NCBI GenBank assembly: GCA_004321915.1
Contig: SCQE01000071.1
Location: 1-64,000, forward strand
DNA: 64,000 nucleotides
Reading direction: 5' to 3'
Source of the DNA: Nitrospirota bacterium
GTDB lineage: Bacteria; Nitrospirota; Thermodesulfovibrionia; Thermodesulfovibrionales; Dissulfurispiraceae
The notes beneath the pieces are model-generated. The model did no database searches, had not been told where the DNA came from, and was given only the letters and a program-made list of their open reading frames with translations. Every line of letters starts with the position of its first letter. Within the stretch, counting starts at the first letter, position 1. Shown here piece after piece: positions 1 to 64,000 of this stretch. The position numbers and the translations under genes are program-made.

Positions 1-1
1 A

Positions 2-415
2 GGGGGAACGAGGGGGTTGTACAGGCTGCCGACAGAGGCAGAATGGGAATATGCTGCAAGAAGCGGGGGAAAGCGCGAGAAATATGCGGGTGGTGATGAT
101 GTTGACAGTGTTGCTTGGTACACATCAAATTCAGGCAGCAAAACACATCAAGTCGGAACGAAAGCGCCTAATGGACTTGGTATATACGATATGAGCGGCA
201 ACGTGTGGGAGTGGGTGCAGGATATATATAGCAATAAAGCTTATAGTTCTCATAGTAGAAATAACCCTATATATACGGAGAGCGGCTCCATCCGGGTGCT
301 TCGTGGCGGCAGCTGGAGCAACATCGCGGAGAATGTTCGCGCAGCCAATCGCTTCGACAACAATCCGGACCTCAGGAACCTCTACTTGGGCTTCCGCCTT
401 GCCAGGACTCCTTAA
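2..415 (+). CDS. FGE-sulfatase/SUMF1-like protein with variable C-terminus, partial at left edge
   Basis: The reading frame is open from the window edge, so the N-terminus is missing. Recognisable formylglycine-generating-enzyme (C-type lectin fold) motifs are YRLPTEAEWEYAAR near the edge, MSGNVWEWVQD, VLRGGSW and the terminal LGFRLA. True FGEs carry an active-site Cys pair just after the RGGS motif. Here that stretch has no Cys and is rich in Ser, Asn, Phe and Asp, so catalysis is unlikely. This lectin-fold type is a common diversified target of diversity-generating retroelements, and its last 118 bases align without gaps to a template-like sequence at 1034-1151. I infer a binding or display protein. 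The TTG at 17 is an internal codon, not a start. The family call is firm; the function is inference. Confidence 0.85.
   Translation, partial: GGTRGLYRLPTEAEWEYAARSGGKREKYAGGDDVDSVAWYTSNSGSKTHQVGTKAPNGLGIYDMSGNVWEWVQDIYSNKAYSSHSRNNPIYTESGSIRVLRGGSWSNIAENVRAANRFDNNPDLRNLYLGFRLARTP
292..409 (+). other. Candidate DGR variable region (VR) at 3' end of FGE-like gene
   Basis: This segment aligns gap-free with 1034-1151. In the core 311-390 I count 16 differences, of which 11 fall on adenines of the putative template (11 of 30 A positions against 5 of 50 other positions). AAC codons of the template become AGC, ATC, TTC, GAC and CTC here. Adenine-biased substitution at the end of a lectin-fold gene is the hallmark of DGR mutagenic homing. 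The five non-A differences, plus several in the flanks, mean that 1034-1151 is either a diverged template or not the direct donor. Confidence 0.6.
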
Positions 416-469
416 CTTTTGGTTTTTTAACTTTTTACCTTTTGGAGTTGTTTTGTCTTTGTTTTTTTT

Positions 470-538
470 GTCATACCCGCGGATGCGGGTATCCAGAGAA
501 AATACATGGATGCCCGACAAAGGCATTCGGGCATGACA
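470..538. repeat. Bipartite palindromic interspersed repeat, copy 1
   Basis: Two hairpins stand back to back. The left one opens GTCATACCCGC and closes GCGGGTATCCAG. After a spacer of about 10 bases the right one opens TGGATGCCCGA and closes TCGGGCATGAC. The outer ends GTCAT and ATGAC are inverted copies of each other. Lies in the non-coding stretch between the FGE-like gene and the GIY-YIG gene. Confidence 0.85.
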
Positions 539-549
539 GAAAAAGGGTT

Positions 550-620
550 GTCATACCCGCGAAGGCGGGTATCCAGTTTTTTGGTTTCTGGATGCCCGAT
601 AAAAGATTTCGGGCATGACA
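550..620. repeat. Bipartite palindromic interspersed repeat, copy 2
   Basis: Same build as the copy 12 bases upstream: GTCATACCCGCG with GCGGGTATCCAG, a T-rich spacer, then CTGGATGCCCGA with TCGGGCATGAC. Adjacent copies suggest local duplication or repeated insertion into the same site. Confidence 0.85.
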
Positions 621-634
621 GAAAAAAGAGGGCT

Positions 635-668
635 GTCATTCCCGCAGTCTGTTGAGCGGGAATCTAGA
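635..668. repeat. Left palindromic repeat flanking the GIY-YIG gene
   Basis: GTCATTCCCGC and GCGGGAATCTAG form a hairpin ending 10 bases before the nuclease start codon. It matches the left half of the bipartite repeats at 470, 550 and 63320. The matching right half occurs only after the nuclease gene, at 972-1004. Confidence 0.8.
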
Positions 669-677
669 AAGAAAAAA

Positions 678-1010
678 ATGAAAAACTTTTATGTTTACAT
701 CCTTGCAAGCAAAAGAAACGGAACTCTTTACACAGGTGTAACATCAGACCTTATCAAGCGTATTTACGAACACAAGAACAACCTTGTTGACGGTTTTACA
801 AAAGAGTATCATATCCATTCTCTCGCATGGTATGAGATTCATGATACGGCAGAGGCTGCTATAGCAAGAGAAAAACAGATTAAGAAATGGAACAGGACGT
901 GGAAGTTAAAACTGATTGAGAAAGATAATCCGGATTGGCGTGATTTATATGATGACATTTGTGGGAAACCGCTGGATTCCCGATTAAGGACTTCGGGAAT
1001 GACAGAATAA
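678..1010 (+). CDS. GIY-YIG nuclease family protein
   Basis: A protein of 110 residues with an N-terminal GIY-YIG fold: FYVYILASKRNG and LYTGVTSDL carry the two conserved triads, followed by the Arg/Glu-rich helix RIYEHK and the later EKQIKKWNR element. This matches the small stand-alone (UPF0213/YhbQ-like) nucleases. I chose ATG 678; a longer upstream frame would translate the flanking repeat and is not credible. The last 14 residues (from KPLDSRLRTS) are encoded by the right-hand palindromic repeat, which also brings the gene close to its stop. The gene sits in the spacer position of the bipartite repeat found nearby without a gene. Substrate and role of such small nucleases are largely unknown; a part in moving the repeat is my inference. 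Confidence 0.85.
   Translation: MKNFYVYILASKRNGTLYTGVTSDLIKRIYEHKNNLVDGFTKEYHIHSLAWYEIHDTAEAAIAREKQIKKWNRTWKLKLIEKDNPDWRDLYDDICGKPLDSRLRTSGMTE
972..1004. repeat. Right palindromic repeat flanking the GIY-YIG gene
   Basis: CTGGATTCCCG and CGGGAATGAC form a hairpin. It is the inverted partner of the repeat at 635-668 and overlaps the 3' end of the nuclease coding sequence. Confidence 0.8.
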
Positions 1011-1033
1011 AAAGGGGGACAGGTTAAAACGAA

Positions 1034-1151
1034 CCGCGTGCTTCGCGGCGGCAGCTGGAACAACAACGCGAGGAATGTTCGCGCAGTCAATCGCAACAAC
1101 AACACCCCGGACAACAGGAACAACAATTTGGGTTTCCGCCTCGCCAGCACA
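1034..1151 (+). other. Candidate DGR template repeat TR1
   Basis: Read in the frame of the FGE-like gene, this stretch gives [20 protein letters not shown] followed by [14 protein letters not shown]. Asn positions are AAC codons (one is AAT), the codon that yields most diversity when adenines are mutated. There is no FGE domain upstream and no credible start, so it is not the end of a gene. It is followed by a conserved block (1178-1238) that recurs after the second template-like sequence but not after the variable region. The 416-base gap between the GIY-YIG gene and the BrnT-like gene holds this, the block and nothing else I can assign. Confidence 0.6.
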
Positions 1152-1177
1152 CATCATCACAGCAAGCGCGAACCGCT

Positions 1178-1238
1178 GCGTTTACGGATGCACGGTCAGT
1201 GCGCGATGTGTCCAGACCGCTGTCCTGCACGGCGGGGA
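1178..1238 (+). other. Conserved block downstream of TR1
   Basis: It begins GCGTTTACGGATGCA and ends GCACGGCGGGGA. The same two words begin and end the block at 2070-2131, 50 rather than 49 bases apart, at nearly the same distance from the template-like core. It may be a structural part of a template RNA or the remnant of a coding region (both copies translate to RLRM..Q...CPD.C). Confidence 0.5.
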
Positions 1239-1446
1239 CAACCCCCTATCCCCTTTGTTAAGAGGGAATGCCGTCAAAAAACACAAAGGCGGGCGGGGCT
1301 GGTAGGCTTAAAGCCGAAGGCCCTGTGATGCCTGAATGGGTTGGTTATGGCAACAGGGCGGATTTTTCTTTATTATGTCCTGTATTAGCCGGCTTTTTTT
1401 TAGCTTCTTTTGACGCTTCACTTATTACTATGCCAATATATAACAA

Positions 1447-1698
1447 ATGGTTGATTGGAATAGATTCATACCAACTGATTTTGAGTATGACTTTAATCGG
1501 GACAAACTTGCTGTTCATCGAATAAGTTTTGAAGAAGCGGTCGAATGTTTTTTTTCGGACTTTGAACTTAGGCGCAACAAAACATACAAAGACCGTTATC
1601 AAATTATCGGCAAAACAATTGGCGGGAGAAATCTCAAGATAATTTTTCAACTCAAACAGGGCAATATAGTCCGGATTATTACGGGGTGGGAAATATGA
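1447..1698 (+). CDS. BrnT-like (DUF497) toxin
   Basis: An 83-residue protein. FEYDFNRDK, ISFEEAVECF, YQIIGKTIGGR and VRIITGWEI follow the BrnT pattern of a compact RNase fold encoded upstream of its antitoxin. The N-terminus has about ten extra residues, and the usual N..KHG stretch is replaced by LAVHRIS, so activity is uncertain. An in-frame stop lies directly upstream of ATG 1447, and no Shine-Dalgarno is visible. Its stop overlaps the next start as ATGA, the coupling expected of a toxin-antitoxin pair. Being between two template-like repeats, it may be a passenger or stabiliser of the accessory segment. Confidence 0.6.
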   Translation: MVDWNRFIPTDFEYDFNRDKLAVHRISFEEAVECFFSDFELRRNKTYKDRYQIIGKTIGGRNLKIIFQLKQGNIVRIITGWEI

Positions 1699-1982
1699 AA
1701 ACAAAACAGAAGGTATTGGAAGAAAGCAAGATTGATGATGAAGTTATTGCGCAATCTGAGCGCGATGCATGTTGGGAAAAACCGGTAAAAGTGCGGCGGT
1801 CAAAAACAATTGCCATGGCCTTGCCTGCCGCTCTTGCCGCAAGAGCCTCATTCTTCGCCCGCTTACATCGGGAGAATAATACGGAAGCATGGATAAAGCG
1901 TATTATTCAGGAGAGGATCGATATCGAAGAGGCCGCATTCGCAGTCTCCAAGAAGGAACTTGTAGCACGGCACGCACGGTAG
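1695..1982 (+). CDS. BrnA/CopG-like antitoxin candidate
   Basis: A 95-residue product starting at ATG 1695, whose last two bases belong to the toxin stop (TGA 1696-1698). The GTG at 1686 is an alternative start, but it lies inside the GGGGTGGG stretch that can act as ribosome binding site for 1695. The middle (VRRSKTIAMALPAALAARA and following) and the C-terminal helix TEAWIKRIIQERIDIEE resemble ribbon-helix-helix or CopG-like antitoxins that follow BrnT. No strong motif match is seen, so context carries the call. The gene ends immediately before the second template-like sequence; its stop TAG is 3 bases upstream of it. Confidence 0.5.
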   Translation: MKTKQKVLEESKIDDEVIAQSERDACWEKPVKVRRSKTIAMALPAALAARASFFARLHRENNTEAWIKRIIQERIDIEEAAFAVSKKELVARHAR

Positions 1983-1984
1983 TA

Positions 1985-2131
1985 TCGCCCCAAACAACAA
2001 CCCTGACAACCGTAACAACAACATCGGCTTTCGTCTTCTGGGCACAGGGAGGATTCGGCGGAACATCCGGCGTTTACGGATGCAGGAGCAGTCTGTTTCC
2101 TGTCCGGATGCCTGTTCGCGCACGGCGGGGA
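1985..2131 (+). other. Second, 5'-truncated template-like repeat (TR2) with conserved block
   Basis: In frame it reads PNNNPDNRNNNIGFRLL, with all Asn codons AAC, matching TR1 from its NRNNN part onward. The RGGSW part is absent: the antitoxin gene occupies that place. At 2070-2131 it carries the same terminal words as the block after TR1. The remaining non-coding sequence to 2297 shows nothing I can assign. Confidence 0.5.
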
Positions 2132-2297
2132 AATATTTTTAAGATAAGGAATTTGTCCCTATCGCCATACCAGTCAACAGACTAATCACGAATGATAAAA
2201 AGCGGTTGGGTCGAGCCTTATTCCTGCAGTTTTCTTCCGTTTGAACTTTAACCACCAAAGATGATAGTCTAACGGGTTTTTAGCGGAGGATATCTGT

Positions 2298-2885
2298 ATG
2301 GATATAGTGCTTGCCACCCGGAACAAGAAAAAAGCGGAAGAGCTTCAGAGGATTTTATCTGGCGCAGGGGTTACGGTGCTTACGCTCAACGACTTTCCTG
2401 ATTGCCCTGAAGTGGTGGAAGACAAAGACACCTTTGAAGGCAATGCGATCAAAAAAGCATCGGAGGTTGCCCTATACACAGGCAGGGCAGCGGTTGCGGA
2501 CGATTCAGGCCTTGAGGTTTACGCCCTCGGCAATGCTCCGGGCGTCATGTCAGCGCGTTATGCAGGGGAGGACGCGGATGACGACAAAAATATAGAAAAA
2601 CTTCTTTCCAAGATGAAGGGCCTCGAGCAAGCTGAAAGAGGCGCCCGTTTTGTATGCTGCATAGCCTTTGCACGGCCGGACCATGAAATTAAGACCTTTT
2701 TCGGTTTTGTGGAGGGGGGTATCGGGACTGAGCGGAGGGGGACAGGCGGTTTCGGGTACGATCCGGTATTTTTCAGCAGCGGTTCGGGCCTGAGTTTTGC
2801 CGAAATATCTTCTGCTGAGAAGGATGCAGTCAGCCACAGGAAAAAGGCGCTTGAGTTATTTGCCGATTATCTTAAAAAACTATAA
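2298..2885 (+). CDS. rdgB: XTP/dITP diphosphatase (HAM1/RdgB)
   Basis: Hydrolyses non-canonical purine triphosphates (ITP, dITP, XTP) to monophosphates and pyrophosphate, keeping them out of nucleic acids. The 195-residue length is normal. Family motifs are visible in order: LATRNKKKAEEL at the N-terminus (substrate loop), DTFEGNAIKKA, VADDSGLEV with catalytic Asp, PGVMSARYAG, GTGGFGYDPVF, and the C-terminal SHRKKAL. A GGAGG lies 8 bases before ATG 2298. It is the first gene after the accessory region, and a 111-base AT-rich gap separates it from adk. Confidence 0.95.
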   Translation: MDIVLATRNKKKAEELQRILSGAGVTVLTLNDFPDCPEVVEDKDTFEGNAIKKASEVALYTGRAAVADDSGLEVYALGNAPGVMSARYAGEDADDDKNIEKLLSKMKGLEQAERGARFVCCIAFARPDHEIKTFFGFVEGGIGTERRGTGGFGYDPVFFSSGSGLSFAEISSAEKDAVSHRKKALELFADYLKKL

Positions 2886-2932
2886 TTTTCAAAAACATAA
2901 GTAAAATTAATGTGATAATTACAATTTTAAAT

Positions 2933-2959
2933 TTGCATAAAATTACCAGTTCATATAAT
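2933..2959 (+). promoter_or_regulatory. Possible sigma-70 type promoter upstream of adk
   Basis: TTGCAT (2933-2938) and a perfect TATAAT (2954-2959) stand 15 bases apart in the AT-rich gap before adk. The spacer is short, so this is tentative. Confidence 0.35.
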
Positions 2960-2996
2960 TTATAGCGTTTCCTCAAAAATCCATAGGGGGTCTTCC

Positions 2997-3644
2997 ATGA
3001 GAATAGTTCTTCTTGGCGCACCGGGTGCAGGCAAAGGCACACAGGCAAAAATAATCGTAGAGAAATACGGAATTCCGCAGATATCCACAGGCGATCTTTT
3101 AAGGGCGGCGGTTGCTGCCGGAACAGCGCTTGGCAAAGAAGCAAAGGCCGTGATGGATAGAGGCGAACTCGTTCCTGACAGCGTTGTGCTGGGCATGGTC
3201 GAGGAGAGGCTTAAGCAGGATGATTGCAAGAAAGGCTACATACTCGACGGTTTCCCGAGAAACACGAAGCAGGCGGAGGCGCTTGACGTTATGCTTTCGA
3301 ACCTCAATATGTCATTGACGGCAGCGTTGAGCGTGGATGTGCCGCTTGAAGACCTCATGAAGAGGCTGACCGGCAGGAGGACCTGCAAGTCCTGCGGCCA
3401 GATGTACAATGTTTATTACGGGCCGTCGAAGAAAGAGGGCGCCTGCGACAAATGCAGCGGAGAGCTCTTCCAGAGGGACGACGACAAGGAAGAGACGATC
3501 AAAAAGAGGCTCGAAGTTTATACGGCGCAGACCGCTCCTTTGATCGAGTACTATTCGAAGAAGGGGATTCTCAAGTCCGTAAGCGGGACCGGCAGCATCG
3601 ACGATATTTTTAAAAAGGTCTCCGAGCTGCTCGGTCTTAAATAG
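2997..3644 (+). CDS. adk: Adenylate kinase, zinc-type LID
   Basis: Catalyses AMP + ATP to 2 ADP in the cytoplasm. The 215 residues begin MRIVLLGAPGAGKGTQA with the P-loop GAPGAGKGT. The AMP-binding GDLLRAAV and DGFPRNTKQAEAL follow. The long LID holds two Cys pairs (CKSCGQMYN and CDKCSGEL), the structural zinc site common outside enteric bacteria. An AGGGGG ribosome site precedes the ATG. It stands 46 bases upstream of sat. AMP is a product of APS reduction, so adk placement here suits recycling of AMP made by AprBA. That functional link is inference; the enzyme call is firm. Confidence 0.96.
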   Translation: MRIVLLGAPGAGKGTQAKIIVEKYGIPQISTGDLLRAAVAAGTALGKEAKAVMDRGELVPDSVVLGMVEERLKQDDCKKGYILDGFPRNTKQAEALDVMLSNLNMSLTAALSVDVPLEDLMKRLTGRRTCKSCGQMYNVYYGPSKKEGACDKCSGELFQRDDDKEETIKKRLEVYTAQTAPLIEYYSKKGILKSVSGTGSIDDIFKKVSELLGLK

Positions 3645-3690
3645 GCAATAGCAAGAGTATTAAATAAAACCCATAAGAGGAGGATTCAAC

Positions 3691-4890
3691 ATGTCTTTGA
3701 TTAAACCGCATGGTTCAGACGAACTAAATCCGTTATTTGTGTATGACACGTCTGAAAATGAGGCCCTGCAGAAGAAAGCGGAAAGCATGGCTTCTATTGT
3801 TGTGAGTTCGGCTACAGCGGCCAATGCCGTTATGATGGGCGGCGGCTACTTCAACCCGCTAACAGGCTACATGAATAAAGCCGATGCCCTGTCTGTCGCC
3901 AATAATATGAAAACGACATCCGGTCTGTTCTGGCCCGTTCCTGTTTTAAACTTGGTCAAAGAGGTAAACGGCATTAAGGCAGGTGATCGCATTGCCCTTA
4001 AAGATCCTAATGTCGAAGGCCATCCTGTACTGGCCGTTATGGATGTTGTTGCGATTGAAGAGTTCAACGATGAGGAAATCGAACTGATATGCGAAAAAGT
4101 TTATCGTCCGAACCATAAGGAAGCCCATCCGGGTGTCGACGCATTCAAGGCACAGGGCAAGGTCTGTATCTCCGGGCCGATAAAGGTATTAAACTTCTCT
4201 TACTTCCAAGATGAATTCCCCGACACTTTCCGTACCGCAGTCGAGATCCGCAACGAAATCACCGAGCGCGGATGGAAGAAAGTTGTCGCATTCCAGACCC
4301 GCAACCCTATGCACCTTGCTCACGAAGAGCTTTGCCACATGGCGATGAAGCGTTTAGGCTGCGACGGTCTTGTTATTCACATGCTGCTCGGCAAATTGAA
4401 AAAAGGAGATATCCCTGCGCCGGTCCGTGATGCCGCGATCCGTAAGATGGTCGAGCTTTACTTCCCCAAAAACAGCGCGATGGTCACCGGTTACGGTTTC
4501 GATATGCTTTATGCAGGTCCGCGCGAGGGCGTATTGCACGCCGTGTTCCGTCAGAACATGGGCGCAACCCACTTCATCGTCGGCCGTGACCATGCGGGTG
4601 TCGGCGATCACTACGGTTCATTCGATGCTCAAACGATCTTTGATAATGAGGTCCCCGCAGGCGCGCTTAAGATCGAGATATTCAAGGCCGACCACACCGC
4701 ATACTCGAAGAAGCTGGACAAGGTCGTTATGATGTGTGAAGCGCCTGACCATACAAAGGAGGATTTTGTTCTGCTTTCCGGCACCAAAGTCCGTGAAATG
4801 CTGGGCAAAGGCATTGCGCCGCCAAAAGAATTTTCGCGTCCTGAGGTGGCTGATATTCTGATTAAATATTATCAGAGTATTGATAACTAA
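3691..4890 (+). CDS. sat: Sulfate adenylyltransferase (ATP sulfurylase), dissimilatory type
   Basis: Activates sulfate with ATP to adenosine-5'-phosphosulfate (APS) and pyrophosphate, the first step of dissimilatory sulfate reduction; it can run in reverse in sulfur oxidisers. At 399 residues it is a single-domain enzyme with no fused APS kinase. The nucleotide-binding signature QTRNPMHLAHEEL sits near residue 203, with HMLLGKLKKGDIP and GRDHAGVGDHYG after it, as in prokaryotic homo-oligomeric Sat. A GAGGAGG ribosome site precedes the start. The 181-base gap to aprB carries repeated CGGAGG/TTCCGAG words and an AAAAAAGTTTTTT palindrome of unknown meaning. Confidence 0.97.
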   Translation: MSLIKPHGSDELNPLFVYDTSENEALQKKAESMASIVVSSATAANAVMMGGGYFNPLTGYMNKADALSVANNMKTTSGLFWPVPVLNLVKEVNGIKAGDRIALKDPNVEGHPVLAVMDVVAIEEFNDEEIELICEKVYRPNHKEAHPGVDAFKAQGKVCISGPIKVLNFSYFQDEFPDTFRTAVEIRNEITERGWKKVVAFQTRNPMHLAHEELCHMAMKRLGCDGLVIHMLLGKLKKGDIPAPVRDAAIRKMVELYFPKNSAMVTGYGFDMLYAGPREGVLHAVFRQNMGATHFIVGRDHAGVGDHYGSFDAQTIFDNEVPAGALKIEIFKADHTAYSKKLDKVVMMCEAPDHTKEDFVLLSGTKVREMLGKGIAPPKEFSRPEVADILIKYYQSIDN

Positions 4891-5071
4891 ATTCAGAGGG
4901 TGTATAAACAATAAACTATTGAAGCGCGGAGGTGCGGAGGTTAAAAAAGTTTTTTGCTTCCGAGCTTCCCAACTTCCGAGCTATACGAAAGGGGGTGCGC
5001 CGAGTAAGCTGTTGCAGTAAACGAGGTTGGTTGTTTGAGTAAATCAAATCAATTTAAGGAGGTTGTACAAC

Positions 5072-5491
5072 ATGCCGAGTTTTGTAATTACAGAGAAGTG
5101 TGATGGATGTAAAGCTCAGGATAAGACTGCATGCCAGTATATTTGCCCTCACGATCTGATGGCCCTCAACAGGGACATCATGAAGGCATACAATCAGGAA
5201 CCGGAGCAGTGCTGGGAGTGCTTTAACTGCGTAAAGATATGCCCTCAGCAGGCGATCGAGACAAGGGGATACTCGGATTTCGTGCCGCTCGGATCCAGCA
5301 CTGTCCCGATGAGAGGGACCGATTCCATTATGTGGACTATCAAGTTCAGGAACGGAATACTCAAGAGGTTTAAATTTCCTATCAGAACAACAGCGGAAGG
5401 TTCGATTGATCCGTATGCAGGCAAGCCGGCTCCGGATTTTGCAAACCTCAATAAACCCGGGTTCTTTACCGGACCGGCAAGAGCGGAATAG
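5072..5491 (+). CDS. aprB: Adenylylsulfate reductase beta subunit
   Basis: The electron-entry subunit of APS reductase. It carries two [4Fe-4S] clusters that feed electrons to the FAD of AprA. Of 139 residues, the first half is ferredoxin-like: CDGCKAQDKTACQYICP and CWECFNCVKICP supply eight Cys ligands. The larger spacing in the first motif is typical of AprB. The C-terminal half, ending in PDFANLNKPGFFTG, is the tail that embraces AprA. ATG 5072 is chosen because AAGGAGG lies 11 bases upstream; a TTG/ATG further 5' is not supported. It is 12 bases ahead of aprA, so co-translation is likely. Confidence 0.95.
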   Translation: MPSFVITEKCDGCKAQDKTACQYICPHDLMALNRDIMKAYNQEPEQCWECFNCVKICPQQAIETRGYSDFVPLGSSTVPMRGTDSIMWTIKFRNGILKRFKFPIRTTAEGSIDPYAGKPAPDFANLNKPGFFTGPARAE

Positions 5492-5503
5492 GAGGCTATA
5501 TAA

Positions 5504-7507
5504 ATGGAAAAAGAAACTTGTACGTTTTCATATTGTGCGAAGCCAGCAGTAACCGAAGTTGAGTGCGATCTTCTGATCCTCGGCGGCGGTATGGCAGGAT
5601 GCGGAGCGGCTTTCGAGGGCGCACGCTGGGCCAATGAAAAGGGAATGAAGGTCGTAATGGTTGATAAGGCGGCTACAGACAGAAGCGGCGCGGTCGCTAT
5701 GGGTCTGTCCGCTATCAATACATATGTCGGAGAGAACAAAGTATCCGATTATGTGAAATATGTAAGAAACGACCTTATGGGCATTATCAGGGAAGACCTT
5801 GTGTATGACCTCGGCAGACACGTTGACGATTCTGTTCAGCTGTTTGAGGAGTGGGGCCTCCCGATCTGGAAAAAGGGCGATGACGGCTTCTCCCTCGACG
5901 GTTTTCAGGCAAGGGACGCAGGCAAGGCTATGCTGAAGGACGGCGGAACACCTGTCCGTTCGGGCAAGTGGCAGATCATGATCAACGGTGAATCCTATAA
6001 GGTCATTGTTGCAGAGGCTGCAAAGTTGGCCCTCAAGACCAACAGGGAAAAGACCGGAATGGAGCAGAACCATTTCGAAAGAGTATTCATCGTTAAGGCG
6101 GTAATGGACACCAATGGAAAGAACGTAGCAGCAGCTATCGGCTTCAGCACAAGAGAGAATAAGATATATTCTTTCAAGGCCAAGGCGATGATCTGTGCGA
6201 CTGCCGGAGCGGTCAACTGCTTCAGGCCGAGATCTGTTGGCGAAGGTATGGGAAGGACATGGTATCCTGTGTTCAGCTGCGGTTCAGGCTATGCTTTCGG
6301 AATGCAGGCCGGCGCTGAGTTGACCCTCATGGAGAACAGGTTCGTACCGGCAAGATTTAAAGACGGTTACGGTCCTGTCGGCGCATGGTTCCTCTTCTTC
6401 AAGGCAAAGGCAACCGACAGCTACGGAGAAGACTATTGCACCAATAAAGAATATTTTGACGATGCAGTGGCCAGATATGGCGACTATGCCAAGGGTCTCG
6501 GCACCGCTATCAGGAACCATCTGATGATGAGGGCCATGAAGGACGGCAAAGGCCCGATCATCATGAGAACTCATGAAGCAATGCAGGCTTTGGGCGCAGC
6601 CTTTACCGAGAAACTCGGTGAAAAAGAGGGCAAGAAGAAGATGAAGCACCTCGAGGCAGAGGCATGGGAAGACTTCCTCGATATGGCTATCGGACAGGCG
6701 TCCATCTGGGCTGCAAACAACATCGAGCCTGATAAGACACCTTCCGAAATTATGCCGACAGAGCCTTATCTCTTGGGCTCGCATGCAGGCTGTGCAGGCT
6801 TCTGGGTAAGCGGCCCCGGCGACCTTCCGGGAACACCTGAGCATTACAGCTGGGGATACAACAGAATGTCGACCGTTCCGGGTCTCTTTATGGCGGGCGA
6901 TGTTGTCGGAGCTTCCGGCCACAAGTTCTCTTCAGGTTCCCACGCAGAAGGTAGAATCGCGGCAAAGTCGGCATTACAGTACATACTTGACCATGCAGAC
7001 TACAAGCCGTCCCCGAAGATGTCTCTTGATGAGATCGCGGCTGAACTCTATCTGCCGTTTGAGATCTACGAGAAACATAAAGTATATACAACAGATCCTG
7101 TTATCAACCCGAATTACATCGGACCAAAGGCGCTCCAGTTGAGACTCCAGAAGATTGCTGATGAGTATTTCGGCGGAGTTGCAACATGGTACATGACCTC
7201 CAAGACGATGCTTGAAGAAGGCCTCAAGAAGCTTGAGATGCTCAAGGAAGACGCAGCTAAGATGGCTGCGAAAGACCTCCACGAGCTCTTAAGGTGTTTT
7301 GAGAACTACCACAGAATCCTGTCGGTAGAGGCCCACGCAAGGCACATCCTCTTCAGGGAAGAGTCCAGATATCCGGGCTACTACTACAGGGGAGACTTCA
7401 ATAAGATCGATGACGTAAACTGGAAGTGCTTCACCAACTCGAAGTACAACAGCGAAACCAACACATGGGAATTCAAGAAGGTTCCTTATGTGACGATGTA
7501 TCCATAG
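5504..7507 (+). CDS. aprA: Adenylylsulfate reductase alpha subunit
   Basis: Flavoprotein that reduces APS to sulfite and AMP, with FAD forming a sulfite adduct. The 667-residue length is normal. The FAD dinucleotide fold appears at residues 23-50 (CDLLILGGGMAGCGAAFE) and a second flavin motif near GLFMAGDVVGASGHKFSSGSH, in the fumarate reductase/AprA fold. The RSGAVAMGLSAIN and RPRSVGEGMGRTWYP stretches are AprA-like. Upstream is aprB; downstream a strong hairpin terminator lies before qmoA, so apr and qmo messages may be partly uncoupled. Confidence 0.97.
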   Translation: MEKETCTFSYCAKPAVTEVECDLLILGGGMAGCGAAFEGARWANEKGMKVVMVDKAATDRSGAVAMGLSAINTYVGENKVSDYVKYVRNDLMGIIREDLVYDLGRHVDDSVQLFEEWGLPIWKKGDDGFSLDGFQARDAGKAMLKDGGTPVRSGKWQIMINGESYKVIVAEAAKLALKTNREKTGMEQNHFERVFIVKAVMDTNGKNVAAAIGFSTRENKIYSFKAKAMICATAGAVNCFRPRSVGEGMGRTWYPVFSCGSGYAFGMQAGAELTLMENRFVPARFKDGYGPVGAWFLFFKAKATDSYGEDYCTNKEYFDDAVARYGDYAKGLGTAIRNHLMMRAMKDGKGPIIMRTHEAMQALGAAFTEKLGEKEGKKKMKHLEAEAWEDFLDMAIGQASIWAANNIEPDKTPSEIMPTEPYLLGSHAGCAGFWVSGPGDLPGTPEHYSWGYNRMSTVPGLFMAGDVVGASGHKFSSGSHAEGRIAAKSALQYILDHADYKPSPKMSLDEIAAELYLPFEIYEKHKVYTTDPVINPNYIGPKALQLRLQKIADEYFGGVATWYMTSKTMLEEGLKKLEMLKEDAAKMAAKDLHELLRCFENYHRILSVEAHARHILFREESRYPGYYYRGDFNKIDDVNWKCFTNSKYNSETNTWEFKKVPYVTMYP

Positions 7508-7517
7508 TTGAACACTG

Positions 7518-7551
7518 TTTTGGGGAGGGCGATGCCCTCCCCAAAATTTTT
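7518..7551 (+). terminator. Rho-independent terminator between aprA and qmoA
   Basis: A perfect 13-bp stem (7518-7530 with 7534-7546), GC-rich in the middle, with loop GAT and a run of five T. It starts 11 bases after the aprA stop. It implies termination or attenuation inside the sulfur cluster. Confidence 0.85.
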
Positions 7552-7704
7552 CCGGATAATTGCATAGCGCAGAGTGTAAAACAGCGGTTTTGCAATATGC
7601 CCTGTGCAGTTTGGGTGAATGAATAAAACCCTCCCTGAACAACCGGCAACGGCAAGGAGAGGTTCTGAGGTTAGAAGCAGATTACTGCCCTTAAGGAGGA
7701 AACA

Positions 7705-8958
7705 ATGGCAGAGAGCAAAAAGGTTTTAGTTATAGGCGGCGGTTTCAGCGGTCTTACAGCAGCGGTGGAGACGGCCGAAGCAGGTTCCGAGGTGGTCCTT
7801 GTCGAGAAGACCCCTTTCTTTGGCGGAAGGGTCACGCAGTTGAACAAATACTTTCCAAAACTTTGTCCGCCGAACTGCGGTCTTGAGATAAATTTCAAGA
7901 GAATCAAAAACAGCGGAGACATCGAGTTCCATACTTTAGCGGAAGTAGAGAAGGTTTCGGGGCAGGAAGGTAATTTTGATGTTACCGTAAAGAAGACGCC
8001 GAGGTATGTAAATGACAAATGTGTGGGTTGCAATGCCTGTGCGGAAGCCTGTCCGGTAGAAATCCCCAATGAGTTTAACTTCGGATTGGATAAGACGAAA
8101 GCTGCTTATATAACCCACAATCAGGCATTTCCATTCATATATGCGATAGACGGAAAGCATTGCAAGGGTAAGGCTTGCGGCAAGTGTGTCGAGGCCTGCA
8201 AATACGGCGCGATTGATCTTGATATGAAGCCCGAGACGCTTACATTTAAAGTAGGCTCAATTATTCTTGCTTCAGGATGGGATCCTTATGATGTTGCAAA
8301 GCTCGACACTCTCGGAGCAGGCAACATAAAGAATGTTATTACGAATATGCAGATGGAGAGGCTCGCATCTCCTAACGGCCCGACAGGCGGAAAAATACTC
8401 AGGCCTTCCGACGGCAAAGAGCCTAAGAATATCGCCTTTGTCCAGTGCGCGGGCAGCAGGGACGAAAACCATCTGCCTTACTGTTCTTTTATCTGCTGCA
8501 TGGCATCGCTGAAGCAGGCCACATATTTAAGGGAACAGTATCCTGACTCAAAAGCCAATATATTTTATATAGATATCAGAACGCCGGGGCGGTATGAGCA
8601 GTTCTACTGGAAGGTCAAAGAAGACCCGAACATAACGCTTACAAAAGGCAAGATCGCAAAGATCACCGATGATCCGGCAACAGGCAACCCTATTGTTGAG
8701 GCCGAAGATATCCTTTCCGGCAAGAAGATCAAGCAGGCGTTTGATATGGTAGTTCTTGCTACCGGCATGGTTCCTTCAACGAGCGCATCGAAGGTCCCGG
8801 TTGAGGTTTCATATACCCCGGAAGGCTTTGTGCTGCCGGCTACCCTTAAGAAAGGTGTCTATGCTGTAGGCACGCTCAAGAGCCCGGTTGATGTTGCAAA
8901 GTCGGTGCAGGATGCAACAGGGGTTGCAATCAAAAGCATTCAGAGTGTTAGGAGGTAG
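7705..8958 (+). CDS. qmoA: Quinone-interacting membrane-bound oxidoreductase subunit QmoA
   Basis: HdrA-like flavoprotein of the Qmo complex, which links the quinone pool to APS reductase. The 417 residues open with the FAD-binding VLVIGGGFSGLTAAVE and a GGRVTQLNKYFPKLCPPNC stretch typical of QmoA. A ferredoxin-like insert follows (CVGCNACAEACPVEIP, then CKGKACGKCVEACKYG) and then the second nucleotide-binding half ending DVAKSVQDATGVAI. An AAGGAGG precedes the ATG. The 197-base gap from aprA holds the terminator and probably a promoter I cannot place. qmoB follows after 8 bases. Confidence 0.94.
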   Translation: MAESKKVLVIGGGFSGLTAAVETAEAGSEVVLVEKTPFFGGRVTQLNKYFPKLCPPNCGLEINFKRIKNSGDIEFHTLAEVEKVSGQEGNFDVTVKKTPRYVNDKCVGCNACAEACPVEIPNEFNFGLDKTKAAYITHNQAFPFIYAIDGKHCKGKACGKCVEACKYGAIDLDMKPETLTFKVGSIILASGWDPYDVAKLDTLGAGNIKNVITNMQMERLASPNGPTGGKILRPSDGKEPKNIAFVQCAGSRDENHLPYCSFICCMASLKQATYLREQYPDSKANIFYIDIRTPGRYEQFYWKVKEDPNITLTKGKIAKITDDPATGNPIVEAEDILSGKKIKQAFDMVVLATGMVPSTSASKVPVEVSYTPEGFVLPATLKKGVYAVGTLKSPVDVAKSVQDATGVAIKSIQSVRR

Positions 8959-8966
8959 GGGATACT

Positions 8967-11192
8967 ATGGAAAAGAAATTCGGCGTATATATATGCAAGG
9001 GCTGCGGAATCGGTGAAACGGTAAATATAGAGAAGCTTAAGAAGAACACCGCCGGAGGGGCCAGAATTCCTGCAGAGTCCATTAAGGAGCATGAGGTGCT
9101 TTGCAGCCCTGAAGGGCTTGAGTTTATAAAAAACGATATCAAGGAAGGCACTAACACTATAATCATCGGCGCCTGTTCGCCGCGTGTAAAATTTGAGGAG
9201 TTTGATTTTCCGGGAACTCTGACAGAGAGGGTGAACCTGAGGGAATTCGTGTCGTGGACATCTGAACCTATGACCGAAGCCACACAGACTCTGGCAGAAG
9301 ATTATGTGAAGATGGGCGTCGTCAAAACCCAGAAGGGGAACATGCCCGAGCCGAACATACTGCCTGATCTGAGTAACGAACTCATGGTTATCGGAGGCGG
9401 CATAACAGGAATTACGGCTGCTCTCGAGGCCGCCAATGCAGGTTACAAGGTTACGCTTGTCGAGAAAGAGGCGGAACTCGGCGGCTGGTCAGCAAAGCTC
9501 TATAAAGAGACACCGAGGCAGTATCCGTTTGACAAGCTTGATGAGCCCCAGATATTCGATAAGATCAAGGAAGTCGAGTCGCATCCCGATATAAAAGTTC
9601 GCAAGTCAACCATGGTTGAAAAGACGGACGGACAGCCCGGATTATTCGATGTGACCCTTTCATCCAACGGTTCTACCGAAACAATAAAGGTGGGCGCTAT
9701 AGTCATGGCGGCCGGATGGAAACCTTATGATGCGTCCAAGCTCGGTCATTTGGGATATGGCAATCCTAATGTAATTACGAATGTCCAGATGGAAGAGATG
9801 GCAAAGAAGGGCAAGATTGTTCGTCCGTCGGACGGCAAAGAGGCCACAAAAGTCGCTTTCATACAGTGCGCAGGCTCCCGCGATGCAAACCATCTCCCTT
9901 ACTGCTCATCGTTCTGCTGCGGAACATCGCTGAAGCAGGCGCTCTATGTAAGAGAGAAGAACAGCGATGCTGTCGCGATGATCTTCTACAAAGATATAAG
10001 GACGCCGGGACAGTCGGAGCTTTTCTATAAGAATACTCAGAACAATCCGGGCGTGCTGTTGACAAAGGCTGAAGTGACCGGAATAACCGATGCGGGCAAC
10101 GGCAACCTTTATGTCGAGGCCGACGATACGCTTCTAGGCGAAAAGATAAAGGTCGAGGCTGATCTGGTTGTGCTCGCAACCGGCATTGTGCCTTCGACAA
10201 GGGGGCCGCAGGAATATCTCGATGGTCTTACAGAGGCCGGCAAGAAGGGCGATGATGCCAAAAAGGCTTTTGTTGAAGGCACGGAGAAACCGGATTTTAT
10301 TCTTAACTTAGGTTACCGTCAGGGGCCCGAAATACCGACGCTCGAAGGGGCGTACGGTTTTGCGGATTCGAACTTTATATGCTTCCAGTACGAAACGAGA
10401 AGGACCGGCATATATTCGGCAGGTTGTGTCAGGCAGCCGATGAACATGTCCGAGGCCGCTCAGGACGCGGCCGGAGCAGCATTAAAGGCCATCCAGTGCG
10501 TCGAACATGTTGCAAAGGGCGTGGCAGTGCATCCGAGGGCATGGGACACCACATACCCGGACCCGATGATGATCAAATGCACATCGTGCAAGAGATGCAC
10601 GGAGGAATGTCCCTTCGGCGCTATAGACGAAGATGAGAAAGGCACGCCTTTCTATAGAATCAACCGCTGCCGCCGCTGCGGCACCTGTATGGGCGCCTGT
10701 CCTGAAAGAATTGTTTCTTTTAAGGACTTCAGCGTCGATATAGTCGGCTCGATGATCAAGTCTGTTGACATCAATGAGGACGACTTCAGGGTCATAGTTC
10801 TGGCGTGCGAAAACGACGCCTATCCGGCGCTGGACAGTGCCGCTATCAAAAAGATGAAGTTGAATCCGGCGGTAAGGATCATACCGGTGCGTTGTCTCGG
10901 TTCGACAAACCTAGTATGGGTCACGGATGCTTTTTCGACCGGAATAGACGGCCTGATGCTCCTCGGCTGCAAGTATGGAGAGAACTATCAGTGCCATTTT
11001 GTTAAAGGAAGCGAGCTTGCGAACTATCGGTTCAGCAAGGTCAAGGAGACGCTTGACAAGCTCCAACTCGAATCCGACCGTTGTCAGCTTGTTCAGGTTT
11101 CTATTTCGGAGTATGACAAGCTGCCGCAGATGATCAATGATTTTGTTGAAAGGATAGAGGAAATCGGTCCTAATCCGTTCAAGGAAATGTAG
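8967..11192 (+). CDS. qmoB: Quinone-interacting membrane-bound oxidoreductase subunit QmoB
   Basis: The larger HdrA-like subunit, 741 residues. The N-terminal part (GVYICKGCGIGETVNIEKL) is a degenerate half, the FAD domain begins at ELMVIGGGITGITAALE near residue 137, and two ferredoxin clusters lie at CTSCKRCTEECPFG and CRRCGTCMGACPE. The C-terminal 130 residues, from VIVLACENDAYPAL, are an MvhD/FrhD-like domain that in related enzymes passes electrons between hydrogenase and Hdr modules. QmoB is proposed to be the contact to AprBA, possibly by electron confurcation. It shares the CSFCCGTSLKQALY style loop with QmoA. It is 41 bases ahead of qmoC. Confidence 0.94.
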   Translation: MEKKFGVYICKGCGIGETVNIEKLKKNTAGGARIPAESIKEHEVLCSPEGLEFIKNDIKEGTNTIIIGACSPRVKFEEFDFPGTLTERVNLREFVSWTSEPMTEATQTLAEDYVKMGVVKTQKGNMPEPNILPDLSNELMVIGGGITGITAALEAANAGYKVTLVEKEAELGGWSAKLYKETPRQYPFDKLDEPQIFDKIKEVESHPDIKVRKSTMVEKTDGQPGLFDVTLSSNGSTETIKVGAIVMAAGWKPYDASKLGHLGYGNPNVITNVQMEEMAKKGKIVRPSDGKEATKVAFIQCAGSRDANHLPYCSSFCCGTSLKQALYVREKNSDAVAMIFYKDIRTPGQSELFYKNTQNNPGVLLTKAEVTGITDAGNGNLYVEADDTLLGEKIKVEADLVVLATGIVPSTRGPQEYLDGLTEAGKKGDDAKKAFVEGTEKPDFILNLGYRQGPEIPTLEGAYGFADSNFICFQYETRRTGIYSAGCVRQPMNMSEAAQDAAGAALKAIQCVEHVAKGVAVHPRAWDTTYPDPMMIKCTSCKRCTEECPFGAIDEDEKGTPFYRINRCRRCGTCMGACPERIVSFKDFSVDIVGSMIKSVDINEDDFRVIVLACENDAYPALDSAAIKKMKLNPAVRIIPVRCLGSTNLVWVTDAFSTGIDGLMLLGCKYGENYQCHFVKGSELANYRFSKVKETLDKLQLESDRCQLVQVSISEYDKLPQMINDFVERIEEIGPNPFKEM

Positions 11193-11233
11193 GCAAATTA
11201 GTTATTAAAGATGATTATGAATAGGAGGAACAT

Positions 11234-12370
11234 ATGACAGAACAGATTAAACCTGATCTTAATTTTATAAACAGCGTTATCGATGCGGGTGGTGAATCTC
11301 TCAAGAAATGTTTTCAGTGCGCCACATGCACCGTTGTATGCGGGGTAACGCCTGACGACAGGCCGTTTCCGCGCAAAGAGATGGTCTATGCGCAGTGGGG
11401 CCTGAAGGACAAGCTGATAAGCAACCCCGATATATGGCTCTGCCACCAGTGCAGCGACTGCACCGCGCACTGTCCTCGCGGGGCCAAGCCGGGAGAGGTG
11501 CTCGGCGCTATCAGGAAGATGACGATAAAACATTATGCGGCCCCTGCCGCCCTTGCCAATATGGTTGCGGATTCAAAGTATCTCCTTATGCTGCTTGCGC
11601 TGCCGGTCATCATATTCCTTATGGTGATAGCGTCACAGGGCCATCTGACTTCGTTTCCTGAAGGCAAGATAGTTTACTCGAAATTCGTCCCGATCCCGTT
11701 CATCGACGGCATATTCACGGCGGCGTTCATATTTGCGGCGGTGGCATTTCTCGGCGGCATAAAAAAATATTGGGCCGATATGAGCAAGGGCGTCGAACTC
11801 AAGGGCGATCTTGCAGGCACCGTTAAAGAAACGATAATGGAGATCATAAGCCACAAAAGGTTCGATAAGTGCAATGTTGCAAAAGACAGGTCTCTGGCCC
11901 ATCTTCTGGTCTTCTTTTCCTTCATCGGTCTTGCGATTACCACGACATGGTGTGTCTTTTATCTCTACGGCAATAAGCTTTTGGGCATAGAAAAATTCGC
12001 TTTTTTCAACTTTGGCGCATCGCCGTATCCTTTGTATGACCCGCTCAAGATAGTCGGCAATATAAGCGCCCTTGCGCTTTTGACCGGGATAACCCTTGTC
12101 ATAAGCAACAGGATGAAGAACAAGGAGAAGGCAGGGGAGGGCAGTTACTTCGACTGGATATTCATTGTCGTGATTTACGTTATAGCGGCATCCGGAATAC
12201 TGTCGGAGGTCCTCAGGCTCGCAGACATTGCGCCGCTTGCGTATCCCATGTATTTTGTCCATCTTGTGTTCATATTCTTCCTTTTTGCGTATGCGCCTTT
12301 TTCGAAGATGGCCCACATGGTTTACAGGACCACGGCGATGGTTTTTGCAAAGCATTCGGGCAGGGGATAA
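11234..12370 (+). CDS. qmoC: Quinone-interacting membrane-bound oxidoreductase subunit QmoC
   Basis: Membrane anchor fusing HdrC- and HdrE-like parts. Residues 1-100 hold two [4Fe-4S] motifs, CFQCATCTVVCG and CHQCSDCTAHCPRG. After residue 110 come hydrophobic spans (LLMLLALPVIIFLMVIA; FTAAFIFAAVAFLGG; LLVFFSFIGLAITTTW; ISALALLTGITLVIS; WIFIVVIYVIAASGIL; MYFVHLVFIFFLFAYA) forming a b-haem cytochrome of the NarI/HdrE type that meets menaquinol. Length 378 is normal. AGGAGG precedes ATG 11234. The CBS-domain gene follows 17 bases later. Confidence 0.94.
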   Translation: MTEQIKPDLNFINSVIDAGGESLKKCFQCATCTVVCGVTPDDRPFPRKEMVYAQWGLKDKLISNPDIWLCHQCSDCTAHCPRGAKPGEVLGAIRKMTIKHYAAPAALANMVADSKYLLMLLALPVIIFLMVIASQGHLTSFPEGKIVYSKFVPIPFIDGIFTAAFIFAAVAFLGGIKKYWADMSKGVELKGDLAGTVKETIMEIISHKRFDKCNVAKDRSLAHLLVFFSFIGLAITTTWCVFYLYGNKLLGIEKFAFFNFGASPYPLYDPLKIVGNISALALLTGITLVISNRMKNKEKAGEGSYFDWIFIVVIYVIAASGILSEVLRLADIAPLAYPMYFVHLVFIFFLFAYAPFSKMAHMVYRTTAMVFAKHSGRG

Positions 12371-12387
12371 AAACGAGGGAGGGGAAC

Positions 12388-12825
12388 ATGGCGATCAAGA
12401 TAAAAGACATACTCAAAGACAAAGGCCTCGAGGTCATCTCTGTGGACAGCACCGTGACTGTGGATACCGCTGTAAAAAAGATGATGGAGAGGAACATAGG
12501 CGCGATACTTGTTTATGAGGAAGGCAACTTTGTCGGTATGTTCACAGAGCGGGATGTTCTTAAATGCTGGGTGAATAAGGGTGCGTTTGACAAGGTTGTC
12601 ATAAAGGATGTTATGACCAAGGACCTTCTGATCATAACCCCTGAAGACGACATTGACTACGCCATGAGCATCATGACCAACAAACGCATCAGGCATCTGC
12701 CTGTGATAGACAAGGGCAGGATGGTCGGTCTCGTATCGATCCGTGACGTGGTCAAATACCATGTCGGTCAATTGGAATCCGAGGTGCATTACCTGAAGGA
12801 TTTTATAATTAACGAAACGGAGTAG
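12388..12825 (+). CDS. CBS-domain pair protein, putative adenylate sensor
   Basis: A 145-residue soluble protein made of two CBS motifs and nothing else: first copy residues 8-65 (ending VGMFTERDVLKC), second 70-130 (IRHLPVIDKGRMVGLVSIRDVVKY). CBS pairs usually bind AMP, ADP, ATP or S-adenosylmethionine. Here it lies 17 bases after qmoC and upstream of hppA, between the genes that make AMP and the gene that consumes pyrophosphate. A role in sensing the adenylate balance for sulfate activation is my inference. A GGGAGGGG ribosome site precedes ATG 12388. The 129-base gap to hppA shows no clear hairpin. Confidence 0.85.
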   Translation: MAIKIKDILKDKGLEVISVDSTVTVDTAVKKMMERNIGAILVYEEGNFVGMFTERDVLKCWVNKGAFDKVVIKDVMTKDLLIITPEDDIDYAMSIMTNKRIRHLPVIDKGRMVGLVSIRDVVKYHVGQLESEVHYLKDFIINETE

Positions 12826-12954
12826 ACTGAAAAACTGAAAGGGGGAGGTGAAACACGGAGGGTCTTGAATTTTGTTTGGGGAATGTTTTTTTGGTGAAAT
12901 GGAAGATTAATTCGAGTTTTTTAATTTTTTAATCATAGATAGCAAGGAGGAAGG

Positions 12955-15021
12955 ATGAGTTCAATTATTCTGTTTTCTTTAGTTTGCGGTTTGGCGGGTG
13001 TGGCTTATGCCCTTTACACCGCAGCATGGGTATCCAAGCAGGATGCCGGCAGTCAACGTATGCAGGACATTTCAAACGCGGTAAAAGAAGGCGCCTATGC
13101 TTTTCTCGCCCGTGAGTACAAAACTGTTGCTATGGTTGCGGCGGTGTTGTTTGTGGTCCTTTTTGCGGTCCTCGGTTCTTGGACCGCAATAGGTTTTGTG
13201 ATCGGTACGGTAGGCTCGGCATTCGCCGGTTTTGTCGGCATGTGGGTCACCGTCCGCGCGAATGTCCGCACAACACAGGCTGCCTCAAAGGGCCTTCAGA
13301 ATGCCTTGACGCTGTCATTTAAAGGCGGCTCTGTTACAGGCATAATGGTTGTAGGTCTTGGCATTATCGGCTTGGCCGGCTATTTTGCTTTGGTAAGGGG
13401 CATGGCCGGAGAGCAGGCGTTCCATGCGCTCGTAGGCCTCGGCTTCGGCTGCTCGCTCATGTCGGTGTTTGCGCGTATTGCAGGCGGTATCTATACAAAG
13501 GCAGCTGACGTCGGTGCAGACCTCGTAGGAAAGGTCGAGGCAGGCATTCCTGAGGACGATCCGAGAAACCCGGCCGTTATCGCAGATAACGTCGGTGATA
13601 ACGTCGGTGACTGCGCAGGCATGGCGGCCGACCTTTATGAGACATATACCGTTACTCTCGTTGCGGCAATGCTGTTGGCAAAGTCGATATTCGGCGCAGA
13701 CAGCCCGTGGGTTGAATTCCCGCTTCTTCTCGGCGGCGTTTCCATCATAGCTTCCATAATCGGCACGTACTTTGTAAAACTCGGCGCAAGCAATTATATA
13801 ATGGGCGCTCTCTATAAGGGCTTGGCGGTTTCCGGCGTTCTTGCTGCGGTGGCTTTTTATGGAGTTACCGAGTGGTTCATGGGACAGCTCGGCGGCAATA
13901 CCGGAGGTTTCAGCTCGGCCAGCGTTTTCGGCACGGCCTTTATCGGTCTTGCCCTGACAGGTCTTATCGTCTGGATCACCGAATATTACACGGCCAAAGA
14001 ATTTAGGCCTGTGCAGATCATCTCCAAGGCCAGCCTCACCGGCCACGGAACAAACGTTATAGCCGGTCTTGCTATGAGCATGGAGGCCACTGCGCTTCCT
14101 GCATTGGTCATAGTAGGGGCCATACTCGGCTCTTACGGTCTCGGCGGCGGCTTCAGCGGCAATGTTGGCGGCGGCTTGTTTGCAATCGCCCTTTCTGCGG
14201 TGTCTATGCTTTCGATGACAGGCATAGTTGTTGCGATTGACTCCTACGGACCGATCACGGACAACGCAGGCGGTATTGCAGAAATGGCAGAACTGCCTTC
14301 TTCCGTTAGAGATATTACCGACCCTCTCGATGCGGTCGGCAATACCACAAAGGCGGTCACAAAAGGATATGCGATCGGTTCAGCCGGTCTTGCAGCGCTC
14401 GTTCTCTTTGCAGAGTACGCGAGAGAGCTTGCGCATAAGATGGGGAATGTGACGTTTGATCTGTCCGATCCGTTAGTCATAGCCGGGCTATTCATCGGCG
14501 GCGCTATTCCTTACTATTTCGGCGGCAGGCTTATGCTTGCGGTCGGCAGGGCGGCAGGCGGTGTTGTCGACGAGGTCCGCAGACAGTTCCGCGAGATCAA
14601 GGGCATAATGGAAGGGACAGGCAAGCCGGAATACGGCAAGTGCGTTGACATCGTTACGCAGTCTGCTATCAAAGAGATGATGGTCCCAGCTCTTATCCCT
14701 GTAATAGCCCCCATAGTAGTCGGTTTCGGCCTCGGGCCAAAGGCGCTCGGCGGCATGCTCATCGGCAGCATTCTGACGGGACTGTTCCAAGCTATCGCCA
14801 TGACAAGCGGCGGCGGCGCATGGGACAATGCCAAGAAGGCCTTTGAAGACGGCGTTACCGACGACAAGGGTGTTGTACATAAGAAGGGCAGCGACGGACA
14901 CAAGGCCTCTGTTACCGGCGATACTGTAGGCGACCCTTACAAAGATACTGCGGGCCCTGCCATTAACCCGATGATCAAGGTTATCAATATCGTTGCGTTG
15001 CTTATAGTGCCTCTTTTATAG
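12955..15021 (+). CDS. hppA: Membrane-bound pyrophosphatase, K+-independent H+-pumping type
   Basis: Couples pyrophosphate hydrolysis to ion pumping across the cytoplasmic membrane. The 688 residues have the many-helix pattern of the family. The substrate site is seen at [20 protein letters not shown] (near residue 183) and [17 protein letters not shown], and again near the C-terminus at [14 protein letters not shown]. The segment [16 protein letters not shown] has Lys where K+-dependent enzymes have Ala, the known marker of the K+-independent, proton-pumping class. Pyrophosphate made by Sat is the obvious substrate. An AAGGAGG precedes ATG 12955, and a strong terminator follows. Confidence 0.95.
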
Positions 15022-15036
15022 TTGTTTATGATCTTT

Positions 15037-15073
15037 AAAGGCCGGCAATCGATAGTATTGCCGGCCTTTTTTT
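15037..15073 (+). terminator. Rho-independent terminator after hppA
   Basis: A 13-bp stem (15037-15049 with 15057-15069) around GGCCGGC, followed by a T run. It closes the sulfur and energy cluster 16 bases after the hppA stop. Confidence 0.9.
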
Positions 15074-15180
15074 GTTTTTAAAAATTCATCATGTAGTTTT
15101 AGGCCTTAATATCTGCTATAATCATTCTATTGCTTTTTACATAGCTAATATCTATAAACAAACATAAGGAGGATTTGGAA

Positions 15181-15609
15181 ATGGCAAAGGCTAAAAAGGT
15201 AAAAAAGGCTGCACCGAAGAAGGTCGTAAAAAAGGCTGCTGCAAAGGGGGCCAAAAAAGCTGCCGCTCCCAAGACGATTACTCCTGATAAACTTGCAAAG
15301 CTTTCTTATGAGGAGCTTGTTTCGGCAAACATTACCGCCATGACCCAGACGATAGGTAATTTGAGCGATACCGTGGATATAATTGCGCAGAAAATGGAGA
15401 GCTTGGCGTTCCATGTAATAGCGATAGAAGGTGTTCTCGCCGCAGTGGTCGCAGCGAACGGCATCGATATTGCGGCCGTCAACAGCAATATTAGCTGCAG
15501 GGTATCGGGCGGCACGGACGGCAAAGGCAATGCGAACAGGGCCATAGATATAGCGGCCACGATAGTTTCCCCGTTACCGAAGAAAAAAGCGGCCGCGCGC
15601 AAGCGTTAA
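15181..15609 (+). CDS. Lys/Ala-rich small protein of unknown function
   Basis: A 142-residue product, not a family I recognise. Residues 1-32 are a basic Lys/Ala tail like histone H1 or HU-type extensions (repeated KKAA and KKVVKKAA words), and the last ten residues are basic again. The middle, from LSYEELVSANITAMTQTIGN, is helical and amphipathic, with a hydrophobic stretch ESLAFHVIAIEGVLAAVVAANG. ATG 15181 is chosen over the in-frame TTG at 15175 because AAGGAGG (15166-15172) is 8 bases from the ATG but only 2 from the TTG. It has its own terminators on both sides, so it is a separate unit. Nucleic-acid binding is inference from charge alone. Confidence 0.7.
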   Translation: MAKAKKVKKAAPKKVVKKAAAKGAKKAAAPKTITPDKLAKLSYEELVSANITAMTQTIGNLSDTVDIIAQKMESLAFHVIAIEGVLAAVVAANGIDIAAVNSNISCRVSGGTDGKGNANRAIDIAATIVSPLPKKKAAARKR

Positions 15610-15627
15610 AATCTTTTTTGGATTGAC

Positions 15628-15667
15628 AGAAACGGGAAAGGCTTGGCGCTTTTCCCGTTTCTGTTTT
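15628..15667 (+). terminator. Rho-independent terminator after the Lys/Ala-rich gene
   Basis: A 12-bp perfect stem, AGAAACGGGAAA (15628-15639) with TTTCCCGTTTCT (15651-15662), then GTTTT. Confidence 0.8.
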
Positions 15668-15737
15668 AGATGAGCTTGCTAAAAAGCGGTTTTATTTAGT
15701 AATATAGTTATCCAAATTTATTGCAGGAGGGATAAAC

Positions 15738-15938
15738 TTGAAGGAAGGTATTCACCCGAAATATAAAGACGCAAAGGTGGTATGCGCCTGCGGCGAAACA
15801 TTCGCCACAAGGTCGACAAGAGAGGCGATCCGCCTCGATATATGTTCAAAATGCCACCCCTTCTTTACCGGCAAGCAGAAACTTGTCGACGCCGAAGGAC
15901 GAGTAGAGAAGTTCAAGAAAAAATACGCAAAGAAGTAG
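15738..15938 (+). CDS. rpmE: 50S ribosomal protein L31, zinc-binding form
   Basis: A 66-residue large-subunit protein. It begins [19 protein letters not shown] and ends [18 protein letters not shown]. The Cys residues in VVCACGE and [12 protein letters not shown] are the zinc ligands of the C+ type. The start is TTG 15738, supported by AGGAGG seven bases upstream; no ATG is available. A hairpin terminator follows the stop, ahead of the DUF1385 gene. Confidence 0.95.
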
Positions 15939-15956
15939 CTGTTTTAAAAAAAATAT

Positions 15957-15993
15957 GGGATTAGGCCGGCACATTCCTAATCCCTTTTATTTT
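15957..15993 (+). terminator. Rho-independent terminator after rpmE
   Basis: GGGATTAGG (15957-15965) pairs with CCTAATCCC (15976-15984), followed by TTTTATTTT. The next gene starts 18 bases later, so this may also attenuate the downstream DUF1385-prfA unit. Confidence 0.75.
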
Positions 15994-16010
15994 GCCTTGA
16001 GGAACTTATT

Positions 16011-16910
16011 ATGCAAAACATAGGCGGACAGGCTGTAATCGAGGGTGTTATGATGAAGTCCAAAAGCGGCTGGAGCGTTGCTGTGCGCGGCCCTAAGGGC
16101 GATATCAGCTTTAAGACCGTAAAGAGCGGCAATGTGCCGAAAATCCTGCAGCTGCCTGTTGTTCGCGGGATCGTCGCCCTTTTTCATGCCCTCATAATAG
16201 GGGTAAAGGCCATCGAGTTTTCCGGGAGCGTTGCTTATCAGGAAGACAACGATGAAAAGCCGGTGGGGGCATGGACGATAGGCTTTTCGATACTCGCCGC
16301 GATTTTTCTTGCGATGTTCCTTTTTAAATTTCTTCCGCTGTACATAACCACCCTGCTCAGCGAATCGAATCAGGGAATATCCCAAAGCTCCTTTCTTTTT
16401 AATTTCATTGACGGAATCCTGAGGGTCGGTATTTTCCTTCTGTATATCTTCTCGATCGGTTTATGGAAAGAGATGCGCAGGATTTACGAGTATCACGGCG
16501 CGGAGCATAAGGTGATATATGCTTTTGAGGCGGGGGAACCGCTTACGGTCGAGAATGCGAGGAAGTACAAGCCTTACCACACGAGATGCGGAACGAGCTT
16601 TCTCTTGATCGTAATGGTGCTGAGTATAATAATCTTTATGGCGATCCCCAAAGATTGGACCTTTGTCGAAAAGCTGCTGTCGAGGCTGCTGTTGGTTCCG
16701 TTCATTGCCGGAATATCCTACGAGTTTTTAAAGCTTTCGGCAAAACTGCACGACAATCCGGTATTCAAGCTTGCCGTATTGCCGGGACTGCTGCTTCAGA
16801 GGATGACCGTCAGAGAGCCTGACGACTCCCAGATAGAGGTCGCCATAGCTGCGGTAAAAGAGGTGCTTACTCTTGAGCCTGATCTGAAAGAGGCCTGCGG
16901 CAAATGTTAG
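16011..16910 (+). CDS. DUF1385 (YqhQ-like) membrane protein
   Basis: A 299-residue integral membrane protein of unknown function. The N-terminus [20 protein letters not shown] is the family signature. Hydrophobic spans follow near residues 45-65, 88-112, 130-155, 200-217 and 228-245. The conserved [14 protein letters not shown] and [13 protein letters not shown] stretches (His, Glu and Cys) suggest a metal or enzymatic site inside the membrane domain. It overlaps prfA by 7 bases. The rpmE-DUF1385-prfA order is a recurrent housekeeping neighbourhood in several phyla, hinting at a link to translation, but no activity is established. Confidence 0.88.
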
Positions 16911-17965
16911 AAAAGCTCCTGCTTATCGAAGAAAAATACGAGGCAAACAATCAGGCCTTGATGGACAACCTTGTTCTGTCCAATCCTCAGGAATATCAGC
17001 GTTATTCGAAAGAGCAGTCTGAACTCACCCCTATTGTGGAAAAGATCAGGGATTATAAAAAGATGCTTAAAGGCATAGAAGATTCGGAGGAGATGCTCAA
17101 AAGCGGCGATGCCGATATAAAAGAGCTTGCTCAGGAAGAACTGGACGAGCTCAAAAAAAGAAAGCCGATCTTCGAAGAAGAACTTAAGCTGATGCTCTTG
17201 CCGAAGGACCCCCGGGACGATAGAAACGTAATACTCGAGATACGCGCGGGAACAGGGGGGGAGGAAGCCGCCCTATTCGGAGCATCTCTTTTCAGGATGT
17301 ATTCAAAGTATGCCGAGGCAAGGAGATGGAAGATAGAGGTCATAGACTCAAACCCTACCGGACTCGGCGGAATAAAGGAAATCATAGCCAATATAACAGG
17401 CAAAGGGGCATACAGCAAGCTGAAATACGAGAGCGGCGTGCATAGAGTGCAGCGCGTGCCTGTTACCGAGGCCTCAGGCAGAATACATACCTCTGCCGCT
17501 ACTGTGGCGGTGCTTCCGGAGGCCGAAGAGGTCGACATAAAGGTGGAAGAAAAAGATCTGAGGATCGACACCTTCTGTGCATCGGGTCCCGGTGGGCAGG
17601 GGGTCAATACAACCTATTCCGCGGTCAGGATAACGCATATTCCCACGGGCCTTGTTGTTCAGTGTCAGGACGAACGCTCGCAGATAAAGAACAGGGACAA
17701 GGCGATGAAGGTTTTAAGGGCAAGGCTGCTTGAGCTGGAGATGGAGAAGAAGGAAAAGGAACGCGCTCAGGACAGAAAGAGTCAGGTCGGCTCGGGCGAC
17801 AGGAGCGAACGCATACGCACCTACAATTATCCGCAGAACCGTGTTACCGACCATAGGATCGGGCTTACCCTGCACAGACTTGAGCAGGTGCTGGAAGGCG
17901 ATCTTGACGAGATGATCGACGCGCTCAACACGCACTATCAGGCGGAAAGACTCAAAGACTTATAG
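16904..17965 (+). CDS. prfA: Peptide chain release factor 1
   Basis: Recognises UAA and UAG stop codons and triggers peptidyl-tRNA hydrolysis. Of 353 residues, the codon-reading tripeptide PVT appears in [16 protein letters not shown], and the catalytic GGQ in [17 protein letters not shown] near residue 228. The ATG lies inside the end of the DUF1385 gene, indicating coupled translation. The usual partner prmC, which methylates the GGQ glutamine, is not next; an alpha/beta hydrolase gene follows instead. Confidence 0.96.
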
Positions 17966-18021
17966 CCGGTCAATCTCTTTCTTAAAGTAACAATATCCGG
18001 AATTTGCCTGTAACGATTTAT

Positions 18022-18855
18022 ATGAGGAATATGGTTTTTTCGGTTGCAGCAAGCATCGTGTTCGGCTATGCCGTGTTTCTGGGATTCATCTATATCACTC
18101 AGGACAGCATGGTCTATTTTCCTGTCAGAGAACTCTTCACAACCCCCAAACAGTCCGGCATGGAATACGAGGAAGTTTTTTTCAAGACCCCGGACGGCAT
18201 TAACATCTCGGCATGGCATATACCGTCGAAGCCCGGAATTCCGGAGAGGGGCTCAGTTTTATTTTGCCACGGAAACGCCGGTAATATTTCTCATAGAATA
18301 GATTCGATACGCATTTTTCATGAACTCGGGCTTTCGGTCTTGATCTTCGATTATAGAGGTTACGGCAAGAGCGAGGGCAGACCTTCTGAAAACGGCACAT
18401 ACCTCGATGCCGAAGCTGCTTGGGACCATCTTACCGCGACAAAGAAGGTCAGGCCCGAGAAGATAATACTTTTCGGCCGTTCGCTCGGCAGCGCCGTAGC
18501 GTCCGAACTGGCGCTAAGGAAAAAGGTTGGGGCGCTCATAATAGAGTCCGGTTTTACGTCGTTGCCGGAATTAGGCAGCGCTATTTATCCCTATATCCCC
18601 GTCAGGTTTATCGCAAAATACAAATATGCGACCGCTGATAAAGTCGGGCAGATCAAGATTCCCAAGCTGTTCATTCACAGCCCCGGAGACCGTATAGTGC
18701 CTTTCGCACAGGGAAGGGGGCTTTATGAAAAGGCTGCAGACCCTAAAGAATTTCTCGAGATAAAAGGCGGCCACAACGACGGTTTTATGGTTTCGGGAAG
18801 GCTGTATACAGATGGTCTGAACAAATTTATTACCGACCATTTTGCTACGGACTGA
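18022..18855 (+). CDS. Alpha/beta hydrolase, BEM46/ABHD13-like, membrane-anchored
   Basis: A serine hydrolase of about 277 residues with an N-terminal hydrophobic anchor (MVFSVAASIVFGYAVFLGF). The nucleophile elbow is GRSLG, the oxyanion region CHGNAGN, the acid lies in HSPGDRIVP and the catalytic His in KGGHNDG. DYRGYGKSEGRP is typical of the BEM46 group. The substrate is unknown; acyl or peptide esters are possible. I start at ATG 18022; a TTG at 18004 and ATG 18031 are alternatives and none has a clear ribosome site. It follows prfA by 56 bases. Confidence 0.85.
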   Translation: MRNMVFSVAASIVFGYAVFLGFIYITQDSMVYFPVRELFTTPKQSGMEYEEVFFKTPDGINISAWHIPSKPGIPERGSVLFCHGNAGNISHRIDSIRIFHELGLSVLIFDYRGYGKSEGRPSENGTYLDAEAAWDHLTATKKVRPEKIILFGRSLGSAVASELALRKKVGALIIESGFTSLPELGSAIYPYIPVRFIAKYKYATADKVGQIKIPKLFIHSPGDRIVPFAQGRGLYEKAADPKEFLEIKGGHNDGFMVSGRLYTDGLNKFITDHFATD

Positions 18856-18959
18856 AAAATAGGGGCGAATGGAAAAATGATTTGGCGCGGGTTATACTAT
18901 AGGGAATATCGGAAACGGGACAAGTTGTGTCCCGAAAATGAAGACCGTATGGAGGCAGC

Positions 18960-19676
18960 ATGAAAAAAATTGTTTTTTTTCTTATAGCGGCGGCTTTAAT
19001 TTCGAGTATGGCTTTTGCCGGAGAAAAAGAGGAGGTGATCGCTGTTGCCGTTGCAGATTATCTTTTGTCCGCAAGGGACGTGCTGTCCAATAACCAAATA
19101 CTGATAAACGATGCTTCAAAGGGAGATAAGGGTTTTACACCGGACGTTTATGAAAAACAGGTGCAGGTCAGGTTTCTTGCAGCGGCAGGCATAGACGTAA
19201 AATCGCTTACGGGCAAAGAGAACGAAGAGCTGTATAAGGCGATATACAAGATACATGCTGCCGCAAAAGAGGTGATTGCCGAGGCGCAGGCGCAGATAAA
19301 CGAGAAGGGCAAGGGTTTTAAGTGGTTTAACCCGGCTGTTTTCGGGAGGCGCGTTGGAGAGAAGCTCCAAGCGTCAGGGATTATGGTTAAGCAGACGAGT
19401 CTCAAGTATCGTAACGATAAAAATAAGCCGGATGAGTTTGAGGCAGGAATGCTTAAGAAATTTGAAGCAGGCAAAAAAGACGCTCATTTTGAAGAGGCTG
19501 TAGTAAATGGGACTAAAATGGCGCGGTATATTCTTCCGGTCCATGTTTACAAAGGCTGTCTCAGCTGCCACGGCGATCCTATAGGTGAAAAAGATATCTC
19601 CGGATATGCAAAAGAAGGCTACAAAGAGGGACAGATACGGGGCGCTATAAGCGTAATGGTGCCTGTGAAGCAATAA
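18960..19676 (+). CDS. Secreted DUF3365 (Tll0287-like) c-type haem protein
   Basis: The 238 residues start with a signal peptide (KKIVFFLIAAALISSMAFAG), so the protein is exported. The single CxxCH haem-attachment site is CLSCHGDP near residue 200, followed by GYKEGQIRGAISVMVPV, the DUF3365 signature. Homologous domains act as haem-based redox or gas sensors or small electron carriers. GGAGG stands 5 bases before ATG 18960. A membrane-bound relative with PAS domains is encoded at 55400-57115, so two versions of this sensor fold are in the window. Confidence 0.85.
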   Translation: MKKIVFFLIAAALISSMAFAGEKEEVIAVAVADYLLSARDVLSNNQILINDASKGDKGFTPDVYEKQVQVRFLAAAGIDVKSLTGKENEELYKAIYKIHAAAKEVIAEAQAQINEKGKGFKWFNPAVFGRRVGEKLQASGIMVKQTSLKYRNDKNKPDEFEAGMLKKFEAGKKDAHFEEAVVNGTKMARYILPVHVYKGCLSCHGDPIGEKDISGYAKEGYKEGQIRGAISVMVPVKQ

Positions 19677-19696
19677 CTTTCGTAAGGTCGGATTTA

Positions 19697-20179
19697 ATGG
19701 AACAGCATAGCAGAGAGGCGAGGCGCATCACCTCAGAGGACATTCTCAGGAAAAGTTTTCCTTCCCGCTTCAGGGGTGTTTCCCGCAAAAAAGTGCTGGA
19801 GTTTCTGGATATGACGAGCCTTGCGCTTCAGAATGCCTTGGCCGAGAATATGGATTTGAAAGAGCAGCTCAGGTCATCGGCGGATACCCTTAAGGAGCGC
19901 AAGGAGGACAGCAAGTCGGTCATCGATGAACTGAGCGCTTCGATACAGGAAGCCAAACATATGCGCTCCGAGGCGCTAAGCAGGGCGATTAGAATAATAG
20001 CCGAAGCAGAGGAAAAGGTTGAGCGCATTACCGCTAACGCCCAAATGGAATCCATAAAGGTGCATGAAGATATAGATCAGGCAAGGATCCTGAGGCTCCA
20101 CTTCCAGAAGGAGCTGGACATGCTTGTCGGCAATCATCTTGAAATGCTTGAGCGTGTCATGGCGGGAAAGAGCGAGTAG
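19697..20179 (+). CDS. DivIVA-domain protein
   Basis: A 160-residue coiled-coil protein. Residues 10-45 (ITSEDILRKSFPSRFRGVSR and VLEFLDMTS) match the DivIVA/GpsB N-terminal membrane-binding domain. The rest is heptad-rich (LKEQLRSSADTLKERKED; AHMRSEALSRAI-like segments). Such proteins mark curved membranes or poles and recruit division or cell-wall factors. It follows the haem protein by 20 bases and precedes the AT-rich island, so it may be the last ancestral gene on this side. Confidence 0.75.
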   Translation: MEQHSREARRITSEDILRKSFPSRFRGVSRKKVLEFLDMTSLALQNALAENMDLKEQLRSSADTLKERKEDSKSVIDELSASIQEAKHMRSEALSRAIRIIAEAEEKVERITANAQMESIKVHEDIDQARILRLHFQKELDMLVGNHLEMLERVMAGKSE

Positions 20180-20273
20180 TTTGTGCGAACTGGAAATAAA
20201 AAGTAAGGGGCAGGACGTTTAGTCGTCTGTATAGTGTACACCTGCCTATACGTAACATAATCTGCTTTTTCTT

Positions 20274-20426
20274 ATGGATAACCGAAAACACTGGTCAAAG
20301 CAGCAACTAAATAATATTCAGTCATTGGACATACCGTATGTACTTCGGCATGGTATTTTTCTCTTTACCTTTATTATGACAAGTGGCATAATCACATATT
20401 GTATTCGTAAAAAGAGGGGACGCTAA
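20274..20426 (+). CDS. 50-residue membrane protein, coupled to next ORF
   Basis: An ORF from ATG 20274 to TAA 20424-20426 giving 50 residues. It starts MDNRKHWSKQQLNNIQS and holds one hydrophobic span (GIFLFTFIMTSGIITYCI) followed by a basic tail KKRGR. Its stop shares a base with the next start (TAATG), typical of translational coupling. It is not a family I recognise. The base composition is clearly AT-richer than flanking genes, so both ORFs look acquired. Confidence 0.5.
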   Translation: MDNRKHWSKQQLNNIQSLDIPYVLRHGIFLFTFIMTSGIITYCIRKKRGR

Positions 20427-20734
20427 TGAGTATTGATGACTTATCGCGTATACTATCTTCTATAGGCTTAGTTTCTGATTTAGCTGGCGCTTGGCTGGTT
20501 GCTATTGAGGTTGTATCTCAATATAAAGGCAAGAAATATGAAGAAAACATCCCCATAGATAAAATGGCTACCCCAGTTCAAGAGACAGAGGAGTATAAGA
20601 ACTTTGAACAAATGAAATACATTTATATGAAATTAGGTCTAGGCTTTCTAACTGTTGGTTTTTGCCTACAGTTATTAGCAAATCTTATTTATATCCCATC
20701 AATTAAGAGCTGTATAATAGTAAACTTAAAATAA
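20426..20734 (+). CDS. Hypothetical membrane protein of AT-rich island
   Basis: A 102-residue product with two hydrophobic spans: residues 10-30 (ISSIGLVSDLAGAWLVAIEV, approximate) and 72-92 (LGLGFLTVGFCLQLLANLIY). Between them is a hydrophilic loop. AAGAGGGG lies just before ATG 20426, inside the upstream ORF. No family recognised. It is followed within two bases by the LAGLIDADG gene, so three ORFs form one cassette. Confidence 0.6.
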   Translation: MSIDDLSRILSSIGLVSDLAGAWLVAIEVVSQYKGKKYEENIPIDKMATPVQETEEYKNFEQMKYIYMKLGLGFLTVGFCLQLLANLIYIPSIKSCIIVNLK

Positions 20735-20735
20735 C

Positions 20736-22202
20736 GTGGATCTTCCAAGGTCACAGATACCAGAACAGAAATATAAAAAATGGTCTCTTAAGCATGACTA
20801 CTGTGTCTCTTGCAAAACAACAGAACAAAAACACAAGGCAAGGGGCTTGTGTAATTTATGCTATGACTCGCAACGTGAACTTGAACACCGTGGCAAACGA
20901 AGCGAACACGGAAAGCATGGCGATGCTACCAACAAAATGACATACGAGTTTTTGCTTGATAGATATGTAAACAAACAACAAAGTTTGGGTGAAATAGCAA
21001 AAGAATGTGGATGTACACGCCAGCTTGTTTATTTAAGAATGAAGTGGTATGAAATTCCATTAAGGAACAAGAGTAGCGCTCGCAACTTGGCTTTAAATAG
21101 TGACAAATTATTTTTTGAGCGAGAACAAAGCGATGGCAATAAAAAGGATGTTGTATTAATGAAGCAGGAAATAAACGAGGGATTTTTTAAGGTTTGGACG
21201 CCTGCTATGGCTTATGTTTTGGGAGTGATTTATACAGACGGGAATATGAACATAATTAAATCGCAATCTCGCAATTTTGTTTACAGAGTTACAGTTTATC
21301 AAAAAGAGCCAGAACTACTTGAAAAGGTTTTATTTTTAATGAAATGCAAAACCCTAATAATAAAAAATCCTCGCAGAATATACAATGGAGTTGTTGCAGG
21401 GGAGGGTTGTTTTTTTCATTTAAATAGCGAGACTTTATTTAACGATTTGCTTAAATTGGGGGTAACCCCAAACAAAAGCCTGACTATGGAATTCCCTACA
21501 ATGCCAAGCGAGATGGAGAGACATTTTATTCGGGGTTGCTGGGATGGCGATGGCTCTGTATTTTTTAACAATGGTAAATTATGCGCAAGCTATGTTTCTG
21601 GTGCTGAATCTTTCATTCAGGGTGTTGCTGAGAAACTATTTAAAATTGGCATCTATAGGAAAAAACTTATTAGTACACATCAAAATTGGGAGGAAAATAA
21701 TGAGGCTTACAAGCAATTAAGGTCTGACTTTTCTGAAAATAAATATCCATTGAAAATATCCAAAGAAACACGCTCTAAGTCGCCGTCTTATTGTATCAGA
21801 ACATCAACCAAAGAAAATCTCGAAAACCTATTCCATTATTTCTATGACGGTGTAGATGAAACTATGTATTTAAAAAGGAAATATGATATTTTTGTTAAGG
21901 GTCTTAATATATCAGAAGAGAAACAGAAAACTTTTCAAGATATTCCTTATCAGTACACTCCAACCCCAATCCCTGCTAAAACAACCGAAAATACTATATT
22001 AAAAGCTTCAGTTGACATACAATCAAGATTCGTACAAGACACAAAACACAAAATCCGATTGAACCCAAAGCAACGAGTATTAAAAATACAAAATGCTGAC
22101 AGACATCTAAAGTGTAAAGGGTGTGGTTCTACCCCAGAAGTTTTGCGTATGATTAATGACACCTATTGCCTTGCTTGTTTTGAACGACGTTATGAAATAT
22201 GA
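20736..22202 (+). CDS. LAGLIDADG homing endonuclease-like protein, free-standing
   Basis: A 488-residue product with two LAGLIDADG motifs: AYVLGVIYTDGNM (near residue 161) and HFIRGCWDGDGSV (near residue 262), each with its acidic residue. Before them is a Cys-rich knuckle (CVSCKTT and CNLCYDSQ) and a helix-turn-helix (LGEIAKECGCTRQLVYLRM). A second knuckle (CKGCGS and CLACFERR) closes the protein. The fold predicts a site-specific DNA cleaver. I see no intron or intein around it, so it is free-standing. The GTG start directly follows the previous stop. The coding sequence is AT-rich relative to neighbours, which indicates transfer. Confidence 0.8.
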   Translation: MDLPRSQIPEQKYKKWSLKHDYCVSCKTTEQKHKARGLCNLCYDSQRELEHRGKRSEHGKHGDATNKMTYEFLLDRYVNKQQSLGEIAKECGCTRQLVYLRMKWYEIPLRNKSSARNLALNSDKLFFEREQSDGNKKDVVLMKQEINEGFFKVWTPAMAYVLGVIYTDGNMNIIKSQSRNFVYRVTVYQKEPELLEKVLFLMKCKTLIIKNPRRIYNGVVAGEGCFFHLNSETLFNDLLKLGVTPNKSLTMEFPTMPSEMERHFIRGCWDGDGSVFFNNGKLCASYVSGAESFIQGVAEKLFKIGIYRKKLISTHQNWEENNEAYKQLRSDFSENKYPLKISKETRSKSPSYCIRTSTKENLENLFHYFYDGVDETMYLKRKYDIFVKGLNISEEKQKTFQDIPYQYTPTPIPAKTTENTILKASVDIQSRFVQDTKHKIRLNPKQRVLKIQNADRHLKCKGCGSTPEVLRMINDTYCLACFERRYEI

Positions 22203-22424
22203 CTTAATCCTTCCTTCCCTGTCCTTTTGGTATCTTTCCCTTAAATAGAAGGATGTTTTTATAACATCATACTAAATCGCACCATACTAGCCTTATTGTT
22301 AATGATGATTCCTTTCGTAAATCTTCACTTTCACAGCAAGCTAATGCTGTTGACTTGTAGAAGAAATTTTGATAGCCACCCGTCGCCTCATTGGCACCGG
22401 TCCCATAAGAAATTTGTACGTAAG

Positions 22425-23480
22425 CTAAAAACCTATAAACCGGACTTCAGGTTCGAGCTTGATTTTAAAACGCGACAAGACTTCGTTTTTTATAATATTC
22501 ACGAATGCTATTAATTCCGTTGCTGTGGCGCCGCCGCGGTTGATTATGCAGAGCGAATGCTTCGGGGATATGCCTACCCTTCCGTGCGTATGGCCTCTCG
22601 GGAATCCGGCCGACTGAATAAGGCATGCAGCCGAGACCTTTACCTGACCGTTGTCTTGCGGCCAAGCCCAGTTTTCGCAGCCGCCGTTTTTTTCAACGTC
22701 TTCTTTTATCTTTAAAAATAGGCTGCCGTCGATTACAGGATTCTTAAAGAAAGACCCTGCGCTCATGAATGAATCGCCGTCATCCGATATAAGCAGCCCT
22801 TTCTTCTTTCTGATCTCGAGCACACTGTTTCTGACCGCCTGCAAGGAGGGGCAGTGGCTGTCCTTCAAGGAATCGGCGATGTCCCTGTATTCGATATAGG
22901 GCTTGCGGTCGACAGAAAGAGAAAACCCGACCTGTGTAATCACATAGCGGCCAGATGCTGTGGTATTGAAGATGCTTCTCCTGTAGCCGAAGCCGCATTG
23001 TTCTTTATTGAGGTCTATCGGAGCGCTGTTGAGCGTATCTATTGCGTGGACTTCCGTAATTGCTTCACCGGCGGTTTGGCCGTAAGCGCCTACATTCTGC
23101 ACCGGGGCCGCGCCCACGGTGCCCGGAATACCGGAAAGGCATTCGATGCCCTGCCAGTTTCTCTCTACGCAGAAATTTACCAAGTAATCCCAATCAATGC
23201 CTGCGCCTGCCGAGACAAAGGCCGAACCGTTTTCGATTGAGGATTTCAACCCCTGTATCCTGTTCAGGATCACGAGGCCGTCGAAGCCTTTGTCGCTTAT
23301 CAAAACATTGCTTCCGCTGCCGAGCACAAGGGTTGCCGTGTCGGCGGAACGCGCGAAAGATAAGGCTTTGAACAGATCGTCTTCGGTTTCGATCTGCGCC
23401 AGATAGCGCGCAGGGCCGCCGACTTTGAAGGTGGTCATGTCGGCGAGAGGCAGGTTTTCTTTAATATCGAGAGGCTTCAT
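22425..23480 (-). CDS. murB: UDP-N-acetylenolpyruvoylglucosamine reductase
   Basis: Reduces UDP-GlcNAc-enolpyruvate to UDP-MurNAc with NADPH, a cytoplasmic step of peptidoglycan synthesis. In the 351 residues the FAD-binding start is MTTFKVGGPARYLAQ and LVLGSGSNVLISD, with GIPGTVGAAPVQNVGAYG. SAGSFFKNP carries the catalytic Ser, and QSAGFPRGHTHGRVGISPKH closes the active site. The layout fits the E. coli-like type I. Its start overlaps the stop of the upstream response regulator (ATGA), an unusual operon partner. The 222 bases between it and the LAGLIDADG gene show nothing assignable. Confidence 0.94.
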   Translation of the reverse strand: MKPLDIKENLPLADMTTFKVGGPARYLAQIETEDDLFKALSFARSADTATLVLGSGSNVLISDKGFDGLVILNRIQGLKSSIENGSAFVSAGAGIDWDYLVNFCVERNWQGIECLSGIPGTVGAAPVQNVGAYGQTAGEAITEVHAIDTLNSAPIDLNKEQCGFGYRRSIFNTTASGRYVITQVGFSLSVDRKPYIEYRDIADSLKDSHCPSLQAVRNSVLEIRKKKGLLISDDGDSFMSAGSFFKNPVIDGSLFLKIKEDVEKNGGCENWAWPQDNGQVKVSAACLIQSAGFPRGHTHGRVGISPKHSLCIINRGGATATELIAFVNIIKNEVLSRFKIKLEPEVRFIGF

Positions 23481-24118
23481 TTTCCGGAGCGATCGTCATT
23501 ACCGTAAATCTTATCATAAAACTGGGGATAGATTCTTTTTGTGCATTCGGGACATATGGAGTGGGTGAATTCGGCTTCGGTATGCTCGGTTATATAGCTT
23601 TCAATTTGCTCCCAAAAACCTTTGTCGTCGCGTATTTTTTTGCAGGAGGAGCATATGGGGATCATTCCTTTTAAGGTCTTGACCGTATCCAATGCCTCCT
23701 GAAGCTGCTTTATAAGTATTTCACGCTCTTTCTGGAGCATCAGGGTCCTTGCGCACTTTGTCATCGCTGTTATTAATGCATTCGTATCTATAGGCTTGAG
23801 AACATACTGTCCCACCCCTATATTAATAGCGTCGATCAGGTATTCGGTGTCGCTGTGCGCGGTCGTTAAGATGATCCGGGCATCGTTGTTTATTTCCATG
23901 ATCTTTCCGGCCATCTCGATACCGCCCATTTCGGGCATGCGAATGTCCGTTACTACTATGTCCGGACGGTGTTGCTCGTATGCAAGAAGCCCTTCGCTGC
24001 CGTTGGATGCCAGATACAGTTCCGAGAAACGTCTTTTGAGTATGTCCGCAATTATCTTTTGGGTTTCCGGATCGTCTTCCACATATAGGACGCTAAGTGC
24101 AAGTTTTGCGTTTTCCAT
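23477..24118 (-). CDS. Response regulator with C-terminal zinc-ribbon-like module
   Basis: Residues 8-125 are a receiver with acidic pocket YVEDD and phosphoacceptor Asp58 in VVTDIRMPEMGG. A helix links it to a Cys module, PICSSCKKIRDDKGFWEQ then SICPECTKRIYPQ, two CxxC pairs that probably bind zinc. This tail recurs in receiver and PAS proteins of many phyla, with no known output. It lies one base after the sensor kinase gene and overlaps murB by four, so it is the likely partner of that kinase. Confidence 0.88.
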   Translation of the reverse strand: MENAKLALSVLYVEDDPETQKIIADILKRRFSELYLASNGSEGLLAYEQHRPDIVVTDIRMPEMGGIEMAGKIMEINNDARIILTTAHSDTEYLIDAINIGVGQYVLKPIDTNALITAMTKCARTLMLQKEREILIKQLQEALDTVKTLKGMIPICSSCKKIRDDKGFWEQIESYITEHTEAEFTHSICPECTKRIYPQFYDKIYGNDDRSGK

Positions 24119-24119
24119 T

Positions 24120-27050
24120 TCACACCTCTATTGTAAACTCGGCGCCTTTGCCGGTATTTTTGACAGAAAGTTTTCCGCCAATATTCTTCTCTATGATTAT
24201 TTTTGCCATATAGAGGCCGATGCCGGTGCCTTTGCCTTCGGGCTTTGTCGTGAAATACGGTTCGAATATCCGGTTCATTGTGCCCTCGGGGATGCCGCCG
24301 CCGTTATCTTCGATCCGTATGACTGTTCTTTCCTGCTCTTTCGAGAGCGTCACTTCGATGGCCCCGTTGTAGTTGTAAAGCAGTTCCCCCTGCAAATTGT
24401 TCCTTTTCTCCATGATTGCGTCTTTGGCGTTGTTTATTATGTTAAGGATTACCTGTTCGAACTCGTTTTTATAGGTCGTAACCATCAGTTCCCCGCACGC
24501 CACCGAATCGCGCGTATCGACAAAGGGTTTCCCGTTAAGCTTTGTCGTTATATTGTGCTCTTTGAGCTGTGCGGCAACGAGCGTCAATACATCCGCAACT
24601 GCAAGAGACAAGTCGAACTCGGTCTTGTCTTTCGAAGGGCTGAAGAAATTTCTGAAGTCATCTATGGTCCGTGACATAAACCTTATCTGGCCCATCGATT
24701 TGTTTACGACTTCGGTTATTCTTTGCTTGTTAAGCTCGCCGTAATCGTAAAGGTCGCCTATGCTCTGCACCAGCAGGCCCAAGACATTAAGGGGCTGTCT
24801 CCACTGGTGGGCTATCGCGCCTATCATCTCCCCCATAGCTGCCATCTTGGACTGCTGGATCAGGATATGCTCGTTCCTGCGCCTTTCTTCAACCTCTTCC
24901 CTGACACGTTTTTCAAGGCTTTCCGCCAGATCTTCCAGCTGTAATGTGCGTCTGTGCAAGGCCGCCTGCATGGTCTTCAGTTCGGTCACGTCGCGAGCTG
25001 TAGCATATGTGATGCCCTCGGTTATGTTGTAAGCGGCACGCCATGACAGCCAGCGTAGAGAGCCGTCTTTGCATATATAGCGATTTTCGAAGTTAAGCGT
25101 AAAGCCCTTTCGTAATTGCCTCGCCATTTCATCGAGGGTCGCCTGTTTGTCGTCGGGATGCACGAAGTCTATGAAGGGCTTGGACACAAGCTCTGCTTCG
25201 GAATATCCTAGTGTTTCAGTGCAGGCGGGGTTTGTCCTGATAAAGGCCCCGTTCGGGTCCGCGATTAACATCAGGTCTGCGGATGTCACGAAAAATTTGA
25301 AGAACTGCTCCCTCTCCGTTTCGAGTATCTTGCGTTCGGTTATGTCTTCCAGAAGCCAGATAGACCCTTCGGACAGGTTTTCGGCGTTTATGGCCTGAGC
25401 AATAAGTCGACATGATATAAAAGTGCCGTCTCTCTTTTTCATCAGGCATTCTTCTTTATACACTTCCCCTTCCGCAAGTTTCGCGTACCCTTCCAAGCCT
25501 ATGGTCATATATTCATCGTTGTCGGCGTAAAACCGCTTCGTGTCCTCTCCGATAAGTTCTGCTTCGGTGTATCCGAACATTTCTGCCAGCACATTGTTGG
25601 CCCAGACTATTTTTCTGTCTTTTGCGAACAGTACGCCGATGGCCAGATTGTCGAGTATTATTCTCTGCTCATGCATCAATTGAGCAAGCCTGTTTTCGAA
25701 TGTCTTGCGGTCGGTAACATCGTGGATTATGGAGTAGAGTAATGTTTTCCCGTCTGTTTGTATCGGTCCGGAATAAACCTCGACGTCCTTTACGGACCCG
25801 TCAGCCATTCTATGTTGGAAAACAAAATAGTTGCGGTTTTGGGTCCTCGCCGACTCCATCTCTTCATGCACTTTGTCGGCCCCAAGGGTGTTTATATCGC
25901 TTATTTTCATTTTTGTCAGTTCTTCGATGCTCCAGCCGTAAAAGGTCGAGGCCGCGATATTAGCGTCGATGATCCTGCCATCAGACGGGTCTATGACAAA
26001 GGCGGTTGTTTTTAACTCATGAAAAATGCTGCTGTAAAACGCGGCTTTTTTATTCCGGCTGTAAAGACTTATCCCTAACCCTGTGGAAAGAATGGCAACT
26101 ATCACAAAGGCCATAGTATTAAGGCTGCTCCGGTTGATGGGCTTATAGGCTTCGGATAGATCGGTTTTTGAAATGAGCACCCACGGGGTTTCGGGTATCC
26201 TCCTGTTGAATGTCAGTACCGGGACATTCCTGTAGTCAACGCCTTCGATGAAACCCTCTTTGCCTTTTACTGCCTGCACTGCGGGGACCTCATCCTGCGT
26301 GAGCGGAAGACGCAGCGACAGAGCCGTGTTCTTCATATTGTTCAGGTCATTAAGATAGAGCGCGTCATTCCCATCCTGTCTTAAAAGCACGGTTTCGGAG
26401 GTCTTGCTCGGTACCGGCCATGTCTTGATCAACGGGTATAGGAATTTGTTAGGGTCCAATAAGAGCATGATCCCACCGATAGGGTGTCTGTTTTTTTCCT
26501 TTGATGTAAACATCGGAATGAAAAGCCCTATATGGATCTCTCCGTTTTTTTCATCCCTGTGAAGGTCTCCAAAGATTATCTCTTTTGTTTCTATGGCTTT
26601 GTTTGCCAGCTCGATATGCTGGTCGTAATTATTAACGGGCTCTATCGTGGACAATACCACCTTGCCTTTCAGGTCGAAAACCGCGACCTCTTTATGCTCG
26701 TAAGCGTCTTTGTTCATCAAGAGATATGTCGTCAATTCTTTTTTGATGGCCGTAGTGGCGGGGTCATTCAGGAAGGTATGGATCTGAGACCCCCTGAACA
26801 GGTTGTTGGATATGTAAAAGGCTTCTTTGAACCTTTCCTTTCTCCATTGGACAATATCGTTCACTTTTAGGTTGCAGACGGATGCAAGTTCAGCCCGCGT
26901 ATGGTCCAAGGCGGCTTTCTTATAGTTGTTATGGTAGGAGTATCCGGCAATGATCACTATCAAAGAGAGGATGAGAAAGATAAAGACAAGCGGAAACGGA
27001 AGCTCTCTTTTATTTGTCCGCAAAGCCTGTATGTTTTTGCTGTCGGTCAC
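24120..27050 (-). CDS. Membrane sensor histidine kinase with Cache-like and three PAS domains
   Basis: A 976-residue protein. The first membrane span is LVFIFLILSLIVIIAGYS near residue 20. A periplasmic sensor of about 260 residues resembles a Cache/PAS fold (WRKERFKEAFYISNNLFRGS; VYD-type segments), then a second span near 312-332. PAS domains follow at about 340-455, 460-580 and 590-705. The phosphoacceptor is in MIGAIAHQWRQPLNVLGLLV, the HWRQP variant of HisKA, and the ATPase has IIEKNIGGKLSVKNTGKG and the G boxes NGGGIPEGT and GKGTGIGLYM. The receiver gene downstream is the presumed target. Ligand unknown. Confidence 0.9.
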   Translation of the reverse strand: MTDSKNIQALRTNKRELPFPLVFIFLILSLIVIIAGYSYHNNYKKAALDHTRAELASVCNLKVNDIVQWRKERFKEAFYISNNLFRGSQIHTFLNDPATTAIKKELTTYLLMNKDAYEHKEVAVFDLKGKVVLSTIEPVNNYDQHIELANKAIETKEIIFGDLHRDEKNGEIHIGLFIPMFTSKEKNRHPIGGIMLLLDPNKFLYPLIKTWPVPSKTSETVLLRQDGNDALYLNDLNNMKNTALSLRLPLTQDEVPAVQAVKGKEGFIEGVDYRNVPVLTFNRRIPETPWVLISKTDLSEAYKPINRSSLNTMAFVIVAILSTGLGISLYSRNKKAAFYSSIFHELKTTAFVIDPSDGRIIDANIAASTFYGWSIEELTKMKISDINTLGADKVHEEMESARTQNRNYFVFQHRMADGSVKDVEVYSGPIQTDGKTLLYSIIHDVTDRKTFENRLAQLMHEQRIILDNLAIGVLFAKDRKIVWANNVLAEMFGYTEAELIGEDTKRFYADNDEYMTIGLEGYAKLAEGEVYKEECLMKKRDGTFISCRLIAQAINAENLSEGSIWLLEDITERKILETEREQFFKFFVTSADLMLIADPNGAFIRTNPACTETLGYSEAELVSKPFIDFVHPDDKQATLDEMARQLRKGFTLNFENRYICKDGSLRWLSWRAAYNITEGITYATARDVTELKTMQAALHRRTLQLEDLAESLEKRVREEVEERRRNEHILIQQSKMAAMGEMIGAIAHQWRQPLNVLGLLVQSIGDLYDYGELNKQRITEVVNKSMGQIRFMSRTIDDFRNFFSPSKDKTEFDLSLAVADVLTLVAAQLKEHNITTKLNGKPFVDTRDSVACGELMVTTYKNEFEQVILNIINNAKDAIMEKRNNLQGELLYNYNGAIEVTLSKEQERTVIRIEDNGGGIPEGTMNRIFEPYFTTKPEGKGTGIGLYMAKIIIEKNIGGKLSVKNTGKGAEFTIEV

Positions 27051-27174
27051 TTATATCACCCTAAACTCTTTAATGCAGCCTAATCGGGGCCGATGCGCCT
27101 TAATCGTTATGGTGTCGGTAAGCCTCGTTTAAAGTCAGGTCCTTTTCGGTACGGAAGACTTAAGAGAAAAGCGG

Positions 27175-27201
27175 TTTTGATCAGTTGCAACCTCTTATAA
27201 T
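27175..27201 (+). promoter_or_regulatory. Possible promoter for tyrS
   Basis: TTTTGA (27175-27180) and TATAAT (27196-27201), 15 bases apart, in the 262-base divergent gap between the sensor kinase and tyrS. The -10 is perfect; the -35 and spacing are weak. I see no T-box-like leader. Confidence 0.3.
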
Positions 27202-27312
27202 CAAGAATATCAGGATACTTAGTGATTGTCAACTTGATTTATACAGGCAAACCCCTGCAAATCCATAATTGCGAATTGACCTTGCTGTTTATGACTGTTT
27301 AATATATCAGTC

Positions 27313-28515
27313 ATGCTTTCACCCGAAAAACAGTTGGAGACCATCAAGCGCGGAGCTGTCGAGGTAATACACGAGAAAACTCTCCTCGCAAAGCTCGAAA
27401 AGTCGCTAAAAGAGCGCAGGCCGCTCAAAGTCAAGGCCGGCTTTGATCCTACGGCCCCGGACATCCATCTGGGACATACGGTCCTGCTCGAAAAGATGAG
27501 ACAGTTTCAGGAACTCGGTCATGAGGTGACTTTTCTGATAGGAGATTTTACAGGCATGATAGGCGATCCTACAGGCAAATCCGAGACTAGGAAGCCTTTG
27601 ACAAGAGAAGAAATCGCAAAGAACGCCGAAACTTATAAAGAGCAGGTCTTTAAGGTGCTCGATCCTCAAAAGACGGTCATCCGCTTCAACAGCGAGTGGC
27701 TCACCGGCCTGTCTCTCATGGATGTAGTAAAACTGCAGGCAAAACAGACGGTGGCGCGAATGCTTGAACGTGAAGATTTTAAACAGCGCTTTCATTCGCA
27801 AAGCCCGATAAGCCTGCATGAGTTCATGTATCCGCTGCTTCAAGGGTATGATTCCGTCGCGCTCCGTTCGGATGTCGAAATAGGGGGGACCGACCAGCGC
27901 TTCAATCTTCTTATGGGCAGGGAGATGCAGGAGGAGTACGGCCGGCCGCCGCAGACGGTCGTGATGCTTCCGCTGCTGGAGGGCCTCGACGGCGTTAAGA
28001 AGATGTCCAAGAGCCTCGGAAACTACATAGGCATCTCGGAGCCTGCGAAGGAGATTTACGGAAAGCTTATGTCGGTAAGCGACAATCTGATGATCAAATA
28101 TTACGAACTGCTCAGCCATATAAGCACCGACGGATTCAAGGGGCTTAAAGAGGGCGTAAAATCCGGGGCGGTCCATCCCAAAAAAGCAAAGGAAGACCTT
28201 GCCCTTGAAATAACCGCGAGGTATTGGGGAAATGAGGCGGCTTTACATGCAAAGCAGGAATTCGAGCATCTGTTCAAAGATAAGGGGACACCTGAGGACA
28301 TGCCCGAGATCCGGATCGAGTGGGAAGGCGATATGTGGCTGCCTCAGATGATGAAGCTTGCGGGCCTTGTCCCGAGTACGGGCGAGGCGATGAGACTTAT
28401 TAAGCAGGGTGGAGTGAGTGTTGACGATAAAAAGGTCGACGATCCGCAAAAAAAACTGCCGAAAGGCAGTTACGTAATAAAGGCCGGCAAAAGAAAATTC
28501 GCTAAAGTTTTTTAA
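27313..28515 (+). CDS. tyrS: Tyrosyl-tRNA synthetase
   Basis: Charges tRNA-Tyr with tyrosine. In the 400 residues the class I signature is [17 protein letters not shown] (HIGH) and the second is [12 protein letters not shown] (KMSKS). [14 protein letters not shown] and [14 protein letters not shown] are conserved active-site stretches. The C-terminal 65 residues form an S4 RNA-binding domain ([19 protein letters not shown]). It is convergent with the flavin oxidoreductase gene, 12 bases apart, with no clear terminator between. Confidence 0.96.
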
Positions 28516-28527
28516 GCGGCAATACGG

Positions 28528-29655
28528 TCAGCGCCGGTCCGCGTTGCTGACCGCAAGCCTGCCGGTCAGTTCTTCCATAAGCTCTTTAACGCTCATGATC
28601 CTGTCGACCCTGTAAGCGTTCTGCCCTACGGTGTATAGGGGCTCTTCCTTGTCAGGGTTATAACCGGCCGAACTCAACAGCCCGTTGCATATGCAGAAAT
28701 GGTGGGCGTTGCTCTCTTTTGCATGACAGACGGTGAATTTGCCCTCTTTGTCTTTAAGCAACACATAGCCCTTATCGCACTTTGGGGGCCTCGACCGCTT
28801 TAGCGCCGAAACATACATAGGACATTGTTTTATGACCCTGAAAGGAAGTCCGCACGGTGAACCCGGGTCATTGGCCACAAGTATGTCCTCTTCTTTAGCG
28901 TCGATAACGGCTTGTTTGTATTCGTCCGAAGCGCTGCTTTCATCCGTTGCCAGAAAACGGGTGCCCATCTGGACGCCGTCTGCGCCCATCTTTAAAAAAC
29001 GCACTATATCTTCATAGGTGTATATTCCGCCTGCCGCAATAACCGGAAAGTCTCCGTACTTGCGCGCCACATCTTTTACAGGAGGCAGAAGGTTTTCAAG
29101 CCTGTTTTCTTCGAGATCAAGCTGTTCCATCTTGAAGCCGAGATGGCCCCCTGCCAAAGGGCCTTCGAGTACAACCGCATCAGGCCTGTAACCCAGCTTT
29201 TCCCATTTTTTGCATATGATCTCCAAGGCCCTTACGGAAGAAACAATCGGGATGAGCGCGGTGTCTTTGGGGTTTTGGATAGAGGGAAGGGAAACCGGCA
29301 ATCCCGCCCCGGATATCACTGCATCGGCCCCGGCATCTAGCGCCCCCTTAACGGAATCATTGTAGTCTCTTGCGAGGGCGCCCATAACATTGATCCCGGC
29401 ATAACCGCCGGACGCCTTGGAAAGCGCGACCTCCGCATATGCCGCCTCGTAACTGTTGTACCGCCTGCCGTCCCTCTTGGATATGACCCTGTCGATGCAT
29501 GCGCTCGAAACGATGCCTAGTCCGCCTTCACGCGCCACGGCGCTTGCAAGGGGAGCGAGAGAAACACCGACTCCCATGCCGCCCTGTACTATCGGGTACG
29601 GCATGACTTTGCCTTTTATGACAAGCTTGGGCAGTGTTTGTTTATCAGAATCCAT
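28528..29655 (-). CDS. NAD(P)H-dependent flavin oxidoreductase (nitronate monooxygenase family)
   Basis: A TIM-barrel FMN enzyme of 375 residues in the 2-nitropropane dioxygenase/FabK-like family. It starts with IVQGGMGVGVSLAPLASAV; the glycine-rich FMN site is PVIAAGGIYTYEDIVRFL and GADGVQMGTRFLATDES. HLGFKMEQLD carries the His seen in nitronate-oxidising members. A Cys-rich tail (CPMYVSALKRSRPPKCDKG and CHAKESNAHHFCICNG) is less usual and could bind a metal. The true substrate is not predictable. The 110-base AT-rich gap upstream likely holds its promoter. Confidence 0.85.
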   Translation of the reverse strand: MDSDKQTLPKLVIKGKVMPYPIVQGGMGVGVSLAPLASAVAREGGLGIVSSACIDRVISKRDGRRYNSYEAAYAEVALSKASGGYAGINVMGALARDYNDSVKGALDAGADAVISGAGLPVSLPSIQNPKDTALIPIVSSVRALEIICKKWEKLGYRPDAVVLEGPLAGGHLGFKMEQLDLEENRLENLLPPVKDVARKYGDFPVIAAGGIYTYEDIVRFLKMGADGVQMGTRFLATDESSASDEYKQAVIDAKEEDILVANDPGSPCGLPFRVIKQCPMYVSALKRSRPPKCDKGYVLLKDKEGKFTVCHAKESNAHHFCICNGLLSSAGYNPDKEEPLYTVGQNAYRVDRIMSVKELMEELTGRLAVSNADRR

Positions 29656-29765
29656 TAGTGTCCCTTAAAATAGCCTATTTTTTTGTAATCTTGTATAATC
29701 GCTTATTATCATATGTTTAATCAAGCATAACAGCACAAACAAAATAAAAACGGGGTGCTATTTGC

Positions 29766-30101
29766 TCAGTGATGACCGGCCTCGGAATGGCCGCCGGCAA
29801 TGATATAAACGACCTCTTCGGGTCCTTTATTTTCCAAAAAACATTCGTTCTCGCCCGTAATATGGATCGCATTGCCGTTTTTCAGCGCCAAGGAAAAAAA
29901 ACCGCTGACTTCAATGTCTCCGTTTACTGCAAGGACCATTTCTTCGTGGCCCTTACCCGGTTTTATAAGCCGGCCCTTTTGTCCCGGACGCAGTATCCCG
30001 TAAATCATGTAACAGGCGTGGGTCCCTGAATCTTCGGAACCTAAAATATATTCGCCGGATTCTGCCTTGGACGCCTTTTCTCTAAGTTCGAATGTCTTCA
30101 T
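29766..30101 (-). CDS. Small cupin-domain protein
   Basis: A 111-residue single-domain protein with a cupin barrel: GTHACYMIYGILRPGQKGR, the glycine turn KPGKGHEEMVLAVNGDIEV, and the second half GNAIHITGENECFLENKG followed by YIIAGGH. His residues in both motifs may bind a metal, though the set is not the canonical HxHx3-4E. It lies 13 bases after argJ and is probably the last gene of that unit. Function unknown. Confidence 0.75.
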   Translation of the reverse strand: MKTFELREKASKAESGEYILGSEDSGTHACYMIYGILRPGQKGRLIKPGKGHEEMVLAVNGDIEVSGFFSLALKNGNAIHITGENECFLENKGPEEVVYIIAGGHSEAGHH

Positions 30102-30114
30102 GGTTTTTTGTCCT

Positions 30115-31293
30115 CTAGGTCCTGTATTCGGCGTTTATTCTGACATAATCCTCAGAAAAGTCGCAGGTGAGCACTCGCGTGGAATTCTTGGCGAGTTTCA
30201 GGTCCACAACGAGTTTTACCTCGTCGGTCCTCAGTTTTCTGTTTGCTTCCGCGTCTTTTCCGTTTGTGGTCCCCCTTGAAACTACTTTTACCCCGTTTAT
30301 GAATATATCTATCCTGTCTTCTTTAATATCTATTCCAGCCCTTCCTATGGCCGCCATTATCCGGCCCCAGTTCGCGTCATTGCCGTAAAAGGCTGTTTTA
30401 ACCAGCATGGAATTGGCGATTGCAAATGCGGCCTTCGCCCCCTCTTTTTCGTTCTTTGCGTTTTTTATATTGATCTCGATAAGCTTTGTCGCGCCTTCGC
30501 CGTCCTTTACTATCATTTTCGACAACTCATATACCATCGTAGAGAGCGCCGACTCGAATTTGGGATAAGAAGGCGATTTCAGCGTTATGGGAATGTTTTC
30601 GGCTGCGCCGTTTGCCATGGCCAGCACAGTGTCGTTTGTGGACATGTCCCCGTCGATCGTAATCAGGTTGAACGAACGGTTCACGGCGTTTTTTAAAGCG
30701 CTTTGAAGGGCGGCTTTTTGGACCGAAGCGTCGGTAACGATGAAACACAGCATGGTGGCCATGTTGGGGCTTATCATTCCCGCGCCTTTGCAGACGCCCG
30801 AGATCGTTATTTTTTTGCCGTCAACCGTCAGCTGCCTATGCGAAGTTTTCGCAAAGGTGTCCGTAGTCATTATCGCTGTGGCCACATCCAGAAACGAATG
30901 CCTGTTTGCCTTGTCCGCGAGTTCCGGTATTTTTGCTTTTATTCTGTCCATAGGCATCGGCGTACCGATCACCCCGGTGGAACAGACATAGACCGCCGAA
31001 GGTTTAAGTCCCAAAGCAGAGGCCGTAAGTTCGGACATAGCAACGGCATCGTCCATTCCGCGCACCCCGGTGCAGGCGTTTGCGTTTCCGCTGTTTACAA
31101 CGACGGCATTGCCCTTGCCGGAACGGATTTTTTGCATATCGAGGCGTACGGGCGCGGCCTTGACCTTATTCAGCGTGAACATGCCGGCCATGACGCATTC
31201 GCTTTCAGAGTAAATAAGCGCGAGGTCTTTCCTGCCCGGTTTTTTGACCGCAGCCTCTACCGCAGAAAAAACAAATCCTTGGGGCGTCTTCAT
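30115..31293 (-). CDS. argJ: Bifunctional ornithine acetyltransferase / N-acetylglutamate synthase
   Basis: Runs the cyclic arginine pathway by moving acetyl from N-acetylornithine to glutamate. In 392 residues the self-cleavage site is in [16 protein letters not shown], where the bond before Thr is cut to give alpha and beta chains. Other ArgJ stretches are [28 protein letters not shown] and [15 protein letters not shown]. The C-terminus ends [15 protein letters not shown] as in the family. It overlaps argC by ATGA, so the two are translated together. Confidence 0.95.
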
Positions 31294-32330
31294 GGATAGA
31301 GCGCCGGCCCTTTAAGGGCGGTGGTTTCTTCAAAGCCCATCATAAGGTTCATATTATGCACCGCCTGCCCTGACGCGCCTTTTACGAGGTTGTCTATGGC
31401 GGATACCACTATCAAAGTGTTTGTCCGTTTGTTCACTTTCAGTCCTATCTCGCAGTAATTGCTTCCGCGAACATTTTTAGCATTCGGGTATTTGCCCTCA
31501 TCGAGCACATTCACAAAGGGCTCGTTTTCATAAGCCGCCCTGTATTTCGAGAGGATGGAGGCCGTATCCTCATCTTTTTTAAGCTTGGCATACATGGTGG
31601 ATACTATCCCCCTGTCCATCGGCACAAGGTGGGGCGTGAAATTTATCGTCAACTTCTTTCCGGCAACCGCAGATAGTTCCTGTTCTATTTCCGGCGTATG
31701 CCTGTGGACCGCTATCCCGTAAGCCTTGAATCCTTCGTTCACCTCACAGTAAGCGAAAGCTACGTCAGCTTTACGTCCTGCCCCCGAGGCGCCCGATTTG
31801 GAATCCACGATTATCGTTTCCGGATCGATAAGCCCTTCCCTCAGCGCAGGCGTAAGCCCCAATATCGCGCTTGTCGGATAGCAGCCGGGGTTTGCTATGA
31901 GCGATGCCTTTTTGATTTGCTCCCTGTAAAGTTCGGGAAGCCCGTAAACCCCTTTCTTAAGGGTTTCGGTGAAATTATGCTTTGTCTTGTACCACTCTTC
32001 ATAAACGGCGGCGTCCCTCAGCCTGAAATCGGCCGAAAGGTCCACAGTTTTTTTACCGTTCTCAACAAAAAAGTTTACGGCCTCCTGAGAGGCTGCGTGC
32101 GGCAGGGCAAGGAAGAACAGGTCTGCCTTTAAGAGAAGTTTTTCCCTGTCGAGCGGTTCGAAGACCGAACCGGAGTAGTTTATAAGATGGGGGAACAGGT
32201 CCGTGACCCGCTTGCCCGCAGATTGTTCCGAGGTCACGGCCGTAACCGAAACAAGCGGGTGCCCCGCAAGTATCCTCAGCAGCTCCGCTCCTGTGTAACC
32301 GCTTCCTCCGCAAATAGCAACTTTTAACAT
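31290..32330 (-). CDS. argC: N-acetyl-gamma-glutamyl-phosphate reductase
   Basis: NADPH-dependent reductase of arginine synthesis, about 346 residues. The nucleotide fold is [18 protein letters not shown] at the N-terminus. The catalytic Cys is in [14 protein letters not shown], and [11 protein letters not shown] with [10 protein letters not shown] are conserved. I start at ATG 32330, where GGGGA lies five bases upstream; a longer frame back to 32369 would run through the hairpin terminator. That terminator ends just 14 bases before the start codon, leaving no room for a promoter. Expression therefore depends on read-through or a promoter inside rpsI. Confidence 0.94.
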
Positions 32331-32343
32331 AAAATTCCCCATT

Positions 32344-32383
32344 AAAAAAGCCACAGAGAATATCCGCAAATATTCCCTGTGGC
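32344..32383 (-). terminator. Rho-independent terminator after rplM-rpsI
   Basis: On the minus strand, a 14-bp stem (32383-32370 with 32363-32350, one mismatch) around GCCACAG, loop TTGCGG, then six T (32349-32344). It ends directly upstream of the argC ribosome site. Confidence 0.85.
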
Positions 32384-32400
32384 TGAATTCTGCAGATGAC

Positions 32401-32793
32401 TTATCTCTTGGAGAACTGGAATCTCCTTCTCGCGCCTTTCAATCCGTATTTCTTTCTCTCGACCTCTCTCGGATCTCTCGTCAGGAGGCCTTCTTTTTTA
32501 AGTTTGGTCTTGTTGTCCGCATCGAGCTCCACCAGTGCGCGCGCTATGCCATGTCTCAAAGCGCCGGCTTGACCGCTTAGTCCTCCGCCGGTCACATTGG
32601 CGACGATGTCGTACTGTGCGCCGACTCCGGTCACATTCAGCGGCTGCCTGATTATCATGCGGAGCGTTTCGCGCGGGAAATAGCTGTCGACATCCTTATT
32701 GTTGACCATAATCCTGCCTTTGCCGGCCGTTATGGTGACCCTTGCCACCGCTCTCTTTCTTCTGCCTGTTGCGTTTTCCTTTATCGAAGCCAT
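32401..32793 (-). CDS. rpsI: 30S ribosomal protein S9
   Basis: A 130-residue small-subunit protein. It begins with the family's [14 protein letters not shown] and ends in the basic tail [18 protein letters not shown], whose last residues reach the P-site t[18 protein letters not shown] is the conserved core. It follows rplM by 2 bases in the universally conserved L13-S9 pair. A strong terminator follows. Confidence 0.97.
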
Positions 32794-32795
32794 TT

Positions 32796-33242
32796 TCAGT
32801 TACTCCTTGACTTTGTGATTTTGATGGTCTCGGGCTTCTGTGCAGCATGGTCGTGCTCAGCGCCCCGGTAAACCTTAAGTTTTTTTATCATGGCCCTTCC
32901 GAGCCTGTTTTTCGGGAGCATTCCCCAGACCGCATCGGTTATGACCTTCTCGGGCTCTTCGTTCATGCGGTCTTTGAGGGTCTTTTCTTTCAGGTTTCCC
33001 ATATAGCCCGTGTGGTGCTGATATACCTTGTCCGTGAGTTTATTGCCTGTGAGTTTTACCTTGTCGGCGTTGACTACGACGACAAAATCTCCTGCGTCTA
33101 TATTGGGAGTAAAGACAGGTTTGTGTTTTCCGCGAAGGTATGAAGCTATCTGCGACGCCATCCTGCCGAGCACCTCGCCGTCCGCGTCGACAACATACCA
33201 TTTTTGATTAATATCGTTTTTCTTTGCAAATACCGTTTTCAT
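32796..33242 (-). CDS. rplM: 50S ribosomal protein L13
   Basis: A 148-residue early-assembly protein of the large subunit. Recognisable stretches are [54 protein letters not shown] and [20 protein letters not shown]. It is first in the rplM-rpsI operon, with a good promoter 33-60 bases upstream. In many bacteria L13 represses its own operon; I see no clear leader structure here. Confidence 0.97.
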
Positions 33243-33273
33243 CTGAACACCTTCCTTGATTAAATGAGCATAT

Positions 33274-33303
33274 AAAATAAAAGAAATTACCGGTTTTTGT
33301 CAA
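33274..33303 (-). promoter_or_regulatory. Promoter for rplM-rpsI
   Basis: On the minus strand a perfect TTGACA (33303-33298), an 18-base spacer and TATTTT (33279-33274) lie upstream of rplM. Confidence 0.55.
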
Positions 33304-33353
33304 CAGCGGCCATATGTTCCGCTTTCCCGGCCTTTATCGGAGTGAAAGGAAAA

Positions 33354-33426
33354 TGGACGGTAGGGGATTCGAACCCCCGGCCCCCACGTTGCGAACGTGA
33401 TGCTCTCCCAGCTGAGCTAACCGCCC
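33354..33426 (-). tRNA. tRNA-Ala, anticodon CGC
   Basis: The 73 bases fold as a full cloverleaf: acceptor GGGCGGT with ACCGTCC, D stem GCTC/GAGC, anticodon stem TCACG/CGTGG with loop TTCGCAA, and T arm containing GGTTCGAATCC. The G3-U70 wobble pair in the acceptor is the alanine identity element. The anticodon CGC reads GCG. The CCA tail is not encoded: TTT follows the discriminator A. Confidence 0.95.
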
Positions 33427-33439
33427 TTATGTACGGTAT

Positions 33440-33469
33440 ATATTAGAGCTTAACGCAGGCCCCAGTCAA
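33440..33469 (-). promoter_or_regulatory. Promoter for tRNA-Ala
   Basis: Minus strand TTGACT (33469-33464), an 18-base spacer and TAATAT (33445-33440), about 14 bases before the mature tRNA 5' end. Confidence 0.55.
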
Positions 33470-33507
33470 TTTACAAAAAGAGCCTGAACATGTTTTAATG
33501 GCACTAT

Positions 33508-33541
33508 ATAAATAAGAAGTCCCGATAAATAAGAAGTCCCG
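33508..33541. repeat. Perfect 17-bp tandem duplication upstream of chemoreceptor gene
   Basis: ATAAATAAGAAGTCCCG occurs twice head to tail (33508-33524 and 33525-33541), 57 bases before the chemoreceptor start. It could be a simple slippage product or a doubled binding site. Confidence 0.8.
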
Positions 33542-33597
33542 GTTTCTTGAGATTGCTGCAGCGTATTCGACCTTTCGGATTTTCATAGGGAGAGATT

Positions 33598-35544
33598 ATG
33601 AATATTATAGAACTCTTCATAGGACGCACGATCAAACAGAAGTTGTACAAAGGTTTTATCGGCGCAATAGCTATGGTAGGCGCAGTCGGTCTTATCGGGT
33701 TGTACACCTCAAGTTATCTGGCCTCTTCCTATGAAGGCGTCATAAACGGTCCTATAACGGTAAGTCTCAAGGCAATGCAGGCGTACGGTTATTTCGGCGA
33801 TGCGAGCAGGAATTTCAAAAATTATCTGGTGCGCGCGGATGCCAAATCCGAAGAGCTTTATGCGGCGGACCTCATGAGGATCAAACAGGTCCTGTCCGAA
33901 ATAGAAAAAAGCACGGAAGGCGATGCCGCGTTTAAAGAAACTATCTCCAAAACGAACCAAGCACTTAAGGAGTTCGACGAGGGCTTTCGGGAAACCAAGG
34001 GACTGCGGGCGAAGAGCGGCGATATAGCGGATGTAGACACTTATATCCGGGGTATATTTACGCCGGTCATAAGAGGCCTCTTGGACATAAACAAACTCGC
34101 TTTCGAACGCGAGCAGACCGCCAGAACGAATATAGAGGCAACAAAAACGAAGGCCATGGCAGTGATTGCGTTTTTTGTAGCTGTCGGCTTTTCGACCGGC
34201 GTTCTTATGATGGTCCTGATTATAAGAGGCGTGCTGCCCCCGATAGAGATGCTTGCCGCGGCTATGGAGCGTATTGCCGCCGGTGATTTGAGGGTCAAGG
34301 TGCCGTTCAGCAAGGATGATGAGATCGGGACGCTTTCAAGGAGCGCCGACAAGATGATAAAGAGCGTTTCGACCGCAGTCAATAATATCGTGAACGCCGC
34401 GAGTGAAATAGGGCGGGCAATAGATGTATTGAAAAAACGCTCCCTGCTGCTTACCGACGATGCGCGCGACCAGACCGGACAGGCGCAGCAGATAGCGGTG
34501 GCCTCGGAGGAGATGACGCAGACGATAAAAGATATATCGGTGAACACGGCCAAGGCCTCCTCTACATCGACCGACGCGTTAAAGGCCGCCTCGGAAGGGA
34601 AAAAAACGGCTGACGCGGCCGTAAAAACGGTCGACAGCGTTTATGCTTCAACGGTAGAGCTCTCCTCTCTTATAGAAAAACTCAACGGGAGCGTGCAGGA
34701 GATAGGCGAGATCGTAACTGTGATAAACGATATTGCGGACCAGACCAATCTGCTCGCGCTCAATGCCGCAATCGAGGCCGCGAGGGCCGGAGAGCAGGGA
34801 CGCGGTTTTGCGATCGTTGCCGATGAGGTCAGAAAACTGGCCGAAAGGACCATCAGGGCGACGGATGAAATAACCGGACGCATATCCCACGTACAGGCGG
34901 ATTCCCAAGCTACGGCGCGCTCCATGTCCGAGGCTTCGACCGAGGTGACACAAGTGACCGGATATATAAAGCAGGTCAATGAAACTATCGACCGTGTGGT
35001 TTCGTCCGTTAATCATGTAAGCGGTCAGGTGACGCATATTGCGGCCGCTGTCGAGGAGCAGTCCGTGACTACGGCCGAGGTCTCGAAAAGTATAGACAGG
35101 ACATCCACCCTTTCGAATAATATGGAGCGGGTGGTCGTGGACATAGACGCACAGATCCTGAAGCTGACAGGGGTCGGCGATCAACTGCGCCGTTATGTGG
35201 CCGGGTTTACGACCCAAGAGAACCAAGTCATGGCCGCAGAGCTGGCGAAGATAGAGCACAGGGACTTTTTGGGCAAGGTGGAGGCCGCTTTGAGGGGGGA
35301 TAACGTGGATATTTCGGACCTGCCGAGATGTCTGGCCTGCTCTTTCGGCGAATGGTACAAGAGCGGGGCGGGCGATCGCGGGCTTGTGTCGCCGCATGAA
35401 AAAATCCACAAACTGGCGGAAGAGACCGTGAAGGCCTGCAAGTGCGGTGATATGGCCGGAGCAAAAAAGCTCTACGATGAAATAACGAATTTAGACTGCG
35501 AGATACATTCTCAACTCGAAAGGGTCAAGAGAGAGGGCAAATAA
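33598..35544 (+). CDS. Methyl-accepting chemotaxis protein with C-terminal CZB domain
   Basis: A 648-residue chemoreceptor. A first membrane span near 20-42 ([19 protein letters not shown]) and a second near 190-214 ([21 protein letters not shown]) enclose a helical sensor of about 145 residues. HAMP follows at about 215-270, then the signalling hairpin with tip [19 protein letters not shown]. The last 100 residues are a cytoplasmic CZB module: [13 protein letters not shown] plus [12 protein letters not shown] and HEKIHKLA supply the Cys/His zinc ligands, a known zinc or hypochlorite-responsive element. GGGAGAG precedes ATG 33598. Confidence 0.92.
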
Positions 35545-35572
35545 AAAAGGGGGCCGTTCGGCCCCCTTTTTT
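35543..35572. terminator. Bidirectional terminator between chemoreceptor and aldolase genes
   Basis: A 13-bp perfect stem with GGGGGCC/GGCCCCC core, loop GTTC, and A/T runs on both sides (35543-35555 with 35560-35572), so it can serve both converging genes. Confidence 0.9.
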
Positions 35573-35588
35573 ATTTGCCTGATATTAT

Positions 35589-36587
35589 TTAAGCTTGGTC
35601 GGCGGAACCGAGCACTTCTTTATTTTTGTGAACGATCATTTTAGTCAGCTCGTCGCGCGCAGGGCCCAAATATTTTCTCGGATCGAACTCTGCCGGTTTT
35701 TCGGCAAATACTTTGCGCACTAACGCCGTCATTGCGAGGCGTCCGTCGCTGTCTATGTTTATCTTGCATACTGCGCTTCTTGCGGCCCTTCTGAGCTGTT
35801 CTTCCGGTATGCCTACTGCGTCCTTAAGTTTGCCGCCGTTGGAGTTTATCATCTCGACATATGCGGGGATGACGGAAGACGCGCCGTGAAGGACTATCGG
35901 GAACCCGGGTATGCGTTTTTCTATCTCTTCGAGTATGTCGAAGCGCAGGGGCGGCGGGACCAGAACGCCTCTTTCATCTCTCGTACATTGTTCGGGCTTG
36001 AATTTCATGGCCCCGTGCGATGTTCCGATAGAAATGGCGAGCGAGTCGACCCCTGTCTTTTTTACGAAATCTTCGACCTCTTCCGGTTTTGTGTAGGTGG
36101 ATTTTTCGGCCGACACCTCGTCTTCTATGCCTGCAAGCACGCCCAACTCCCCTTCGACCGTAACGTCAAGGGCATGAGCGTATTCGACGACCTGTTTTGT
36201 GAGCTTTACGTTATCCTCATAGGAGTGGTGCGAGCCGTCGATCATGACCGAGGAAAAGCCGGAATCGATGCACGACTTGCAGAGTTCAAAGGTGTCGCCG
36301 TGGTCGAGGTGCAGCGCGAACTTGACCGGCGAATTCGCGTCTTTTATCATCGCTACCGCTCCCATGGCCAAGAAGCGGAGCAGAGTCTGGTTCGCGTATT
36401 TTCTTGCGCCGCTCGAAACCTGCAGAATAAACGGAGATTTGGATTCTACGCAGCCCATTACTATGGCCTGAAGCTGCTCCATATTGTTGAAGTTATAGGC
36501 GGGTATCGCGTATTTGCCCTCCATTGCCTTCTTGAACATCCCCCTCGTATTGACCAGTCCGATTTCCTTGTAAGAAACTTTTTCCAT
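35589..36587 (-). CDS. fba: Class II fructose-bisphosphate aldolase
   Basis: Zinc-dependent aldolase joining dihydroxyacetone phosphate and glyceraldehyde 3-phosphate. The 332 residues show the metal ligands in HLDHGDTFELC (near residue 93) and the catalytic/metal region VEGELGVLAGIED, with ISIGTSHGAMKF and VLHGASSV completing the site. Its longer C-terminal part (RKYLGPARDELTKMI) matches the group used in gluconeogenesis by many anaerobes. Upstream is an extended -10 promoter. Confidence 0.93.
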   Translation of the reverse strand: MEKVSYKEIGLVNTRGMFKKAMEGKYAIPAYNFNNMEQLQAIVMGCVESKSPFILQVSSGARKYANQTLLRFLAMGAVAMIKDANSPVKFALHLDHGDTFELCKSCIDSGFSSVMIDGSHHSYEDNVKLTKQVVEYAHALDVTVEGELGVLAGIEDEVSAEKSTYTKPEEVEDFVKKTGVDSLAISIGTSHGAMKFKPEQCTRDERGVLVPPPLRFDILEEIEKRIPGFPIVLHGASSVIPAYVEMINSNGGKLKDAVGIPEEQLRRAARSAVCKINIDSDGRLAMTALVRKVFAEKPAEFDPRKYLGPARDELTKMIVHKNKEVLGSADQA

Positions 36588-36662
36588 TCCGAGCTCTCCT
36601 TTTTAATGATATTTTTCGGCTTTTAACGCCGGATAAAATAAATCAATGACTCTATAAAGGGC

Positions 36663-36671
36663 ATTATACCA
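36663..36671 (-). promoter_or_regulatory. Extended -10 promoter element for fba
   Basis: On the minus strand TGGTATAAT, a perfect -10 with the TG extension, about 70 bases upstream of the aldolase start. No good -35 is seen. Confidence 0.5.
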
Positions 36672-36719
36672 CAACATTGCAGGCGGGTTGAAATTTATCG
36701 GTTAAGCGCTAAAAGATCG

Positions 36720-38951
36720 TTACTGTCCGGCGTCTATTTGCGTGAGTTCGGACCGGCCGCTGTTTCCGTCTCCTATAAGCTCACCGATTTTCTTGATCAA
36801 ATCCACGATGCTGAAAGGCTTGCCGATAAAGTTGTTCCCGCTGTCCAGCAGCCCGTGGTGAAGGGTAATCTCGTCAGTATATCCTGACATGAAGAGTACT
36901 TTTACGTTTTTGTTTATGCGTTTCAGCCTGTTAACAAGTTCCGGACCGCTCATGTGCGGCATGACTACGTCCGTTAGGAGCAGGTCTACGGCGTGTTCTC
37001 CTCTTTCAAAAACAGCCAATGCCTCTGCGCCGTGAATTGCGTCCAAAACCCTGTAACCGTACATTTGCAGCATACTGACGGTCGATTGTCGAATTATCGC
37101 GTCATCTTCCACAACCATGATTGTTGCGTTGCTGTGATGTCCGGTAACTTTTTCGATCGCTTTCGCGGTCATTTTCTCGGGTTGCATGTCGACCCTCTCA
37201 AGATATATTTTGAATATCGTGCCCCGTCCCTCTTCGGAATAGACGTATATCTGCCCGTTGTTCTGTTTTACTATCCCGTAGACCGTGGAGAGGCCTAGGC
37301 CTGTGCCCTTGCCGGCTTCCTTGGTCGTGAAGAAAGGCTCGAATATGCGGGACCTGATATCTTCCGACATTCCGACCCCCGTATCGCTCACAGAGAGCAT
37401 TACATATTCGGCAGGCTTTAGGTCTATATGCCGCTTGGCATATGCGTCGTCAAGTCTTACATTGGCGGTTTCTATGACGAGTTCGCCGCCTTCGGGCATT
37501 GCGTCTCTTGCGTTTACCGCCAGATTTATGAGTACCTGCTCGATCTGTGTGGCGTCCGCCTGCACGCTGCCGAGGCCGGAGGAAAGTCTTGTCAGCAGTT
37601 CGATGTCTTCTCCGATAAGGCGCTTGAGCATTTTGCCTATGTCCGAAATAATATCGTTGATGTTCAGGACTTTCGTTTCTACGATCTGTTTGCGGCTGAA
37701 GGCAAGCAGTTGACGTGCTATGCCTGCGGCTTTGTGGGCCGAGCTGTGAATGGCTTCCATGTTCGGATAAAGTTTGTTGCCCGGTTCCAGCTGCATCATG
37801 GACAGTTCCGCAAATCCCATGATTGCGCACAGGCAATTGTTGAAGTCGTGGGCGACCCCGCCTGCCAATCTTCCCAAGGCCTCGAGTTTCTGCGATATGT
37901 AGAGCTGCTGTTCCACGGTTTTACGCTCGGTTATGTCGGACAGCATGCCGTCGTATGAAACAAGTTTTCCGTTTGCATCGTAATGGGGGACGGTCGTATT
38001 TTTGACCCAGACGACCTTGCCGTCTTTCCTTACGATGCGGTGCTCTATAGGCGGCAGGTGCTCTCCGGAAAGGACTTTGGCCGCATATTCCAAGACCTTC
38101 GGCCTGTCGTGCTCGTGTACCATCCTGTGCCACAGAAACGGATCATTCATGCACTCTTCCGGGGTGTATCGGGTAATGGCAAAGCACCCTTCGCCGTGAT
38201 ATGTTTCGACCACCTTGCCGTCATCGACTTTGACGGTATAGATATAATCCGTTACGGCCTCTATCAACCGCCTGTAACGCAGTTTGCCCTCGCGAAGCGC
38301 TTCTTCTATTTTTTTTCGTTCGGCGATCTCGCCCATGAGGGACTCTGTTCTCGCTTTCACCTGCTGGTCGAGATGTTCGTTAAGCCGTTTAAGCTCCGTT
38401 TCTGTCTCTGTAAGCTTCTGGTTTTGGCGCACCGAGTTTTCGTATGTCGAGAGCAGCAGGCTGAGTATCTGTTTGCGGCCAGCCGTTACGGTATATTTTT
38501 TGCACCCGAAAGAAAACTCGATCGGTCCCTCCCTGCCTTTGTTGTCATTCGGGCTGTCGGCGTAAAGGACCTGTCTGATCTCTTCCAATAAATAATCGGC
38601 TTGGTACGGTTTTGTGATGTATCCGTCAGCGCCTGCGGCAAGGCCGAGAATTATGTCATCAGCCGCGGTCAGTTGCGATACCAGTATTACGGGGATATCG
38701 CTCGTCGCATGGTCGTTCTTTATCTTGCGGCACATCTCGCATCCGTCCATTTCAGGCATGTTGATATCGCTGAGAACAAGGGCCGGCCTGCTTGTGCGGG
38801 TGCAATAGAGGCCTTTTGCCCCGTCAGATGCTATCCTTACCGCATATCCTTCATCTTCGAGCACCTGTTTCAGCATCTCCGCCTGTGTCCTGCTGTCCTC
38901 GACTACAAGTATCTCGAGGCTTTGTCCGGCAATGTTTTTATTGTTTTTCAT
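36720..38951 (-). CDS. Hybrid sensor kinase, REC-PAS-HisKA-HATPase-REC
   Basis: A soluble 743-residue protein. The N-terminal receiver (residues 13-130) has its Asp in [16 protein letters not shown] coiled coil leads to a PAS domain (about 225-345; [20 protein letters not shown]). The phosphoacceptor His is in [20 protein letters not shown], the HDFNN class usually paired with a C-terminal receiver. The ATPase has [15 protein letters not shown]-like and [13 protein letters not shown] boxes, and the C-terminal receiver ends the chain ([16 protein letters not shown]). The PAS sequence closely resembles those of the proteins at 47779 and 57108, pointing to domain duplication within this cluster. 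Confidence 0.9.
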
Positions 38952-38984
38952 GGCAGTCCCTTTTCACTTGGTCCGTTCGAGAGA

Positions 38985-40094
38985 CTAATTAAGGCATCCG
39001 ATTATTTTCGCCATTTCGTTTAGGGGCACCACTCTGTCAACCCCGCCCATCTCCAAGGCCTTTTTGGGCATGCCGTAAACCACGGACGTGGCTTCGTCCT
39101 GAGCAACGGTATAGGCCCCGGCCTCTTTCATTTCCTTGAGACCTCTGGCGCCGTCCTCGCCCATGCCTGTCAGTATGACGCCTACCGCGTTTTTCCCGGC
39201 GTGCTGCGCTACGGACCTGAAAAGCACATCTACCGCGGGCCTCACGAAATTGACCGGGGGCCCGTCCATTATTTCCACGTAGTACATGGCGCCGTTTCTT
39301 TTTACGGCCATGTGTTTGTCTCCCGGCGCGATCAGCGCCGTGCCCCGCAATACGCGGTCTCCGTTTGCGGCCTCTTTTACATCGAGGGCCGAGATCGAGT
39401 TGAGCCTGTCCGCAAAGGATTTTGTAAACACCGGGGGCATATGCTGGACTATAACTATCCCCGGGATAGACGGGGGCAGCGCGGTTATGACCTCGGTTAT
39501 CGCCTGCGTGCCGCCGGTCGATGCTCCTATGGCTATTATCCTGTCGGTGGTGGACATCTTGTTTGTGTCCAGAGAGGCCCTGCTGTTCGACGCTCCTTGG
39601 GCCGGAAACGCTTGATGTCTGCCGTTTGTCCTTCTCACTTTAGCGTTTGCGGCCGCTCTTACTTTGGCCGCGATTTCTTCGCCAAGGGTCAGCACTCCTC
39701 CGGCTATGTCGATAGACGGTTTTGTGACGTAATCCACAGCGCCCAGTTCAAGCGCCCTGAGCGTCGTTGCGCAACCGTTGTGCGTAAGGGAGCTGACCAT
39801 GACCACCGGTATGGGATCGCTCTTCATCAACTCCTCGAGAAAGGTCAGGCCGTCCATCCTCGGCATCTCCACGTCAAGGGTTATCACATTCGGCCTCGTA
39901 TTTTTTATCTTGTTCATTGCGAATATCGGGTCCTGCGCCGAGCCGACGACCTCGATGTCCGGTTCCTGATTGAGGATTTCGGTAAGAAGGTGCCGTATGA
40001 CCGCCGAATCGTCTATGACCAGCGCTTTTATCTTGTTGCCCATAAGTTTTTTTACCTGTCTTTCCGCGTTATTTATAAGCAGACCATTTTCCAT
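38985..40094 (-). CDS. cheB: CheB protein-glutamate methylesterase
   Basis: Removes methyl groups from chemoreceptors once phosphorylated by CheA. Receiver: ALVIDDSAVIRHLL, with Asp in VITLDVEMPRMDG. Catalytic domain: Ser in AIGASTGGTQAI, His in VQHMPPVFT and Asp in TGMGEDGARG. The frame allows a start at 40094 (369 residues) or at 40043 (MGNKIKALV, 352 residues). Family length favours the shorter form; neither has a strong ribosome site. It follows cheR by 26 bases in the longer form. Confidence 0.93.
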   Translation of the reverse strand: MENGLLINNAERQVKKLMGNKIKALVIDDSAVIRHLLTEILNQEPDIEVVGSAQDPIFAMNKIKNTRPNVITLDVEMPRMDGLTFLEELMKSDPIPVVMVSSLTHNGCATTLRALELGAVDYVTKPSIDIAGGVLTLGEEIAAKVRAAANAKVRRTNGRHQAFPAQGASNSRASLDTNKMSTTDRIIAIGASTGGTQAITEVITALPPSIPGIVIVQHMPPVFTKSFADRLNSISALDVKEAANGDRVLRGTALIAPGDKHMAVKRNGAMYYVEIMDGPPVNFVRPAVDVLFRSVAQHAGKNAVGVILTGMGEDGARGLKEMKEAGAYTVAQDEATSVVYGMPKKALEMGGVDRVVPLNEMAKIIGCLN

Positions 40095-40120
40095 TGGCCA
40101 CTCATGCCGGTTTTGCTTTG

Positions 40121-41002
40121 TCAGTTCTTTTTGTATGTTGTTATATGCACCGGCCTGAACTTTTCCTGCCCTACCATCGATTCGGAATGGCCGAGGAAAA
40201 GGTATCCGTCATCGGCCAGATGCTTGTGATACATCGAAAGGACATGGCGTTTCATGTCGTCGTCGAAATAGATCATTACATTGCGGCAGAAAATAACATC
40301 GAACGTCTTCTTGAACGGGTATGTTTTTTCCTTCAGGTTCAGTTTTCTGAAACGTATCAGGTTTTTGACATTGTCCTTGACCCTGATCGAATCGCTGCTG
40401 CCGTTGTTCCCCTTGAGAAAATATTTTTTGAGCAGCGCTTCGCCGACCGTTTCCGGAAACTGTTCCAGAAGATATATGCCTGCAGCCGCAGCATTCAACA
40501 CCTTGGTGGATATGTCGGTGGCGAGTATTTTCGTGTCCCAGAACCCGTGCGGACGCAGGCCCTGCAGTGTTTCGCAGACGGTCAGGGCGATCGAATAAGG
40601 CTCTTCTCCTGTGGAGCATCCTGCGCTCCATATCCTTATGCCCCTTTCATCCTTTCTGCTTTGCAACAGTTCCGGGATGACCCTTCCTTTCAAGAACTCG
40701 AAGTGATGGTTTTCACGAAAGAAATTGGTCGTGTTGGTCGAAATGCAGTTGAGCATTTCGACCAGTTCCTGTTCGTCCTCTTTGACCCTATGAAAATACT
40801 CGGTGAGCCCTTCCAGTTCAAGGGCCTTGACCCTTCTCATCAGCCTCGAAGTTACCAGTATCTTTTTGCCGGGCCCCAGCCTGATGCCTGCGACGGAATA
40901 AATAAGCCCAGTGAAGCGTGAGAAAAGCTCATCGCTTATTTCAAGCTCTCCACCCGCTGTCCGGCAGCTTCCGCAGGCCTGTATGTTTTCGACATCCCAC
41001 AT
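40121..41002 (-). CDS. cheR: CheR chemoreceptor methyltransferase
   Basis: Transfers methyl from S-adenosylmethionine to receptor glutamates. In 293 residues the N-terminal helical part (ISDELFSRFTGLIYSVAGIRL) precedes the SAM-binding IWSAGCSTGEEPYSIAL. ILATDISTKVLNAA and FDVIFCRNVMIYFD are the later class signatures. Cys10, Cys13 and neighbours (ACGSC) form an unusual N-terminal addition. Lies between the chemoreceptor at 41028 and cheB, so the set serves one pathway. Confidence 0.93.
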   Translation of the reverse strand: MWDVENIQACGSCRTAGGELEISDELFSRFTGLIYSVAGIRLGPGKKILVTSRLMRRVKALELEGLTEYFHRVKEDEQELVEMLNCISTNTTNFFRENHHFEFLKGRVIPELLQSRKDERGIRIWSAGCSTGEEPYSIALTVCETLQGLRPHGFWDTKILATDISTKVLNAAAAGIYLLEQFPETVGEALLKKYFLKGNNGSSDSIRVKDNVKNLIRFRKLNLKEKTYPFKKTFDVIFCRNVMIYFDDDMKRHVLSMYHKHLADDGYLFLGHSESMVGQEKFRPVHITTYKKN

Positions 41003-41027
41003 TTCGGAACTTACCTTTCGCCGTATT

Positions 41028-43421
41028 TCAGAACTCGTCGAACCCGTTGTTGTGTCCGTTGTGTCTATTGCCTGCAGCCGCCATGCTAGGCGATTTGTGG
41101 TCTGCCGCGAGCCTTTCGTGTTTTATGGTCCTTGTCGTATGCAGCCCGGATGCCGCTTGATGCCCTGCAAGCGTTCTGTCCCCTTTTCCTGCAATGCTTT
41201 TTATGTTTGCAGGCTGCCGTCCCGACACGGAACGTTCGCCCTCGATCCTGAAGAAGGATATGACGCCCAAGAGTTCTTTGGCCTGCGCCGCCAGTTCTTC
41301 CGCAGCGGCCGAGGTCTCCTCCACAAGCGATGCGTTCTGCTGCGTGGTCTGGTCTATCTGCGTCATGGCCGTATTTACTTGGCTCGTTCCCGAGGCCTGC
41401 TCCTGCGCGGCAGCAGCCACCTCGTTCATGAGGTCTGTGACCTTTCTTATACTCCCGCCTATCTCGTCCAGCTTCCTGCTTAATTCTTGGGCCAGCTGCA
41501 CGCCCCTGCCGGTCTTTTCAACGCTGTCTTCGATGAGAGAATTTATCTCTTTCGCCGATTCGGTGGTCCTGCCTGCAAGACTCCTTATTTCGGAAGCCAC
41601 AACGGCAAACCCCTTGCCGTGCTCTCCTGCCCTTGCGGCCTCGACAGCCGCGTTCAATGCCAGCAGATTTGTCTGGAAGGCAATCTCTTCTATGACATTC
41701 GATATGTTGGCAATCTTGCTGGACGACTTGTTTATCTCGTCCATGGCCTTGATGGTGTCTCCCATCACCTGACTGCCCGAATCCGCAAGAGATTTGCTGC
41801 CCTGCGCCAGTTTGTTCGCCTCCCTTGAATTCTCGGCAGTCTGTTTTATGGAGGCGGACATCTCCTCGATGGTTGCCGATGTCTCTTCAACCGCTGCAGC
41901 CTGCTCAGTTATCTTCTGGGAGAAGTTCTGGCTCGCATCAGAAATCTGGTCTGCAGCGGATGACACTTGATTGGCCGCCTCATTGCTCTGCGAGATAAGG
42001 TTTCGCAATGTCTCTATGGTGCTGTTCATGGCCCCGGCAATCTCGCTGAACGACTGTTTGACGTGCGCTGCATCGGCGTCCGCATCGCCTTCGTGTATGG
42101 TGAACGTAAGGTCTCCGTCGGACAATTTGTTCAGGGCCTCTTTGAGCTTTTGCGTCTCGACCTCCTGATAATCCGCCACCTTCTTGGCAATCCTTGCGGC
42201 CTTCTTTACAGCTGTCTGGTCTACCACCACCTCAAAGGCGCCGATTATGTTGCCGTTCATGTCTTTGACAGGGACCCCCGTATACTGTATTTCGAGGTCC
42301 ATGCCTGAAGGGTGGGCGTCCGTCTCGCCTGTGCTTGCCGAGCCGAGGCGCATGGCCTTGCCGCAGGCGCATTTGTCTGTGTTGCAGTCCGAGGTCTTAA
42401 AGTGGTTGTAGCACTTTTCTCCGACCAACTGCTCGGGTGTGCGTCCCAAAATCGAAGCGCCGGTGTTGTTCATATACTGGATACCGAAACCGTTGTCTAT
42501 TATCATGGCCGGAATCGGCATGGAGTCGATGAAACCGACAAGCGAGTCCATGGTTTTGTTCATACCTTCCACTATCTTACGGTAGTCTCCTTCATGATTG
42601 GCGGCGGCAGCACGCGTCCTCAATTTTCCCTCAACCGCGGCCCGTGACAGCATGTCCGCATCCGAAACCATCAGACGTATCTTTTCCGCCATTCCATTAA
42701 GATCAGCCGCCATATCTCCGATTTCGTCACGTGAAGATATCTCTATATTATTCTTCAAATCACCGGCCGCCATTGCATTAATCCCTTTTTTGATAGACAA
42801 AAGGGACTTTTTAAGGGGCGAGGCGAGAAGCAACATGAACCCTGTCAGAAGGACCGCTAAAACTGAGATATACACGATGACAGATGTCCTGAGCATGGAA
42901 TCCTGAGCGCTTTTCAATCCGCCGGTCATGCGTCCGACTATTGTGTCCTTGAATTCGTTTCTCAATGCATTGAGTTTGTTCTGCACCTCCGTAAGCGCCG
43001 GCACAGTCTCTTCCTGATAGATCTTTTTAGCGACATCCTGCTTGCCCGCATGCATGGCAGCAGTTATCTTTAAGGCCGTTGCATGCAGGTTCTTGTGCGG
43101 CCCTTCTATTTCCCTGAATGTTTTTTCGACCTCTTTCGGCGGGGTGAATGAGTAGTACCACTCGCCGAATTTGCATTTTGTGTGGTCTGTCTGTCCGGCA
43201 AATTCCTTTCCGAAGAGAATAGTGCCTACGGCAAGCCCTTCGGCCCATTTCATATGGGCCACTATCATGGGGGCTATGCCAGCCTGCACCTCCCGATACT
43301 TGTCAATAGCTTCCAGATCAGCCTTTGTCTGTCTGACGCTTATTTGGAAATAAACAGCAAGGCAGACCAGCACGACCGTAAGTATGCCGATCCCGGTGTA
43401 CATTTTCTTCACGATAGTCAT
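41028..43421 (-). CDS. Methyl-accepting chemotaxis protein with periplasmic CZB-like and PAS domains
   Basis: A 797-residue receptor. After the first membrane span ([15 protein letters not shown]) the periplasmic part contains a CZB-like motif: [22 protein letters not shown] and [11 protein letters not shown], with Cys/His ligands. The second span is near 180-200 ([17 protein letters not shown]), followed by HAMP, a linker, and a PAS domain ([19 protein letters not shown]) bearing several Cys (CNTDKCACG). The signalling tip is [20 protein letters not shown]. The C-terminus ends in an Asn/His-rich tether and GFDEF, an acidic-aromatic end like the CheR/CheB docking pentapeptide. Confidence 0.9.
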
Positions 43422-43454
43422 AAAAACCTCCTGTCATATGGTTTTATTTAACAA

Positions 43455-43973
43455 TCAAACATCTGTGGGCCCTGTCTGCGTGATTTCCGAAGCCTCTTGC
43501 GCCATTACGGCCTCTTCTTCAGAGAGCACCCTGTCTATGTCGAGCACCAGCACCAGCCTATCGCCGACCTTTCCCATGCCCTTGATGAAATCGGTGTTGA
43601 TCTTCGCGCCGAAGGTGGGGGTGTGGGCTATGGTCTCCTCGGGCAGGTGCAGCACGTCCGACACGGTGTCTACTATGAGTCCCATTACGCCGCCCGAAAA
43701 TTCGGTGACTATCACGCAGGTGTGCTTCAGGTTCCCGTCGGTCCCCATGCCGAACTTGAGTTTCATGTCGACCACCGGAATTATGGTGCCCCTCAGGTTG
43801 ATAACGCCCTTAAGGTATTCGGGCAGGTGCGGCACTTTGGTGATGTTGGCCAGTTCGATTATCTCCTGCACGCAAATGGCGTCTATGGCGTATTCTTCTT
43901 TGTTAAGCGTGAAGGTCACATACTGCTGCCCTTCTAAAACCTGCCCCAATCCTCCTGCGGCAAAATCAGCCAT
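43455..43973 (-). CDS. cheW: CheW coupling protein
   Basis: A 172-residue adaptor joining chemoreceptors to CheA. The CheW fold is seen in YVTFTLNKEEYAIDAICVQEI, LPEYLKGVINLRGTIIPVVD and VNTVS-like GLIVDTVSDVLHLPEE, with the C-terminal GDRLVLVLDIDRVLSEEE. It is 33 bases downstream-adjacent to the receptor gene and 41 bases after cheA. Confidence 0.94.
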   Translation of the reverse strand: MADFAAGGLGQVLEGQQYVTFTLNKEEYAIDAICVQEIIELANITKVPHLPEYLKGVINLRGTIIPVVDMKLKFGMGTDGNLKHTCVIVTEFSGGVMGLIVDTVSDVLHLPEETIAHTPTFGAKINTDFIKGMGKVGDRLVLVLDIDRVLSEEEAVMAQEASEITQTGPTDV

Positions 43974-44014
43974 ACGTTCCTCCTTTTTTAAACCTCCCTT
44001 TTAAAATAGGGGGG

Positions 44015-46120
44015 TCATCTCACCGCTTCTATGATCCCCGGCACATCCAGTACCAGAGCCACTTTGCCGTCTCCCAGTATCGTTCCTCCCGAGATGCCGC
44101 TGATCTTCGGCGTGGCCTTGCCGAGATTTTTTATCACTACCTGCTGCTCCCCGAGCAATTCATCCGCCATCAGGCAGAGCTTTCTGTTGTCGTGGGACAC
44201 GAGCACTACTATCGCTTCCCACGGGTCCGTCTTCCATGCGGACAAACCCAGTTTTTCATAAAGCCTGAGCATCGGGATAAACTCGCCCCTGACGTTTACG
44301 ACTTCGCCTTTTTCGGTCATGCTCTTTACGTCCTGAACAGGCGGTCTTAACGATTCGATGACCGACGTTATCGGGACTATGAAGACCTGTTCGCCGATCA
44401 ATACCTTGAGTCCGTCTATGATCGCAAGCGTCAGCGGGAGTTTGATGGACATGGTCGTGCCTGCGCCCTCTTTTGTTTTTATATAAACCTTGCCGTTAAG
44501 CGACTCGATGTTCTTTTTCACCACGTCCATGCCTACGCCCCTGCCAGAGACATCGGTAACTTTGTCTGCGGTCGAGAACCCCGGAAGGAATATCAGGTTG
44601 CATATCTGCTCGTCCGTAAGGCCGGAGGCGTTTGAGATTATGCCTTTGGCCAAGGCCTTTTCTATGATCCTATGCTTGTTAAGCCCTCTCCCGTTGTCCT
44701 CGACTTCTATATAAACCGAGTCGCCCATCTGGTAGGCGCTCAGGTGGACCGTTCCTTTCCTTGGCTTCCCGGCAGCCTCTCTCTCTTCGGGAGGTTCCAG
44801 CCCGTGGTCTATCGAGTTTCTAATAAGATGTACAAGCGGGTCTGCTATCTTCTCCAGCACACCCTTATCGAGTTCCGTGTCCTCGCCTGTTATTACCAGT
44901 TCGATCGTCTTGTTCTTGCTCTCGGACAGCTCACGCACCAGTCGCGTGAAACGTTGGAAGACCTCGCCCACAGGCAGCATCCTGAGAGACATGGCGCTCT
45001 CCTGTATGTCCTTGCCGATCCTGTGGAGCTGTGAAAATATCATGCCGAGGTCTTTACGTCCGGGGCCGTTGCCGTTGCTTTGAAGCGACTGCTCGAACAT
45101 CGAGTGCGTTATCACCATCTCTCCTACGATGTTGATAAGGTGGTCCAGTTTTTTCAGGTCGACCCTTATGGTCGAAGAAGCGGCATGTTTCGTGTGCTCG
45201 GCTTTTTTGTGGTTCTGCTTTTCCAGAACGTGTTCGATCTCTTTCCTGCTCGCCTTTCCCTGCTCGACGAGGATCTCTCCGAGTTTTTTCTGGGAGGCGA
45301 CCGCCTTCTCCACGTCCGAACTGCTGACAATCCCCTCCTCGACAAGCATGCGTCCCAGCAGCGGGGCTCCTGTAGATAGGGCCTTGACCGGCAGTATCTT
45401 TATCTCGCTGCCGTCCTCTACGAATTCGAATATTTTTCTTATTTCATCTTCGTCTCTTTCCGTTTTCAGGACTATGTCCCACTTCATATATAATTTCTCA
45501 GGGTCCATCTCCGAAATGACCGGCAGCGCCTCTGTGTCAGCCGTTATGTTTATTACTTCTCCGATGCTTCTCAGGTCTTCGAGTATGATGGACGGGTCTA
45601 TCCCCCGCCTGAAGAGATCGGGCGACGGAATGAATATTATCCTTACCCCCCGGGTGTTCGTGCCCGCTTCTTTTACGGATTCCTTTGGTCTTTCTTCTGT
45701 GTTGGCCCTCTCCTTCGGCCTAGGCTTTTCCTCGATTCCGTGCCTGACATCTTCCATTTTCGTTATCAGGTCCGAGCAGGAAGCGAAATCGAATACGGCG
45801 TTTGCGGCAACGGCGTCGACCATTTCCTTTATCTTGTCCGTTGCCGAAAGCAGCAGGCTGATCAAATCCTTGCCTGCAGAGAGTTTCCCCTGTCTTATCA
45901 GGTCGAGGATTTCTTCCATGTTATGTGTGAATTTGGAAATGTCGGACAGCCCTATCGAGCCGCTGGAGCCTTTCAGCGTATGGGCCGCCCTGAAGATGTT
46001 GTTCAGCAGCTCGGAGTCGTCCGGATCTTTTTCTATACGCAGAAGCCCGTCTTCCAGATCCGTGGTCCTTTCAAGCGCCTCCTCCACGAAAACCTCATAA
46101 AGTTTTTTGGTGTCTATCAT
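44015..46120 (-). CDS. cheA: CheA chemotaxis histidine kinase
   Basis: The 701-residue kinase starts with an HPt domain; the phospho-His is His47 in FRAAHTLKGSSGSIG. A P2-like region (RIIFIPSPDLFRRGI) follows. Then comes a segment with GRMLVEEGIVSSSDVEKAV and KLGEILVEQG, a motif seen in GspE N-termini and some delta-type CheAs. Dimerisation helices start at LKKLDHLINIVGEMV. The ATPase has HLIRNSIDHGLEPPEER and DVSGRGVGMDVVKKNI. The CheW-like end (FIVPITSVIESLRPP) completes it. No intact single-domain CheY is seen beside it, only a remnant upstream at 46469-46549. Confidence 0.95.
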   Translation of the reverse strand: MIDTKKLYEVFVEEALERTTDLEDGLLRIEKDPDDSELLNNIFRAAHTLKGSSGSIGLSDISKFTHNMEEILDLIRQGKLSAGKDLISLLLSATDKIKEMVDAVAANAVFDFASCSDLITKMEDVRHGIEEKPRPKERANTEERPKESVKEAGTNTRGVRIIFIPSPDLFRRGIDPSIILEDLRSIGEVINITADTEALPVISEMDPEKLYMKWDIVLKTERDEDEIRKIFEFVEDGSEIKILPVKALSTGAPLLGRMLVEEGIVSSSDVEKAVASQKKLGEILVEQGKASRKEIEHVLEKQNHKKAEHTKHAASSTIRVDLKKLDHLINIVGEMVITHSMFEQSLQSNGNGPGRKDLGMIFSQLHRIGKDIQESAMSLRMLPVGEVFQRFTRLVRELSESKNKTIELVITGEDTELDKGVLEKIADPLVHLIRNSIDHGLEPPEEREAAGKPRKGTVHLSAYQMGDSVYIEVEDNGRGLNKHRIIEKALAKGIISNASGLTDEQICNLIFLPGFSTADKVTDVSGRGVGMDVVKKNIESLNGKVYIKTKEGAGTTMSIKLPLTLAIIDGLKVLIGEQVFIVPITSVIESLRPPVQDVKSMTEKGEVVNVRGEFIPMLRLYEKLGLSAWKTDPWEAIVVLVSHDNRKLCLMADELLGEQQVVIKNLGKATPKISGISGGTILGDGKVALVLDVPGIIEAVR

Positions 46121-46130
46121 GTCGTCGCCC

Positions 46131-46469
46131 TCATAAACTTCCGGACATGCAGCTGTTTTGTGATATGCGCGGGCAGCCTGCGGCGCAGGTATCGCAGGCT
46201 TGCACCTCGCCTGCTTTAAGCGCGTTCAGGTGCCTGCCTACCAGAATGATATGCTTGTCCAGTTTTTTCGCTATCTTGAGAGTCATGCAGACAGGGTGCA
46301 GGCACTGGTTGTCCATGTGGCGGACGCCGTTGAAATTCAGCACTACAGTATCGAAATTTATCATGGTTTTCATCAATACCGTTTTGAGGTCTCGCGTATG
46401 TTTTTCATAGAGCATATCGTAAAAGGTAAGAATTCCGACCTCTTCGACTTTATTGAATTCAAAGTTCAT
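46131..46469 (-). CDS. STAS-like protein with atypical phosphorylation site and Cys-rich tail
   Basis: A 112-residue product of the anti-sigma-antagonist (STAS) fold: FDTVVLNFNGVRHMDNQCLH is the central strand and loop, and CMTLKIAKKLDKHIILVG the following helix and strand. The loop where SpoIIAA-type proteins have D-S-S-G reads D-N-Q-C, so the phosphorylatable Ser is absent. The C-terminus has five Cys (ACDTCAAGCPRISQNSC), suggesting metal or redox binding. ATG 46469 overlaps the stop of the cheY remnant (TGATG); GTG 46472 is the alternative. Ten bases separate it from cheA. Confidence 0.7.
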   Translation of the reverse strand: MNFEFNKVEEVGILTFYDMLYEKHTRDLKTVLMKTMINFDTVVLNFNGVRHMDNQCLHPVCMTLKIAKKLDKHIILVGRHLNALKAGEVQACDTCAAGCPRISQNSCMSGSL

Positions 46470-46549
46470 CACCTTGCGGACCTCTTGACTATCTCCACCG
46501 GTTGTCTCATGGAGGCCGGGTCGTCCGCTATCATTACGGTCTTTGACAT
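46469..46549 (-). pseudogene. Truncated CheY N-terminus
   Basis: A 26-codon frame from ATG 46549 encodes KTVMIADDPASMRQPVEIV and then stops. The first 16 residues match the beginning of CheY proteins (first strand, acidic DD pair, SMRQ helix start). The remaining receiver, including the phosphoacceptor Asp, is missing. Its TGA overlaps the STAS start, so it may survive as a leader that couples translation, or be a deletion scar. Confidence 0.65.
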
Positions 46550-46637
46550 GCCCGCACCCCCCTAATTAAGCTTTGCTGCAGTTTTTTGTTGTGAATATTT
46601 CTTTACAAACCGCCCCGTTATAAGCGCCTTCGAGAAA

Positions 46638-46892
46638 TCAGAGCTTTGTTCCTGTAGACAACAGCATATCGGTCATGATGTTGGAATTCAGGAATATCAT
46701 GCTGTGTCCGAGTTTGTCGCATTCTTTTTTTGCGGCGATCAGGACCTGAAGCGCGGCCACGTCCAGTCTTTTCAGTTCGCTCATATCCACTATGACTTCA
46801 TCCCAATTTTTTACGGCCTCGATAAGGTCGTCGTTTCTTTCCGCTATCTGACCTATTGTGAACTCGTTTTCCAGCCTGACTGTTCCTTGCAT
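46638..46892 (-). CDS. Small STAS-domain protein lacking the phosphorylatable serine
   Basis: An 84-residue protein. I start at ATG 46892 because GGAGG lies six bases upstream; a longer frame to 46952 has no such site. WDEVIVDMSELKRLDVAALQ gives the STAS strand and loop, but D-S-S-G is replaced by D-V-A-A. It therefore cannot be controlled by the usual serine kinase. It may act as a scaffold in the CheA cluster, as STAS or MlaB-like proteins do elsewhere; that is inference. Confidence 0.7.
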   Translation of the reverse strand: MQGTVRLENEFTIGQIAERNDDLIEAVKNWDEVIVDMSELKRLDVAALQVLIAAKKECDKLGHSMIFLNSNIMTDMLLSTGTKL

Positions 46893-47063
46893 GCTGCACC
46901 TCCGTTTGTCGTAAGTGTTTTTGGGCCGCTCCCTCTGCATCCGAAGATTCAAATGCAGCCGTGAGTTAAGCTTATAACGAAAGACATTGCGGTAAAATCG
47001 GGTGGAAGCTGATATTCTTATCGGGGAAACGCTGAAAAAGGCCTAGGGGATTCCCTGATGCTT

Positions 47064-47744
47064 TTAGGGGATTTCGATGGACTTGACCCACAAGGTGGCT
47101 TTTTGCAACAGTTCGGAGGAATCCGAAAGGCCGAGCTTGTTCTTTATGTTGCTCCGGTAGGTCTCTATGGTTTTTACGCTCAGGTTAAGCGCCTCCGCGA
47201 TCCTGCTTGTTTTATGCCCATTTCCCAAAAGCTCGAAGACCTCCAGTTCCCGGTCGCTCAGGCATTCGAAGCTGTCCATCTCAGGACCGTACGCGTGGCC
47301 GCTCTGCTTTGCTATAAGTTTTGACGATATGTCCGGGCTCACGAATATGTGGCCCGACAGAATTCTGCGTATTGCGGTTATAAGTATTTCGGTGCCTTCC
47401 TGCTTCATGACATATCCGCGCGCGCCGGCGCGGATGGACCGTTCCGCATAAAGAAACTCATCGTGCATCGAAAGGACGAGCATGGGGATTGCCGGATACC
47501 GCCTGTTAATGGTCTTGATAAGTTCTATACCGTGGACGTCCTTCAGGGAAAGGTCTATGATCGCAAGGTTCGGTTTGCTCTCCTTAAGTTTTTCCAAGGC
47601 CTCGCGGTAACTCCCAGCCTCGCAGCATACTTCAAGGTCAGGGGCTGCGCCGATAAGCTGGGATATGCCGTAGCGGACAAAGGGATGGTCGTCTACGATC
47701 ATCACGCCGGTCTTGTTGTTTTTTTTGTTTTCTTTTTTTGTCAT
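47064..47744 (-). CDS. NarL/LuxR-family response regulator
   Basis: A 226-residue transcription factor. The receiver (residues 12-128) has VMIVDDHPFVRYGI and Asp in LAIIDLSLKDVHGIE. The DNA-binding helix-turn-helix is LSDRELEVFELLGNGHKTSR with IAEALNLSVKTIETYRSNI, the LuxR/GerE type. It follows the HisKA_3-type kinase by 34 bases; that kinase class normally pairs with NarL regulators, so it is the likely cognate partner. Target genes are unknown. Confidence 0.92.
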   Translation of the reverse strand: MTKKENKKNNKTGVMIVDDHPFVRYGISQLIGAAPDLEVCCEAGSYREALEKLKESKPNLAIIDLSLKDVHGIELIKTINRRYPAIPMLVLSMHDEFLYAERSIRAGARGYVMKQEGTEILITAIRRILSGHIFVSPDISSKLIAKQSGHAYGPEMDSFECLSDRELEVFELLGNGHKTSRIAEALNLSVKTIETYRSNIKNKLGLSDSSELLQKATLWVKSIEIP

Positions 47745-47778
47745 TTATAAGTACCGTCCAAGTTTATTTTTCAAGGAT

Positions 47779-50700
47779 TCACGGATTGACGGAGCAGACA
47801 ACAGCCGTTTTTCCGTTTGCAGGTCCTATGTAAAAGCCCGCGCCTATAATGCCGGCCCTGTATTTCATTATCCGGATACCCAGCCCCTTGGTATATTCCG
47901 TGTTTTGCGCAAAGCCTATTCCGTCGTCCTCCACAGTGAGGGATATATGTTTTTCGGAGCTTTTCAGTATGACGGCGATGTTTTCCGCCTTTCCGTTCTT
48001 GACCGCATTGGTGATGGCTTCGCTCGCGATATAATAAAGCTGTTCGGCGACCATCCTGTTCTCTATCTGGGATTTTACAAAGGCGTCGAGCCTGCATTTC
48101 ACGTTATAGATGCTCTCGGTCTTTGCGGCCAGCTGGTTCAATGCCCCTGCAAGGCCGTTCACGCCGATCTCATAGGGGCTGAGGCATCTCGAAATATCTC
48201 TTACCCTGCTTATCACGTCATTGATGGATTCCTTGATCCGCCTGAGGTCTTTGCACAGCGCAGGGTCGCTCTCGCTGTAAGTCTGTTCCATGGCCTTGCT
48301 CATAAAAGCGATGCCGGTGAGGATCTGGCCTATGCCGTCGTGGAGCTGGTGCCCTATATTGAGCCGCTCCTGAGCGCTGATCTCGGCGATTTCCATTTCG
48401 AGCCGCCTGCGCTCGCTTATGTTCCGCACATACTCTACGACCCCCAATATCCGTCCGCTTTCATTAAATAACGGGAAGGCATAAACCTCGACGCACCCCT
48501 CTGTGCCGTCATTGTCAGTAAAATATTTTATCTTCATGTCCGGAGTTTTTTCCTCGATAGCTATGATTGCGGGACATGCTTCGCATTTCTCCGACCTGCC
48601 GTGATATACCGCATAACACTTTTGTATCTTGGCCGCGCCGCGTATCAACTGCGGATACCATCTTTCCATGGCTGCGTTCGTGAACATGATATTAAGGCCG
48701 GTGTCGAGCACCGATATGCCGTCGCCGATGCTGTTTATTACGGTGTTCAGGAATATCTTGTTCCTTATCAAGGTCTCTTCGGCATTCTTGCGCTCGGTTA
48801 TGTCGTTGATGATCCCATCGTATGAGACCAAGCGTCCTTCACGATCGTATTTGGATACAAGTGTGTTTCTTATCCAGCGGGTGGTCCCGTTTTTGTGTAT
48901 GATCCTGTGTTCAAGGGCCGATATTCTTTCCCCTGAAAGCGCTTTGTTCACATGCCCCATTACGGCGTCACGGTCGTCCGGGTGTATCATCCTGTGCCAC
49001 AGCAGCGGGTCTGCGTCATATTCGTCTGCCGTGTATCCTGTCACCGTAACGCAGGCCATGCCGTGCACCGTATCTACAGGCTGTCCGTCTTCGATGCTTA
49101 CGGTGTAGATGTAGCTTGTTATTGATTCGAGGATATGTCTGTAACGGGACTCGCTTCTTTCGAGGTCTTTTGTGATCTCTTTACGGCGCTTTATCTCTTT
49201 TTTCAGTTTGTCTATGGTGACATTCAGGTCATTCGTACGCTCTGCAACACGTCTCCCTAGGACTTTGTTTGACGAGATGATGTTCTTTTCCATGGTCTTC
49301 CTTACGGTTATATCGCCGAGTATGGCTGCGACATGCCCGGGCTTAGGGCAATAAGCCAGTATGGAATACCATCTGCCGCGCGGCTCACAGAAATGCTCGA
49401 AAGAAATGTCCTCGCCGCTCAGGGCCACCTTTCCATAGCACCCGATCCAGTCGAAGGCCGAGTCGGCGATCCCCGGCATCACCTCGGTTGCCGGTTTGCC
49501 GATAAGCTGCTCTTTAGTCAGTCCTGTCATTATTTCGTAATGCCTGTTCACCTCGATAAAAATATAATCTACGGGTATGCCGTCGGCGTTAAGCACAATT
49601 TTATACAAAGCGAACGCGCTGTTCAGGTTCTCTATAAGCAGACGGTATTTCTCCTCGTTCAGCTTCAGTTTTTCGGCGATACGCTTTTGTTCCGTAATGT
49701 CGGTGTGCACCGAGAGTAAAACCGGGCCGCAGGTCGGGTGATTGAACATGGACACGTTAGCGTAACTCCAGAACACCGACCCGTCTTTCCTTATGTTCTG
49801 CACCTCGCCGTGCCACTCTCCTGTTTTGTAAATAACGTCCATTATTTCTCCGGCCCTTTGCGCTGCGCTTTTATCGGTCGGAGCATTGACTATCGAAACA
49901 TGTTTGCCCTCCATTTCTCCGGCCCCGTAACCGAACATCTGTTCGAATTTTTGGTTCGCATAACGTATGGTCAAATCGTCCAGTCCTACGATGTAAGCGC
50001 CTTCCGTCATGTTTTTGGCCACTTCGGACTGTGTGAGTATGAACTCTTCCGCCCTCTTGCGCTCGGTTATGTCGCGCCAGACGCTCTGAATAAGCTGTTT
50101 CCCGTCGATGAAGATGCTCTTTGCACGGATTTCGTAGTCCCTCAACTCTCCGGTCTTGGTCTTCTTTTTTGTCTCGAACCAATCCGCGCCGTTCATGATT
50201 ACTTTCCGGGCATGGTGAAGCGTTTCTTCGGGGGACTCCACTGCGTCCAAGTCGCTCAGGTTCAGTTTCGAAAACTCTTCGCGCGAATAACCCAAGCCGG
50301 CAAATGCCTGATCGTTAAATGCCAGAAAGTCGGCCGTCCTAGGGTCGATTATTACAATGGCGTCTCCGGCCTGCTCGAATATGTTCCGGTACTGCTCCTC
50401 CCTCTCCCGCAGCTTTTGTTCCAAGCGCGCGCGTTCTTTGTCCATTTTGTGCCTGTAAAGGGCCAGTTCGATGTTGTAATGCAGAGAAGCCTTGTCCGGG
50501 GGTTTCACTATATAGCCCATCGGGTTTATTATTTTTAGCTGTTCCAGTGTCGCCGTGTCCGTGCGGGCCGTCAGAAAAATCACCGGGACATCGGATGAAC
50601 GGCCGATCCGCTTTGCCGCCTCTATTCCGTTCATATCGCCGTAAAGCGTTATGTCCATAAGTATAAGGTCCGGCGGGTCATAGGCTGCCGACTTGATCGC

Positions 50701-50832
50701 GTCTTCACCGGACGATACTATATCGGAAACCTCATACCCCAGACGTGTCAGGTAATCTTTCAGTGCTATGCCGGTAATCGCCTCGTCTTCGGCTATCAAT
50801 ATTCTGGGCCTTTGCGCGAGTGTCTGCGTCAT
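47779..50832 (-). CDS. REC-multi-PAS sensor kinase of NarX/HisKA_3 type
   Basis: A soluble 1017-residue protein. It starts with a receiver (residues 9-125; Asp in LILMDITLYGDMNGIE), followed by five PAS domains to about residue 800, one of them (near 560-680) matching the PAS of the kinases at 36720 and 57108. The kinase core is ISAQERLNIGHQLHDGIGQ (phospho-His in GHQLHDG) plus an ATPase ending near EDDGIGFAQ and LGIRIMKYRAGIIGAG. The DHp motif is the short HisKA_3 form. It overlaps the upstream gene by 4 bases and is followed by the LuxR-type regulator. Confidence 0.9.
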   Translation of the reverse strand: MTQTLAQRPRILIAEDEAITGIALKDYLTRLGYEVSDIVSSGEDAIKSAAYDPPDLILMDITLYGDMNGIEAAKRIGRSSDVPVIFLTARTDTATLEQLKIINPMGYIVKPPDKASLHYNIELALYRHKMDKERARLEQKLREREEQYRNIFEQAGDAIVIIDPRTADFLAFNDQAFAGLGYSREEFSKLNLSDLDAVESPEETLHHARKVIMNGADWFETKKKTKTGELRDYEIRAKSIFIDGKQLIQSVWRDITERKRAEEFILTQSEVAKNMTEGAYIVGLDDLTIRYANQKFEQMFGYGAGEMEGKHVSIVNAPTDKSAAQRAGEIMDVIYKTGEWHGEVQNIRKDGSVFWSYANVSMFNHPTCGPVLLSVHTDITEQKRIAEKLKLNEEKYRLLIENLNSAFALYKIVLNADGIPVDYIFIEVNRHYEIMTGLTKEQLIGKPATEVMPGIADSAFDWIGCYGKVALSGEDISFEHFCEPRGRWYSILAYCPKPGHVAAILGDITVRKTMEKNIISSNKVLGRRVAERTNDLNVTIDKLKKEIKRRKEITKDLERSESRYRHILESITSYIYTVSIEDGQPVDTVHGMACVTVTGYTADEYDADPLLWHRMIHPDDRDAVMGHVNKALSGERISALEHRIIHKNGTTRWIRNTLVSKYDREGRLVSYDGIINDITERKNAEETLIRNKIFLNTVINSIGDGISVLDTGLNIMFTNAAMERWYPQLIRGAAKIQKCYAVYHGRSEKCEACPAIIAIEEKTPDMKIKYFTDNDGTEGCVEVYAFPLFNESGRILGVVEYVRNISERRRLEMEIAEISAQERLNIGHQLHDGIGQILTGIAFMSKAMEQTYSESDPALCKDLRRIKESINDVISRVRDISRCLSPYEIGVNGLAGALNQLAAKTESIYNVKCRLDAFVKSQIENRMVAEQLYYIASEAITNAVKNGKAENIAVILKSSEKHISLTVEDDGIGFAQNTEYTKGLGIRIMKYRAGIIGAGFYIGPANGKTAVVCSVNP

Positions 50833-51875
50833 TTTATGTTTTCCTGCCCCGATTTCTTGAAGGTGATAACAAATTTTGTCCCGTCGGCGCGGTCCATAAA
50901 TATCCCGCCCGACAGCTGTTTAACGAGACTGTTTACAAGATGGAGCCCCAGAGATCCCGTGTTTTTGAAGTCGAGATTCTCCGGGAACCCGATGCCGTTG
51001 TCTTGGAATATGAACTCGATATTTTCGCCGCGCTCATGGAGAGATACGGTCATCTCACCCTCCCGCGCGCCGGGGAATGCGTGTTTCAGCGCGTTTGATA
51101 TAAGCTCGCTTACGATGAGGCCGAAAGGCACTGCGGTGTCGAGACTGAAGCCCGCATTGTCTATATCCATGCGCATCCTGACCCTGTTCGCGCTGACGCC
51201 GTAAAATCTGAACATGTGCCCGCTTACATTGCGGATGTAATCGTTGAAATTTATATGCACCATGTTTTCGGACCTGTAGAGCATCTCATGCACCAAAGCC
51301 ATGGAGCGTATCCGGTTCTGCCCGTCTCTGAAGACCTCAAGCGCGGCTTTGTCTTTTATATAGGTCGACTGGAGTTCCAAAAGGCTGGAGATGACCTGCA
51401 TATTGTTTTTTACGCGGTGGTGTATCTCTTTAAGCAGGATTTCTTTTTCTCTGAGAGACCTTAATATCTCGGCATCGGCCCATTTTTTCTCGGCGCGGAC
51501 TGATGCGTCCGCGATTTCACGTTCTATTGCCGGGACCAGCCTCGAAGCTGCGTCTTTTCTGATGTAATCGTGCGCCCCCGCTTTCATCATCTCGACGGCG
51601 GTCTCTTCGCCCATAATGCCGGACATAACGATAAAGGGCAGATCGAGACCGCTTTCTTTTAATAGCTTCAAGGCCTCAGGAGCGCTGAAGGCAGGCATGA
51701 CATAGTCGCATATGATCGCGTCCCATGTCTGTTCCTGCATCGCCGACCGCATGGCTTCAGCGCTGTCCACCCGCCTGAAGTCCGCCTGATACCCTGCATT
51801 TTTAAGGTGTCTGATGAGCAGGACCGCGTCGTCTTCGGAATCGTCCACTATAAGAAGACGTAGGTTTTTGTTCAT
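50829..51875 (-). CDS. Response-regulator-linked histidine kinase, HisKA_2 type
   Basis: Of 348 residues, 1-122 form a receiver ([18 protein letters not shown], with Asp in [15 protein letters not shown]). The kinase part has phospho-His in [19 protein letters not shown], the HisKA_2 signature, and an ATPase with [11 protein letters not shown] and [11 protein letters not shown]. Soluble kinases of this kind relay signals from receivers rather than membrane sensors. Start and stop overlap neighbours by four bases on both sides, so it is translated with the receiver upstream and the multi-PAS kinase downstream. Confidence 0.9.
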
Positions 51876-52333
51876 GGCTGTTCCTTTACCGTGCCGTGTG
51901 TCGGGGGCAGTTCGTTCAGCAGTATCCAGTAGATGCCGAGTTCTTTGACCGCCTCGGAAAATTGTACGAAATCCACGGGTTTGCGGATGTAGCTGTTGCA
52001 GCCGAACAGGTAGCCGTTGATCAGGTCTTTGTCCTCTTTCGAGGAGGTGAGAATGACGACCGGTAACAGGCGGGTATGCTCGTTGCCGCGCAGGCGTTTC
52101 AGCACCTCGATGCCGTCCATTTTGGGCAGTTTAAGGTCGAGCAGTATGACGGCAGGCGTGTCCGTAATATCGCGGCCTTCATACGCGCCGGTCGCAAAAA
52201 GGTAATCGAGCGCCTCTATCCCGTCACGGGCCACTATGACCTCATTGACGATATTGTTCTTTTTGAAGGCGCGCAGTGTAAGCTCCACATCGTCCGGATT
52301 GTCTTCGACGAGCAGAATTTTTTTCTTGGTCAT
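51872..52333 (-). CDS. Single-domain response regulator, Rcp1-like
   Basis: A 153-residue stand-alone receiver: [19 protein letters not shown], Asp in [18 protein letters not shown], Thr/Ser in [12 protein letters not shown] and Lys in [12 protein letters not shown]. The long acidic first loop is typical of Rcp1-like partners of bacteriophytochrome-type kinases. The gene at 52356, whose kinase core is of that type, lies 22 bases upstream, so this is its probable target. Confidence 0.92.
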
Positions 52334-52355
52334 GTCATCCCTCCTTGACTGTTTT

Positions 52356-55300
52356 TTAAAGCGAGAAATAAAAAACTGCGCCTTTGCCTGTAACGGATTC
52401 GGCCCAGATCCGTCCGCCGTGGCGAAGGATTATTCTCTTGACCGTAGTAAGGCCGATGCCTGTGCCCGGAAACTCCTCGTTTGTGTGAAGGCGCTGAAAC
52501 GGACTGAACAGCTTGGCCGCATATGCCGTATCGAATCCCACCCCGTTGTCTTTCACGTAATAAACAGGGCCTCCATCCGCCTCTTCAGCCCCGAATTCCA
52601 CTTTTGCCCTAGGATTGGCGGAGGTAAACTTCCACGCATTGTTGAACAGGTTTTCGAGCGCGATGTGTAAAAGACGCCGGTCTCCTTTTGCGGTCATTCC
52701 CTCTTGAATAATGACCTCTACCCGCCTCTCCGGGTCCGCTTTTTGAAGTTCATCGGCAACAGCGTTTGCCAGTTCGCTGAGGTTGACCGTGTCGATGCTC
52801 ATCTCCGAGCGGCCGAGGCGTGAAAGTCCGAGTATGTCGTCGATGAGTTGGGACATCCGCTGGCTGGCAGCGCGTATTCTGTTAAGATAGTTCCTTCCGG
52901 TATCGTCCAGCTTGTCCTCGTAGTCTTCCAATACCGCAAGGCTGAAGCCGTCAACGGCCCTGAGGGGCGCGCGCAGGTCGTGGGACACGGAATAGCTGAA
53001 GGCCTCGAGCTCATGATTGGCTTCTTCGAGCGCAGCTTTTTGGCGCACGAGTTCCTTATTCAGCGCTTCCAGAGTTTCCTGTCCCATCTTTCTGAGCTCT
53101 ATCTCGAAGTTGAGCTTTTCGTTGGCGTTATTCAGGTCCTCGACTATATTCATCAGGGCCTTTTGGCTCTCCAAGAGCTCGGAGCCTTTCTTGTTCAGGT
53201 CGGCCGTGCGGTTTTGCACGCGTTGCTCCAGCTGTTCATTTAGTTTGCGTATCTCTTCTTCGGCCAGTTTGCGTCCGGTGATGTCCCTGAAGACCACGAC
53301 AGCGCCGACAACCCCGCTGTTTTCGACAAGGGGTGTGTTGATATGCTCTACATAGAACATCTTTCCATTCTTGGTCCAAAAGACCTCGTCCTGTCTGCGA
53401 TTGGATTTTCCCTCTTTGATGGACCTGTGCAGCGGACACTCTTCAATGGGGTAGGGCTTACCGTCGTCCCTTGTATGATGAAAGGTGTGATGACTGCTTT
53501 TACCGATAAGTTCGTCACTCCTGAAACCGAGCATTTCCTGTGCGGCCGGATTTATAAATATGATGTTTCCATCAATATCGGTCCCGTATATCCCTTCTCC
53601 GGCTGAGTTCAGGATCATCTCATTTCTTTGGGTAAGTCGTTTTAATGCCTCTTCCGCCTGTTTTGCTTCTGTAATGTCCTGCACAGTGCCTACGGACTTA
53701 ATTGTCCTGCCGTTTTCATCCCTTGAATGCTCGCACTTCTCATGCACATAACGCACCTGCCGGTCCGATTTTCTGACTATCCTGTGCACTATGTCGTAAG
53801 GGAGATCACGCTCCACAGAGCCTGTATAGGAGGCATTAACATAGTCTCTGTCGTCGGGATGGACGGCATCGAGAAACGCCTCGTAGGTGGCGCCGAACTC
53901 TTGCGGCCCTAGGCCGAATATCCGGTAAATCTCGTCCGACCATGACAATTCGTTCTTTATGAGGTCCAGCTCCCAGCTTCCCAAGCGGGCTATGCGCTGG
54001 GCCTCGGAAAGCCTGTGTTCGTTGACTTCGAGCAGTTGCTGGGTTTTTTTGCGTTCGTTGAGTTCGAACTGCAGTTGCTCGTTGGCTTTCTGTAATTCGT
54101 ACGTGCGTTCCGCTACGTTCAACTCCAGCTCTTCCTTGGTCGTGAGCAGCTCCTCTTCCGCCCGTCTGCGCCGATATACATTGAACCCGAGAATGACGAT
54201 GCCCGAGATCAGTATGGCAATGACCAGCAGAGTGCTTGCGACAAGATACTTGTGATGCGAAATGAACGGGACCGGCCTGTTGACAACAACGCTGCCTTGA
54301 GGCACGGCTTTGAGCGGAATTCCGAACCGGACAAGCAGGTTGTAATCGAACATTATTTTTGCCGTAGGTTTCATGTCCACAGGAATGGTTGATGCCTGCG
54401 CGCCCGAGAGTATCTTCAGGGCAATCCGGGCCGCATCAGAGCCGTGCAGTTTCCCGTTGAGAAGGCTTCCGCCCACAACTCCGTACCCCAACCGCTCCTG
54501 ATGGACCGCGTAAACAGGCACAGGGGAGTTGGAACTGAGCAACCGCGCAACATCTTCGTGGCCTATTACCTCCCCGTCCTTAAACACGCTGTATGTAATG
54601 GCGAGGACGAGACTGTCTTCAGGCAGGGCCTTAAGGAACCGGACCAACTCATACTTGGTCATATGTTTCTCGTATCTGAACGACACCCCCTCGAACATCC
54701 CCATCAACTGCTCTTCCGCTTCCCTGCGTGTTGCCAGACCCGTGGAGGTGTAATCGTGCAGCACGAAGACCTCTCTTGTCTTGGGATGAAGCTTAAGGGC
54801 CGCGCGTATAGTATTAACTGCATCTAGCGCTTCCGCGATGCCGGTAATGTTTTCCTGACCTTCAAGCATCTCTTTCTTGAAGTTGTTTATCCCGCAAAAA
54901 ACTACGGCGGAGCGGGGAAAGAGCAAAGAGCGGTATTTCAGGGCGAAATCGAGGGCAGGATTGTCGGTGACTATGACCACAGGAATGTCCCTCTTGCCGT
55001 ATTTCAATTTTAAAAGGTCTTTCAGCTTTTCGAAGTGCTCCTGTTTGGGGTGGCGTTTGCAGTCCAGATATTCGATGTAATATTGCACGTCAGGCAAGGC
55101 CTCTTTTAATGTCTCTATGATCCCGGTCATCTCGTTGTCCGACCAAGTATGTCCTACATGATAAGAGTTGAGGACGAGGACTTCGCGCGGGGCCGTGGCT
55201 GATACGGCTGGGGTCTTAGCGCCCTTCTTGACCTCCTGACCGGTCGGCAGTTCGATATGTTCGGCTTCTTTCACCTGCCGGTATCCGGTATAAAGCAATA

Positions 55301-55403
55301 CCGATACGGCTATGCCGAAGAGCAGGCTTATGAGCGCGGCCTTTTTCGAGCCGGAAAAGACCACGGCGAGAGCGTTCTTTTTTTGCAGCATGCGTTGATT
55401 CAT
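52356..55403 (-). CDS. Sensor kinase with ABC-type substrate-binding sensor and PAS domains
   Basis: A 1015-residue membrane protein. After the span [20 protein letters not shown], residues 65-385 form a periplasmic domain of the ABC_sub_bind type ([18 protein letters not shown] at its start), a ligand-binding fold borrowed from transporters. A second span ([20 protein letters not shown]) is near residue 390. A coiled coil, two PAS domains (about 455-590 and 595-720) and a second coiled coil follow. The phospho-His is in [19 protein letters not shown], and the ATPase ends [18 protein letters not shown]. It overlaps the haem-PAS gene upstream by four bases. Confidence 0.9.
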
Positions 55404-57115
55404 TTTTCCGGACCTTCTGTCTGTCGTTCCAGTTCCTTTATCCGTTCCTTCAGTTCTACCATCCTCAGTTCCCTGCCGACGAACAATTTGTTCAGTTTCT
55501 CGAGTTCTATGTTCTTTTTTTCCAATTCGACAGTCCGCTCCGCTACACGCGCTTCAAGTTCTTCGTTGAGTTTGCCGAGTTCCTCCTGTGCTCTGGTCCC
55601 TTCCGTTACATTGACCAGCGACAGTATGAGGGCCTCGACCTTTCCGTCTGGACCCTTGACCGGGGTAAGGCTCCAATCCCAATACGAAACGCCCCGTTCA
55701 GGATTGTCTTTGTATTCGAACGGCTTTGCCTTTGCTATATGCTGCTCGCCTGTTTCCACGACCTTTCTGAAGATCGCCTCGTTCTCTTGGTCCGGGAACA
55801 GGTCGAAGTGGTTCTTTCCGATGAAATAATCGGGCGTCTTGCCGTCCGCCCCGGCATACTCGTTATTGACCCTTATAAAATTAAAATCCTTGTCGATATA
55901 AGCGATACAGGTTGTGGTCATGGAGATTATTCGTTCGACCATCTCGGCGCTTTTTCGCAGCGCTTCCTCCGTCTGTTTCCGGTCGGTGATATCTATGAAA
56001 GTGGTCAATGCCCTTTGGCCTATGGATGACATGTGGAACTCGATGTGGCGTTGCGAGCCGTCTTTGCAAGTTACAACAGCTTCCATCGGCTCCATCGATG
56101 TTTTATTATTGAATGCCTTTTCAGTCCGATCATTCCATTCCGCCAATATCCTGTCCCGGTAATGTTTTTCAGGATAGGCAAGGGGCCAAAAATGAGAGAT
56201 GTCGGGAACATCTTCCATTGTGTAGCCGAAAAGGTCGGAGAATTTCTTGTTCAGAAAAAGCACCGTATCCCCGTCCTTTGCAGTCACAACTATAGGAAGA
56301 GGAGAGTTTTTTATAAGTTCGCTTGTGTAGGATTCGCTTTCCAGCAGCGCTTCCCCGGATTTTATCTGCTCCAGCACTAACCGTTTACCCTTTAAAAAAG
56401 CTATGCCGAGAAGTGTCGAGCCGAAAAGCCATATGACAAGGTGGGAAAGTAGTATCGCATGGGTCGTCTCTTTCTCCAGCAGCAGGTACGCTTCCATCGG
56501 CACGTTGACCCCCACTCCGCCCCTTATATCTCCCTCTTTGTATCCCTGATGTCTGTGGCATTTCAGGCATGCATCCTTGACCATCATAGGACGCATAAGC
56601 CGGAGGTTCTGTTGCCCGTCATGTTCGGTCATTTCAAAAAACTCTTTTGCCCCTTTCTCAAAGGCTGTCAGCGCCTTGAGTTCCCATGCGTCGGGCGCAT
56701 TGGCCGGATTCAGGGGCTTAAGGCTCGTTATCCGACCTCTGATGCCGTAGAGTTCACCGAAGTCGGCCATCATCTGGCGTATCATGTACGCGGGATTCAT
56801 GAGGGTCAGACGTTTACCGGAAGGCATGGCGATGTCGCGGTCCGGTATGTGGCTGAGATAAGGGTTCGGCGGGGTCTGTTCAGTCGGCGGCACATAGACC
56901 CCGCCGTGTTTTGTCGCCCAGTGACGAAAGGCTTGGTCTTTATTGAAATTGGAAACAGCCTCTTTTTTTGCCAGCGCAAGGGTCTGAGAGCGTTCGTTAT
57001 AAAAGTTCCAAGCAGCGGAGCATACGACTATTACGGTCCATATGAGCGCGGCAACCCCTATTGTGCGATAGAGATAAGCGAGACCTCTGGGGTTTGTGTT
57101 TTTATTTTTATTCAT
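55400..57115 (-). CDS. Membrane DUF3365 haem sensor with PAS domains and no kinase
   Basis: In 571 residues the first span (TIGVAALIWTVIVVCSAAW) and a second near 225-245 (LSHLVIWLFGSTLLGIAFL) bracket a periplasmic DUF3365 domain with haem site DACLKCHRHQGYKEGD. Two PAS domains follow (about 265-385 and 395-510). The chain ends in a coiled coil, VERTVELEKK-like, closing with FVGRELRMVELKERIKELE. There is no HisKA, ATPase or cyclase domain, so output must go through a partner. The gene overlaps the kinase at 52356 and the REC-PAS gene at 57108, both plausible partners. Confidence 0.88.
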   Translation of the reverse strand: MNKNKNTNPRGLAYLYRTIGVAALIWTVIVVCSAAWNFYNERSQTLALAKKEAVSNFNKDQAFRHWATKHGGVYVPPTEQTPPNPYLSHIPDRDIAMPSGKRLTLMNPAYMIRQMMADFGELYGIRGRITSLKPLNPANAPDAWELKALTAFEKGAKEFFEMTEHDGQQNLRLMRPMMVKDACLKCHRHQGYKEGDIRGGVGVNVPMEAYLLLEKETTHAILLSHLVIWLFGSTLLGIAFLKGKRLVLEQIKSGEALLESESYTSELIKNSPLPIVVTAKDGDTVLFLNKKFSDLFGYTMEDVPDISHFWPLAYPEKHYRDRILAEWNDRTEKAFNNKTSMEPMEAVVTCKDGSQRHIEFHMSSIGQRALTTFIDITDRKQTEEALRKSAEMVERIISMTTTCIAYIDKDFNFIRVNNEYAGADGKTPDYFIGKNHFDLFPDQENEAIFRKVVETGEQHIAKAKPFEYKDNPERGVSYWDWSLTPVKGPDGKVEALILSLVNVTEGTRAQEELGKLNEELEARVAERTVELEKKNIELEKLNKLFVGRELRMVELKERIKELERQTEGPEK

Positions 57116-58142
57116 TTTGTTTCTCCAGTTCTTTTATCCGTTCTTTCAACTCCACCATACGCAGTTCCCTGCCTACGAACGCCTTGTTCATCTGTTCAAG
57201 CTCGTAATTTCTTCTTTCGAGTTCTTTTGTGCGTTCTCTGACCCTTTGCTCGAGCTCTTCATTGATGTTGCGTATTTTTTCTTCCGCCTGTTTGCGCTCG
57301 GTTATGTCGGTTATGACGCCGTCGTATGACACAAGCTCTCCCTCAGCGCCGGCATTGGGGACAAGCGTGGTCTGCACCCAGCGGACAGAGCCGTCCTTGT
57401 GCAGGAGCCTATGCTCGAAGGTATTGGCGGTTTTCGATGTTATGATTTCCCGGGCTGCATCGACGACCGCCTGCCGGTCATCCGGGTGTATCATCCGGTA
57501 CCACAGGTCAGGATCGGTTGCGTATTCTTCGGCCGAAAAACCGGTCACCGCGAGGCAGCCGGGGCCGTGCATTGTAGAGACCGCTTTTCCGCCGTACATG
57601 ACAACCGTATACATATAGCTGGTGACTGACGCAAGGAGGTCTCGAAAGCGTCTTTCGCTCTCACGCAGGCTGTCCAATGTCTTGTTCAGCTCCGAGGTGC
57701 GTTCGCTTACGAGTGTTTCAAGCTGCTGTTCGTGCATCTCTATCCTGCGGCGCTGTTGATAAAGGTCGCAAAAGACCCTCATCTTGCTCAGAAGGATGTT
57801 CGGCTCGATAGGTTTCATCATGTAGTCGAACGCACCGGCCCCGTAGCCTTTAAACTGGTGCTCGGTGTCTTTCATGACCCCTGTGACGAATATGATCGGC
57901 AGTCGGCCGGTTTTGGGGTTTGCCCTCATAAGTTCGGCTGTTTCAAACCCGTCCATATCAGGCATTCTGACATCCATGAGGACTATCGCGAAATCATGTT
58001 TCAGTGAAAGGCGCAGGGCTTCGTTGCCTGACGTGGCTTTAAAAATATCGAGCCCCATGTCTTCCAGAAGACTTTCCATGGCGGTCAGGTTTTCGGGCCT
58101 GTCGTCAACCAGCAGTACGGGTATTTTATCGGTCCCGGTCAT
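57108..58142 (-). CDS. REC-PAS protein with orphan C-terminal coiled coil
   Basis: A 344-residue soluble protein. The receiver (residues 5-122) has VLLVDDRPENLTAM and Asp in AIVLMDVRMPDMDGFE. A coiled coil leads to a PAS domain (about 165-285), then the tail closing with FVGRELRMVELKERIKELE, nearly identical to that of the gene at 55400. No kinase or DNA-binding output is present. I start at ATG 58142, with AAGGAG 9 bases upstream; a frame to 58178 would overlap the cheB-like gene by 34 bases. Confidence 0.85.
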   Translation of the reverse strand: MTGTDKIPVLLVDDRPENLTAMESLLEDMGLDIFKATSGNEALRLSLKHDFAIVLMDVRMPDMDGFETAELMRANPKTGRLPIIFVTGVMKDTEHQFKGYGAGAFDYMMKPIEPNILLSKMRVFCDLYQQRRRIEMHEQQLETLVSERTSELNKTLDSLRESERRFRDLLASVTSYMYTVVMYGGKAVSTMHGPGCLAVTGFSAEEYATDPDLWYRMIHPDDRQAVVDAAREIITSKTANTFEHRLLHKDGSVRWVQTTLVPNAGAEGELVSYDGVITDITERKQAEEKIRNINEELEQRVRERTKELERRNYELEQMNKAFVGRELRMVELKERIKELEKQNE

Positions 58143-58144
58143 AT

Positions 58145-58735
58145 CTATTGCTCCTTTTTCCTTTCGGCCAATGCGCATAAAAGCGGCGCAATCCCTTTCA
58201 GTGGAAGAACGTGGTCCGCCTTGACCGCCGCAAGCGCGCTTCGCGGCATGAAGTCCGCCTCCGCCTCCAGCGGGTCCTGCACGATCGTAATCCCTCCCAT
58301 GTCTTTAATCGTTTTCAGCCCCCCGCTTCCGTCCGAACCGCCCCCTGTCATGATAATTCCGATGAGGCCGGGACCGCATGCCTTCGCAGCGGACTCGAAC
58401 AGCACGTCGACAGAGGGCCGCGCAAAACATACGGGCATGTCCACTGAAAGGGACAAGGTTCCGTCTCTCTCCAGCAATAAATGATAGTTGGGCGGCGCAA
58501 AGTATGCGGTCCCTGCCTCGATCTTTTCCTCTTCGTCGGCTTCCTTGATGCGAAGCGGACAAAAGGAATCGAGCAGGGCCGCAAGGTTGCTTTGCGAATC
58601 AGGGCTTGTATGGTGCACTATGATGACCGGCAGTCGAAAGTCCTGCGGCAGCCCTCCTAGCAGGACCCTCAGCGCCTCCACCCCTCCCATCGATACTCCC
58701 ACAACCACCGCGCAAAACCGTAGCTCCCTATGCAT
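58145..58735 (-). CDS. CheB-type methylesterase without receiver domain
   Basis: A 196-residue catalytic domain alone. The triad is visible: Ser in [11 protein letters not shown], His in [11 protein letters not shown] and Asp in [13 protein letters not shown]. The REC domain and linker of classical CheB are absent, so activity is not controlled by phosphorylation in cis. It overlaps the CheR gene by 8 bases and lies 2 bases from the REC-PAS gene, which may supply control in trans. This is the second CheR/CheB set in the window. Confidence 0.9.
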
Positions 58736-59557
58736 ATTGTTTCCTGTAGATGCGCGTGCCGCGCGCCAGCTCTTTATATCCGCCCGATATGCAGCGGCCG
58801 GAAAGTGTTTCTTTCATTCCAAGACATAGAAAGCCGCCGTTCGACAGGCTGCCGTCAAAAAGGGTGAGCACACGCTCTTTCAGCGCGGGCCTGAAGTAGA
58901 TCAGGAGGTTTCTGCAAAGGACCGTCTGCATCTCACCGAGCCCGGCGTCGACCGTCAGGTTGTGGGAAGCAAAGACGATATTATTTTTGAGTTTTTGCGA
59001 CAGGATGGCGCGGTCATACCGCGCAGTGTAATAGTCCGCAAAATCTCTTTTTCCGCCTGCCGTCTGGTAGCTGTGCGTGAACTGCCGCATTCTTTCGAGC
59101 GGATAAACCCCCTCCTTGGCCTGTTGAAGGACCCTTTCGTTTATGTCGGTGGCGTATATCCTGTAATGTCCGTCAAGCCCCTCTTCGCAAAGCAGAATGG
59201 CCAAAGAGTACGCCTCCTCTCCTGCAGCGCATCCCGCAACCCAAATCTTTATAAAAGGGTAGGTCTTCAGGTGAGGCACAACAACTTCCCTAATGGCTTT
59301 AAAGAATTGAGGGTCGCGGAACATCTCGGATACATTTACGGTTATACCGTCCAGCAGATCGCTGAACAGTTCCCGGTCGCGCAGTACAACGGCTTGGGCC
59401 TCCGAAAAACCTGCGAAGCCTGTTTTATGCAGCCACTGCGTCAATCGCCGCTTGAGGGACGCTTCGGCATATTCCCTGAAATCATAGCCGTACACATCGA
59501 ATATCCCCTCCAGCAGGAGACTTATCTCGATGTTCTCGATGTCTGATGTTTTCATCA

Positions 59558-59558
<1 letters not shown>
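58728..59558 (-). CDS. CheR-type methyltransferase, second copy
   Basis: A 276-residue SAM-dependent methyltransferase. The helical start is [20 protein letters not shown], with SAM binding at [18 protein letters not shown], then [18 protein letters not shown] and [19 protein letters not shown] start at ATG 59558, which overlaps the stop of the hybrid kinase (TAATG); a frame to 59654 would sit inside that gene. It has the short form without extra domains. Together with the receiver-less CheB and the large kinase, it resembles sensor-kinase modules that methylate non-chemotaxis targets. Confidence 0.92.
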
Positions 59559-63277
<3,719 letters not shown>

Positions 63278-63319
63278 AATGATCGTCCCTCCTGCTCATG
63301 AATATTCATTTTTAAGGCC

Positions 63320-63402
63320 GTCATTCCCGAAGGTCTTAATCGGGAATCCAGTTTTTTTAAGTAGTCGCTCACGCTCTGGATACCCGCCTTCGCGGGTATG
63401 AC
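63320..63402. repeat. Bipartite palindromic interspersed repeat, copy 3
   Basis: The left hairpin is GTCATTCCCG..CGGGAATCCAG (63320-63351). A 23-base spacer follows, then the right hairpin CTGGATACCCGCC..GCGGGTATGAC (63375-63402). It has the same build as the repeats at 470 and 550, and lies between two kinase-cluster genes. Confidence 0.85.
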
Positions 63403-63434
63403 GACTTTTCGTGAGTCTATCAACGGTAGTCTGT

Positions 63435-64000
63435 TTATGTATCCGTTTCGGTCTGCCCGCCATGCGCTGTTTTTTCTTCCAGCGCCTTTATCCTGTCCTT
63501 CAATTCGATCATCTTCAACTCCCTGCCCACGAACAACTTGTTCATTCTTTCGAGTTCCGCGTTTTTGCTTTCGAGTTCGGAGGTGCGTTCTTTTACACGT
63601 TGTTCGAGTTTTTCGTTCAGTCTACGCAACTCTTGTTCGGCCCGCTTGCGTTCGGTGATGTCTGTGAACATACCGAAGGAGCCGTTAAAATTGTGACCCT
63701 CATCAAAGATTGGGGTAGCTGAAACAAAGGTCCATATCGTCTGTCCGTCTATGCGGCGAAACCTGCGCTCATAGGTCTGTGACACCCCCCTGCGGCGGGC
63801 CTCCATTTTCGAGGTATGGTCAAAAATGTCCTCTTCAAGCATGAAGTCGCTCATCGGACGTCCTGTCAGTTTTTCCTCTTGGTAGCCGAGCATTTCGGAC
63901 ATCCGGGCGTTGACAAAGGTGATCCCCGTATCAGGCCCCAACACCATAATGCCTTCCGTGGCTGTGTCTACGATGGTGCGGTACTTCTCCTCGCTCTTCT
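63435..64000 (-). CDS. PAS protein with orphan C-terminal coiled coil, partial at right edge
   Basis: The frame continues past the right edge, so the N-terminus is missing; the edge codons read [20 protein letters not shown], the start of a PAS domain. After the PAS ([20 protein letters not shown]) comes a coiled coil ending [19 protein letters not shown] and a short hydrophilic tail. No kinase domain follows. It is the third protein in this cluster with that ending, after those at 55400 and 57108. Confidence 0.88.

Follow-up and report, generated by a model that had tools for sequence, protein, structure and literature searches.

What is the block of sequence that lies directly behind two template repeats, TR1 and TR2, and is missing behind the variable repeat (VR) of the neighbouring target gene? 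The window analysed is a stretch of 64,000 nucleotides at the start of contig C128, in an assembly of 3.6 Mb and 145 contigs. Window base 1 is the first base of the contig, and the target gene of the FGE-sulfatase family is cut off by the contig start. The results below make it very probable that the block common to both repeats is the spacer (Sp) in the template RNA of a diversity-generating retroelement (DGR), and that the window holds the relics of at least two former DGRs. One is a TR1-Sp like that of a DGR from the same genus (G230), and the other is a TR2-Sp like that of a DGR from another family of the same order (G237).

The preliminary description of this DNA held that the ends of the block recur after both repeats at nearly equal spacing. 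The distance from GCGTTTACGGATGCA to GCACGGCGGGGA is indeed 49 nt behind TR1 and 50 nt behind TR2, with GCACGGCGGGGA at 1227 and 2120. The window contains just two copies of GCGTTTACGGATGCA (1178 and 2070), where a count of 0.15 is expected at up to 2 mismatches. The 14-mer GCGTTTACGGATGC is found free of mismatches only behind TR1 and TR2 in the whole 3.6 Mb genome. Alignment of the two spacer blocks gives a score of 53, compared to 18.5 ± 2.9 for dinucleotide shuffles, and 0 of 1000 shuffles reach it. Nothing similar follows the VR (292-408), in agreement with the description, and the Asn codons of TR2 are all AAC, 7 of 7 (window 1990-2040, translation PNNNPDNRNNNIGFRLL). Two of its points can be extended. 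TR2 is truncated at its 5′ end as described, but the cassette is truncated at the 3′ side too; the TR has lost its 5′ half, and nothing is left past the 5′ arm of a small hairpin. The homology is longer than the block that was listed, about 1149-1333 behind TR1 and about 2042-2133 behind TR2, and for TR1 it takes in a 3′ hairpin (1287-1333) absent from that listing. The Sp starts directly 3′ of the template repeat in both cassettes: TR1 ends near 1150 and its Sp begins at 1149, and TR2 ends near 2041 and its Sp begins at 2042. The genome contains two complete DGRs outside the window, on contigs C98 and C13, and a decayed one on C74. The features of the window and of the loci compared with it are collected in Table 1.

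Table 1. Features of the window and of the compared loci. Positions without a locus name are window positions.
Feature	Position	Strand	Content or basis
FGE-sulfatase-family DGR target gene, 3′ part	2..415	+	Pfam FGE-sulfatase 2e-34
VR	292-408		within target gene 2..415; 82% identity, VR vs TR1
GIY-YIG nuclease-like gene	678..1010	+	Pfam GIY-YIG 5e-16
TR1, template repeat	1034..1150	+	sequence matches to VR, C74, G230
Complete Sp RNA of TR1	1149..1333	+	R1 match, MFE fold, covariation
TR1 Sp, outer stem	1149-1155/1205-1211		
TR1 Sp, UACG-loop hairpin	1173-1195		
TR1 Sp, linker	up to 1228		
TR1 Sp, hairpin 2 (small hairpin)	1229-1233/1270-1274		repeat in loop
Short repeat ACAACCCCCTATCCCCTTTGTTAAGAGGGAAT	1238..1269	+	in loop of TR1 Sp hairpin 2
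TR1 Sp, 3′ hairpin	1287-1333		internal GGUAG 1301-1305 / CGAA 1315-1318
BrnT toxin gene	1447..1698	+	Pfam BrnT_toxin 1.4e-8
Probable BrnA antitoxin gene	1686-1982		after BrnT gene; position only, without Pfam match
TR2, 3′ half of template repeat	1986..2041	+	Asn codons all AAC
Partial Sp RNA of TR2	2042..2133	+	alignment to G237 Sp; R2 match
TR2 Sp, outer stem	2044-2050/2097-2103		
TR2 Sp, UACG-loop hairpin	2067-2086		
TR2 Sp, hairpin 2, 5′ arm alone	within 2120-2131		after linker
C98 DGR, complete			FGE target with VR, DUF559 gene, Avd, TR, spacer, RT
C13 DGR, complete			target, Avd, TR, spacer, RT
C74 DGR, decayed	G000 L029:109-1350		Avd C-terminus, RT without N-terminal part, TR, Sp
G230 DGR (same genus), complete			FGE target, HRDC, GIY-YIG, Avd, RT, TR, Sp
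G062 remnant, contig C35	L105:2716-3495	-	Sp 35.8 bits; no RT match nearby
G154 remnant, contig C58	L107:4330-4760		HRDC-type accessory gene into Sp 3′ half, 41.9 bits

The first parts of the Sp, read from its 5′ end, are an outer stem and a UACG hairpin. A conserved linker, whose last bases are UCCUG, leads to a small hairpin; after an A-rich stretch comes a long 3′ hairpin that has GGUAG…CGAA as its internal loop. GCGTTTACGGATGC forms the stem and loop of the UACG hairpin, and GCACGGC is the 5′ arm of the small hairpin. The arms of the outer stem are ACACATC/GATGTGT in TR1, ACAGGGA/TTCCTGT in TR2, AGACTGTTAT/ATGATAGTCT in C98 and ACAGATT/TATCTGT in G237; the four-base loop is UACG in TR1, TR2, C13 and others. 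The 3′ GGUAG/GAA hairpin is present in the TR1 Sp and absent from TR2, in the sequence after 2133. Three of these parts, the outer stem and the UACG and 3′ hairpins, appear in the MFE fold of the TR1 Sp. The z-scores of single-sequence folding are unremarkable (TR1 -1.7, TR2 -0.4) and therefore carry no weight. The short genomic repeat in the loop of the TR1 small hairpin appears as an insertion against the covariance model, and the hairpin can still close despite it. Sequences like ACAACCCCCTATCCCCTTTGTTAAGAGGGAAT are also found within the C74 Sp, and one that runs the opposite way follows the C98 Sp. The C74 Sp carries a short genomic repeat in its 3′ hairpin.

Four TR-to-RT spacers, those of C98 and C13 and of two DGRs on contigs of other organisms, served to build a covariance model, R1; two of the four come from this genome and none from the window. 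R1 finds the TR1 block end to end at 1149-1332 as one structure of 157 positions (38.2 bits, E 1.5e-8 for 158 kb searched). It also matches the spacer of the same-genus DGR G230 (32.9 bits) and that of a Bacteroidota DGR (36.1 bits), and a scan of 395 genomes with it found a TR-Sp behind the C-terminus of an RT in another family. Intact DGR templates with the block next to them are found in this genome, in the same genus and in other phyla. The preliminary description proposed that the cassettes be aligned with related DGR loci and examined for covariation. In an alignment of nine spacers, TR2 not among them, 27 of 43 base pairs are changed on both sides and standard pairs fill 94% of the pair cells, values reached by 0 of 500 shuffles; this alignment was fitted to the model, and the pair counts therefore lean towards the modelled structure. 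When the partners are slid by 1-3 columns the pairing falls to 32-40%, and the size of this drop is hard to explain without a real structure. A further permutation test used stem arms picked by hand; this selection biases it, and it does not serve as proof. The covariation and the position beside intact DGR templates bear out the suggestion that the template RNA includes the block as one of its conserved parts.

The covariance signal of TR2 is weaker. The model R2, which includes the TR1 spacer and excludes TR2, gives TR2 17.1 bits, the second rank in 20 kb, with the next match at 10.0. R1 gives it 11.0 bits, which is under a chance match of 13.6, and the assignment of TR2 therefore relies mainly on alignment and position. 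Aligned with the Sp of G237, a complete DGR and the closest match to TR2-Sp, the TR2 Sp scores 54 (shuffles 15.7 ± 2.4), and with the TR included 104 of 138 bases match. Thus its putative identity as an Sp, weak by covariance model, draws on its resemblance to the spacers of TR1 and G237 and on the TR that precedes it.

The same description offered another reading, in which the block goes back to an old coding region. This region would be the 3′ end of a former target gene that moved together with the repeat. An ORF (1038-1328) does span TR1 through the block, but in relatives the frame is closed or shifted right after the TR: G230 has TAA directly after its TR and a 2-nt indel that shifts the frame, and C98 has TGA. 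This stop codon or frameshift in G230 and C98 contradicts the coding trace, and the conservation tracks RNA pairs, with compensatory changes. This reading was rejected and is very improbable. Even less credit is due to the idea that the shared ends belong to a dispersed, MITE-like genomic repeat which landed by chance behind both TRs. It was rejected because the core 14-mer is mismatch-free only at the two sites behind the TRs, however common short intergenic repeats are in this genome, one of them inside the TR1 Sp; in addition, G230 has an orthologous block at the corresponding place, and the block stands at TR ends in other phyla. The idea is also contradicted by the search of the whole genome with R2, which matched only C13, C98 and C128.

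The reading of the block as a DGR spacer agrees with the gene order around TR1. TR1-Sp and the TR-Sp of G230 match at 268 of 307 aligned bases, and TR1 with its Sp is orthologous to the TR and Sp of that complete DGR. The FGE target of the window has 73% identity with the G230 target. In G230 a GIY-YIG-type gene sits between target and Avd, and the window gene has 43% identity with this counterpart (tblastn). The window retains the G230 order for the FGE target, the GIY-YIG gene and TR1-Sp; HRDC, Avd and RT are missing, and a search around window 1-3000 gave no match to any of the three near either cassette. Short inverted and direct repeats (CCCGCGGATGCGGG type, GGATTCCCGATTAAGG type) flank the GIY-YIG gene at 468-632 and 972-1016, at the place where DGR genes are missing. 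The body of TR1 matches G230, and an exact match to the C74 TR covers the first ~18 nt of TR1 and its 5′ flank; TR1 therefore looks like a chimera. The BrnT toxin gene and the probable antitoxin gene (1447-1982) separate the two relic cassettes, and TR2 starts within a few bases of the stop codon of the latter.

Two other genomes carry similar remains. In G062 a frame-broken FGE gene has a VR region that passes into the 3′ half of a TR, followed by the Sp, as would result from recombination between VR and TR with loss of the intervening genes. In G154 no Avd or RT match was found in 8 kb around the remnant of HRDC and Sp. From these two RT-less spacer remains, loss of the RT with the template end retained seems to recur in this order.

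The window does not hold a complete active DGR: an RT and an accessory gene in cis are absent, and the differences between TR and VR are not confined to adenines. TR1 and the VR differ at 11 adenines and at 9 non-adenine sites, compared to 18 adenines and 2 other sites in G230, and 18 and 1 in C13. At 6 of the 9 non-adenine sites the window VR agrees with both the TR and the VR of G230, that is, the change is derived in TR1. TR1 therefore changed after the last retrohoming, and on this pattern it is probably not rewriting the window VR. TR2 has no matching VR among the FGE genes of the assembly, and the C74 TR has no VR partner among the FGE genes of the genome.

The TR-Sp cassettes, TR1-Sp above all, might be non-autonomous, with the RT and Avd of C98 or C13 acting in trans to diversify remote targets. 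This is unlikely. Two complete DGRs are at hand in the genome, the helices of the TR1 Sp are kept, and a report on Thiohalocapsa PB-PSB1 describes trans activity at loci that have no RT (PMC10907252). However, the mismatches just described, 9 at non-adenine sites with 6 of them changes in TR1, speak against trans use of TR1 for the window VR; besides this VR no FGE target found in the genome comes near TR1, the C74 TR or TR2 at non-adenine sites, and the Sp subtype of C98 and C13 diverges from the TR1 Sp. There is likewise only a small chance that the TR-Sp units of this lineage in general are non-autonomous cassettes, in which a template without its own RT would use the RT-Avd of another DGR in the genome by means of a structured spacer RNA. 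If so, one genome may keep several templates supplying different targets.

The reading as relics of former DGRs thus remains the preferred one. The block is homologous to RT-adjacent spacers, its pairs covary, it accompanies TRs, and RT and Avd are absent in cis; the biochemical role of the Sp and the history of the cassettes are what we infer. In a working DGR a single transcript would carry the TR first and then the Sp. The Sp would fold into the outer stem with the UACG-capped hairpin, the UCCUG linker, the small hairpin and the long 3′ hairpin with the GGUAG/GAA loop, and by analogy with phage BPP-1 this RNA would recruit RT-Avd and prime cDNA at the 3′ end of the TR. TR1-Sp would be the leftover of a G230-like DGR after loss of the HRDC, Avd and RT genes, and TR2-Sp would be what remains, in shorter form and with both sides truncated, of a DGR like G237. 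The best reading of the TR1 Sp is that it can still fold. TR2 is probably dead and most likely without function.

The assignment ties uncharacterised Rfam "RT-N" RNAs to the DGR template spacer. The outer stem, the UACG hairpin and the GGUAG hairpin together provide a structural handle for finding DGR templates, RT-less remains included; the template-spacer in another family was found by the covariance search without any protein. The relics also indicate that template and spacer can outlast the RT, which is relevant to the interpretation of orphan templates.

One of the closest known counterparts is the spacer of Bordetella phage BPP-1, which is reported to fold, to recruit bRT-Avd and to prime cDNA (PMC12875486). 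This spacer is the Phage_DGR RNA (RF03022) and, like the window Sp, lies directly 3′ of the TR. In both, UACG forms the loop of the 5′ hairpin, the linker ends in UCCUG (U.UCCUG in BPP-1), and a small hairpin and an A-rich stretch follow; the 3′ hairpin of BPP-1, with a GUA...GAAA internal loop, holds the same place in the order of parts as that of the window. The outer stem of the window Sp is outside RF03022. RF03022 gave no match to the window up to E 5, with BPP-1 itself matching at 104.7 bits as a control. R2 does not match the BPP-1 Sp, and the functional analogy is therefore based on the shared layout and not on score. Unlike BPP-1, the window lacks an RT in cis, and its target is a bacterial one of the FGE type.

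Among the RT-N families, RT-14 (RF02921) matches the C13 spacer with 51.9 bits (threshold 48.1) and the C98 spacer with 46.2 bits. The RT-14 RNA is the TR-to-RT spacer in the complete DGRs of this genome, the same position as that of the BPP-1 spacer. The window Sp reaches no Rfam gathering threshold, with 21.7 bits against 48.1 for RT-14. The RT-3, RT-14, RT-17 and RT-19 models all match weakly, under their gathering scores, at one GGUAG...CGAA hairpin around 1290-1330; several RT-N families may therefore be DGR spacers with a common 3′ element. The window Sp together with those of G230, G237 and G062 looks like a subtype separate from RT-14 and its relatives.

The FGE-type DGRs with HRDC and Avd, G230 and G237, have the target family, the TR and the Sp in common with the window, and G230 also the GIY-YIG neighbour. 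Unlike these DGRs the window is without HRDC, Avd and RT, and, unlike in G230, homogenisation of its TR and VR at non-adenine sites has ceased. DGR loci that are remnants or have no RT were described in Treponema denticola and as DGR 4/5 of Thiohalocapsa PB-PSB1 (PMC4891356, PMC10907252). They lost core parts as the window did, and there MITE-like repeats replace the RT (PMC4891356, PMC10907252). Those remnants are target genes with VRs, some of them diversified in trans, whereas the remnants in the window are template and spacer RNA. The kind of system is already known; what is added here is the identity of the block, its link to the RT-N RNAs and the relic state.
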